Origin: an uncultured Eisenbergiella sp.
Lineage (GTDB): Bacteria; Bacillota; Clostridia; Lachnospirales; Lachnospiraceae
NCBI GenBank assembly: GCA_947627215.1
Contig: CANQVD010000038.1
Span: 1 to 37,352 of the forward strand
Direction: 5' to 3'
DNA: 37,352 nt
Every line of letters begins with the position of its first letter. Position 1 is the stretch's first letter. Below the pieces are notes generated by a model. The model did no database searches, had not been told where the DNA came from, and was given only the letters and a program-made list of their open reading frames with translations. Made by a program: the position numbers and the translations under genes. Shown one piece after another: positions 1-37,352 of the stretch.

Positions 1-149
1 GGAAGCAGCATGATGTCAGGCATCGTTTTACCGCACTCCCACCGAGAAACGGATTGTGCGCTTACACCCAGCCGTAGGGCTGCTTGCTCTTGCGTCAGCT
101 TTTTGTCAGCACGCAAGCGGCGCAGGTTGTCTATAAAAATATGATTCAT
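1..149 (-). CDS. Xre/Cro-type helix-turn-helix regulator, N-terminal fragment
   Basis: Partial gene running off the left edge; only about 49 residues are visible. Reading the minus strand from the ATG at 149 gives MNHIFIDNLRRLRADKKLTQ, then a helix-turn-helix with the typical pattern LTQEQAALRLGVSAQSVSRWE and a following G-K-x-x-P-D. This is the classic Xre/Cro N-terminal DNA-binding domain, so the product should bind an operator, often its own. The start is fixed by an AAGGAG ribosome site a few bases upstream. Base composition is visibly more AT-rich than the housekeeping genes to the right, which suggests an accessory or recently acquired neighbour. The C-terminal effector domain is outside the window, so the specific role cannot be given. 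Confidence 0.85.
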   Translation of the reverse strand, partial: MNHIFIDNLRRLRADKKLTQEQAALRLGVSAQSVSRWECGKTMPDIMLL

Positions 150-457
150 AGACTTACTCCTTTGCAGATTTGTATTACAGAACTTGCATTTACAATACAC
201 TGGGCAAAGAGAAATGTCTACATCGTATTTGTTGAGAGAACTCTTAAAAAATGAGATATGCCGTAGTTTTACACTAATGGCAGCATATAGTTGTAAAAAT
301 TTCTATGTATTCAGACGATTTCTGTATGAAAGCCTATCATTCTTCTTTCTGCCCTTGCTATACGGAATAGTGGGGCGACTGCCTGTGTTTGTTTTGCTGT
401 TCTGCTTCTCTATCGTATATGAGCATTACACCTGATCATTAAAACAAATGCAAAACA
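150..457. other. AT-rich intergenic stretch without a supported gene
   Basis: Between the regulator start and the terminator beyond polC I see no convincing gene. A plus-strand reading frame at 184-435 (83 codons) has no ribosome site, no recognisable domain and a composition dominated by aromatic and leucine residues, as expected from translated AT-rich noncoding DNA. Apart from the possible promoter at 192-220 nothing else stands out. Confidence 0.6.
192..220 (-). promoter_or_regulatory. Possible sigma-A promoter of the Xre-type regulator
   Basis: On the minus strand TAGACA (215-220) and TATTGT (192-197) are separated by exactly 17 bases, about 40 bases upstream of the regulator start. The -10 box is a weak match, so this is only a plausible promoter. 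Confidence 0.4.
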
Positions 458-497
458 AAAAGCAGGGTTCCGCATCGTGAAATGCGACTCTGCTTTT
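458..497. terminator. Bidirectional terminator after polC
   Basis: AAAAGCAG at 458-465 pairs with CTGCTTTT at 490-497. An inner CGCAT/ATGCG stem gives a hairpin of about 40 bases with a small internal mismatch. On the minus strand the stem is followed by CTTTTTGTTTTG, a good U-rich tail, so it should end the long operon that finishes with polC. The plus-strand side is also T-rich. Confidence 0.75.
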
Positions 498-541
498 CTT
501 AATAACTGCGCTCCAAGCGGTATCATGACCCTGCGGTCAGA

Positions 542-3500
542 TCATACCTTCATGAAATCAAACAGGCTGATCTGATTGGATTCGGGCAGATTCCCCAGGA
601 TCCCCAGGGAATCCAGCAGATCCGTGATGCTCTTGGACGCCTTGGAACGATCCCGAAAATCGTCCTTGCTCAGGAACGGCCCGTCCTTCGCCGCCTCCGC
701 GATGGCATCCGCCGCCTTTTCTCCCAGCCCGTCGATGCTGTTTAGGGACGGCATGAGCCTGCCGTCCACGATCTGGAAGTTCCGCGGATGGGCCGCGAAC
801 AGATCGATGGGCACGAATTCAAAGCCTCTGGCATACATCTCCTGCACGATCCTCATATCCCGCATGGATGCCTGCTCCTTCTGGGTCAGCTTATCCGCCC
901 TGCGCTTATAATCCGCCATCACCATTTCCAGATGCGCCTTGCCCTGACACATGAGCTCATAGGAGAAGCCGGAAGCGCGGATGGAGAAAAACGCCGCATA
1001 GTAAGCCAGCGGATAATTCACCTTGCAGTACGCGATGCGCCACGCCATCATTACGTAGGCCGCCGCATGTGCCTTCGGGAACATGTATTTGATCTTTTTA
1101 CAGGACCAGATATACCAGTCCGGCACCCCGACGGCCCGCATGGCCTCCTCCATCTCCGGCTTGAGCCCCTTCCCCTTCCGGACGCTCTCCATGGTGGAAA
1201 AGGCGAGACTGGGCTCCATCCCCATGTTGATCAGATAGATCATGATATCGTCACGGCAGCAGATGGCGGTGGAAATCGTGGCATCTCCGTTCTGAATCAG
1301 CGTCTGGGCGTTGCCCAGCCACACATCCGTCCCGTGCCCCAGCCCGGCGATCCGGATCAGATCGGAAAAGCACTGAGGCTTCGTATCCAGCAGCATCTGG
1401 ATCACGAAATCCGTCCCGAACTCCGGTATCCCCAAAGAGCCCACCGGGCAGCCGTCGATATCCTCCGGCCGGAGTCCCAATGCCTCCGGCGAACGGAACA
1501 GGCTCATCACCTGCGGATCGTCCAGCGGGATCTTCGTGGGATCGATGCCCGTCAGATCCTGCAGCATGCGGATCATGGTGGGATCATCGTGTCCCAGAAT
1601 GTCCAGCTTCAGCAGGTTGTGATCGATGGAATGGTAATCAAAATGGGTGGTGATGATATCCGTGGTCATGTCATTGGCCGGATGCTGGACCGGCGTGAAG
1701 GAATTGATATCCTCTCCCACCGGAAGCACCACGATGCCGCCGGGATGCTGCCCGGTGCTGCGCCGGACGCCGGTGCAGCCCTGTACGATCCGGTTGATCT
1801 CACAGTTCCGCTTTTTCTGTCCCCGTTCCTCAAAATAGTTCTTCACATAGCCATAGGCGGTCTTATCCGCCAGCGTGCCGATGGTTCCGGCACGGAAGGT
1901 CTGTCCCGCGCCGAAGATCACCTCCGTATATTTGTGAGCCTTGCTCTGATATTCCCCGGAAAAGTTCAGATCGATGTCCGGCTCCTTGTCCCCCTTGAAT
2001 CCCAGGAACGTTTCAAACGGAATATCGAATCCGTCCTTGATCAGCGGTTCTCCGCAGACCGGGCAGTTTTTGTCCGGCATGTCGCAGCCGCCGTTGCCGG
2101 CGTACGCGCGCACCTCCTCCGAATCGAAATCGCAGTAATGACACTTCGGGCAGCGGTAATGGGCGCTTAAGGAATTGACCTCCGTGATGCCGGCCATAAA
2201 GGCCACCAGGGACGAACCGACAGAGCCCCGGGATCCCACCAGATAACCGTCCTCCACCGATTTCCAGACCAGCTTCTGGGCGATGATGTACATGACGGCG
2301 AACCCGTTGGAGATGATGGAATGCAGCTCCTTTTCCAGCCGGTCCACCACGATTTTGGGCAGCTCCTCCCCATAGAGCTCATGGGCCTTGCGGTAGCAGA
2401 TCTCCGTCAGCAGCTTGTCGCTGTCCGGGATCACGGGCGGGCATTTATCCGGCCGGACCGGCGAAATGGGCTCCACCATGGCCGCGATCCGGTTGGGACT
2501 GTCGATGACCACCTCTCTGGCCTTTTCCGCCCCCAGATACTGAAACTCCTCCAGCATCTCCTCCGTGGTATGCAGATACAGCGGCGCCTGACTGTCGGCG
2601 TCCGGAAAGCCCTTTCCGGCCATGATGATGCGCCGGTAGACCTCGTCCGCCGGATCCAGAAAATGTACGTCGCAGGTGGCCGCCACGGGCTTACCGAACT
2701 GCTCGCCCAAATGCACGATCCGGCGGTTGATCTCCTGGATGTCCTCGATCGAATTCACATTCTCAATTTTTTCCGAAGCGATCATGAACTGGTTGTTGCC
2801 CACGGGCTGGATCTCCAGATAATCGTAAAACTTCACGATCCGGGCGATCTCCGCATCCGATCTGTCGTCCAGCAGAGCGCGGTACAGCTCTCCGGCCTCG
2901 CAGGCGCTCCCCACGATCAGGCCCTCCCGGTGCTTTTCCAAAAGACTCTTGGGAACCCTCGGAACCTTGAGAAAATAATTCAGGTGGGATTCGGAGATCA
3001 GGGTATACAGGTTCACGCGCCCAATGTCGTTTTTCGCCAGCAAGATGCAGTGATAGGAGGGCAGCCGCTTGATGATGTCCGGGCTGGCCTCCCCCAGACG
3101 GTTGACCTCCTCCAGCGTATGACAGCCTCTCTCCTCCAACATAGGCATGAACTTCAGAAAGATCTCCGCCGTCGCTTCCGCATCGTCTACGGCCCGGTGG
3201 TGATTCTCCAGGGAAACGTTCAGCGCCTTCGCCACCGCGTCCAGCGTATGCTTTCTCTGGTTGGGAAACATCACCCGGGAAATCCCGACCGTATCCACAT
3301 AGGTGGGATGCAGCTCGATGCTCTGCCGCCTTGCGTTCTCCAGGATAAAGCCCATGTCGAAGCTGGCATTGTGGGCCACCAGCACGCAGTCCTCGCAGAA
3401 CCGCAGGAAATCCGGCAGCACTGTCTCGATGGTCGGCGCGTCCAGCACCATTTCATCGCTGATCCCCGTCAGCTCCTCGATCCGGAACGGGATCGGCGTC

Positions 3501-5275
3501 TGCGGATTGACAAAGCTGGAAAAACGATCCGTGATCTTCCCGTCCTCCACCTTCACCGCGCCGATCTCGATGATCTTATTCTTATCGGAGGAAAAACCCG
3601 TGGTCTCAATATCGAATACCACATAATTCCCGCGGAGCGGCCTCTCCCTTTCGCCCGTCACGATCTCTCTGGAATCATCCACCAGATAAATCTCGCAGCC
3701 GTAAATGACCTTGAAGAAATCCTTCCGGTCCGGCGGTTCCAGCTCTGCCTCTTTGCACCTGTTCTTTTCCGCTTTCCAGAGATCCTCCACCAGATGATTG
3801 GCGTCCGGAAAGGCCTGCACCACGCCGTGGTCCGTGATCGCGATGGCCGGATGTCCCCACTCGTAGGCGCGCTTCACCAGATCCTTCACCTCTGAAACGC
3901 CGTCCATATCGCTCATCTTGGTATGACAGTGCAGCTCTACCCGCTTCTGCGGGGCCCGGTCCATACGGGTGCTGGTGAAGTCCGGGATCTTTTTCACGCC
4001 CACAAGGGAACCGACGGTCAGCTCGCCGTCGAATTTATCCACCACCGTCATGCCCTTGAGCTTCAGAAAAATGCCGGGACTGATCGCCTTTACCACCTCG
4101 TCCGCCTGCTCATTCAGCAGAAAGATCTTGATGGTCATGGTATCGGTGAAATCCGTCACGTCGAAGATCAGAAGCGTGCGTTCATTGCGGATCTCCCGCT
4201 TATCCACCGTCAGCACCTTTCCCCGGATCACCACCTCTCCCATTTCTCCGATGATGTCCTCGATGGGAATGGCATCCTCATCGAAATCCCGCCCGTACAG
4301 CACGTCGGGATTGTCGCTTTTTCTGACGCTTCTCCGGGAGAAACCGGAATCGCCGCCCCGGGAAGACCTGCCGCGGCCGAACCTGCCGCCGTTTCCGCTT
4401 CCTCCCCTGCCCTGTCCCTTTGGGCCCGATGCGGCGGACGCCTCCTGTTTCCCGGACACAGCGGAGGAGCCGCCGTCCGCCGGAACGCTTTCGCCGTCCG
4501 CACCGTCTCCGACCGCCGCGCCGCCCGATGCTTCCGCGCCGTCTCCGAAAGCGCGCGCCAATGCCGCAGCGCTGACAGAAGCGTCCTCCGCAAAAGGTGC
4601 CTCATCCGCCGCGCTGCCCGCCAGATAATCGGCATAAGCGTCATCCAGCTCCGCGGCGCCGTTTCCCGCCGGGCGCCCCGCGTCAGCCGCTCCTTCTCCG
4701 CTTTGCAGGGAAGCGGGCGCTCCGCTCTGCGCGCGGTCCCCGGCCTGCGGGTCGCCGTCCTTTCGCTTCTTCGGCTCCTGATAGGCGACTTCCACCTGCG
4801 CCGGGATCCCGCAGCGCTCCGTGCAGATCTTTTCCAGAATGCGCACGAGCTCCGGGCAGCGCTCCCTAGCGACCACCGTATCCGGCACCGCGAGACGGAT
4901 GCTCTCCCCATCCGACAGGGAAATCTCCGCGTTTTTCAGAAGGCTGTATTCCACCGGACTGGTCTCCTTCAGCTCCAGAAAAATGCTCTCCTGATACAGC
5001 TCCAGAAGCTTCGCCAGATCGTACTGCGCGGACAGATGAAACCTCTCCTGGAGCCTGACCGAAATATTCCGGTCCTCGAACAACTGCCTGCGGATCTCCC
5101 TTTCCACGCCGAAGATCATATCCTTCGGAATCAGCCTGTCGCAGTCGATATAGACGCGCACAAAATCCCTCTGCCGATTGGCGGTCACCCGCTCCACCGT
5201 CACCTTATCAAACAGCCTGCCCATATCCCCGTCCAGCCGCAGACCGGGAAAAACATCCCCAAAGCACTTCGACAT
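542..5275 (-). CDS. polC: DNA polymerase III alpha subunit, PolC type (Gram-positive replicase)
   Basis: Replicative DNA polymerase with built-in 3'-5' proofreading. Visible in order: N-terminal region (1-170), an OB-fold-like segment (about 345-430), the first PHP part (VELHCHTKMSDMDG near 450), a DnaQ-type exonuclease (VFDIETTGF near 555, LVAHNASFDMGF near 635, HHRAVDDAEA near 695), the second PHP part, a zinc-binding stretch (CPKCHYC ... CPVCG, about 1040-1075), the polymerase core (PDIDLNFSGEYQ near 1100, TGQHPGGIVVLP) and the typical tail ESNQISLFDF. At 1577 residues it is longer than the usual 1430-1450. Most of the excess is a 150-residue Gly/Ala/Ser/acidic linker (about 170-325) containing an RGG-like patch. 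The start is the ATG at 5275, 7 bases after GAGAGGA; a TTG two codons upstream is too close to that site. Last gene of the operon, followed by a terminator. Confidence 0.98.
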   Translation of the reverse strand: MSKCFGDVFPGLRLDGDMGRLFDKVTVERVTANRQRDFVRVYIDCDRLIPKDMIFGVEREIRRQLFEDRNISVRLQERFHLSAQYDLAKLLELYQESIFLELKETSPVEYSLLKNAEISLSDGESIRLAVPDTVVARERCPELVRILEKICTERCGIPAQVEVAYQEPKKRKDGDPQAGDRAQSGAPASLQSGEGAADAGRPAGNGAAELDDAYADYLAGSAADEAPFAEDASVSAAALARAFGDGAEASGGAAVGDGADGESVPADGGSSAVSGKQEASAASGPKGQGRGGSGNGGRFGRGRSSRGGDSGFSRRSVRKSDNPDVLYGRDFDEDAIPIEDIIGEMGEVVIRGKVLTVDKREIRNERTLLIFDVTDFTDTMTIKIFLLNEQADEVVKAISPGIFLKLKGMTVVDKFDGELTVGSLVGVKKIPDFTSTRMDRAPQKRVELHCHTKMSDMDGVSEVKDLVKRAYEWGHPAIAITDHGVVQAFPDANHLVEDLWKAEKNRCKEAELEPPDRKDFFKVIYGCEIYLVDDSREIVTGERERPLRGNYVVFDIETTGFSSDKNKIIEIGAVKVEDGKITDRFSSFVNPQTPIPFRIEELTGISDEMVLDAPTIETVLPDFLRFCEDCVLVAHNASFDMGFILENARRQSIELHPTYVDTVGISRVMFPNQRKHTLDAVAKALNVSLENHHRAVDDAEATAEIFLKFMPMLEERGCHTLEEVNRLGEASPDIIKRLPSYHCILLAKNDIGRVNLYTLISESHLNYFLKVPRVPKSLLEKHREGLIVGSACEAGELYRALLDDRSDAEIARIVKFYDYLEIQPVGNNQFMIASEKIENVNSIEDIQEINRRIVHLGEQFGKPVAATCDVHFLDPADEVYRRIIMAGKGFPDADSQAPLYLHTTEEMLEEFQYLGAEKAREVVIDSPNRIAAMVEPISPVRPDKCPPVIPDSDKLLTEICYRKAHELYGEELPKIVVDRLEKELHSIISNGFAVMYIIAQKLVWKSVEDGYLVGSRGSVGSSLVAFMAGITEVNSLSAHYRCPKCHYCDFDSEEVRAYAGNGGCDMPDKNCPVCGEPLIKDGFDIPFETFLGFKGDKEPDIDLNFSGEYQSKAHKYTEVIFGAGQTFRAGTIGTLADKTAYGYVKNYFEERGQKKRNCEINRIVQGCTGVRRSTGQHPGGIVVLPVGEDINSFTPVQHPANDMTTDIITTHFDYHSIDHNLLKLDILGHDDPTMIRMLQDLTGIDPTKIPLDDPQVMSLFRSPEALGLRPEDIDGCPVGSLGIPEFGTDFVIQMLLDTKPQCFSDLIRIAGLGHGTDVWLGNAQTLIQNGDATISTAICCRDDIMIYLINMGMEPSLAFSTMESVRKGKGLKPEMEEAMRAVGVPDWYIWSCKKIKYMFPKAHAAAYVMMAWRIAYCKVNYPLAYYAAFFSIRASGFSYELMCQGKAHLEMVMADYKRRADKLTQKEQASMRDMRIVQEMYARGFEFVPIDLFAAHPRNFQIVDGRLMPSLNSIDGLGEKAADAIAEAAKDGPFLSKDDFRDRSKASKSITDLLDSLGILGNLPESNQISLFDFMKV

Positions 5276-5362
5276 CTTCAAATCCTCTCGCTTCCGGATC
5301 CCTGTTTGGCTATCCGCTTCTCTTTTCGCGTTCCCGTTTCCCTTTATCCCGTCCGCCGGCGC

Positions 5363-6418
5363 TCAGCTCCAATGCTCCAGCTCATAGCGCAGGGCCGGAA
5401 GGAATTCCGATTCCGGAACCTTGCGCACGATTTCTCCCTTTTTAAACAGAAGCCCTTCCCCCACGCCTCCGGCAATGCCCAGGTCCGCCTCCTTCGCTTC
5501 GCCGGGGCCGTTCACCGCACAGCCCATCACGGCCAGCTTCAGATTCAGATGGGGAAATTCCTCTGCCAGCGCCTCCACCTGCGCGGCCAGCGCGATCTGA
5601 TCGATCTTCGTCCGGCCGCAGGTCGGACAGCTCACCACCTCGATGCCGCCCGTGCGCAGTCCCAGCGTGCGCAGGATGATCCGGGCAGACTTCACCTCCT
5701 CGGTCACGTCTCCGGTCAGCGATACCCGGATCGTGTCCCCGATCCCCTGATGCAGGATCAGCCCCAGACCCAGAGCGGACTTGATATTGCCGGAAAACAC
5801 AGTTCCCGCCTCCGTGATGCCCACATGCAGCGGATAATCCGTCTGCGGGGCCAGAAGCTCGTGGGCCCGGACGCACATCATCACATCCGAGGATTTGATG
5901 CTGATCACGAGATTGCGGTAGTCCAGCGCCTCGATCATACGCACCTTATCCAAAGCGCTCTCCACCAGACCCTCCGCGGTGACGCCGCCGTATTTTTCCA
6001 CGAGAGAACGCTCCAGGGAACCGCTGTTGACGCCTATGCGGATGGGGATGTCCCGCTCTCTGGCGGCCTTCACCACGGCCGCGACCTTATCGGGGCCGCC
6101 GATGTTTCCGGGATTGATGCGGATCTTGTCCGCGCCGTTTTCGATCGCGGCAATGGCCATCCGGTAATCAAAATGAATGTCCGCCACCAGCGGTATGGAG
6201 ATCTGCTTCCGGATTTGCGCGATGGCGGCGGCCGCAGCGGCGTTGGGCACCGTACAGCGCACGATCTCACAGCCCGCCGCCTCCAGTCTGCGGATCTGGG
6301 CCACAGTGGCAGCCACGTCCTCCGTCGGCGTATTCGTCATGGACTGGATCAGGATGGGATTTCCGCCGCCGATCACGCGGTTCCCGATCCGGATCACCCT
6401 CGTATGTTCTCTGTACAT
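5363..6418 (-). CDS. ispG: 4-hydroxy-3-methylbut-2-enyl-diphosphate synthase (IspG/GcpE)
   Basis: Converts MEcPP to HMBPP in the methylerythritol phosphate route to isoprenoids, using a [4Fe-4S] cluster. The 351-residue protein has an N-terminal TIM-barrel part (PILIQSMTNT, VADIHFDYRMAI, INPGNIG, IGVNSGSLE). The C-terminal cluster domain carries three cysteines, C264 and C267 in SCPTCGRTKID and C300 in MGCAVNGPGE, with Glu307 as the expected fourth ligand. Length fits the compact bacterial form. The start follows GGGAGG by 8 bases. It lies 33 bases beyond the kinase gene stop and about 90 bases before polC. With dxr at 9743-10891, two enzymes of the same pathway lie in this block. Confidence 0.98.
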   Translation of the reverse strand: MYREHTRVIRIGNRVIGGGNPILIQSMTNTPTEDVAATVAQIRRLEAAGCEIVRCTVPNAAAAAAIAQIRKQISIPLVADIHFDYRMAIAAIENGADKIRINPGNIGGPDKVAAVVKAARERDIPIRIGVNSGSLERSLVEKYGGVTAEGLVESALDKVRMIEALDYRNLVISIKSSDVMMCVRAHELLAPQTDYPLHVGITEAGTVFSGNIKSALGLGLILHQGIGDTIRVSLTGDVTEEVKSARIILRTLGLRTGGIEVVSCPTCGRTKIDQIALAAQVEALAEEFPHLNLKLAVMGCAVNGPGEAKEADLGIAGGVGEGLLFKKGEIVRKVPESEFLPALRYELEHWS

Positions 6419-6451
6419 CCTTTTTTCCTCCCGGCGATTTTCTTCCTAAGA

Positions 6452-7738
6452 TCATAACACATCTTCCGGGGGAAATCCACTGCTTTCCGTTTCTTCCGCC
6501 GGCGCAGCTTCGCAGGCCGCCGACCCTTCCGACGGCACATTCCCGCAGGCCGCCGCCCCTTCCGACGGCGCGCTTTCGCAGACCGCCGTCTGCCGCGCCG
6601 GCTCCGCCGCAGGCAGTGTGTCCGGCCTCGGCGGCGCAGCGCACAGGCCGACCGCGAGCCAGAATGCGAGCCAGCGCCCCGGCTGCTTTTCCGTGCGCAG
6701 AACGCTCTGGAGGGGTTCATAGACCGGTCCGCGGCGCATGCGCCCTCCCGCCGTCCGCTGCCAGACCGCCGCGGCCCCCGCACAGAGGAGCACGCTGCCG
6801 AGCATCCACAGCGCCTCCGGGTACTGCCCTGCGCCGACCGGAAGCATCCGGTAAAAGAGCCACCCCCGCCACAGCGTGACGCCGGACAGCAGGAGGGTCA
6901 CCGCGAAAACCGCCGCTTTCCGGGACCTGTCCTTTCTTTTCCGGCGCAGAAAATCCTCCAGCGCGCTCCGCACCGCCGCGACCGTCTGATACCGCTTTTC
7001 CGGCTCCCGCTTCGTACACCGCTCCACGATCTTCGCCAGCTCCTCCGGCACGCTGCCGCAGCACTCCGTCAGCGGACAGACCCCGTAGGGCGGCCGGGCG
7101 GGATCCGGCCCGCCCAGGAGCGCGTACAGCGTCCTGCCAAGTCCGAACACATCGCTGCGGACATCCGCCCTGCGCCGTTCCGGCACAGAGGCCAGCAGCT
7201 CGGGGGCCGCATACCCCGGACTGGCCGCAATGGGACGCGCGCCCGGTTCGCCCTGCTCCACCGCGCTTCCGAAATCGATCAGCCAAAGCCTTTCGTCCCT
7301 GTCCACCATGACGTTGGACGGCTTGCAGTCCAGATACAGAAGCGGCGGCTCCATCGTATGCAGGGTATTCAGTGCGTCACAGAGCCGGACGGCATATGCC
7401 GCGGCGTCGTCCGCAGAAAACGCGCCCTTCTTTTTCAGACGCTTCTCCAGCGTCTCCCCATCGATCCAGTCCATCACCAGATACCGTCCGTCCTCCTCCT
7501 CCGCGATATCCACGATGCGGGGAAACAGACTGCCGTCCACACGGGAGAGCACCTTTTCCTCCATGCCCGGATTCCCCGGGTCCACCCGCTTGGCCGCCCA
7601 GATCTTATCCAGCCGTACATCCAGGACCTGATAGACCTGTCCCGCGCCTCCGCTGCCCAGCCTTTGCAGGATCTGATACTTGCCGCCGACCAGCGCGGTC
7701 CCGGCCGTCTTCGTTCCGGGCTTTTTTTCATCCGGCAT
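6452..7738 (-). CDS. Membrane-anchored Hanks-type serine/threonine protein kinase without PASTA domains
   Basis: Eukaryotic-like Ser/Thr kinase of 428 residues. Glycine loop GSGGAG (28-33), ATP-binding Lys50 in AAKRVD, catalytic loop YLDCKPSN (Asp137; the usual HRD is reduced to LD), DFG at 155-157, activation-segment end GYAAPE (175-180) and DVRSDVFGLG (192-201). After the kinase come a basic stretch and two or three hydrophobic spans (about 274-296, 308-326, 356-369). The tail contains three 11-residue cysteine-bearing repeats (about 387-419). No PASTA repeats follow, so it differs from PrkC/StkP, which sense muropeptides. The ATG at 7738 overlaps the end of the phosphatase gene by 11 bases and has a GAGGGGAG site; a longer frame to 7807 lies inside the phosphatase gene and is rejected. 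Kinase and phosphatase probably act as an opposing pair; substrates unknown. Confidence 0.93.
   Translation of the reverse strand: MPDEKKPGTKTAGTALVGGKYQILQRLGSGGAGQVYQVLDVRLDKIWAAKRVDPGNPGMEEKVLSRVDGSLFPRIVDIAEEEDGRYLVMDWIDGETLEKRLKKKGAFSADDAAAYAVRLCDALNTLHTMEPPLLYLDCKPSNVMVDRDERLWLIDFGSAVEQGEPGARPIAASPGYAAPELLASVPERRRADVRSDVFGLGRTLYALLGGPDPARPPYGVCPLTECCGSVPEELAKIVERCTKREPEKRYQTVAAVRSALEDFLRRKRKDRSRKAAVFAVTLLLSGVTLWRGWLFYRMLPVGAGQYPEALWMLGSVLLCAGAAAVWQRTAGGRMRRGPVYEPLQSVLRTEKQPGRWLAFWLAVGLCAAPPRPDTLPAAEPARQTAVCESAPSEGAAACGNVPSEGSAACEAAPAEETESSGFPPEDVL
6511..6588. repeat. 33-bp tandem repeat inside the kinase gene
   Basis: Units at 6511-6543 and 6544-6576, with a partial third at 6577-6588, all beginning CGCAG(G/A)CCGCCG. 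They encode the 11-residue units C-x-x-x-P-(S/A)-E-... in the kinase tail. Because 33 is a multiple of three, changes in copy number would keep the frame. Confidence 0.75.
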
Positions 7739-8489
7739 TTCCACGTCTCCCCTCGTATACCAGCAGCAGGGCGGTGAGATTGTCCTTTTCCCCCTGCGTG
7801 CGCACAAATCCGGCCGCCCCCTTCATCCGCCGGTAGAGCGTTTCCGCCTTTCTCTCCTTTTCGTAAAAACAGCCCCCGAAAAATCCCTCCGGCGTCAGAC
7901 GGCAATAGCCGTCCGTACACAAAAGCAGCATCTGCCCCTTCGACAGCCGGCCCGCGAAATGATCCGGCGGCTGGAAGCCCACCGCCCCCAGGCAGCGGCG
8001 CAGCACGCCGCCCTCCAGATGATCCGCCGTCAAAAGCTCCACCTTTTTCCCCACCCGATAGGCGCGGCTGTCCCCCAGATGCAGCAGGATGAATGTCCCG
8101 TTTTTCACCACCGCCGCCGTACAGGTGGTGCCGCAGCAGACGGATTCCTCCTGCTCCCGGCGCTCCATTTCCCGCTGAATGCGATAAAACATCCTTCCCA
8201 GCGCTTCTCTCGCCCGCCTGCGCCAGATGCGCCTTGCCGCCAGCGCGATGCCCTCCGTGTAGAACCAGTCCGTCAGCCGCTCCGCCACGTATCCGCTGGC
8301 CGTTTCTCCTTCCGCCATTCCGCCGATTCCGTCGCACACCAAAAGAAGAGACACCTCCGTCCGTCTCTCCCGTTTTCTTCCCGTTCCGGCGAAGCCCTTT
8401 TTCAGAAGCACCTTCTGAAGCGAAAAGGAATCCTCGTTGTTTTCCCGGAAATCGCCCTTGTCCCAGTACCAGGACGTCAAATGCGCCAT
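7728..8489 (-). CDS. PP2C-family serine/threonine protein phosphatase
   Basis: Metal-dependent protein phosphatase of 253 residues that should remove phosphate from Ser/Thr residues placed by the adjacent kinase. PP2C motifs are in the right order: RENNED (15-20), VCDGIGG (51-57), GTTCTAAVV (120-128), HLGDSRAYRV (137-146), LLCTDGYCR (189-197) and KDNLTALLLV (235-244). The metal-binding aspartates in the DGIGG, CTDG and KDN motifs are all present. No signal peptide or membrane span, so cytoplasmic. The ATG at 8489 sits very close to AGGAGG, with a second GGAAAGG further upstream. A strong promoter lies at 8652-8680, so the pair can be expressed apart from rseP. Confidence 0.94.
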   Translation of the reverse strand: MAHLTSWYWDKGDFRENNEDSFSLQKVLLKKGFAGTGRKRERRTEVSLLLVCDGIGGMAEGETASGYVAERLTDWFYTEGIALAARRIWRRRAREALGRMFYRIQREMERREQEESVCCGTTCTAAVVKNGTFILLHLGDSRAYRVGKKVELLTADHLEGGVLRRCLGAVGFQPPDHFAGRLSKGQMLLLCTDGYCRLTPEGFFGGCFYEKERKAETLYRRMKGAAGFVRTQGEKDNLTALLLVYEGRRGNAG

Positions 8490-8651
8490 ACCCTCCTGTC
8501 CTTTCCCGTCGGACCCTCAGGCAGAACGCTCCCGAATGCCGCGCTGTCCCCACAGCCGGCCGTCTCTTCTCTGAAATCTCCCGCGGACAGAACCTCCGCG
8601 GGCCCGGGCAGACGCCCGGACTCGATTGAAAAGATCTTCTCCAATGATATG

Positions 8652-8680
8652 ATTATAGCGCCGATCCCCGGAAAGGTCAA
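8652..8680 (-). promoter_or_regulatory. Sigma-A-type promoter of the phosphatase/kinase pair
   Basis: On the minus strand TTGACC (8675-8680), a 17-base spacer and a perfect TATAAT (8652-8657). It lies in the 198-bp gap after rseP and faces the phosphatase, giving a leader of about 155 bases in which I see no other gene. Confidence 0.8.
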
Positions 8681-8687
8681 CCGGGAA

Positions 8688-9746
8688 TCAGCGCAGGATC
8701 CGCTGGATATCGTTGAACATCACCAGCACCATCAGCACCATCAGCGCGATGAAGCCGGCCGTATGGATCAGCCCTTCCTTTTCCGGCGGAATCGGCTTGC
8801 CCCGGACGGCCTCCAGGAACAAAAACACCAGCCGCCCGCCGTCCAGCGCGGGCAGAGGGAGCAGATTCATCACGCCCAGGCTCACCGAAAGCAGCATGGC
8901 GAGGTTCACCATGTTCATGAACACCAGCAGCGGACCGCCGGGCGCCGTTTCCTGACGCACCTCGTCCACGATCTGGGCCATACCCACCGGACCCGCCACA
9001 TCGTCTGCGGAGAGCCGTCCCCGCAGGAGAGACAGCAGGCTCATGACCGTATTTTTTACGCTGAAACGAAGCTGATACCAGCCGAACCGGAACAGATCCA
9101 GCCCTTTCGCCTCCACCGCCCGGCTGTAATCGTAAAAGCCCACCAGATAACGGCCCTCGGCCTCGTCAAACACAGGCGTCAGCGTGGCCGTATAGGTCTG
9201 TCCGTCCCGGACATAGCGCACCTCCACCGGATCTCCGTCCCGGTTTAAGGCCATCACCAGTTGGATTTCTCTGGCCAGATGGATCTTCCCGTCAAATCCC
9301 GTGATCCGGTCCCCGGCCTGCATCCCCGCCGCCTGCGCCGCGGAGCCCTCGATCACATCCCCCAGCACCGGAATGTCCGCGCCCGCGTAGCCCGCCACCA
9401 CGACGGAAAACAGAAAGGCCAGCAGAAAATTGAAGATCGGTCCCGCCGCAACGGTGGAAATCCGCGCCCACACCGGCGCGTTCTGGAAATTTCCTTCGTC
9501 CGCCGTGCCCGAGGCGGACATTTCCATTCCGTTCTCGCCCTCAAACATGCAGGCGCCGCCGATGGGCAGGAGCCGGAGCGAATATTCCGTCTCGCCCTTC
9601 TGAAAATGGAACAGTTTCGGGCCCATGCCCACGGCGAACTCCGTCACCCGGATGCCGTTGACCTTGGCCAGAAGGAAGTGCCCGAATTCATGTCCGATCA
9701 CGATCACAAAAAAAATCAGCAGAAATATCAAAATGGTAACGATCAA
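8688..9746 (-). CDS. rseP: RseP/RasP-type site-2 intramembrane metalloprotease
   Basis: Membrane zinc protease of family M50B that cuts transmembrane proteins such as anti-sigma factors and leftover signal peptides. The 352-residue protein has HEFGH (19-23) in the first membrane helix, a PDZ-like domain (about 115-200, GSAAQAAGMQAGDRITGFDG) and the second active-site motif NLLPLPALDGGRL (294-306, Asp302) with C-terminal helices. The start is a TTG at 9746 that overlaps the dxr stop codon (TTGA), so it is probably translationally coupled to dxr; no ATG offers a better start before the HEFGH motif. The cdsA-dxr-rseP order is typical of Firmicutes. Confidence 0.96.
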   Translation of the reverse strand: MIVTILIFLLIFFVIVIGHEFGHFLLAKVNGIRVTEFAVGMGPKLFHFQKGETEYSLRLLPIGGACMFEGENGMEMSASGTADEGNFQNAPVWARISTVAAGPIFNFLLAFLFSVVVAGYAGADIPVLGDVIEGSAAQAAGMQAGDRITGFDGKIHLAREIQLVMALNRDGDPVEVRYVRDGQTYTATLTPVFDEAEGRYLVGFYDYSRAVEAKGLDLFRFGWYQLRFSVKNTVMSLLSLLRGRLSADDVAGPVGMAQIVDEVRQETAPGGPLLVFMNMVNLAMLLSVSLGVMNLLPLPALDGGRLVFLFLEAVRGKPIPPEKEGLIHTAGFIALMVLMVLVMFNDIQRILR

Positions 9747-10891
9747 AGTCTCATCTCCCGACCGATAAAATCATAGGTCTGCGCCTCAGCCTCCAGAATT
9801 GTCTCCACATCAGGGTTCCCCACCGGCCTGTGGTTATGCATCGCGGCCCCGATCACCTCCGGAATCTGGGAAAACCGGAGCTTCCCTTCCAGCAGCAGCC
9901 TCACCGCCATCTCGTTGGCCGCATTGAATACCGTCGGCATGCTGCCTCCGCACGCCGCCGCCTCAAAGCCCAGCGCAAGCCCCGGAAAGGCTTCCGTATC
10001 CGGCTTTTCAAAGGTGAGAGAATGCACGGCGAACAGATCCAGCGCGGGCGCGGGCATGGGCCGCCTCTCGGGATACAGGAGCGCGTACTGAATGGGAAGC
10101 TTCATATCGGGGATCCCGAGCTGCGCGATGACAGCGCCGTCCTCGTACTCCACCGCGGAATGCACGATGCTCTGCGGATGCACCACCACCTGAATCTGGG
10201 AAAGCTGTGCGCCGAAAAGCCATCTGGCCTCCATCACCTCCAGCGCCTTGTTCACCAGGGACGCGGAATCGATAGTCACCTTCTTGCCCATGGACCAGTT
10301 GGGGTGATGCAGGGCATCCCCCAGCGTCACGTTCCGGATCTCTTCCTTCGTTTTTCCCCGGAAGGGTCCCCCGGAGGCGGTGAGCAGGATCCGCCGGAAC
10401 CGGTTCCCGGCCCGGCCCTGCAGCGACTGGAAAATGGCGGAATGCTCGCTGTCCACCGGCAGGATGGAAACGCCCCGCTCCTTTGCCAGCGGCATGATCA
10501 GATGCCCCGCACACACCAGCGTCTCCTTGTTGGCCAGCGCCACCGTCTTTTTGTTCTCAATGGCCGCGATCGTCGGCCGGATGCCGATCATGCCCACCAC
10601 GGCGGTGACCACGGTGTCCGCCTCCGGCAGGGAAACGGCCTCCAGCAGACCGTCCATGCCGCAGACCACCCGCACCGGCAGGTCCGCGACGCGCCGTTTC
10701 AGGTCAGCGGCGGCCGCCTCTTCCCACATGCAGACCAGCTTCGGCAGGAATTCCCTGACCTGCGCCTCCATCAGCGCCGTATTTCTGCCCGCCGCCAGCA
10801 CCGCGACCGCGAGATCCCTGTTATTCCGGACGATCTCCAGCGTCTGGGTGCCGATGGACCCCGTGGAGCCCAGTATTACGATTTTTTTCAT
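9743..10891 (-). CDS. dxr: 1-deoxy-D-xylulose 5-phosphate reductoisomerase
   Basis: Second enzyme of the methylerythritol phosphate pathway; rearranges and reduces DXP to MEP with NADPH and a divalent metal. Starts MKKIVILGSTGSIGTQTLEI with the Rossmann motif GSTGSIG. It also has ALANKETLVCAG, the metal-site region PVDSEHSAIFQ, LTASGGPFR and HPNWSMGKKVTIDSASLVNK with the EVMEA metal-ligand stretch. Length of 382 residues is normal. The ATG at 10891 is preferred (AGGAT 6 bases upstream) over an in-frame TTG two codons earlier. It overlaps rseP by 4 bases and follows cdsA by 36 bases. Confidence 0.98.
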   Translation of the reverse strand: MKKIVILGSTGSIGTQTLEIVRNNRDLAVAVLAAGRNTALMEAQVREFLPKLVCMWEEAAAADLKRRVADLPVRVVCGMDGLLEAVSLPEADTVVTAVVGMIGIRPTIAAIENKKTVALANKETLVCAGHLIMPLAKERGVSILPVDSEHSAIFQSLQGRAGNRFRRILLTASGGPFRGKTKEEIRNVTLGDALHHPNWSMGKKVTIDSASLVNKALEVMEARWLFGAQLSQIQVVVHPQSIVHSAVEYEDGAVIAQLGIPDMKLPIQYALLYPERRPMPAPALDLFAVHSLTFEKPDTEAFPGLALGFEAAACGGSMPTVFNAANEMAVRLLLEGKLRFSQIPEVIGAAMHNHRPVGNPDVETILEAEAQTYDFIGREMRL

Positions 10892-10927
10892 AAGCAATCC
10901 TATCCTCGGCAGACCGCGCGGTCCGCC

Positions 10928-11749
10928 TCATCCCAGCAGCCACACGGAGAGATAATAAATGACCGGAGCCGTAAACAGCACGCTGTCGAACCGGTCCATG
11001 ATGCCGCCGTGGCCCGGGATCAGCTTTCCGTAATCCTTGATCCCATGGTTTCGCTTGATCGCGGAGGCCGCCAGATCTCCCACCTGAGAGATCACGGCGC
11101 CCGCGCCCCCGATCAGGGCCGCCGCCCAGACCGTCTCCTTGCTGCCCGAAGCCGGCACCAGAAAAAGTCCCGCGAACAGAGCGCCCACCAGCGCGGAGCC
11201 CAGCACGCCGCCTACGGCCCCCTCTACGGACTTTTTCGGGCTCAGCAGGGGCGCCAGCCTGTGCTTCCCGAAGGCCATGCCGACCACGTATGCGCACGTA
11301 TCACAGATCCAGGAGCTGATGAAGATCATCCATACCAGATAGATCCCATGCTCCAGCTCCCTGGTCAGATAGACGAAACCGAACAGCACCGCCGGATAAA
11401 ACGCGCAGAAAAAGGCGGTCATCACCTGCTGCGCCCCAAAGCGCGGGAATCGGAACACATAGACGAACATCTCCGCCAGGAACAGAAGCACCACGCAGCC
11501 CAGTCCCAGGGAAAAATCCCCGGAAAGGAGGATGGCCGCATAGTAGAGCGCAATCCCGCCGTATCCCACATACTCCAGCGGCCCGGTCTTTCCGCCCTCC
11601 CGCGCGCCGCAGGCCTGCATCAGTTCCCGGTACGCGGCAAGGGAAAGGAGGAGCATCGCCAGGCCCAGCGGATATCCGCCCGGCAAAAGGAGAAGAAACG
11701 CCAGCGCCACCAGCACGGCGCTGCTCATCAGCCGTACCCAGAACATCAC
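10928..11749 (-). CDS. cdsA: Phosphatidate cytidylyltransferase (CDP-diacylglycerol synthase)
   Basis: Integral membrane enzyme making CDP-diacylglycerol from phosphatidic acid and CTP, the branch point of phospholipid synthesis. 273 residues with about eight hydrophobic spans. The family signature is clear: SAIKRNHGIKDYGKLIPGHG followed by GIMDRFDS, with the upstream LSPKKSVEGAVGG stretch. The start is GTG at 11749 or the adjacent ATG at 11746, sharing bases with the uppS stop and served by AAGGAGG. Coupled to uppS in the usual Firmicute order. Confidence 0.97.
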   Translation of the reverse strand: MMFWVRLMSSAVLVALAFLLLLPGGYPLGLAMLLLSLAAYRELMQACGAREGGKTGPLEYVGYGGIALYYAAILLSGDFSLGLGCVVLLFLAEMFVYVFRFPRFGAQQVMTAFFCAFYPAVLFGFVYLTRELEHGIYLVWMIFISSWICDTCAYVVGMAFGKHRLAPLLSPKKSVEGAVGGVLGSALVGALFAGLFLVPASGSKETVWAAALIGGAGAVISQVGDLAASAIKRNHGIKDYGKLIPGHGGIMDRFDSVLFTAPVIYYLSVWLLG

Positions 11750-12462
11750 TGCGCCTCCTTCACCAGGCCGAATTTCCTGTCTCTGTGATTATATGCCTCC
11801 ACGGCTTTTTCCAATTCTTCTTTTGAAAAATCCGGCCATGCCACCGGCGTGAAATACAGCTCCGTATAGGCCAACTGCCAGAGCAGGAAATTGGAGACCC
11901 GCTGTTCGTTGCAGGTGCGGATCAGAAGGTCCGGCTCCGGAATCCCCGCCGTATCCAGATACCCGCTGATCAGATCTTCGGTAATCTCTTCCTCCGAAAG
12001 CCTGTCCGCCTTCACGTCTTCCGCGATCCGGCGCACCGCCCGGCGGATCTCGTCACGGCCCCCGTAGTTCAGGGCGATCTGGAAATGCAGGCCCGTATTG
12101 TTCACCGTGGCCCGCTCCAGCTCATCGATCCTTTTGCGGATGTCCTCATCCAGACCGGTCTTGTCTCCCAGTACCCGGACGCACATGTTGTTTTTGGCCG
12201 CCGTTTTCAGACAGGTCTTCATGTAGTTGCGCAAAAGCGTCATCAGCGCGGCCACCTCGTCGGAGGGCCGGTTCCAGTTTTCCGTGGAAAAGGCGTAGAC
12301 CGTCAGATACTGGATCCCCATCCGGTACGCCTCCTCGCAGATCGTCTCCACCGTTTTGGCCCCCTGCACATGGCCGTAATTGCGAGGCATTCCCTTCGCC
12401 CTCGCCCAGCGGCCGTTTCCGTCCAGAATGATCGCCACATGCTTCGGAACTTTCATATCCAT
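11746..12462 (-). CDS. uppS: Isoprenyl transferase (undecaprenyl diphosphate synthase)
   Basis: cis-Prenyltransferase that builds the C55 lipid carrier for peptidoglycan from FPP and IPP. 238 residues. HVAIILDGNGRWA (catalytic Asp in DGNGRWA), GHVQGAK, YAFSTENWNRP, ALNYGGRDEI and DLLIRTCNEQRVSNFLLWQ are all family signatures. The usual RTSGEQR is RTCNEQR here, a mild variation. The soluble enzyme links the isoprenoid genes (dxr, ispG) of this operon to cell-wall synthesis. Confidence 0.98.
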   Translation of the reverse strand: MDMKVPKHVAIILDGNGRWARAKGMPRNYGHVQGAKTVETICEEAYRMGIQYLTVYAFSTENWNRPSDEVAALMTLLRNYMKTCLKTAAKNNMCVRVLGDKTGLDEDIRKRIDELERATVNNTGLHFQIALNYGGRDEIRRAVRRIAEDVKADRLSEEEITEDLISGYLDTAGIPEPDLLIRTCNEQRVSNFLLWQLAYTELYFTPVAWPDFSKEELEKAVEAYNHRDRKFGLVKEAQ

Positions 12463-12521
12463 ACTCCCGCGTGATTCTCTGGGCCGCCCGCGGCATAGCC
12501 GGAAATGCGGCCCATATTTAA

Positions 12522-12544
12522 AGGGACAGACCGCGCCTGTCCCT
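12522..12544 (-). terminator. Hairpin between frr and uppS, possible partial terminator
   Basis: AGGGACAG (12522-12529) pairs perfectly with CTGTCCCT (12537-12544) around a 7-base loop. On the minus strand the stem is followed only by TTTAAATAT, a short U stretch, so read-through into uppS is likely and it may act as a partial terminator or processing site. Confidence 0.5.
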
Positions 12545-12568
12545 CCATCCTTCGGTGCTGCGTCCGGC

Positions 12569-13120
12569 CTATACGGTCATGACCTCCGCGGACTTGGCCT
12601 CCACGAGCTTATCCACTTCCTTCACGTACTTGTCCGTCAGCTTCTGCAGCTTATCCTCCAGGTCCTTGACCTCGTCCTCCGAGATATCTCCCTTGCCCAG
12701 CTTCTTGAGATAATCGTTGCCGTCCCTGCGGATGTTGCGCATCGCCACCTTCGCTTCTTCGCCCTTCTTCTTCACATCCCTGACCAGCATTTTGCGGCGC
12801 TCCTCCGTGACCTCCGGAAACACCAGCCGGATAACGGAACCGTCATTGGAGGGCGTGATGCCCACATCGGATGCCAGAATCGCCTTCTCGATCACCTTGA
12901 TCAGCGACTTCTCCCAGGGCGCGATCTGGAGCATGCGCGGCTCCGGCACGGTGATATTGCCCACCTGCTGCAGGGGCGTCGGGGTCCCGTAATAGTTTAC
13001 CCGAATCTTGTCCAGCACATGCGGATTGGCCCGTCCCGCGCGGATCGTCTGGTAGTCAGACTCCAGAAAAGCGATCGCCTTCTGCATCTTGTTCTCAAAC
13101 TGCTGTAACCTCTCGTCCAT
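12569..13120 (-). CDS. frr: Ribosome recycling factor
   Basis: Splits the post-termination ribosome together with EF-G. The 183-residue protein begins MDERLQQFENKMQKAIAFLE and contains the hallmarks IRAGRANPHVLDKIRVNYYG, PLQQVGNITVPEPRMLQI, PWEKSLIKVIEKAI and PSNDGSVIRLVFPEVTEERR. The end is the usual coiled helix pair. It follows pyrH by 120 bases, as in most Firmicutes. Confidence 0.98.
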   Translation of the reverse strand: MDERLQQFENKMQKAIAFLESDYQTIRAGRANPHVLDKIRVNYYGTPTPLQQVGNITVPEPRMLQIAPWEKSLIKVIEKAILASDVGITPSNDGSVIRLVFPEVTEERRKMLVRDVKKKGEEAKVAMRNIRRDGNDYLKKLGKGDISEDEVKDLEDKLQKLTDKYVKEVDKLVEAKSAEVMTV

Positions 13121-13240
13121 GGTATACCTCCCTGTCGTATTTTTTCTATGGAAGCGGGAAACCCGCCCCGCGCATTTCCCGTTCTGTCAGACGGCCCGCC
13201 GTCCGGCCCCAAAGAGCCCTCCGCTCCCGGTCCGGTATCT

Positions 13241-13936
13241 TCAGACCGTTACCTTCGTCCCGTGAAAATCACCGCTCACCGCATTCACGATGCTGTTCTC
13301 CTCGTTCAGGGAAAACACCCACATCGGCATATGGTTGTCCCGCGCCAGGATCGAGGCCGTCATGTCCACCACCTGAAGGTTCTTCGCGATGACCTCATCG
13401 ATGCTGACCTCATCGTAGCGCTTCGCGGCCGGGTTCGTCCGGGGATCGTCGTCATACACGCCGTCCACAGCCTTGGCCAGCAGGATCACGTCCGCGTCCA
13501 CCTCCACCGCGCGCAGCACCACGCCCGTGTCGGTGGAAAAATAGGGATGTCCCGTTCCGCCCGCGAAAAAAACCACCATCCCCTTTGAAAAATATTTGTT
13601 GGCCCGGTCCTTGGAAAACAGCTTGGTGAAGGAGCCGCATTCAAACGGCGTCAGGATGGCCGTCCTCATGCCGACAGAGCGAAAGATCTCCGATACATAA
13701 ATGCAGTTCATCACCGTGGCCAGCATCCCGATCTGGTCGGCTTTGGTCCGGTCGATGCTTTCACTGGTCCTGCCTCTCCAGAAGTTGCCGCCCCCGATCA
13801 CGATGCCCACCTGTACGCCCTCGTCCGTCAGACGCTTCACCTGCCCGGCCACGGCGCGCACTGTGGGTTCGTCGAATCCGTGCTTCTTTTCTCCGGCCAG
13901 CGCCTCGCCGCTGAGCTTCAATAAAATCCTGCGCAT
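13241..13936 (-). CDS. pyrH: UMP kinase
   Basis: Phosphorylates UMP to UDP; a hexameric amino-acid-kinase-fold enzyme, usually GTP-activated and UTP-inhibited. 231 residues: RRILLKLSGEALAGE at the start, VIGGGNFWRGR (46-56), DQIGMLATVMN, FFAGGTGHPYFSTDT and LLAKAVDGVYDDDP. It starts 12 bases after the HD-GYP regulator stop. In most Firmicutes rpsB and tsf precede pyrH; here the two-component genes take that position, which is a local rearrangement. Confidence 0.98.
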   Translation of the reverse strand: MRRILLKLSGEALAGEKKHGFDEPTVRAVAGQVKRLTDEGVQVGIVIGGGNFWRGRTSESIDRTKADQIGMLATVMNCIYVSEIFRSVGMRTAILTPFECGSFTKLFSKDRANKYFSKGMVVFFAGGTGHPYFSTDTGVVLRAVEVDADVILLAKAVDGVYDDDPRTNPAAKRYDEVSIDEVIAKNLQVVDMTASILARDNHMPMWVFSLNEENSIVNAVSGDFHGTKVTV

Positions 13937-13948
13937 ATCATTCTCCCG

Positions 13949-15016
13949 TCATTTCAGTTCGTCGGCCTTGACCTCAAACTCCGCTTTCGCCTTACGGAAG
14001 CAGTCCATCAGCTTCGGGTTGAACTGCCCGCATTCCCCGTTCAGAATCATCTGATACGCTTTCTCATAGGAGAACGGAGGCTTATATACCCGTTCGCTGG
14101 TGAGCGCGTCATAAACGTCCGCAATGGAAACCGCCTGCGCGCTGATGGGGATCTCGTCCCCCTTCAGATGGTTGGGATATCCCCTTCCGTCGAACTTCTC
14201 ATGATGGCTCAGCGCGATCTCAAGGCAATATTTCTTGAACACGGGATCGTCATTCATGATCACCCGCTCCACCACCTGCGCGCCCTGCACCGTATGGGTC
14301 TTCATCAGCTCGAATTCTTCGTCCGTCAGCTTTCCCGGTTTCATCAGGATGCTGTCCGGAATGGAAATCTTGCCCACATCATGCAGCACGGAAGCGGAGG
14401 CGATGATCTCCGCCGTCTCCAGATCCAGCCCGTATTCCGGATAATCCCGCAGAAGATGCTCCAGCAGGATCTCCGTAAAGGAACGCACCCGGAAAATGTG
14501 ATTCCCGGACTCCATGCTCCGGAACTCCACGATGGTGCCCAGCGAGTTGATGATATGCTCGTTCATCGCCGCCAGCTTGGCGTTCTTTTCCCGGATCTCG
14601 CTGGTCTGCGCCTCCACCAGCTTTTCCAGATTATTCTTATGATAATACAGCTCGACCAGATTGCGTACACGCCTGGTCACGATATCCGGCTCAAAGGGCT
14701 TGGTGATGAAATCGGAAGCTCCCAGCTCATAGCCGCGCCGTTTGGACTCATAGGACGTGTCGCTGGTGATCAGGAGCACGGGGATCTTCTTCATGAGGCC
14801 GTGCTCATTCAGAAATTCCAGCACGCCGAAGCCGTCCAGCCTTGGCATCACGATATCCAGAAGGATCGCAGAAATGTTCCGCTCCTTCTTCCCGATGAGT
14901 TCGATCGCTTCCCTTCCGTCCTCCGCCAGAAGGACATCATACTCCTCTTCAAAAATCGTATGCAGAATCTCTCTGTTGATCTCCATATCATCCACTACGA
15001 GGATGTTATGCTTCAT
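13949..15016 (-). CDS. Response regulator with HD-GYP output domain (probable c-di-GMP phosphodiesterase)
   Basis: 355 residues. The N-terminal receiver domain (1-120) has the acidic pair D9-D10, phospho-acceptor Asp54 in LLDIVMPRLDG and Lys106 in FITKPFEP. After a coiled linker (about 125-160) comes an HD-GYP domain: LHDVGK (211-216), KTHTVQGAQVV, HHEKFDGRGYP (271-281) and SIADVYDALTSERVYK. The metal-binding HD pair and the GYP motif are intact, so hydrolysis of c-di-GMP or a related dinucleotide is expected; the actual substrate is inferred. The neighbouring HPt protein at 15097-15453 could feed phosphate to Asp54. No histidine kinase is adjacent, so the signal enters from elsewhere. Confidence 0.93.
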   Translation of the reverse strand: MKHNILVVDDMEINREILHTIFEEEYDVLLAEDGREAIELIGKKERNISAILLDIVMPRLDGFGVLEFLNEHGLMKKIPVLLITSDTSYESKRRGYELGASDFITKPFEPDIVTRRVRNLVELYYHKNNLEKLVEAQTSEIREKNAKLAAMNEHIINSLGTIVEFRSMESGNHIFRVRSFTEILLEHLLRDYPEYGLDLETAEIIASASVLHDVGKISIPDSILMKPGKLTDEEFELMKTHTVQGAQVVERVIMNDDPVFKKYCLEIALSHHEKFDGRGYPNHLKGDEIPISAQAVSIADVYDALTSERVYKPPFSYEKAYQMILNGECGQFNPKLMDCFRKAKAEFEVKADELK

Positions 15017-15096
15017 AATTGATCTCGTCTCTCTTTCTGGCTATGCTGTAGGAAAGTCGGGCCCTTCTCCCGCGGCCCTTCAATATTATGATAAAA

Positions 15097-15453
15097 TCAT
15101 AAGGCAGAAACGGCCTGCAGGATCCGCTCGTATACCGTCCGCAGCGCGGCGAGATCCTCCGCGGCGCCGGTCATATCATGGGCGCGGAATCTCTCCGTCA
15201 TTTCCGAGGTCCGGTCGAACAGCTCCGTCATGCCCAGATTCCCCGCAACCCCCTTCAGGGTATGGGCCGCGCGAAACGCTTCCTCACTGTCTCCGGCCGC
15301 TACAGCCTTCTCCAACTGGGAAAACGTCATATCATCCGCAAACCGCTTCATGAACTTTTCAGTCAGCCGCTCACTGCCCATAAAACGCTGCATGACCGAA
15401 TCCACATCGATCCCCGCCGCCGTCAGTGCCGCCTTATTATCCGCAATACTCAT
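15097..15453 (-). CDS. Stand-alone histidine phosphotransfer (HPt) domain protein
   Basis: 118 residues, all alpha, with the HPt signature AFRAAHTLKGVAGNLGM; the phospho-accepting histidine is His64. Before it come typical HPt helices with MQRFMGSERLTEKFMKRF and FSQLEKAVAAGD. It should shuttle phosphate between a hybrid histidine kinase and receiver domains. The gene is first in the block, about 80 bases before the HD-GYP regulator, and has a near-consensus promoter just upstream. The partner kinase is not in the window. A role toward the regulator next door is inferred from position only. Confidence 0.9.
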   Translation of the reverse strand: MSIADNKAALTAAGIDVDSVMQRFMGSERLTEKFMKRFADDMTFSQLEKAVAAGDSEEAFRAAHTLKGVAGNLGMTELFDRTSEMTERFRAHDMTGAAEDLAALRTVYERILQAVSAL

Positions 15454-15499
15454 TTTCCTGTTCTCCCCGGAATCTCCCTGTCCCCGCCGTTACAAATTG

Positions 15500-15528
15500 A
15501 TTATAAACATAAATATCGCAGATTGCAA
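15500..15528 (-). promoter_or_regulatory. Strong sigma-A-type promoter of the HPt/HD-GYP block
   Basis: On the minus strand TTGCAA (15523-15528), a 17-base spacer and perfect TATAAT (15500-15505), about 50 bases upstream of the HPt start. This promoter may also drive pyrH and the genes beyond, since no clear terminator separates them. Confidence 0.85.
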
Positions 15529-15558
15529 GAACAAAACATTTCCCTTTTCCCAAAAGTG

Positions 15559-15567
15559 TGCTAAAAT
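15559..15567 (+). promoter_or_regulatory. Extended -10 promoter candidate for the pilus-like operon
   Basis: TGCTAAAAT on the plus strand (TG at 15559-15560, -10 box TAAAAT at 15562-15567) is an extended -10 element. The -35 region (about 15539-15544, TTTCCC) is poor. It is divergent from the HPt promoter and about 155 bases before the lipoprotein start. Confidence 0.5.
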
Positions 15568-15584
15568 AAAAACTGGCTGTATAA

Positions 15585-15692
15585 CGATCAGCCGCCGCTT
15601 CCCGGTCTGCGGCGCGGACCGGGCGGGTTTTCGCGCGCATGAAACGGCGATCCGCCGCCTTCCGGTCCGCAGCGCGGCACGGGAAGGTTCTC
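15585..15692. repeat. Two imperfect 45-48 bp direct repeats in the leader of the pilus-like operon
   Basis: Copies at about 15585-15632 and 15648-15692 share CGATC(a)CGCCGCC, TTCC(C)GGTC(T/C)GC(G/A)GCGCGG and GGTT(T/C)TC. The first copy also folds as CCCGGTC/GACCGGG. Both lie in the untranslated leader between the promoter candidate and the lipoprotein start. Confidence 0.65.
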
Positions 15693-15728
15693 CTGCGGCG
15701 GGAAATTCTTACACAAGAAAGGGATTCC

Positions 15729-16658
15729 ATGAGAAACCACCTGCGTCTTTTTTCCATATTATTCCTTTCCGTCCTGCTCTGCGGGTGTTCTCTTTTCGCC
15801 ACCACGCCGATCCGGGAGCCGGAGCCCGGCAGCGGAACCAGGGGCAGCACCCGGCAGGTGCTCCGGCCCGAACCGGGAAATACGCTGAATTTCGGCAACG
15901 CCCAGGTTTCGCTGGACGCCTCCCACAGCGACCAGGGCTATGTCATGGTGAAATGGCGGGGCGCGCAGAACAAGCTCAAGCTGCGGATCTCCGGCCCCAA
16001 AAACAATACCTATACCTACAATCTGGAAGCGGACGGCGAATGGCATGTTTTCCCCCTGACGGAGGGCAGCGGCAATTATACGTTCAACGTCTTTGAAAAC
16101 GTCTATGACGACCAGTATTCCCAGGCCTTCGGACACGCGCTCACCGTCCTGCTCTCCGACGACCGGCTTCCTTATCTCTATCCCAACGAATATGTGGACT
16201 TCGATCTGACCACCAGGGCGGTTTCCCTCGCGGAGGAGCTTTCCCTGAACGCCGACTCGGATCTGGACGTGATCACCAGCGTCTTTTATTATGTGGTGAC
16301 TCATCTGGAATACGATCACGAGAAGGCGGCCAGCGTGCAGAGCGGCTATAAGCCCGTGATCGACCGGACGCTGGAGGAGGGAAAAGGGATCTGCTTCGAC
16401 TATGCGGCTCTGATGACCTGCATGCTGCGCTCTCAGCAGATTCCCACCCGGCTCGATATCGGATATTACGGCGATGTTTATCACGCCTGGATCTCCACCT
16501 GGCTGGAGGACGAGGGCTGGATGTACAATATCATCGAGTTCAACGGCTCCTCGTGGAACATGATGGACCCCACCTTCACCTCCACGGCCAGCAGGGGCAG
16601 CGATCTCTCCCAGTTTATCGGCAACGACAGCAGCTATTTCATCAAGTTTTCCTACTGA
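15729..16658 (+). CDS. Transglutaminase-like (cysteine protease fold) lipoprotein
   Basis: 309 residues. The signal peptide ends in LLCGC, a lipobox-like motif with Cys20 as likely lipid anchor, so the mature protein should sit on the outer face of the membrane. After a beta-rich region (about 45-145) a transglutaminase-like core follows: GKGICFDYAALMTCMLRS with Cys222, DVYHAWI with His252 and NMMDPTF with Asp280, a complete Cys-His-Asp triad. Members of this fold cross-link, cut or deamidate proteins; the substrate is unknown. The ATG at 15729 (AAAGGG upstream) directly precedes the signal peptide; a longer frame from 15639 runs through the repeat-bearing leader and is rejected. First gene of the pilus-like operon, so it may modify surface or pilus proteins (inference). 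Confidence 0.88.
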   Translation: MRNHLRLFSILFLSVLLCGCSLFATTPIREPEPGSGTRGSTRQVLRPEPGNTLNFGNAQVSLDASHSDQGYVMVKWRGAQNKLKLRISGPKNNTYTYNLEADGEWHVFPLTEGSGNYTFNVFENVYDDQYSQAFGHALTVLLSDDRLPYLYPNEYVDFDLTTRAVSLAEELSLNADSDLDVITSVFYYVVTHLEYDHEKAASVQSGYKPVIDRTLEEGKGICFDYAALMTCMLRSQQIPTRLDIGYYGDVYHAWISTWLEDEGWMYNIIEFNGSSWNMMDPTFTSTASRGSDLSQFIGNDSSYFIKFSY

Positions 16659-16667
16659 TAAAAAGAC

Positions 16668-16701
16668 GCGGCGCAGGCATTCAGACAGATGCGGCGCAGG
16701 C
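16668..16701. repeat. Short duplicated motif in the spacer before the PilC gene
   Basis: GCGGCGCAGGC occurs at 16668-16678 and again at 16691-16701, a period of 23 bases, in the gap between the lipoprotein and PilC genes. Confidence 0.55.
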
Positions 16702-16745
16702 GCAGCGGACGCGATACCAGCATTCAAGAAAGAAAGGAATCTGCC

Positions 16746-17795
16746 ATGCCAACTCAATCCAAACCCTTTTCCAACCTGGAAGTATCGGCTTTCTGTTCTC
16801 AGATGTCCCTGATCCTGAAATCCGGGATATCCACCACGGAGGGCGTGGCCATTCTGAGCGAAGACGCGGCTCCGGAAAGAAAGGAATTTTACACCTCGCT
16901 CCACGCCTCCCTGGAGGAAGGGGAAACGCTGGGAGAAGCGTTGCGGCGTACCGGCGCCTTTCCGGACTACGCCTGCGACATGATCGAGATCGGCGTCCAG
17001 TCCGGCCGTACGGATGAGGTGATGGACGCGCTGACCGTCCATTATGAACGGGAGGAGGAGATCGCTTCCTCCATCCGCAGCGCCGTCACCTATCCCGCCG
17101 TCATGATCGGCATGATGTTCGCCGTTGTCATCGTCCTGATCACGCGGGTGCTTCCGATCTTCAACCAGGTATTTCTGCAGCTTGGCAGCCAGCTCACGGG
17201 CTTTTCCAGAGGGCTTATGAATCTGGGCAGCGTCATCAGCCGTTATTCCGTCGTGTTCGTGATCCTGCTCCTGCTGCTGGCCGCGTTTCTCCTCTGGCTG
17301 TGCAAAACTGCAGGCGGACGCCGCCTCAGACAAAAGCTCATGTCCCTCATCCCGCCCATCCGGCGCCTGCAGCGGCAGCTCTCCACGGGGCGCTTCGCCG
17401 ACGGCCTTTCCATCGCCCTTTCCAGCGGCCTTTCCATTGAGGACGGTCTGCAGATTGCGGGGCGGCTCGCCGCGGATCCCGACACCCGCGCGAAGGTGGA
17501 GGCCTGCGCTAAAGCCTACCGGGAAGGAGCCTCCTTTTCGGAGGCGGTCATTTCCTCCCATATTTTCTCCGGGCTGTACGCCAGAATGCTGTCCGTCGGA
17601 TTCCAGGCGGGGGCCACGGAAAGCGTGCTGCGCAAGATCGCAGACCGCAGCGCTCAGGACAGTGACGAGCACATTTCCCGCATGATCTCCATTCTGGAGC
17701 CCACGCTGGTCGCCATCCTCTCCTGTGTGGTGGGCCTGATCCTGCTGTCCGTCATGCTGCCGCTCCTCGGCATCATGAGCGGCATCGGCATGTAG
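16746..17795 (+). CDS. Type II secretion / type IV pilus inner-membrane platform protein (PilC/GspF family)
   Basis: 349 residues with two GspF repeats. The first runs about 11-140 (FCSQMSLILKSGISTTEGVAIL, TLGEALRRTGAFP, MIEIGVQSGRTDEVM) and the second about 210-340 (FADGLSIALSSGLSIEDGLQIAG, SFSEAVISSHIFSGLYARMLSVGFQAGATESVL). Membrane spans lie at about 113-133, 168-187 and 320-345. In known systems this protein is the platform that couples ATPase rotation to pilin insertion or removal. The ATG at 16746 has an AAAGGA site; an upstream in-frame extension from 16689 is leader. Its partner here would be the PilT-type ATPase at 19642-20694, with the small membrane proteins between them as candidate pilins. 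Confidence 0.92.
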   Translation: MPTQSKPFSNLEVSAFCSQMSLILKSGISTTEGVAILSEDAAPERKEFYTSLHASLEEGETLGEALRRTGAFPDYACDMIEIGVQSGRTDEVMDALTVHYEREEEIASSIRSAVTYPAVMIGMMFAVVIVLITRVLPIFNQVFLQLGSQLTGFSRGLMNLGSVISRYSVVFVILLLLLAAFLLWLCKTAGGRRLRQKLMSLIPPIRRLQRQLSTGRFADGLSIALSSGLSIEDGLQIAGRLAADPDTRAKVEACAKAYREGASFSEAVISSHIFSGLYARMLSVGFQAGATESVLRKIADRSAQDSDEHISRMISILEPTLVAILSCVVGLILLSVMLPLLGIMSGIGM

Positions 17796-17835
17796 GCAGC
17801 CGCCCTTCGCCCGAACATCTCAGAAGGAGAATCCG

Positions 17836-18153
17836 ATGAAACGCAAATTTTCCGGCGCAAAGCCTTTTCTCTCCATCGCCATCCTGCTGGCTTTCCTGTT
17901 TCTCTTCATCGGCGGCCTGAACTCCGTTTCCGGCCGTTCCGACGCGGAACAGCTTCGGAGCCTGGAGGAGGCCGTGCGCAGAAATATCGTGCACTGCTAT
18001 ACCATCAACGGTTTTTATCCGGAAAGTCTGGATTACCTGATGGAGCACTATCCCATCCTGTATGACGACACCCGGTATGTCATCCACTATCAGCCCGTGG
18101 CCTCCAACCTGATGCCGGACGTCACGGTCATGGAAAGGAAACAGCAGAAATGA
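17836..18153 (+). CDS. Small single-span protein, pseudopilin-like
   Basis: 105 residues: a short basic N-terminus, one hydrophobic span (about 10-27) and an extracellular part. The stretch RSLEEAVRRNIVHCYTINGFYPESLDYLMEHY resembles the region of major pseudopilins that reads roughly 'helix, Y-x-x-x-G-x-YP-x-x-L-x-x-L'. No canonical prepilin cleavage motif (G followed by F-T-L-I-E) is present, so processing as a true pilin is uncertain. AGAAGGAG lies before the ATG at 17836. It overlaps the next gene by 4 bases (ATGA). I do not recognise a named family. Confidence 0.8.
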   Translation: MKRKFSGAKPFLSIAILLAFLFLFIGGLNSVSGRSDAEQLRSLEEAVRRNIVHCYTINGFYPESLDYLMEHYPILYDDTRYVIHYQPVASNLMPDVTVMERKQQK

Positions 18154-18638
18154 GGCACTCTTACAGCAACCGCCAGCATACGGTGGATTCCCTGTTCACC
18201 CTGTCGCTGCTGGGCGTGTTCGCCATCTCCGCCCTGCTCGTCACCGTGTTCGGCGCCAACACCTATGAAAAGATCGTTTCCCTCTCCCGCCGGACATATG
18301 AAACCTCCACAACGCTCTCCTATATCCGGGAGAAGATCCGGCAGAACGACACGGCGGGCGGCGTCTCCATCACGGAGATCGAGGATACCGACGTGCTCAC
18401 GCTCAGAAGCGCCGTCAACGGCAAAAGCTACATTACCTGTATTTATTATCAGGACGGCATGCTCCGGGAGCTGTACCGGCAGGAGGAATATGACATTCCC
18501 CTCTCCGCCGGCCAGGGCATCCTGGAGGTCCACGGCCTGTCCATGGAGCAGCTATCCGATACCCTCTATCGTTTTACGGCAATGGACGAGGACGGTGAGG
18601 AAGCTCAGATCACCGTCGCCGTCAACAGCGCCGGTTAA
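18150..18638 (+). CDS. DUF4860-type single-span protein
   Basis: 162 residues, one N-terminal hydrophobic span (about 13-33) and a beta-rich exterior domain (YITCIYYQDGMLRELYRQEEYDIPL). It resembles the DUF4860 family of clostridia, which I know from gene clusters of this kind; this assignment is from memory of sequence style, not a search. The topology resembles ComGF/GspJ-like minor pilins, but no prepilin motif is evident. Translation is probably coupled to the previous gene by the ATGA overlap. Confidence 0.8.
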   Translation: MRHSYSNRQHTVDSLFTLSLLGVFAISALLVTVFGANTYEKIVSLSRRTYETSTTLSYIREKIRQNDTAGGVSITEIEDTDVLTLRSAVNGKSYITCIYYQDGMLRELYRQEEYDIPLSAGQGILEVHGLSMEQLSDTLYRFTAMDEDGEEAQITVAVNSAG

Positions 18639-18650
18639 GCAGGAGGCATT

Positions 18651-19022
18651 ATGAGACGTCATTCCAAAACCAGCCTGTTCCTGATGGAGCTCATTCTGTC
18701 CATTCTCCTGTTCTCCCTTTGCAGCGCGATCTGCGTACAGCTCTTCGTCCGCTCCCACCGGGAGGAACAGAAGGCGGTGTTTTTAAATCAGGCTGTCCGG
18801 ACCTGCGACAGTGTCGCCGCCCATATCCAGCAGGAGAAGGCGCTTCCGTCCCCGGTTTACTACGACGAGGATTTTCATCCCTGCGCACAGGAGGAGGCCG
18901 CATGGCTGCTGGAGACCAGGGATGTCACTCCCGCCGGCGCCTCCGTCAGACAGGCCTATATCACGATCCGCGATCTGAAGTACCCCGGTCCCCTGGCCTA
19001 TACGCTGATCGTCGGCTACTGA
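18651..19022 (+). CDS. Small minor-pilin-like membrane protein
   Basis: 123 residues. The N-terminus has a basic stretch followed by SLFLMELILSILLFSLCSAI, in which a lone Glu sits at the fifth position of the hydrophobic segment, as in type IV pilins (F-T-L-I-E). The residue before the presumed cleavage point is Ser rather than Gly, so cleavage by a prepilin peptidase is uncertain. The soluble part is short (about 85 residues). AGGAGG precedes the ATG by 4-5 bases. Of the four small proteins in the operon this one looks most pilin-like. Confidence 0.8.
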   Translation: MRRHSKTSLFLMELILSILLFSLCSAICVQLFVRSHREEQKAVFLNQAVRTCDSVAAHIQQEKALPSPVYYDEDFHPCAQEEAAWLLETRDVTPAGASVRQAYITIRDLKYPGPLAYTLIVGY

Positions 19023-19080
19023 TGCGGTTCCCGCGGAAAGCGGTTTTCGTTCTCCGCCAACGCTTTGAAACGAGGTTTCC

Positions 19081-19548
19081 ATGAAAAACAAAAAGCAGTC
19101 GCTCATCAATACGGGGCTTCCGTCTCTTCTGGTCATTTTCATCGTGCTCTGTCTGGTGACCTTCGCCGTGCTCTCCTATGTCAGCGCGCTGCGGGACCGC
19201 AGAGACGCGATGCAGTCCTCGGACCGCCTGCAGTCCTGGTACGCCGCCGACATGTCCGCCCGGAACAGGCTGGCAGAGATCAACGAAACGCTCCTGCGCG
19301 TTTCCGAACAGCTCTCCGCGCCCGAACCGGAGGCCTTTCTGGCGGAATGCCGCAAAAGCTTTCCGGATATGGACGCAGACGGCGTGCTCTCCTTCCGGAC
19401 GGATTTCGGCGATTCCCAGGCGCTCTCGGTCGAGCTGGAGGCCGTTCTTCCCGCCCCCGGAGAGGATATCTGCTACCGGCTCCGACGGTGGCAGGTCGTC
19501 ACCACGGCGGACTGGAACGCCGACGATACGCTGCCCGTCCTGCAATGA
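19081..19548 (+). CDS. Single-span exported protein of unknown family
   Basis: 155 residues: basic start MKNKKQSLINTGLPSL, one hydrophobic span (about 13-33), then a helical stretch (AADMSARNRLAEINETLLRVSEQL) and a small domain. No prepilin motif and no family that I recognise. Its place between the minor-pilin-like gene and the PilT-type ATPase gene suggests a part in the same envelope machine. The ribosome site is weak (ACGAGG). Confidence 0.75.
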   Translation: MKNKKQSLINTGLPSLLVIFIVLCLVTFAVLSYVSALRDRRDAMQSSDRLQSWYAADMSARNRLAEINETLLRVSEQLSAPEPEAFLAECRKSFPDMDADGVLSFRTDFGDSQALSVELEAVLPAPGEDICYRLRRWQVVTTADWNADDTLPVLQ

Positions 19549-19568
19549 CCGTTTCGAGAACCGCAGAA

Positions 19569-19630
19569 GCCTTCCGGCACCCCGGGAAAAGCCTTCCCGC
19601 ATCACGGAACGCTTTCCGGCATCACCAATA
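19569..19630. repeat. Three imperfect 20-22 bp tandem repeats before the PilT-type gene
   Basis: Units at 19569-19590, 19591-19610 and 19611-19630, each beginning GC(C/T)TTCC(G/C)GCA(C/T). They fill the spacer between two operon genes and end just before the AAGGAG ribosome site of the ATPase gene. Confidence 0.6.
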
Positions 19631-19641
19631 AGGAGAAAACA

Positions 19642-20694
19642 ATGGACCTGATTCAGTTGCTCACAGAGGCGGTATCCGACCATGCCTCCGACATCTTCAT
19701 CGTAGCGGGCCGTCCCTTTTCCTATAAAAAGAGTGGCGTTCTCATCGAGCATTCCCAGCGGCTCATGCCGGACGATACCAACGCGCTCGTCAACACCGTC
19801 TACGAGCTGGCCGGCGGCCGTGACATGAAGCACTTCCTGAAGCACGGCGACGATGACTTTTCCTTCGCCCTGCGCGGGCTGGCCCGGTTCCGTGTCAGCA
19901 CCTACCGGCAGCGCGGTTCCGCCGCGGCCGTGATCCGCGTCATCAACTTTTCCCTTCCGGATCATACACAGCTTGGCATCCCGGACAGCATCCTGCAGCT
20001 CGGCGAGCTCTCCAAGGGAATGGTTCTGGTGACGGGTCCCGCCGGCAGCGGGAAATCCACAACGCTGGCCTGCATCATCGACTATATCAATCAGCACAAA
20101 AAATATCATATCATCACCCTGGAGGATCCGCTGGAATTCCTGCATTCCCACAAGAACAGCATCGTCAGCCAGCGGGAGATTTCGGCCGACACGGACAGCT
20201 ATATCGCCGCCCTGCGCGCCTCTCTGCGCCAGAGTCCGGACGTGATCCTGCTCGGGGAAATGCGGGACTATGAAACGATCAACGTGGCCATGACCGCCGC
20301 GGAAACCGGCCATCTGATCTTTTCCAGCCTGCATACGCTGGGCGCCGCCAAGACCATCGACCGCATCATCGACGTGTTCCCGGCCAATCAGCAGCATCAG
20401 ATCGCTCTGCAGCTCTCCCTGACGCTGCAGGCCGTCGTCTCCCAGCAGTTAGTTCCCACCACGGACGGCGGACGCGTCCCGGCCTTTGAAATCATGGTGC
20501 TCACGCCGGCCATCCGCAATATGATCCGGGAAGGGAAAATCCCGCAGATCGAGGGTCTTTTGGCAAACGCCTCCTCTCCCGGCATGCGCTCCATGGATCA
20601 GAGCCTGATCGATCTGGTCCGCGCCGGAAGGATCTCCCGGGAAACCGCCCTGAGCCTGGCCTCCAATCAGGAGGCGATGAAACGCAGACTGTAA
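19642..20694 (+). CDS. PilT-type (type IV pilus retraction class) ATPase
   Basis: 350-residue secretion ATPase. An N-terminal PAS-like part with SDHASDIFIVAGRPF (12-26) is followed by Walker A GPAGSGKST (132-140), the Asp box ITLEDPLEFLH (158-168), Walker B VILLGEMRD (201-209) and the His box TGHLIFSSLHT (222-232). AIRNMIREGK near 290-299 corresponds to the AIRNLIRE motif that marks PilT and separates it from PilB/GspE. The protein lacks the long N-terminal domain and zinc-binding cysteines of extension ATPases. It is therefore called as a retraction-type motor even though no PilB-like partner is in this operon. AAGGAG lies before the ATG. Confidence 0.93.
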   Translation: MDLIQLLTEAVSDHASDIFIVAGRPFSYKKSGVLIEHSQRLMPDDTNALVNTVYELAGGRDMKHFLKHGDDDFSFALRGLARFRVSTYRQRGSAAAVIRVINFSLPDHTQLGIPDSILQLGELSKGMVLVTGPAGSGKSTTLACIIDYINQHKKYHIITLEDPLEFLHSHKNSIVSQREISADTDSYIAALRASLRQSPDVILLGEMRDYETINVAMTAAETGHLIFSSLHTLGAAKTIDRIIDVFPANQQHQIALQLSLTLQAVVSQQLVPTTDGGRVPAFEIMVLTPAIRNMIREGKIPQIEGLLANASSPGMRSMDQSLIDLVRAGRISRETALSLASNQEAMKRRL

Positions 20695-20696
20695 TG

Positions 20697-20727
20697 CCGG
20701 ACGGCAGAAGACCCGGACGGCAGAAAC
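20697..20727. repeat. Duplicated 15-bp motif between the PilT-type and CotH genes
   Basis: CCGGACGGCAGAA(G/A)(A/C) occurs at 20697-20711 and at 20713-20727. No terminator is visible in the 94-bp gap, so co-transcription with the CotH gene is likely. Confidence 0.6.
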
Positions 20728-20788
20728 GGCGGGAGATCCATACGGACCGTCCGCCGCAAAAATACATAGGAAAGGATCCCTGCAGAAA

Positions 20789-22930
20789 ATGAACAGTTCC
20801 AACATCATCGGGAAAAGAAACCGTCGAACAACAGCCGGCACACCCCTTCGGCCATCCGCCCCGCGGGGAACGGCTCTGTGCCATGCGGCAGCGCTGGCCG
20901 CAGCGCTTCTCCTGGCCGGATGGATGATGCCCGGCGCATTTTATGTACAGGCCGCAGGACCCGCCGCCGAATCGCAGCAGGAACAGACCGCGGCGCCTGC
21001 GATCGCCGGGAAAATCGATACCCCGCAGCCCGACCCGGAGAGCGGCATCATGCTGATCGCCGCGCCGGAGGGCGCTCCGACCGCCGCCCTTCCGGAGGAT
21101 GGTCCGGACACCGCCGTCCCGGACGCCGAACAGGAGGCCGCCCTGAAAGCGGCGCAGGAGGCAGCACAGGAAGCTTTTCGGGCCGCACAGGCGGCGGAGG
21201 CGAAAGCGCAGGAGGAGGCGTTTGCCAGACGTTTTCGCTGTTCCGTGACCGATCCCAACGGCGGGATCACCTTCGGCTACCGCGCGCCTCAGGACGGCGT
21301 GGTCTATCTGTTCCTGCCGCGTTCCGTGGACCTTGCCTCCATGGAGCTTTTATGCGCGGGCGATATCCAAAGCGTATCCCGCGGTTCCTGGGATCCCGCC
21401 ACGGGGATCCTGACCGGCGCGTTTGACAAAAGCGGCGATACGGCCGTGATCCGTCTGGACGGGATGGACGTCCAGGTCAAAGCGCTCCAGTCCGATCTGC
21501 CCAGCGTACAGCTCTACCTGAACAACACCACGCTGGATACCGTGCAGTTGGATAAAAACGTCAAATATCCCGACAACACCCTGTACCTGACCGGCGCGGA
21601 CGGCACGACCCTGATCTCCGCGCAAAACACCGTGGAATTTAAGGGCCGCGGCAATACCTCATGGCAGAAATATGACAAAAAAGGCTATCAGATCAAATTT
21701 GCGGAAAAAACCGCCGTCCTGGACATGGACGCGGCCAGGAAATGGGTCCTGCTGGCCAATGCCTCCGACGACAGCATGCTGCGCAACATGACCGCCATGC
21801 ACCTTTCCAGGGAGCTGGAAATGGCCTACACCACCGATTATCAGTATGTGGACTTCTGGATCGACGGCGTCTACCAGGGCACCTATATCATCGGAGAAAA
21901 GGTGGAAATCGGCGGCAAACGGCTGGATCTTTCGGATGAAAACGGCGTCCTGATGGAACAGGATTCCAGCTTTTACGCGGAAGAAGACTACTGGATCTAT
22001 GACGCGCTCCTGGATACCCAGTTTTCCCTGAAGGAATCCGTGGAGGAAGACGACGAGGCCAGGATCCGGTACGCCATCGCCTCTTTCCAGCAGGCGCTGG
22101 ACAAATTTCTGCTCTATCTGTATCAGACGCCCGCGGACGAGGTGACTCTGGAAACGCTTTCCTCCATGATCGATGTGGATTCCTTCGCGAAATACTATCT
22201 GATCTCCGAATATCTGCTGAACCGGGAGGCCAATCACTCCAGCTTCTACTGGTATAAGGACGGGGAAGCGGATGTCCTCCATCTGGGACCGATCTGGGAT
22301 TATGATACCTGCATGGGAAATGAAGATCTGGGCGCGAACGCCTATTATGCCACGATGCACAACACGATGATGAACCGGCTTCTGGCCTGCCCTGCCTTCC
22401 ATGCACGGGTGACCGCCCTGAAGGATCAGTACGCTGCCGCCTTCAGCGGTCTGACGGCCTACGTGAAAAAAACCGCGAAGGAGATCTCCTCCTCCGTTTT
22501 CATGAACTATATCCGCTGGAATACGCTGGGCGGCGTCAACCCCAAGGGCTACAGCGACTTCTCCGGCACCTACAGCGAATCCCTGGACCGTCTGACCGCC
22601 TGGCTCTCCGCCCGCCGCAGCGCGTTCCGGGTGCAAAGGCCCGCGCTCACCGCTTCTCCCGACGGCACCGGCACGATCATGACCGTGACAACGCCCCGCA
22701 CCGACGCCAATCTGCGGCTCGCGTTCTGGAGCGTGGAAAACGGACAGGATGACCTGCAATGGTATCTGCCGACCGCCGCCGAAAAGGACCGGACCGTCTT
22801 CGCCTTCGATCTGACGCCCTATCTGAGCAAAGGGCTGTACCACGTACATCTGTATGACGTGACGGAGGGGCCGGACGGCACGAATACCTACAGCCTGATC
22901 GACGGAACCTCCTGGTACCGTCTCCCCTGA
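20789..22930 (+). CDS. Secreted CotH-family protein kinase
   Basis: 713 residues. A long basic N-terminus and hydrophobic signal segment (about 30-50) ending near FYVQAAG point to export. Next come a low-complexity stretch, an Ala/Glu-rich helix (about 113-147), a beta domain (150-250) and the CotH kinase domain (about 280-600). Family marks are TVEFKGRGNTSW (281-292), GYQIKF, RKWVLLANASDDSMLRN (317-333), VDFWIDGVYQGTYIIGEKVEI (354-374), GVLMEQD, LLNREANHSSFYWYKDG (476-492) and LGPIWDYDTCMGN (499-511). A C-terminal beta region follows. CotH of Bacillus subtilis phosphorylates spore-coat proteins. A CotH homologue at the end of a pilus-like operon suggests a surface or pilus substrate, which is inference. 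A terminator follows directly. Confidence 0.92.
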   Translation: MNSSNIIGKRNRRTTAGTPLRPSAPRGTALCHAAALAAALLLAGWMMPGAFYVQAAGPAAESQQEQTAAPAIAGKIDTPQPDPESGIMLIAAPEGAPTAALPEDGPDTAVPDAEQEAALKAAQEAAQEAFRAAQAAEAKAQEEAFARRFRCSVTDPNGGITFGYRAPQDGVVYLFLPRSVDLASMELLCAGDIQSVSRGSWDPATGILTGAFDKSGDTAVIRLDGMDVQVKALQSDLPSVQLYLNNTTLDTVQLDKNVKYPDNTLYLTGADGTTLISAQNTVEFKGRGNTSWQKYDKKGYQIKFAEKTAVLDMDAARKWVLLANASDDSMLRNMTAMHLSRELEMAYTTDYQYVDFWIDGVYQGTYIIGEKVEIGGKRLDLSDENGVLMEQDSSFYAEEDYWIYDALLDTQFSLKESVEEDDEARIRYAIASFQQALDKFLLYLYQTPADEVTLETLSSMIDVDSFAKYYLISEYLLNREANHSSFYWYKDGEADVLHLGPIWDYDTCMGNEDLGANAYYATMHNTMMNRLLACPAFHARVTALKDQYAAAFSGLTAYVKKTAKEISSSVFMNYIRWNTLGGVNPKGYSDFSGTYSESLDRLTAWLSARRSAFRVQRPALTASPDGTGTIMTVTTPRTDANLRLAFWSVENGQDDLQWYLPTAAEKDRTVFAFDLTPYLSKGLYHVHLYDVTEGPDGTNTYSLIDGTSWYRLP

Positions 22931-22936
22931 GAACAG

Positions 22937-22967
22937 ATGTCCCCGCTGCCAAACGGCGCGGGGACAT
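22937..22967 (+). terminator. Terminator of the pilus-like/CotH operon
   Basis: ATGTCCCCGC (22937-22946) pairs perfectly with GCGGGGACAT (22958-22967) around an 11-base loop, followed by TTTTG. It lies between the convergent CotH and malQ genes and may serve both. Confidence 0.85.
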
Positions 22968-22972
22968 TTTGA

Positions 22973-24457
22973 TTACCTCTCATACAACTGAACGGTTCTG
23001 CGGATGCGCTCCGCCAGCTCCCGGGTCAGTTGTTCCTTTTCCAGTCTCCATTTCCAGTTGTTTCCCAGCGTGGAAGGGAAATTGATGCGGGCCTGCGCAC
23101 CCAGTCCCAGCCAGTCCTGCATGGGGATCACCGCCGTATCCGCCACGGATGCGAGCGCCGTCCGGATCAGCGCCTCCGCCGCCCTGCTCCCGGATACCGC
23201 GCCCTCCTCCATCCGCAGATAATCGCGGATGAACTGCTGAAGCGCCGGCGGATTTTCCTCATACCAGCCTGCCGATGTCTGATTGTCATGAGTGCCCGTG
23301 TAAACGATGCAGTTTTTCTCATAATGATGAGGCAGATACTCATTGGAGGGCCCGCTGTCAAAGGCGAACTGCAGCACCTTCATCCCGGGGAATCCGGTCT
23401 TTTCGATCATCCGGCGGACCGGCGGCGTGATCACGCCCAGATCCTCGGCGATCACCTCCTTCTCCCCGAGCCTGCGCCGCATCACCTCAAACAGCTCGTC
23501 GCCCGGTCCCGGCTCCCAGTGTCCGTTGACGGCCGTCTTCTCCCCGCAGGGCACGGAAAAATAGGCCTCAAATCCCCGGAAATGATCGATGCGGATGATA
23601 TCGTAAAGCCGGTAGCAATAACCGATCCGTTTCATCCACCAGTCATAGCCGGTCTTTTTGTGGTATTCCCAGTCATAGAGCGGGTTGCCCCAAAGCTGTC
23701 CCGTGGCGGAAAACGCATCGGGCGGCACCCCCGCCACGGCCTTCGGCGCGCAGTCCCCGTCCAGTTGAAACAGCTCCGGATGCGACCAGGTATCGGCGCT
23801 GTCCATCGCCACATAAATGGGAAGGTCCCCGATGATGGAAATGCCCTTTTCATTGGCATACCGTTTCAGCGCCGTCCACTGCTCCGCGAACAGATATTGC
23901 AGAAATTTCCAGAAACAGATCTCCTCCGCGAGCTCCTCCCGGCACCTCTCCAGCGCGGCGCTCTCCCGCCGCCTGACGGGCTCCTCCCATTCCGTGTAGC
24001 TGACGCCGCCCCTGGCGTTCTTGATCGCCATGAAAAGCGCGTAATCCGCCAGCCACCAGTCATTTTCCCGGCAAAAGGCCGCAAACGCCGCGTCCTTTTG
24101 GATTCCGCTTCGCAAAAACGCCCTGTGCAAAAGCGGAAAGCGCCCGAAATACAGTTTTTCATAATCCACATAGGCCCGGCTGCCGCCCCAGTCTGTCGCG
24201 TCGCATTCCTCCGCGGAAAGCCATCCCTTTTCGACCAATGCCTCCAGATCGATAAAATAGGGATTGCCCGCGAACGTGGAAAAGGACTGATAGGGGGAAT
24301 CCCCGTATCCGGTGGGCCCTAACGGCAGGATCTGCCACAGCTTCTGCCCCGCCTCCGCCAGAAAATCCACGAAGGCATACGCCTCCCCGGAAAAAGCGCC
24401 GATCCCCCAGGGGGAGGGAAGGCTCGATACCGGCAGCAGAATACCGCTTCTTCTCAT
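22973..24457 (-). CDS. malQ: 4-alpha-glucanotransferase (amylomaltase)
   Basis: GH77 enzyme that transfers alpha-1,4-glucan segments, lengthening maltodextrins and releasing glucose. 494 residues: RSGILLPVSSLPSPWGIG, LPLGPTGYGDSPYQSFSTFAGNP, GDLPIYVAMDSADTW, catalytic nucleophile Asp291 in IRIDHFRGF, acid/base Glu338 in VIAEDLGVITPPV and Asp391 in GTHDNQTSAGW. Cytoplasmic. AAAGGAG lies before the ATG. It is 59 bases downstream of the phosphorylase-like gene and should share its promoter, a usual maltodextrin/glycogen pairing. Confidence 0.97.
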   Translation of the reverse strand: MRRSGILLPVSSLPSPWGIGAFSGEAYAFVDFLAEAGQKLWQILPLGPTGYGDSPYQSFSTFAGNPYFIDLEALVEKGWLSAEECDATDWGGSRAYVDYEKLYFGRFPLLHRAFLRSGIQKDAAFAAFCRENDWWLADYALFMAIKNARGGVSYTEWEEPVRRRESAALERCREELAEEICFWKFLQYLFAEQWTALKRYANEKGISIIGDLPIYVAMDSADTWSHPELFQLDGDCAPKAVAGVPPDAFSATGQLWGNPLYDWEYHKKTGYDWWMKRIGYCYRLYDIIRIDHFRGFEAYFSVPCGEKTAVNGHWEPGPGDELFEVMRRRLGEKEVIAEDLGVITPPVRRMIEKTGFPGMKVLQFAFDSGPSNEYLPHHYEKNCIVYTGTHDNQTSAGWYEENPPALQQFIRDYLRMEEGAVSGSRAAEALIRTALASVADTAVIPMQDWLGLGAQARINFPSTLGNNWKWRLEKEQLTRELAERIRRTVQLYER

Positions 24458-24516
24458 ACCTCGTTCTCCTTTGATTCAAAATCGTCCAAAAGCCGGCGGG
24501 ACCTGCCCGCGGCCTC

Positions 24517-26877
24517 TCATGTGAGCTTCCAGATATCCCGGTTATAGGCTTCCGCCGCCCGGTCCGCGGAGAAAAAACCCGCCTTCGCGATGTTGACCAG
24601 CATCCTGCGGGCCCAGCCCGGGCGATCCTCGTAATCCGCCAGGATCCGTTCCTTCACGGAAATATATGCGTCCAGATACGAAGGGATGTCCGCCCGGTCT
24701 CCCCCGGCAAGCTGTCCGTGCAGCCGGCGCAGAATCTCCCCGTTCCCGGCCGCCATGGCCTGTTCTCCGACGAGGAACGCGACGGCCCTGCCGGCCGCAT
24801 CCTCCCGTGCCGTGCCGCTTCCGGCACGCGCTGCGCCGATCTCTCCCGCCGCGCTGCCGCAGGCGCCTGATGCGCCGGCAGGCTGCGGCATGCCGCTGCA
24901 GCCGTCCTCCTGTGCCGCGCCGCCCGGAAAGACATAAAAATGACCATCCCCCACCAGCCCGTAAATCTCGAGGCACATGCCCTCCAGGCTGCCCAGAGTC
25001 AGCGCGCCGTTGAGCATGAACTTCATGCAGCCCACGCCGGAGGCATCTCCCCGGGTGAGCGAGATCTGCTCGGAAATGTCTCCGGCGGGCGTCACCTTTT
25101 CCGCATAACCGATATCATAATTCTCGAGCGCCGCCACCTGTATCCATCCCCGCACGGCGGGATCCCGATCAATGATCCGGGCCAACACCCGGAACAGATG
25201 CACCACATCCAGCGCCGTCCGGTCGGCAGGCTCCGCCTTCGCCCCGAACAGAAACGTCAGCGGACGGGCCGGCAGCTTCCCGTCCCGGATCTCCAGATAC
25301 CTGTGAATGATATAGAGCGCGTTCAGAAGCTGCGGGCCGCAGCTTCGCAGGGATACCGTCTGAACGTCAAAAACGGAATCCGGATCGGGACGGATCCCCT
25401 CTTTCTCCTCCAGAAAATCGGAAAGCGCTTCCTTTTTCTGCTTTTTTACGCGGAGAAGCTTTTGCAGGAACGCCTCGTCTTCACAAAAATCCAGAAGCCT
25501 TTCCATCTGTCTCCAGTCCGTCTTCCACCCGTTCCCCACCGCATGGGAGATCAGCTCCGCCAGCTCCCGGTTGGCGCACAGCAACCAGCGGCGGAAGGAT
25601 ATCCCCCCGGTCTGGCTCCTGAATTTGTCCGGATAGATCCGATAGAAATCGTTCAGCGGCCCGTTTATCAGACAGTCCATATGATGGGCCGTCACGCCGT
25701 TGACCGAAAAACCGTAGTGAATGTTCAGATTCGCCATATGTACCCGGCCGTCAGCATCGATGATCTGCACCTCCGGATCGGAAAATTCCCGGCTGACCCG
25801 CCGGGACAGCTCCCGCAGAACGGGAATGAGCTGGGGCGCCACCCGTTCCATGCGCCGCATGGACCAGCTTCCCAGCAGATCCGGACGCAGCGAATGGGTG
25901 GTATAGGCACAGGTGCGCCGCACCACCTGTATGGCATCGTCCATGGAAAACGCCTTATCCTGCACCAGAATGCGGATCAGCTCCGGAATGATCAGCGAAG
26001 GCTCCGTATCGTTCAGTTGAATCACCGCATGATCGTACATCCTGCGAAGATCATACTGCTTCTCCTTCATCTCCTTCAGAATGAGCTGGGCCGCGCTGCT
26101 CACCAGAAAATACTGCTGGCAGAACCGCAGAAGCCTCCCGTCCTCATCAGAATCGTCAAAATCACAGAACAGCGTCAGGTTTTTCCCGATCCGGGCCTTG
26201 TCAAAGGAAACCCCTTCCCCGGCCAGCGCCTCATCCACACCCTGCAGATCGAACAGCCGCAGTCTGTTGACGCCGTTCTCATATCCGATCACATCCAGAT
26301 CATACAGCCGGGAGGTGACCTTTCCGTCCCCGAAATGAACGTCGAACTCCACGTCGGTCCGGGTCAGCCAGGAGGTCCGCTCCATCCACCGGTCCTTCTC
26401 TTCGGTCTGCTGCCCGTCCCGGATAACCTGCCGGAACCATCCGAAATGATAATTCAGGCCGATTCCCTCCCCGGGCAGCCCCTGAGAAGCGATCGCCTCC
26501 ATCATACATGCCGCCAGATGTCCCGGCCCCCCTTTCCCGAGGGCCGGTTCCGGCTCAAGCCGGCAGATCCGGGAAAGGGATTTCCCCTTTCCGGCCAGAT
26601 ATGCGTCCAGCTTTTCATAAATACCGAGATTGCAGAGATTATTGGCCAAAAGCCTTCCTGTCAGAAATTCCGACGATATGTAATATACCTTTTTGGAACC
26701 TTCATTGGGAACAGTGAGATGCATCAGTCCCTTTGCCAGATACAAAAGCGCCGTATACAGCTCCCTCTCCTGCGCTTCCTCCACCGTTTTCCGGAACAGC
26801 CGTCCGGTCAGCCCTTCCAGTTCCCTGTCGACATACTGCTCCAGAATCTCCCTCTGTATGGTTTCCTGCCATTTCAT
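24517..26877 (-). CDS. Glycogen/maltodextrin phosphorylase homologue with a degenerate active site
   Basis: 786 residues, clearly a GT35 phosphorylase fold: KKVYYISSEFLTGRLLANNL, YFLVSSAAQLI, KFRSQTGGISFRRWLL, LENYDIGYAEKVTPAGDISEQIS and CMKFMLNGALTLGSLEG with the PLP lysine at 619. However, nearly invariant motifs are altered. GNGGLGR is GKGGPGH (114-120), DTHPA is DTEPS (290-294), and KRIHEYKRQ after FDVQ is VSLRSCGPQ (508-516). EASGTGN is DASGVGC (611-617). In muscle phosphorylase the lost KRIHEYK residues (Lys568, Arg569, Lys574) hold the phosphate, so ordinary phosphorolysis is doubtful. A Gly/Ala-rich insertion (about 652-698) follows the PLP motif. It could be a pseudo-enzyme, a regulator of glycogen use, or an enzyme with another acceptor; the malQ neighbour keeps it in alpha-glucan metabolism. 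GGGAGG lies before the ATG. Confidence 0.9.
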   Translation of the reverse strand: MKWQETIQREILEQYVDRELEGLTGRLFRKTVEEAQERELYTALLYLAKGLMHLTVPNEGSKKVYYISSEFLTGRLLANNLCNLGIYEKLDAYLAGKGKSLSRICRLEPEPALGKGGPGHLAACMMEAIASQGLPGEGIGLNYHFGWFRQVIRDGQQTEEKDRWMERTSWLTRTDVEFDVHFGDGKVTSRLYDLDVIGYENGVNRLRLFDLQGVDEALAGEGVSFDKARIGKNLTLFCDFDDSDEDGRLLRFCQQYFLVSSAAQLILKEMKEKQYDLRRMYDHAVIQLNDTEPSLIIPELIRILVQDKAFSMDDAIQVVRRTCAYTTHSLRPDLLGSWSMRRMERVAPQLIPVLRELSRRVSREFSDPEVQIIDADGRVHMANLNIHYGFSVNGVTAHHMDCLINGPLNDFYRIYPDKFRSQTGGISFRRWLLCANRELAELISHAVGNGWKTDWRQMERLLDFCEDEAFLQKLLRVKKQKKEALSDFLEEKEGIRPDPDSVFDVQTVSLRSCGPQLLNALYIIHRYLEIRDGKLPARPLTFLFGAKAEPADRTALDVVHLFRVLARIIDRDPAVRGWIQVAALENYDIGYAEKVTPAGDISEQISLTRGDASGVGCMKFMLNGALTLGSLEGMCLEIYGLVGDGHFYVFPGGAAQEDGCSGMPQPAGASGACGSAAGEIGAARAGSGTAREDAAGRAVAFLVGEQAMAAGNGEILRRLHGQLAGGDRADIPSYLDAYISVKERILADYEDRPGWARRMLVNIAKAGFFSADRAAEAYNRDIWKLT

Positions 26878-26973
26878 TGCCCTTCCTCCCTTTTGATGCC
26901 GTCATGATCTGTCCGTTACAGGCAAAATGCAGTTTATCTTTTCGGTTTTCACATTCCCGGCGCCTTCGGAAAA

Positions 26974-26989
26974 CAAAAACGCGTTTTTG
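26974..26989. promoter_or_regulatory. Perfect 16-bp palindrome in the phosphorylase-like gene leader, possible operator
   Basis: CAAAAACGCGTTTTTG is self-complementary over all 16 bases and centred on CG, the style of LacI-family operators. It lies at roughly +20 to +35 from the start point expected from the promoter at 27016-27044, where a bound repressor could block transcription. The ends (CA...TG) do not match a catabolite-repression cre site (TG...CA). Confidence 0.55.
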
Positions 26990-27015
26990 GAAGCCGGATG
27001 CCCGGGACAATGAAA

Positions 27016-27044
27016 ATCATAGCGGGGAATCGGGGTTCTGTCAA
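27016..27044 (-). promoter_or_regulatory. Near-consensus promoter of the phosphorylase-like/malQ operon
   Basis: On the minus strand TTGACA (27039-27044), a 17-base spacer and TATGAT (27016-27021). The leader to the gene start at 26877 is about 130 bases and contains the palindrome at 26974-26989. Confidence 0.9.
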
Positions 27045-27090
27045 TGTCTTTCCGTTTAAAATAGTTTACAAAAAAAATATTTAATTTTAG

Positions 27091-29538
27091 TCAATCTGTC
27101 CCGATGGTATCCACCACGGACATCTGCGCGATGCGCCGGGAAGGCCCCGCCACGGAAAGAAGGATGGAGCAGATTACGGTCAGCAGGATGACGCCCAGCG
27201 CCGTCCACGGAACGCTCCAGGGCGTCCCCCAGCGGGAAGAGATCATCATTTCAAACAGGAACCGGTGCAGAGGCAGCCCCGCGGCGACGCCCAGAACGAT
27301 GCCGAGGGCTCCGTATGCGGCGGCCTCCGCCGCCACCATTCTGACCACCTGCGCATCCTCCATGCCCACCGCACGCATCATGCCGTACTGCCGCATCCGG
27401 GCGGACACGCTCATGCCGATACAGTTGACGATGCTGCAGACACAGATCAGGGCGATCACCGTCAGGAAACCGTAAACAAAGATACAGAACGAATACCAGG
27501 CTCCTTTTGCTTCCGCATTGGAAAGCCTCTGATCGGAAAACGCGATTCCGTCGTCCTCCTGTCCGGTATATGCCCGTACCGTTTCCCGGAGCCTTTCCGC
27601 GTCGCTGTCCGACGCCCCCCGTTTCAACTGCAGATCCAGCACCGCATAACCGCTTTCTCCTGTGAGTTCCCCGAACAATTCCTCCGAGCAGACGACGCTG
27701 ACCGTGTCCGGCGTCTGATCAAAAGGGCCCTGACGCAGGACCCCCGCCACGGGGATCTCCTTCACGATTCCCCCGGGATCCGTGAGCATGAGCACATCCC
27801 CCTCCTGCAGCGGCACATCCGCCTGATAAAAGACCAGCACACCCTCTCCCTCTTCCGCCTCCCGTACGCTCCCGGACAGGAGAAAATCCCGCGCCCAGGA
27901 AAACTGTTTTTCTTCATAGGAAAGCAGATGCAGGGCCGCCTCTGTCTCCGCTGCCCGGACAGCGGCCTTCTCCGGCCCGGGAGATGACGCCGTATGTTCT
28001 GTCGCCTCAGACCTCTCTGCTGCCCTGCGGACGACGGCCGAAACGGCGGCGGAGCATCTGCCGAAAACCCGCTTCACAGCGGGATCTGCCGCCAGCATGT
28101 CCGCCAGTTCTTTCGTCAGGCTGTCCCCGCCTCCCGCCGCGCTCACCGTCAGATCAGGAGCATACGGCTGCACCGGTTTCAAACCGTGCTGAAACAGGCT
28201 GATCAGGGTGGTGAAACCGAGAAACAGGATGATGAACAGCGCAAAGGAGCCGCTGATGAGGAACAGATTCTTTTTGCTCCCCCCGGCATGATGAAGACCG
28301 AGAGAAAGCTCCACGCCGCCATAGCCCCGGCGCTTTCGGCCCCGGCCCGCTTTTTTGCCCCATTCCGATGCGGAGGCATTGCCGGAAACCGCCGTCAGCG
28401 GCGACACAGCGGCCGCCTTTTTCGCGGGAGAGCTGGCTGCCAGCAGCACCGTGAGGACTCCCACCGTCACGCTGCTTCCGATTCCCAGAGAGCTGATCCC
28501 GAATACGGGCATTTCCGCGAACATTCCCGGCGCCAGATAACGCAGCATGGCGCACAGGATCCAGATCACCAGACTGCCCGCCAGGACGGCCGCCGGGACA
28601 GCCGCCGCGCACCAGCTCAGCGCTTCCCTTCGCACCAGCCGTTTCACCTGCTTCGGCTCCGCGCCCAGGCAGCGCAGCAGGCCGAAATATTCCGTCCTCC
28701 TGGCCACGTCGCTGTTCATGCTGCCGGTCAGCATCAGAATGCCCGCCGCGATCACCAGCACGGCCAGAAGCGCGCCCGTCAGGTACAGCTTCAGGATATA
28801 GCTGTCGGCGCTCTGCAGAGACAGGGCCAGCAGCCTGGTGTTTCTGGCGATCTGTTTGTCCGTCAGGCCGAACTGCGCCTGCATCTGCTTTAACGTCCGC
28901 TCCACCGGGCAGCCCGGTCCGAAGACCAAATAGAGACCGCGGCTGTAAAAGGCCTCTTCTCCCAGGGACAGAAAGCCGTCCATATCCAGAAGGGCGCCGA
29001 ACACGTCCTGTCGGGTGAGCAGGCTCACATTTCCCAGGAATCCGCTGATCCTCCATTCCTTCACCCTGCCGTCCGGCAGCGTCATGCGCACCGTATCTCC
29101 CAGCTCCGTCCCCAGACGGGATTTCACGCTTTCGGTGAAGCAGGCCTCTTCCTCCCCTTCGGGCCAGCTTCCTTCCCGCAGGGTCATCCCCGGAAACATG
29201 GCACGCCCCTCCGGCTCGAGCCCCAGGATCACCGTATCGGCGCCGCCGACCTGATACCCCCGGTCCAGACTGTAATTGACAGTCCCATACCAGGAGGAGG
29301 ACTCCACCTGGGGCCAGGCGCGGGCCAGCGCCGCCTGTTCCTCCGGGACCGCCAGACACGCATGCCAGGTCCCGTCCCTTTTCGCGGTCTGTATCCGCTC
29401 GCTCCGGATCTCCATATCCGCCATTCCGAAAATCGTCATCACCAGCGCGGCCGCCAGAAAAATGCAGAAACGCGTCATCCGGCCCTGCCGTCTGCGCACC
29501 CGGGCCGCAACGCGCACCAGATCCAGATAATGTCTCAC
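27091..29538 (-). CDS. ABC transporter permease with two FtsX/MacB-type domains
   Basis: 815 residues in a duplicated four-helix arrangement. One N-terminal span (about 22-40) precedes a large extracytoplasmic domain (about 45-245), then three spans (about 250-272, 308-332, 350-370). A second lone span (about 425-447) precedes another exterior domain, followed by three C-terminal spans (about 683-708, 737-757, 778-798). FtsX signatures such as RTEYFGLLRCLGAEPKQVKRLVRREAL and MRQYGMMRAVGMEDAQVVRMVAAEA appear in both halves. Such permeases move or act on lipids, lipoproteins or peptides at the membrane face rather than small nutrients. The start overlaps the ATPase stop by 4 bases (coupled). 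The preceding two-component genes and operator-like repeats suggest an induced stress or antimicrobial-peptide response (inference). Confidence 0.93.
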   Translation of the reverse strand: MRHYLDLVRVAARVRRRQGRMTRFCIFLAAALVMTIFGMADMEIRSERIQTAKRDGTWHACLAVPEEQAALARAWPQVESSSWYGTVNYSLDRGYQVGGADTVILGLEPEGRAMFPGMTLREGSWPEGEEEACFTESVKSRLGTELGDTVRMTLPDGRVKEWRISGFLGNVSLLTRQDVFGALLDMDGFLSLGEEAFYSRGLYLVFGPGCPVERTLKQMQAQFGLTDKQIARNTRLLALSLQSADSYILKLYLTGALLAVLVIAAGILMLTGSMNSDVARRTEYFGLLRCLGAEPKQVKRLVRREALSWCAAAVPAAVLAGSLVIWILCAMLRYLAPGMFAEMPVFGISSLGIGSSVTVGVLTVLLAASSPAKKAAAVSPLTAVSGNASASEWGKKAGRGRKRRGYGGVELSLGLHHAGGSKKNLFLISGSFALFIILFLGFTTLISLFQHGLKPVQPYAPDLTVSAAGGGDSLTKELADMLAADPAVKRVFGRCSAAVSAVVRRAAERSEATEHTASSPGPEKAAVRAAETEAALHLLSYEEKQFSWARDFLLSGSVREAEEGEGVLVFYQADVPLQEGDVLMLTDPGGIVKEIPVAGVLRQGPFDQTPDTVSVVCSEELFGELTGESGYAVLDLQLKRGASDSDAERLRETVRAYTGQEDDGIAFSDQRLSNAEAKGAWYSFCIFVYGFLTVIALICVCSIVNCIGMSVSARMRQYGMMRAVGMEDAQVVRMVAAEAAAYGALGIVLGVAAGLPLHRFLFEMMISSRWGTPWSVPWTALGVILLTVICSILLSVAGPSRRIAQMSVVDTIGTD

Positions 29539-30305
29539 TGTGCCCCACCTCCGATTCCGTCCGCCTCCGGCGCGCCGTACGTTTCCGACCCGTCCGCCAG
29601 TCCGCCGTCCCGCGCCGGATAGGTCTCGCCGAGCTGGCGCAGCACGCCGTCCGTCACCTGGAAGACCCGATCCGCCGCCGCGGCCAGATTGCCGTTGTGC
29701 GTGATCATCAGTACCGTCTGCCGGTAATGTCTGGAGGCCGACAAAAGCAGCTCCATCACCTCCCGGCTGTTCCGGGAATCCAGATTTCCCGTGGGCTCAT
29801 CCGCCAGCACCAGCGCCGGCCGCATGATCAGCGCCCGCCCGATGGCCGCGCGCTGCTGCTGTCCGCCGGAAAGCTGTCCGGGCAGATGATACCTTCTGTC
29901 CTGCAGGCCCAGCACCTCCAAAAGCTCCTCCAGCCGTTCCCGATCCGGCCTCCGGTAATCCAGAAGGACCGGAAAGAGAATGTTCTGTTCCACATTCAGC
30001 TCCGGAATCAGATGAAAGGACTGAAAGATGAACCCGATCTTCTGCCGGCGGAAAACGGTCCGCCTTTTTTCCTTCATGGCGAACAGATCCTCTCCGTCGA
30101 TCCAAACCTTTCCCGCGGTGGGCAGATCCAGCCCGCCGATACAGTTCAGCAGCGTGCTCTTGCCGGAGCCGGAGGCTCCCACCACCGCCGCAAACTCCCC
30201 CTTCTGCAAAACCAGATTCACATCCTGCAGCGCGCGCACCGCCGTTTCGCCGCTTCCGTATACCTTTTCCAGATGCTCCGTTCTCAGAATCTCCAATGTT
30301 CCCAT
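29535..30305 (-). CDS. ABC transporter ATP-binding protein (MacB/LolD class)
   Basis: 256 residues. Walker [10 protein letters not shown] (43-51), Q-loop [18 protein letters not shown] (92-109), signature LSGGQQQR (145-152), Walker [14 protein letters not shown] (165-177) and H-loop [10 protein letters not shown]. The LNVEQNI stretch after the Q-loop and the GNLDS after Walker B are typical of ATPases that drive FtsX-type permeases. It partners with the 815-residue permease encoded next. A TATAAT box at 30354-30359 with poor -35 and operator-like repeats upstream suggests activator-dependent transcription separate from the kinase gene. Confidence 0.96.
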
Positions 30306-30353
30306 ACTCCTTTCGCTTTTTATGGCGCACCGTCCGATCTGTGCGTCAGCCTT

Positions 30354-30359
30354 ATTATA
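30354..30359 (-). promoter_or_regulatory. -10 element of the ABC transporter operon
   Basis: Perfect TATAAT on the minus strand, about 49 bases before the ATPase start. The -35 position holds ATCTGT, a poor match. This is the usual look of a promoter that needs an activator bound just upstream. Confidence 0.7.
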
Positions 30360-30369
30360 GGAACATCCG

Positions 30370-30407
30370 CTTACAGACAGATGAAAGCCCGCTTACGGTT
30401 TTGTAAG
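30370..30407. promoter_or_regulatory. Operator-like repeats upstream of the ABC transporter operon
   Basis: The inverted repeat CTTAC-GGTTTT-GTAAG (30392-30407) has the same arms and the same 6-base spacer as the repeat upstream of the response-regulator gene at 32564-32579. A further CTTACA half-site begins at 30370, exactly 22 bases (two helical turns) from the start of the first. The inverted repeat overlaps the histidine-kinase stop codon. Likely binding site of the regulator encoded at 31760-32506. Confidence 0.7.
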
Positions 30408-31703
30408 AAAGACCTCCGAAAAAACGACGGAGAAAACGGCGCCCCGGCCCGGCGCGCTCTCCACGCCAAGGACGCCGCCCTGCCCTTCCACAATCGCCTT
30501 CGCCAGGGGAAGTCCCAGCCCCAGACCCTCTCCGGACTGCCCGTCCTCCTCCCCGCCCGCGCGCTCTCCAACCGGGCCCCCGGAAGTGCCGCCGCGGTAA
30601 AACCGCTTAAAGATGTGATGCAGATCCTCCGGCGCGATGCCGCAGCCGTCATCGGAAACGGAAAGGCGCAGACAGCCCGGCGACGCCTTCCAGTCGATCC
30701 GGACCCCGCCGCCCTCCTTCGTGTGATCCAGCGCGTTTTTGACCAGATTTTCCAGCGCCTCCGCCGTCCATGCCGGATCGCAGTACACCTCTGCCCGCGG
30801 ATCGCCCTCCAGACAGAGCCGCTTTCCTTCCCGTCCGGCCCGCACCCGGAGCTGCTGCACGGCGCGTTCCGCCAGATCCCCGGCCCGGATACGGCTCCGC
30901 TCAAAGACCACGCCGCCCACATCCAGACGGGCCATTTTCAGGAGCGTCCGGACCAGCGATTCCATCCGGTCAACGGACTGTCTCGCCCGGCCCGCAAACG
31001 AAAGAACGGCATCCGGCGCCCTCTGCGCCGCTGCATCCCCGTCGGGAGCACTTTCCGATTCCATGATATCCAGATACAGAGACAGCGCGGCCAGCGGCGT
31101 TTTGAGCTGATGGGAAATATCCGATATCATGTCCCGCAGGAAGAGCTTCGACCGGCGCTCCTCCTCATTCCTGGACTGCAGCGCCCGGGCCAGCTCCTCC
31201 GCCGCGAACAGGAGCCGGTAATAACCGCCCGGCTCTCCGGTCGGAAGGTGTTTCCCGAAATCTCCCTTCAGAAACCCTTCGATCACCTCCGTCGCCCTGC
31301 GGTACGCGGTCTCCCGGCGCGCCAGCGCGGCCCCGCTTCCGGCGAGCAGAAGGAGACCGAACAGCAGAACGCTCCCGCACAGAAGGCCCGGCACCAGCCG
31401 CGCCAGCCGTTCCGTTTCGGGAAACGCTGCCGGACCGGCGCTCCCGCCCCGTCCCGTTTTTTCCAGGAAGGCCCATCCCTGCGCGCTGGCGGTCCCGCCG
31501 CCCAGCGCGGCCGCCGCCGTCCTCTCCTCCACGCCCTGCGCCAGCAGACCGGAAACGATGACCGCCTCCCTCTCCCGCAGGCTTTGCCGGGCCTCCCTCA
31601 GGATCAGCGCGGACAAAAGCCCCGCGCACAGCAGCCAGAGCGCACACAGCGCCAAAAGAAAGCGGCAGAAAGCGACATTTTGTTTTTCCCGTAAAAAATC
31701 CAT
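30393..31703 (-). CDS. Sensor histidine kinase
   Basis: 436 residues with two membrane spans (about 11-35 and 104-127) enclosing an exterior loop of roughly 65 residues. There follow a HAMP-like linker, the H-box ISDISHQLKTPLAAL with phospho-accepting His198, an N-box (LENLVKNALDHT), a G1-box (VSDDGCGIAPEDLHHIFKRFYRG) and a G2-box (GLGLGLPLAKAIV). The exterior domain is larger than in the intramembrane-sensing BceS-type kinases. The ATG at 31703 has AAGGAG 7 bases upstream; a much longer open frame upstream runs into the regulator gene and is rejected. Cognate partner of the OmpR-type regulator encoded just before it. Confidence 0.95.
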   Translation of the reverse strand: MDFLREKQNVAFCRFLLALCALWLLCAGLLSALILREARQSLREREAVIVSGLLAQGVEERTAAAALGGGTASAQGWAFLEKTGRGGSAGPAAFPETERLARLVPGLLCGSVLLFGLLLLAGSGAALARRETAYRRATEVIEGFLKGDFGKHLPTGEPGGYYRLLFAAEELARALQSRNEEERRSKLFLRDMISDISHQLKTPLAALSLYLDIMESESAPDGDAAAQRAPDAVLSFAGRARQSVDRMESLVRTLLKMARLDVGGVVFERSRIRAGDLAERAVQQLRVRAGREGKRLCLEGDPRAEVYCDPAWTAEALENLVKNALDHTKEGGGVRIDWKASPGCLRLSVSDDGCGIAPEDLHHIFKRFYRGGTSGGPVGERAGGEEDGQSGEGLGLGLPLAKAIVEGQGGVLGVESAPGRGAVFSVVFSEVFLTKP

Positions 31704-31759
31704 GCATCGGCTCCTTTTTGTTCCCGTTTTTCCCAGGCGGCGGCTCCGCCGGCACGCTC

Positions 31760-32506
31760 CTATTCCTCCCAGCGGTATCCCATTCCCCGCACGGTCAGCA
31801 GATGCCGGGGCGCGGACGGGTCCTCCTCCGTTTTTTCCCGCAGACGCCTCACGTAAACGGACAGCGTGTTGTCGTCCACATAGCTGCCGAAGCCGTCCCA
31901 CAGCGCGTCCAGAATCTGCTCCCGCATCAGCACGCGACCCGGATTCTGCATGAACAGGCACAAAAGCCGGTACTCCATGGCCGTCAGCTCCAGCGGATGC
32001 CGTCCGCTTTCCGTTTCCGCATAAACGCGGCCCGCCAGCGGTTCCAGACAGAGATTTCCATGGCACAGGCACTCCGCAGGCCGCGCGGTTCCGGCACGCT
32101 CTCCGACGGGTCCGATGTCCGGGCTCCGTTCCGCCGCCGTTCTTCGCCGCAGCACGGCCCGGAGGCGGGAAACCAGCTCACCCAGCCGGAAGGGCTTGGT
32201 GATATAATCGTCCCCGCCGCCGTCCAGCCCCCGGATGACGCTGGTTTCCTCGTCGGCGGCCGTGAGAAAGATTACAGGCACATCGCTCCCGGCCTGGCGC
32301 ACCCGTTCGCATACCGAAAAGCCGGACCCGTCCGGCAGCGTCACATCCAGAAGCAGGAGATCGAAACGCGCCTCCCGTTTTTCCAACAGCTCATACGCCT
32401 CCCGTACGGTCCGGGCCGCAGTCACCGCGAAGCCATCCCTTCCCAGCGCGTAGATCAGGCCGTCGCACAGCCCCGCATCGTCCTCCAGAAGCAGAATTCT
32501 TTCCAT
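31760..32506 (-). CDS. OmpR/PhoB-family response regulator
   Basis: 248 residues. Receiver domain (1-118) with acidic pair D9-D10, phospho-acceptor Asp54 in LLLDVTLPDGSGF, Thr in FLTAADEE and Lys in DDYITKPF. The winged-helix DNA-binding domain (about 150-245) has ELTAMEYRLLCLFMQNPGRVLMREQILDALW and VDDNTLSVYVRRLREK. A short polar linker (about 122-145) separates them. The ATG at 32506 follows AAGGAGG by 7 bases. Inverted repeats upstream of this gene and of the ABC genes are the likely targets, implying autoregulation and activation of the transporter. Confidence 0.96.
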   Translation of the reverse strand: MERILLLEDDAGLCDGLIYALGRDGFAVTAARTVREAYELLEKREARFDLLLLDVTLPDGSGFSVCERVRQAGSDVPVIFLTAADEETSVIRGLDGGGDDYITKPFRLGELVSRLRAVLRRRTAAERSPDIGPVGERAGTARPAECLCHGNLCLEPLAGRVYAETESGRHPLELTAMEYRLLCLFMQNPGRVLMREQILDALWDGFGSYVDDNTLSVYVRRLREKTEEDPSAPRHLLTVRGMGYRWEE

Positions 32507-32530
32507 AAAAAACCTCCTTCCCTCCGCACC

Positions 32531-32536
32531 AGTATA
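32531..32536 (-). promoter_or_regulatory. -10 element (extended) of the response-regulator gene
   Basis: TATACT on the minus strand preceded by TGC (extended -10), about 25 bases before the start codon. No good -35 box is present at 16-18 bases, again suggesting dependence on an activator. Confidence 0.6.
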
Positions 32537-32563
32537 GCACAAAAGAAAAGAGGCTGCATTTGG

Positions 32564-32579
32564 CTTACAAAAATGTAAG
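32564..32579. promoter_or_regulatory. Operator-like inverted repeat upstream of the response-regulator gene
   Basis: CTTACA-AAAA-TGTAAG, a perfect 6+6 inverted repeat 27 bases upstream of the -10 element. It fits the TNACA-N4-TGTAA type described for BceR-like regulators and matches the repeat at 30392-30407. Confidence 0.7.
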
Positions 32580-32608
32580 GTTCTGTTTTATAGGGCCGCC
32601 GCGGCCCA

Positions 32609-32662
32609 CGGCGTTCCGGCGCGCCGCAGCATTCCGGCATATCGCGGAATTCCGGCGCGTCA
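32609..32662. repeat. Three 18-bp tandem repeats overlapping the mnmA stop codon
   Basis: Units 32609-32626, 32627-32644 and 32645-32662 share the core (G/A)TTCCGGC(G/A) and align without gaps. The last unit includes the mnmA stop codon (32660-32662). Confidence 0.65.
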
Positions 32663-33790
32663 TGGCGTCTTCACGATCCGGCCGCCGCCCACCACGCAGT
32701 CGCCGTCGTAAAACACCACCGCCTGCCCCGGCGTGATGGCCCGCTGCGGCTCGTCGAACACGATTCGAAGCTCGTCTTCGCCGGTCTGCCGGACGGTGGC
32801 CGGCTGCTCCGGCTGCCGGTAGCGCACCTTCGCTTTCACCCGCATTTCCCCTTCGATACGGGGCACGGAGATCAGGTTGATATCCCGCGCCGTCAGCTCC
32901 CGGGAAAAGAGCGCCTCATGCGGGCCCAGCGTGACGGTGTTTTTCACCGGATCGATGGCCGTCACATACATGGGCTGCAGCGGGGAAAGCCCCAGCCCTT
33001 TCCGCTGTCCCAGCGTGTAATGGATGATCCCCTTATGCCGCCCCAGCACGGTCCCGTTCCCGTCCACGAAGTCCCCCGGCGGATACTCCTTTCCGGTGAA
33101 TGCCCGGATAAAATCCGCATAGGAGCCTCCCGGCACAAAACAGATATCCTGGCTGTCGTGCTTTCCGGCATTGACAAAGCCCTGCTGCCCGGCAATCCTT
33201 CTCACCTGCTCTTTCTGCAGCCGCCCCAGCGGAAACTGCACATGGGCGAGCTGCTCCTGGGTCAGGCTGCAGAGGACATAGCTCTGATCCTTCTGCGCGT
33301 CCAGCGCCTTTTTCAAAAGGAACCGCCCCGAGGCCGGATCCCGTTCCACCCGGGCATAATGCCCGGTCACCACATAACCGTATCCGATCTCCTTCGCCCG
33401 TTGAAAAAGCTTGTCAAACTTCAGATAACGGTTGCAGTCGATACAAGGATTGGGCGTAACGCCGTTCTCATAGGCGCTCACAAAACGCTCCATCACCTCC
33501 GTGCGGAACCGTTCCGAAAAATTGAACACATAATGGGGAATGCCCAGGGAACGGGCCACGCTTCTGGCATCCTCCACATCCTCCAGCGAACAGCAGGTAT
33601 GCTCCCGCGAAACGCCGATCTCCTCATTGGAAAACAGCTTCATTGTGGCGCCGATACAGGTATAGCCCGCTTCCTTCATCAAAAACGCGGCCACGCTGGA
33701 ATCCACGCCGCCGCTCATGGCGATGACCGCCTTTTGCGCCGCGCAGTTCCATTCTTCATCCATCTGTGCCCGGGCTCCCGTCTCTTTCAT
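32660..33790 (-). CDS. mnmA: tRNA-specific 2-thiouridylase MnmA
   Basis: Installs sulfur at position 2 of the wobble uridine in tRNAs for Lys, Glu and Gln. 376 residues: ATP-pyrophosphatase loop VIAMSGGVDSSVAA (22-35), the NPCIDCN motif with Cys116, VTGHYARV, DQSYVLCSLTQEQL and DSQDICFVPGGSY with the second catalytic Cys217. A C-terminal beta-barrel ends with RAITPGQAVVFYDGDCVVGGGRI. The ATG at 33790 has AAAGGAG 6 bases upstream; an in-frame GTG at 33823 is poorer. A hairpin separates it from pfkA. Confidence 0.97.
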   Translation of the reverse strand: MKETGARAQMDEEWNCAAQKAVIAMSGGVDSSVAAFLMKEAGYTCIGATMKLFSNEEIGVSREHTCCSLEDVEDARSVARSLGIPHYVFNFSERFRTEVMERFVSAYENGVTPNPCIDCNRYLKFDKLFQRAKEIGYGYVVTGHYARVERDPASGRFLLKKALDAQKDQSYVLCSLTQEQLAHVQFPLGRLQKEQVRRIAGQQGFVNAGKHDSQDICFVPGGSYADFIRAFTGKEYPPGDFVDGNGTVLGRHKGIIHYTLGQRKGLGLSPLQPMYVTAIDPVKNTVTLGPHEALFSRELTARDINLISVPRIEGEMRVKAKVRYRQPEQPATVRQTGEDELRIVFDEPQRAITPGQAVVFYDGDCVVGGGRIVKTP

Positions 33791-33826
33791 CCGCAGCTCC
33801 TTTCGCAGTCCGCCGGAAAGCACAAA

Positions 33827-33851
33827 GGCGTCCCGTTTTCCACAGGACGCC
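33827..33851. terminator. Hairpin between pfkA and mnmA
   Basis: GGCGTCC (33827-33833) pairs with GGACGCC (33845-33851). On the minus strand a short TTTGTG follows, so it may partly terminate pfkA transcripts; the U tract is weak. Confidence 0.55.
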
Positions 33852-33865
33852 CGTTTTTCAGAAAA

Positions 33866-35095
33866 TCACTTTCTCACCAGATGTCTCGGCAGACCGTTGA
33901 CATAGAGCGGCACCAGCTCGCCCATGATCAGCGGGCGCGCATACTTCTCATACTCCTCGTTCAGTCCGCAGCCGTCTTCCGTGATCCATTCCTTCGGAAC
34001 GGAGCGCTCCACATTGGCGATGGCGTGGATATCGAAAGCGCTGGTAGCGCACAGATAAGGCGTGCTGTCCTTGCGGTCCAGCGTGATCATCATGCCGGTC
34101 TTGCCCTCCTCGGCTGCCATAACCGCCTCGTAGCCCACCTCATAGGCCTCGTTCACATCCGTCAGGGAAGCCAGATGGGTCGCGGCTCTCTGCAGCGTGG
34201 AGAACTCGATGGCGCGGGTCTTCAGCCCGGTCTTCGCGGCGACGAGCTGTGCCAGATAGGCCGCCGTGCCGGAAAGCTGCTTGTGGCCGAACGCGTCCAC
34301 CGCCACATTCTCATTCGCCAGCTCGCACACGAAACGGCCGTCCGCCAGGTGTACGCCCTCGGAAACCGCGATCACCACGGAAGACCGGTTGGCCGCCAGA
34401 TATTTCACCTTTTCCATAAAGGCATCGATATCGAAAACGGTCTCCGGCAGATAGATCGCATCGCAGCCCTCGCAGTCGTCTCCCTTCGCCAGCGCGGCGG
34501 CGGCGGTGAGCCAGCCCGCATGACGGCCCATGATCTCCACGATGCAGACGGTAGGCTTCTTCGCGCCGAAGGACGCGTTGTCGCGGATGATCTCTTTGAT
34601 GGAAGCGGCGATATACTTGGCCGCGGAGCCATAGCCGGGGCAATGATCCGTGATCGGCAGATCGTTGTCAATGGTCTTGGGCACGCCCATGAAGCGCTGA
34701 GGCTTGTTGTGCGCCGCCGCATAATCGGACAGCATCTTCACGGTGTCCATGGAATCGTTGCCGCCCGCGTAGAACAGGCACTCGATATCATGCTTTTCCA
34801 TGATCTCGAACACCTTCTCATATACGTCCTCATGCCCCTCGATCTGCGGCATTTTAAAACGGCAGGAGCCCAGGAACGCGGAGGGCGTCCGCTTCAAAAG
34901 CTCCACACCGGTGGGATCGTCCAGATACTCGCCCAGATCGATCATCTGATCCTCCAGAAAGCCCTCGATGCCGTGCACCATGCCGTAAACCTTCTTTACA
35001 CCCAGCTCCTTCGCCGCGCAGAAAACGCCGGCGACGGAAGAATTGATGACGGCGGTAGGCCCGCCGGACTGTCCGACAACAATATTTCCTTTCAT
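33866..35095 (-). CDS. pfkA: 6-phosphofructokinase, probably pyrophosphate-dependent
   Basis: Phosphorylates fructose 6-phosphate in glycolysis. 409 residues, longer than the 320-residue ATP enzyme of E. coli. The donor-site motifs are GGNDS (111-115) and PKTIDND (139-145). The Asp at the position of E. coli Gly104 and the Lys at the position of Gly124 mark pyrophosphate-using enzymes, which often work in both directions. The base Asp143 in TIDND and IMGRHAGW are present. The Asp usual at the third position of GGD is Asn here. The ATG at 35095 is 9 bases after AAAGGAG; an ATG three codons upstream abuts the ribosome site, and a TTG at 35164 falls inside the promoter. Donor preference is inferred from these residues. 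Confidence 0.9.
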   Translation of the reverse strand: MKGNIVVGQSGGPTAVINSSVAGVFCAAKELGVKKVYGMVHGIEGFLEDQMIDLGEYLDDPTGVELLKRTPSAFLGSCRFKMPQIEGHEDVYEKVFEIMEKHDIECLFYAGGNDSMDTVKMLSDYAAAHNKPQRFMGVPKTIDNDLPITDHCPGYGSAAKYIAASIKEIIRDNASFGAKKPTVCIVEIMGRHAGWLTAAAALAKGDDCEGCDAIYLPETVFDIDAFMEKVKYLAANRSSVVIAVSEGVHLADGRFVCELANENVAVDAFGHKQLSGTAAYLAQLVAAKTGLKTRAIEFSTLQRAATHLASLTDVNEAYEVGYEAVMAAEEGKTGMMITLDRKDSTPYLCATSAFDIHAIANVERSVPKEWITEDGCGLNEEYEKYARPLIMGELVPLYVNGLPRHLVRK

Positions 35096-35135
35096 TTTAC
35101 ACATCTCCTTTGGTAAACTTTTTTCTACCGTGTCA

Positions 35136-35164
35136 AGACTAGCAGAAAATTTCGGTTCTGTCAA
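35136..35164 (-). promoter_or_regulatory. Promoter of pfkA
   Basis: On the minus strand TTGACA (35159-35164), a 17-base spacer and TAGTCT (35136-35141) preceded by TGC. It lies about 40 bases upstream of the pfkA start, back to back with the MATE promoter. Confidence 0.75.
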
Positions 35165-35175
35165 TTATTTTCCTC

Positions 35176-35204
35176 TTGTTTTTCGGTTTCCATCCTTATA
35201 TAAT
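35176..35204 (+). promoter_or_regulatory. Promoter of the MATE exporter gene
   Basis: TTGTTT (35176-35181), a 17-base spacer and perfect TATAAT (35199-35204) on the plus strand. The -35 boxes of this promoter and the pfkA promoter are only 11 bases apart. Confidence 0.75.
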
Positions 35205-35242
35205 AAGTACCGCAGTTCATCCGTCTGTCCGGGCAGGATAAG

Positions 35243-35259
35243 GCCCGCGCCCCGCGGGC
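35243..35259 (+). other. GC-rich hairpin in the MATE gene leader
   Basis: GCCCGCG and CGCGGGC pair around a CCC loop and are followed by GTTTCC. It lies about 30 bases after the expected transcription start. The U tract is poor, so a terminator/attenuator role is only possible. Confidence 0.4.
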
Positions 35260-35342
35260 GTTTCCGGCCGGCAGAGGCGTCAGAGCGCCGCCGCGGCGGC
35301 GCAGGCGGACAGATTCGATCGCGCAGGAGGCGCATACCCGTC

Positions 35343-36722
35343 ATGAAGAAAGAAACAGCGGCCGGGAACCGGATCACCGAGGGCAGCATTGCAGGACAGC
35401 TCCTGCTCTTTTTCTTCCCAATCCTGTTCGGCACCTTTTTCCAGCAGCTTTACAACACCACGGACGCCGTCATCGTGGGCAATTTCGTGGGCAAGGAGGC
35501 GCTGGCCTCCGTGGGCGGCCCTGCCGCTACCATCATCAACCTGCTGGTGGGCTTTTTTGTGGGACTCTCTTCCGGCGCAACGGTCATCATCTCCCAGCAT
35601 TACGGCTCCGGCAATGACAAAAAGGTCAGCGAAGCCGTCCACACCGCCACCGCTCTGGCCATTGCCGGCGGCACGGTGATCATGGTCCTCGGCATCGCCG
35701 TGGCCCGATTCGCGCTCACCGCGATGCAGACGCCCGCCGATATCCTGGAGCTGTCCCTGACCTACATGCGGATCTATTTCTGCGGCCTGATCCCCTCCAT
35801 GCTCTACAACATGGGCTCGGGCATCCTGCGGGCCGTGGGGGACTCCAGGCGCCCTCTTTATTTTCTGATCGCGTCCTGCATCATCAACATCGTGCTGGAC
35901 CTGTTTTTCGTGGTAACGCTGAAGCTGGGCGTGGCCGGCGTCGGCATCGCCACCGTCCTTTCCCAGACGTTTTCCGCCGCCATGACGGTCTTCGCCCTGA
36001 TGCGCACCTCCGAATCCTATCGCCTCAGCCTCCGGAAGATCCGTTTTTACAAAAATCACCTGCTGAACATCGTCCGCATCGGTCTTCCCTCCGGCCTGCA
36101 GTCCGCCATGTATTCGGTCTCCAATCTGCTGGTGCAGTCCTCCGTCAATTCCTTCGGCACGGACACCGTGGCCGCCTGGACCGCCTACAGCAAGGTGGAC
36201 AGCATGTTCTGGATGATCATGGGAGCCTACGGCATCTCCATCACCACCTTCGCCGGTCAGAACTACGGCGCAGGCAAATATGACCGCATCAAAAAAAGCG
36301 TCCGCATCTGCCTGTGCATGGCGGCCGCCACCAGCGTTCTGCTGAGCGTGATCGTTCTGAATTTCGGGAATACGATCCTGCTGCTGTTCACACAGGATGC
36401 GCATGTCATTGAGATCAGCATGGACATCATGCGCGTCATCATCCCCGCCTATATCACCTATATCTGTATCGAGATCCTCTCCGGCGCCTGCCGGGGATGC
36501 GGCGACGCCTTCGTCCCCATGATGCTGACCTGCTTCGGCGTCTGCGTGCTGCGGATCACCTGGGTCCTGGCGGCCGTTCCGCTGCGCAGGGATATCTCCA
36601 CGGTGGCCTTTTCCTATCCCCTGACCTGGACGGTGACTTCGATCCTGTTCATTCTCTATTACCTCAAGGGCAAATGGCTCCAGCACGACTCCATCACCAC
36701 CGCGCCGGAATCCCACGGATAA
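35343..36722 (+). CDS. MATE-family multidrug/cation exporter
   Basis: 459 residues with about 12 membrane helices in two similar halves. The first half begins GSIAGQLLLFFFPILFGTFFQQLYNTTDAVIVGNFVGKEALASVGG, a typical MATE N-terminus; NMGSGILRAVGDSRRPLYF and QNYGAGKYDRIKKSVRI are further family marks. These transporters expel drugs or metabolites in exchange for Na+ or H+. The ATG at 35343 lies about 12 bases after AGGAGG, somewhat far. The open frame extends further upstream into pfkA, but only this start gives a normal N-terminus. Divergent from pfkA and followed within 10 bases by the large palindrome. Confidence 0.95.
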   Translation: MKKETAAGNRITEGSIAGQLLLFFFPILFGTFFQQLYNTTDAVIVGNFVGKEALASVGGPAATIINLLVGFFVGLSSGATVIISQHYGSGNDKKVSEAVHTATALAIAGGTVIMVLGIAVARFALTAMQTPADILELSLTYMRIYFCGLIPSMLYNMGSGILRAVGDSRRPLYFLIASCIINIVLDLFFVVTLKLGVAGVGIATVLSQTFSAAMTVFALMRTSESYRLSLRKIRFYKNHLLNIVRIGLPSGLQSAMYSVSNLLVQSSVNSFGTDTVAAWTAYSKVDSMFWMIMGAYGISITTFAGQNYGAGKYDRIKKSVRICLCMAAATSVLLSVIVLNFGNTILLLFTQDAHVIEISMDIMRVIIPAYITYICIEILSGACRGCGDAFVPMMLTCFGVCVLRITWVLAAVPLRRDISTVAFSYPLTWTVTSILFILYYLKGKWLQHDSITTAPESHG

Positions 36723-36731
36723 AGCGCGGGG

Positions 36732-36956
36732 TTCGACAGGGATCGAAAAACCGTCCCCGACAGGCCCCCGCCGCCCGTTTGTACATTCCTTTTCCGGACA
36801 CGCTCGCGCTCGAGAAAAACGCAGCGGCACTAGGCTCAGCTTCGCCCGAAGGGCTCGCTTCGCCAAGGGCCGGCGTTTTTCTAACGGTCCGGGAAAATGG
36901 AATGTACGCACGGGCGGCGGGGGCCTGTCGGGGACGACTTTTCGATCCCTGTCGAA
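36732..36956. repeat. Very large near-perfect palindrome (arms about 84-91 bp)
   Basis: The left arm (36732-36822) begins TTCGACAGGGATCGAAAA and ends AGAAAAACGC. The right arm (36873-36956) is its reverse complement with few changes: small indels and an 8-base excess in the left arm near 36800-36812. The 50-base loop (36823-36872) carries GCTTCGCC twice and a small CTTCG/CGAAG stem. It fills the gap between the convergent MATE and glycosidase-like genes, so it could end both transcripts. Both strands read through as similar peptides (RQGSK-RPRQAPAAR-YIPF), a trivial result of the symmetry. It may be a miniature mobile element or a genome-wide intergenic repeat; no flanking target duplication was seen. 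Confidence 0.9.
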
Positions 36957-36996
36957 GCAGCGGCCGCATTCTCACCTGTCCCACACGCTGGAGCTC

Positions 36997-37352
36997 TATC
37001 TGACGGCCCAGCCCTCCGGCAGTTCCTTCAGAGGTTCCGCCTTTTGATAAAGAGCCCCGATCTGACGGTAGCGTTCCATCATGTTGTCATCCAGCAGACC
37101 GTATGTGTTCGGCGAACTGTTCAGGACAAACGAAGTGTTGCAGGCATTGGAGCGTCTGATCCAGTCAAGCACCCATTCCGCCGGTTTGAGGGCCTTTCTG
37201 TCATCGCCCTCTCTCCAGAACCAGCCCTCTGTCATCTTCTGACAACTGGCGCCCGGGCCCGCGAACCCTTTTTCGAACTGCTGTCCCGCGGAGGTTTCAT
37301 GAAACACGATATCGGAATGCTTCAGGCCGTCCAGGCTTCCGATATTCATCAG
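36997..37352 (-). CDS. C-terminal part of a probable GH29-like alpha-L-fucosidase or related glycosidase (partial)
   Basis: The frame is open to the window edge and ends at TAG (36997-36999); the Met at 37349 is probably internal. About 118 residues are visible. The stretch IRRSNACNTSFVLNSSPNTYGLLDDNMMERYRQIGALY resembles the end of the catalytic domain of family 29 fucosidases, where a 'N-x-L-L-N-x-x-P-x-x-x-G-x-(I/L)-x-(D/E)' segment is followed by an amphipathic helix. The rest (WFWREGDDRKALKPAEWVLDWI) also fits that group. The catalytic residues lie outside the window, so activity cannot be judged. Assignment is by resemblance only. Confidence 0.5.

Follow-up and report, generated by a model that had tools for sequence, protein, structure and literature searches.

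A pilin-like gene set with a PilT-class ATPase and a transglutaminase-like lipoprotein in an uncultured Eisenbergiella: a candidate reduced type IV pilus base

In the window, i.e., the whole 37,352-nucleotide stretch of an uncultured Eisenbergiella sp. contig analyzed here, seven genes form one unit on the plus strand between positions 15729 and 20694. They encode a transglutaminase-like lipoprotein (TG), a PilC-type platform protein, four small proteins (sp1–sp4) and a PilT-class ATPase (Table 1). The start of TG was set at 15729, 3' of AAGAAAGGG, and within the platform ORF, which opens at 16689, an inner ATG at 16746 matches the median length of 350.5 aa. The window's eight proteins were annotated with Pfam and NCBIfam, and no match to PilB over the cut-off, PilD, PilM-O or a secretin was obtained among them. 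This annotation, together with the conserved gene order, confirmed the sequence-only reading of four small proteins flanked by PilC/GspF- and PilT-type genes. The same reading had noted that PilB, PilD and PilM were missing, which holds for the eight proteins but not for the genome, where all three lie in a separate canonical-looking pilus locus on another contig (C22). The order TG-PilC-sp1-sp2-sp3-sp4-PilT was seen again in genomes of other genera, and the arrangement is therefore far from a chance one; gene order is conserved across genera and families.

Table 1. Predicted genes of the pilin-like unit and the adjoining CotH gene.
Feature	Position	Strand	Best match
TG, transglutaminase-like lipoprotein, 309 aa	15729..16658	+	Pfam Transglut_core 1.6e-18
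PilC/GspF-type platform protein, about 349 aa	16746..17795	+	Pfam T2SSF 3.5e-41
sp1, pilin-like, without cleavage site	17836..18153	+	Pfam/NCBIfam: no family
sp2 (DUF4860), predicted GspJ-type minor-pilin fold, without cleavage site	18150..18638	+	DUF4860 1.1e-31
sp3, putative GspI-like pilin-type protein	18651..19022	+	Pfam/NCBIfam: nothing over cut-off
sp4, putative GspK/PilX-like single-span protein	19081..19548	+	Pfam/NCBIfam: nothing over cut-off
PilT-class ATPase	19642..20694	+	PilT_fam TIGR01420, 423 bits
CotH gene	3' of PilT gene, gap 94 bases	+	CotH 1.2e-32, plus GBS_Bsp-like stretch

Conservation was followed in 61 loci, namely the window and 60 fetched from the 68 further genomes of the family that carry DUF4860. 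These lean towards high scores, as the eight left unfetched (G006, G009, G039, G075, G081, G092, G101 and G167) had mostly low ones. Alignments A1–A4 took in 57/61, 57/61, 49/55 and 57/61 sequences, the remainder having been removed manually, in most cases because their starts were long or odd. Canonical pilus loci were represented by 20 hand-picked PilB loci (17 from carriers and 3 from non-carriers of DUF4860), 14 of which contain PilT.

The first gene of the unit codes for a protein with a lipobox-like LLCGC motif and a catalytic-type Cys222-His252-Asp280 triad (252/282/310 in the numbering of the 339-aa ORF). The TG gene is present in 54 of the 61 loci and, in the majority of the 61, adjoins PilC. 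All three triad residues are invariant (54/54), while the lipobox Cys column is kept in 47/54 and a simple lipobox pattern in 35/54, in support of the surface Cys-His-Asp enzyme proposed from the sequence alone. The R. albus and C. difficile papers mentioning both "transglutaminase" and "type IV pil" proved unrelated in the portions available.

A PilC-type platform is encoded in 60/61 loci, and no homologue of the C22 PilM was found in any of the 61. The ATPase scored 423 bits against TIGR01420 (cut-off 319.1), which places it in the PilT/PilU family, and far below the cut-offs for GspE (TIGR02533, 134.9 vs. 630.25 bits) and ComGA (NF041000, 132.4 vs. 300 bits). It carries AIRNMIREGK, correctly read earlier as the mark of the retraction class. 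The Walker A Lys, the Walker B Glu and the His-box His are kept in all 67 operon-labelled PilT rows, including the match of one locus (L097), a distant, long-branched ATPase dropped from the operon PilTs in tree-based counts. In the PilT tree, 51 of the 52 family copies form one clade (support 100/98). Where the operon pilT is lost, seven of eight solitary PilTs, five of the eight coming from PilB-negative genomes, cluster with canonical ones, as if these had replaced the lost gene.

Regarding the four small proteins, structural models were obtained for sp1, which has a conserved signature around CYxxxGxYPxSL, and for sp2. Both models match type IV pilins; that of sp2 resembles a minor pilin of the GspJ type and aligns with XcpW/EpsJ/GspJ. 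Since Foldseek E-values exceeded 0.01 for both, and unrelated folds took second rank for sp2, the predicted pilin folds lean on the VIA ranking. In line with the single pilin-like Glu at position 5 of a hydrophobic segment noted earlier, sp3 of the window has Glu13 at +5, preceded by Ser instead of Gly; this Glu is invariant (55/55), and G or A occupies -1 in 14/55. In sp4, Gly12 is near-invariant (60/61, a count that includes the sequence without Gly, which was among those left out of the alignment) and Glu at +5 is absent. No convincing family emerged when members of sp1, sp3 and sp4 were scanned with Pfam; PilX_N matched 2 of 57 sp4 members (best E 0.026), and the best weak NCBIfam match of the window's sp4 was GspM (E 0.0069, below the cut-off), which counts against a GspK/PilX-like label. 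Profile searches against solved structures gave hints only, with TcpA as the best match of sp1 (E 0.97) and pilins in five of eight rows for sp3 (E 0.64–2.1, sub-significant, below a designed protein at 0.14); no pilin was returned for sp2 or sp4.

A canonical prepilin cleavage site is likewise lacking, as first reported: Ser replaces Gly in sp3, and sp1, sp2 and sp4 are without G↓xxxxE. Across the loci, a simple home-made pattern for a G/A↓xxxxE site found none in sp1 (0/61) or sp2 (0/61). As these two proteins have lost the processing site, a fibre is doubtful, and both processing of sp1–sp4 and a fibre are probably absent.

DUF4860 was found in 69 of 200 genomes of the family, 32 with PilB and 37 without. 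PilB was no more associated with carriers (32/69) than with non-carriers (60/131; Fisher p = 1.0), and outside the family it was absent from 8 of 21 genomes. In the 37 PilB-negative carriers, a survey that scored part of the first-look candidates in most genomes (37 best) detected no PilB-like ATPase, the best score being that of a CpaF-like protein (211.9 bits). PF06750 and PF01478 were searched in these 37 and in 7 of the 32 PilB-positive carriers. The A24_N domain of PilD-type peptidases occurred in 0/37 negatives and in 7/7 positive controls, while shorter A24 peptidases without A24_N remain in 36/37 negatives. A PilT-type match was present in 36 of the 37 (30 beside DUF4860, one on another contig in G006 and five away from DUF4860), the exception being an 81% complete genome (G137). 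In three genomes (G346, G441 and G543; the G346 assembly is one contig, 100%), the operon PilT was the only T2SSE-family match at E ≤ 1e-8 and no A24_N was found. As judged by eye from sequence and neighbours, ATPases of about 300 aa in G138, G155 and G057 look CpaF/Tad-type. Taken as sequence-level evidence, this distribution indicates that the set is independent of PilB and PilD.

Further, relatives of the set can be arranged in a gradient, with PilB-containing pilus loci that retain their cleavage sites at one end and the window's form at the other. PilB loci of related Clostridia (L232, L233 and L235) share sp1 and sp2 homologues, L235 also having a TG homologue and, weakly, sp3 and sp4. 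Unlike the set, they have PilB adjacent and canonical sites of the G↓FTLIE type, and their genomes encode a PilD domain. In the PilC tree, which is unrooted, operon copies are set apart from canonical copies, and partly processed loci fall between canonical and derived ones. Together, sequences and models point to descent of the set from pilus loci.

The CotH kinase, previously taken as the end of the operon, adjoins the set in the window as a passenger: it occurs in 1/61 loci and in 0/80 named loci, 47 of which are at least 12 kb long, and was ruled out as an operon member. Clustering of 548 flanking ORFs gave no conserved extra gene common to most loci, the largest cluster covering 22/61 loci with mixed content. 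ECF-sigma-like, GGDEF-like and SARP-like flank genes, whose names were assigned by eye with no control for chance, recur in subsets of loci. Riboswitch control was rejected as well: at gathering level, Rfam returned no match for the window, and its matches in the family loci, confined to 14 of the 60 fetched, were tRNAs, a cobalamin riboswitch and a T-box. Scans for sigma-70 sites and terminators gave results close to the shuffle level.

With its architecture and ancestry well supported, we consider that the set is, on balance, a type IV pilus base reduced to a stand-alone, non-extending membrane machine worked by PilT and equipped with a surface enzyme. In functional terms, the PilC platform would carry four pilin-like proteins resembling the tip (initiation) complex of type IV filaments, in which sp1 may be a pilin or H-type subunit, sp2 J-type, sp3 I-type and sp4 K-type. 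These would remain unprocessed, their basic N-termini lying on the cytoplasmic side and their heads facing outwards. The PilT-class hexamer probably acts on the operon's own platform, driving it in the direction of retraction; ATP would thereby be spent on moving or re-arranging the external heads, with no fibre growth, and TG, lying outside the membrane, would be the most likely partner or output to which the machine is coupled. A reported part of PilT in starting MSHA pili, perhaps by way of minor pilins (PMC9815625), speaks for this reading. More tentatively, and with rather less confidence, we propose that a permanent unprocessed H-I-J-K complex sits on the platform and that PilT, as the one remaining motor, exerts a pull on this complex by which the external TG is driven or gated.

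Alternatively, a filament or short pseudopilus may still be built, PilT or ion flow through PilC assembling sp1 for DNA uptake or protein export. The predicted pilin fold of sp1 and the A24 peptidases left in nearly all PilB-negative carriers are compatible with this, as are reports, in the available parts of the sources, that CpaF of Tad pili is a single bidirectional motor and that PilT aids initiation of the Vibrio cholerae MSHA pilus, possibly via minor pilins (PMC9815625), and that the GspF platform is an ion channel required for assembly (PMC10790770). However, the site is missing from sp1 and sp2 in 61/61 loci, prepilin processing is described, in the portion consulted, as needed before assembly (PMC10191384), and 37 of the 69 carriers are without PilB, which makes a filament rather unlikely.

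Still less probable is that the set supplies alternative minor pilins, a platform and a retraction motor to an ordinary type IV pilus whose genes lie elsewhere. The locus on C22, the 32 carriers with PilB and weak sp3-like matches (18–30 bits) in 4 of the 20 canonical loci speak for it. Against it, sp1, sp2 and TG occur in 0/20 canonical stretches, and the set is not associated with PilB. The earlier concern that a full pilus locus elsewhere might use these as ordinary accessory genes was thus borne out as to the locus, but the accessory reading does not hold, since neither PilB nor the PilD-type peptidase is present in 37 of 69 carriers, and for these it is refuted.

That Tad pili of the same genomes lend their CpaF ATPase and peptidase is very improbable: among the PilB-negative carriers of the family, almost every genome has CpaF-like ATPases and A24 peptidases, but G346, G441 and G543 have no T2SSE-family match besides the operon PilT, and the set has its own type IVa-kind PilC and PilT. 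A decaying, functionless remnant would fit the loss of PilB, PilD and cleavage sites, yet is hardly credible given the retained PilT and TG active-site residues and the gene order kept across genera and families. Equally hard to credit is the original proposal that the transglutaminase cross-links, and CotH phosphorylates, a fibre or cargo, for which the position of TG beside PilC and the short PilT–CotH gap in the window can be cited, against the rarity of CotH elsewhere and the doubtful fibre.

The reduced, non-extending pilus base that we favour spreads over 69 of the 200 sampled genera of the family. It agrees with the minimal pilus-like envelope machine first suggested for the window, of which no earlier description was found in the literature searched. 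The set isolates two questions, namely the role of PilT without PilB and that of the +5 acid in a pilin without a processing site, both testable in G346, G441 and G543 without a second type IV filament, no other T2SSE-family ATPase having been found there. If the gated-enzyme proposal were true, a pilus would here have become a transmembrane actuator driven by ATP; such actuators would be common among Lachnospiraceae and their relatives, and living genomes would still show the steps of this evolution.

Among known systems, the ComG competence pilus of monoderms resembles the set in that a platform and small pilins are encoded together in a compact operon; it has the ComGA extension ATPase and the ComC prepilin peptidase, whereas the set has PilT and no such peptidase. 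The pseudopilus of the T2SS (GspG-K, GspE, GspF) has a short pseudopilin set in common with it, and sp2 aligns with GspJ-type proteins, but neither an extension ATPase of the GspE type nor a secretin is found among the proteins of the set, which has lost the processing sites. The likeness to the MSHA pilus lies in the reported initiation role of PilT; MshE is required for extension there, and the set is without an extension motor. Relative to the type IV filament core of class III signal pilins, prepilin peptidase, extension ATPase and platform, as listed in the accessible part of PMC10191384, it keeps the platform and the predicted pilin folds and drops the rest. Unlike the type IVa pilus base (PilC, PilT, PilHIJK), it is without PilB, PilD and PilM, has neither a separate major pilin bearing a class III signal nor a cleavage site in sp1 or sp2, encodes no extension ATPase in the locus, and adds the transglutaminase-like lipoprotein. 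It shares with that base the platform, the PilT-class retraction ATPase and four pilin-like proteins, including the predicted J-type fold of sp2, and its PilC and PilT branch from the type IVa group.

The contig carrying the gene set belongs to a 4.04-Mb genome that is 97% complete. The residue-level remarks made on the encoded proteins in the sequence-only reading proved correct. Divergently from the operon, at 13949-15453 (-), a response regulator with an HD domain and an Hpt protein are encoded (Pfam), and a second CotH gene of this genome lies at C2:49152, on another contig.

Genes of the operon and the adjoining CotH gene
Feature	Position	Strand	Remark
Transglutaminase-like lipoprotein (TG)	15729-16658	+	
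PilC/GspF platform	about 16746-17795	+	
sp1, small single-span protein	17836-18153	+	
sp2, small single-span protein	18150-18638	+	Pfam DUF4860
sp3, small single-span protein	18651-19022	+	
sp4, small single-span protein	19081-19548	+	
PilT-class ATPase	19642-20694	+	
CotH-family protein with GBS_Bsp-like stretch	20789-22930	+	94 bases past the PilT-class ATPase gene

DUF4860 was present in 69 of 200 Lachnospiraceae genomes, each from a separate genus, and 60 of the remaining 68 carriers were fetched, giving 61 loci including the window. Sp1, sp2 and sp4 were found in all 61, PilC in 60, sp3 in 55, TG in 54, PilT in 52 (51 once the match in locus L097, a different ATPase, is set aside) and CotH in one. 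The six loci without sp3 had a gap of 385-601 bases where it would stand, and the window's gene order was the most frequent (38/61). We also inspected the best 80 of at least 584 named loci matched by an sp1 query, with titles mostly naming Lachnospiraceae, Butyrivibrio, Roseburia or Acetatifactor. PilC and sp1 occurred in 80, sp2 in 79, TG in 78, sp3 and sp4 in 76 each, PilT in nine and CotH in none; 47 of these loci were at least 12 kb long, and they included the nine with PilT and none with CotH. The low PilT count at least in part reflects the query, because 7 of its 14 rows came from loci without an operon PilT. Eight of the nine loci that lost this gene formed one clade in the PilC tree.

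The Cys, His and Asp of TG were kept in 54/54 proteins, and the Walker A Lys, Walker B Glu and His-box His of PilT in 67/67 rows; the retraction-class motif was less strict (AIRNxIRE in 30/70, a relaxed form in 57/70). From these counts and residues we conclude that TG and PilT are parts of the set and that CotH is not. Of the two enzymes that the sequence-only reading had placed in a minimal envelope machine, the transglutaminase was kept with the set, as was PilT, while the kinase was dropped. GGDEF-like, ECF-sigma-like, anti-sigma-like or SARP-like genes (by eye) recurred next to the set in some of the loci, and genome G574 carried the set three times (L218, L219, L220), the third copy retaining cleavage sites in sp2 and sp3.

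The extension motor PilB, called with PF00437 at E <= 1e-75, was found in 92/200 family genomes, independently of DUF4860 (carriers, 32 with and 37 without; non-carriers, 60 with and 71 without; Fisher p = 1.0). Restricting the carriers to those with a completeness of 98% or more left 14 with PilB and 20 without. At a lower threshold, the 37 PilB-negative carriers yielded CpaF-like and PilT-type ATPases plus weaker, more distant matches, the top one scoring 211.9 bits vs. 384-473 for PilB. A PilT-type match adjoined DUF4860 in 30 of these 37 and lay elsewhere in five; in G006 it was on a different contig, its class resting on score and length, and in G137 (81% complete) none was found. The PilD N-terminal domain (A24_N) was detected in 0/37 PilB-negative and 7/7 tested PilB-positive carriers. 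At least one A24 domain was present in 36 of the 37, so peptidases of this class are not all absent; 60 of the 77 A24 matches shared a contig with a CpaF-like ATPase.

Outside the family, 8/21 carriers had no PilB-like match and 8/21 no A24_N. Both were missing from six fully searched genomes (G543, G478, G363, G441, G346, G316) and from a seventh, G266 (89% complete). In G346 (one contig, 100%), G441 and G543, the operon PilT was the only T2SSE-family match at E <= 1e-8. G316 (1.8 Mb, called 100% complete) had no such match genome-wide, kept PilC and sp1-sp4, and showed no TG in its fetched stretch, L234; its gene content speaks against the motor being essential. Solitary PilT genes with no other pilus genes found nearby (L236-L243) were seen in genomes whose operon lacks pilT.

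The sequence-only reading had noted neither PilB nor a prepilin peptidase in the operon; a genome search found both PilB and PilD elsewhere, on contig C22, within a type IV pilus locus of canonical appearance that encodes PilB, PilT, PilC, PilM, PilD and two prepilins (Pfam), with two single-span proteins of ~210 aa where PilN and PilO would stand (by eye). This locus also holds a 2823-aa ORF (L008:10814-19285, -) with a prepilin-type start, SGFTLPEALITV, a GLUG motif and an N_methyl match slightly under cut-off, which resembles a very large, modular pilin or adhesin. Contig C17 bears a probable Tad-type locus (CpaF-like ATPase and A24 peptidase matches), and contig C37 a short A24 peptidase without A24_N (L017:6617-7231, -) adjoining a dehydrogenase-like gene, with no pilus genes seen by eye.

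Across the class, DUF4860 occurred in 42/391 genomes, 40 above cut-off. Twenty stretches from outside the family were analyzed, in 15 of which PilC and PilT were accompanied by three or all four of the small proteins. In three, PilB stood in the same locus, ordered PilB-PilT-PilC-pilin-sp1-sp2 in L232 and L233 and TG-PilB-PilT-PilC-pilin-sp1-sp2-PilM-...-sp3-like-sp4-like in L235, where matches to sp1, sp3 and sp4 were weak (20-27 bits). Their genomes have the PilD domain, their sp1 and sp2 carry canonical cleavage sites, as does the sp3-like protein of L235, and the N_methyl motif was matched by each of the five L232 and L235 proteins scanned. The sp2 of these two loci also matches DUF4860 (L235 under cut-off), and sp1 of L232 and L233 bears the QCYAxEGRYPP signature. 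Six stretches from five further families (L220, L226, L227, L229, L230, L231) had no PilB within the fetched sequence; the site was lost in sp1 and kept in sp3 (6/6) and sp2 (5/6). An unrooted PilC tree, built by a quick method, set canonical and operon copies apart (98), grouped the 71 derived rows in a clade (99) and placed these six between canonical and derived copies. In the PilT tree, 51/52 family copies and 14/15 others formed one clade (100/98). The f10, f77 and third f84 copies branched at the base of this clade; the L230 copy grouped with the PilB loci, and 7/8 solitary PilTs shared a group with seven canonical ones, canonical PilTs overall being scattered over several groups. Among 20 canonical pilus stretches, sp1, sp2 and TG were found in none and an sp3-like match (18-30 bits) in four.

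The review PMC10191384 states that pilins need processing prior to assembly, that Glu5 pairs with the neighbour's N-terminal amine, and that conserved H-I-J-K-type minor pilins form a tip complex where assembly begins, with a cap subunit without Glu5. Further papers describe a PilT-dependent initiation step in MSHA pili, possibly acting on minor pilins (PMC9815625), and report one platform protein to be an ion channel (PMC10790770). Accordingly, a set with only tip-type subunits, a platform and PilT, whose sp1 and sp2 lack the site, suggests an initiation-type complex that would never grow and that PilT may pull on or re-arrange. Docking contacts within the membrane may persist, as the acid at +5 kept in sp2 and sp3 suggests. 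The external transglutaminase-like enzyme could be the natural output of the machine, or a putative wall-directed partner.

In the open-licence literature, we found no mention of DUF4860, and searches on type IV pili (PilT in Lachnospiraceae; transglutaminase in Clostridi-; lacking PilB; PilC in Butyrivibrio) showed nothing on the set among the papers listed. In the available portion of a superfamily survey (PMC6668835), the assembly ATPase and peptidase are treated as ancestral parts, MSH loci are noted whose peptidase is missing from the locus but encoded elsewhere in the genome, and no system without both ATPase and peptidase appears. We class the set as a variant of type IV filaments, descended from them and departing from them in three defining features.
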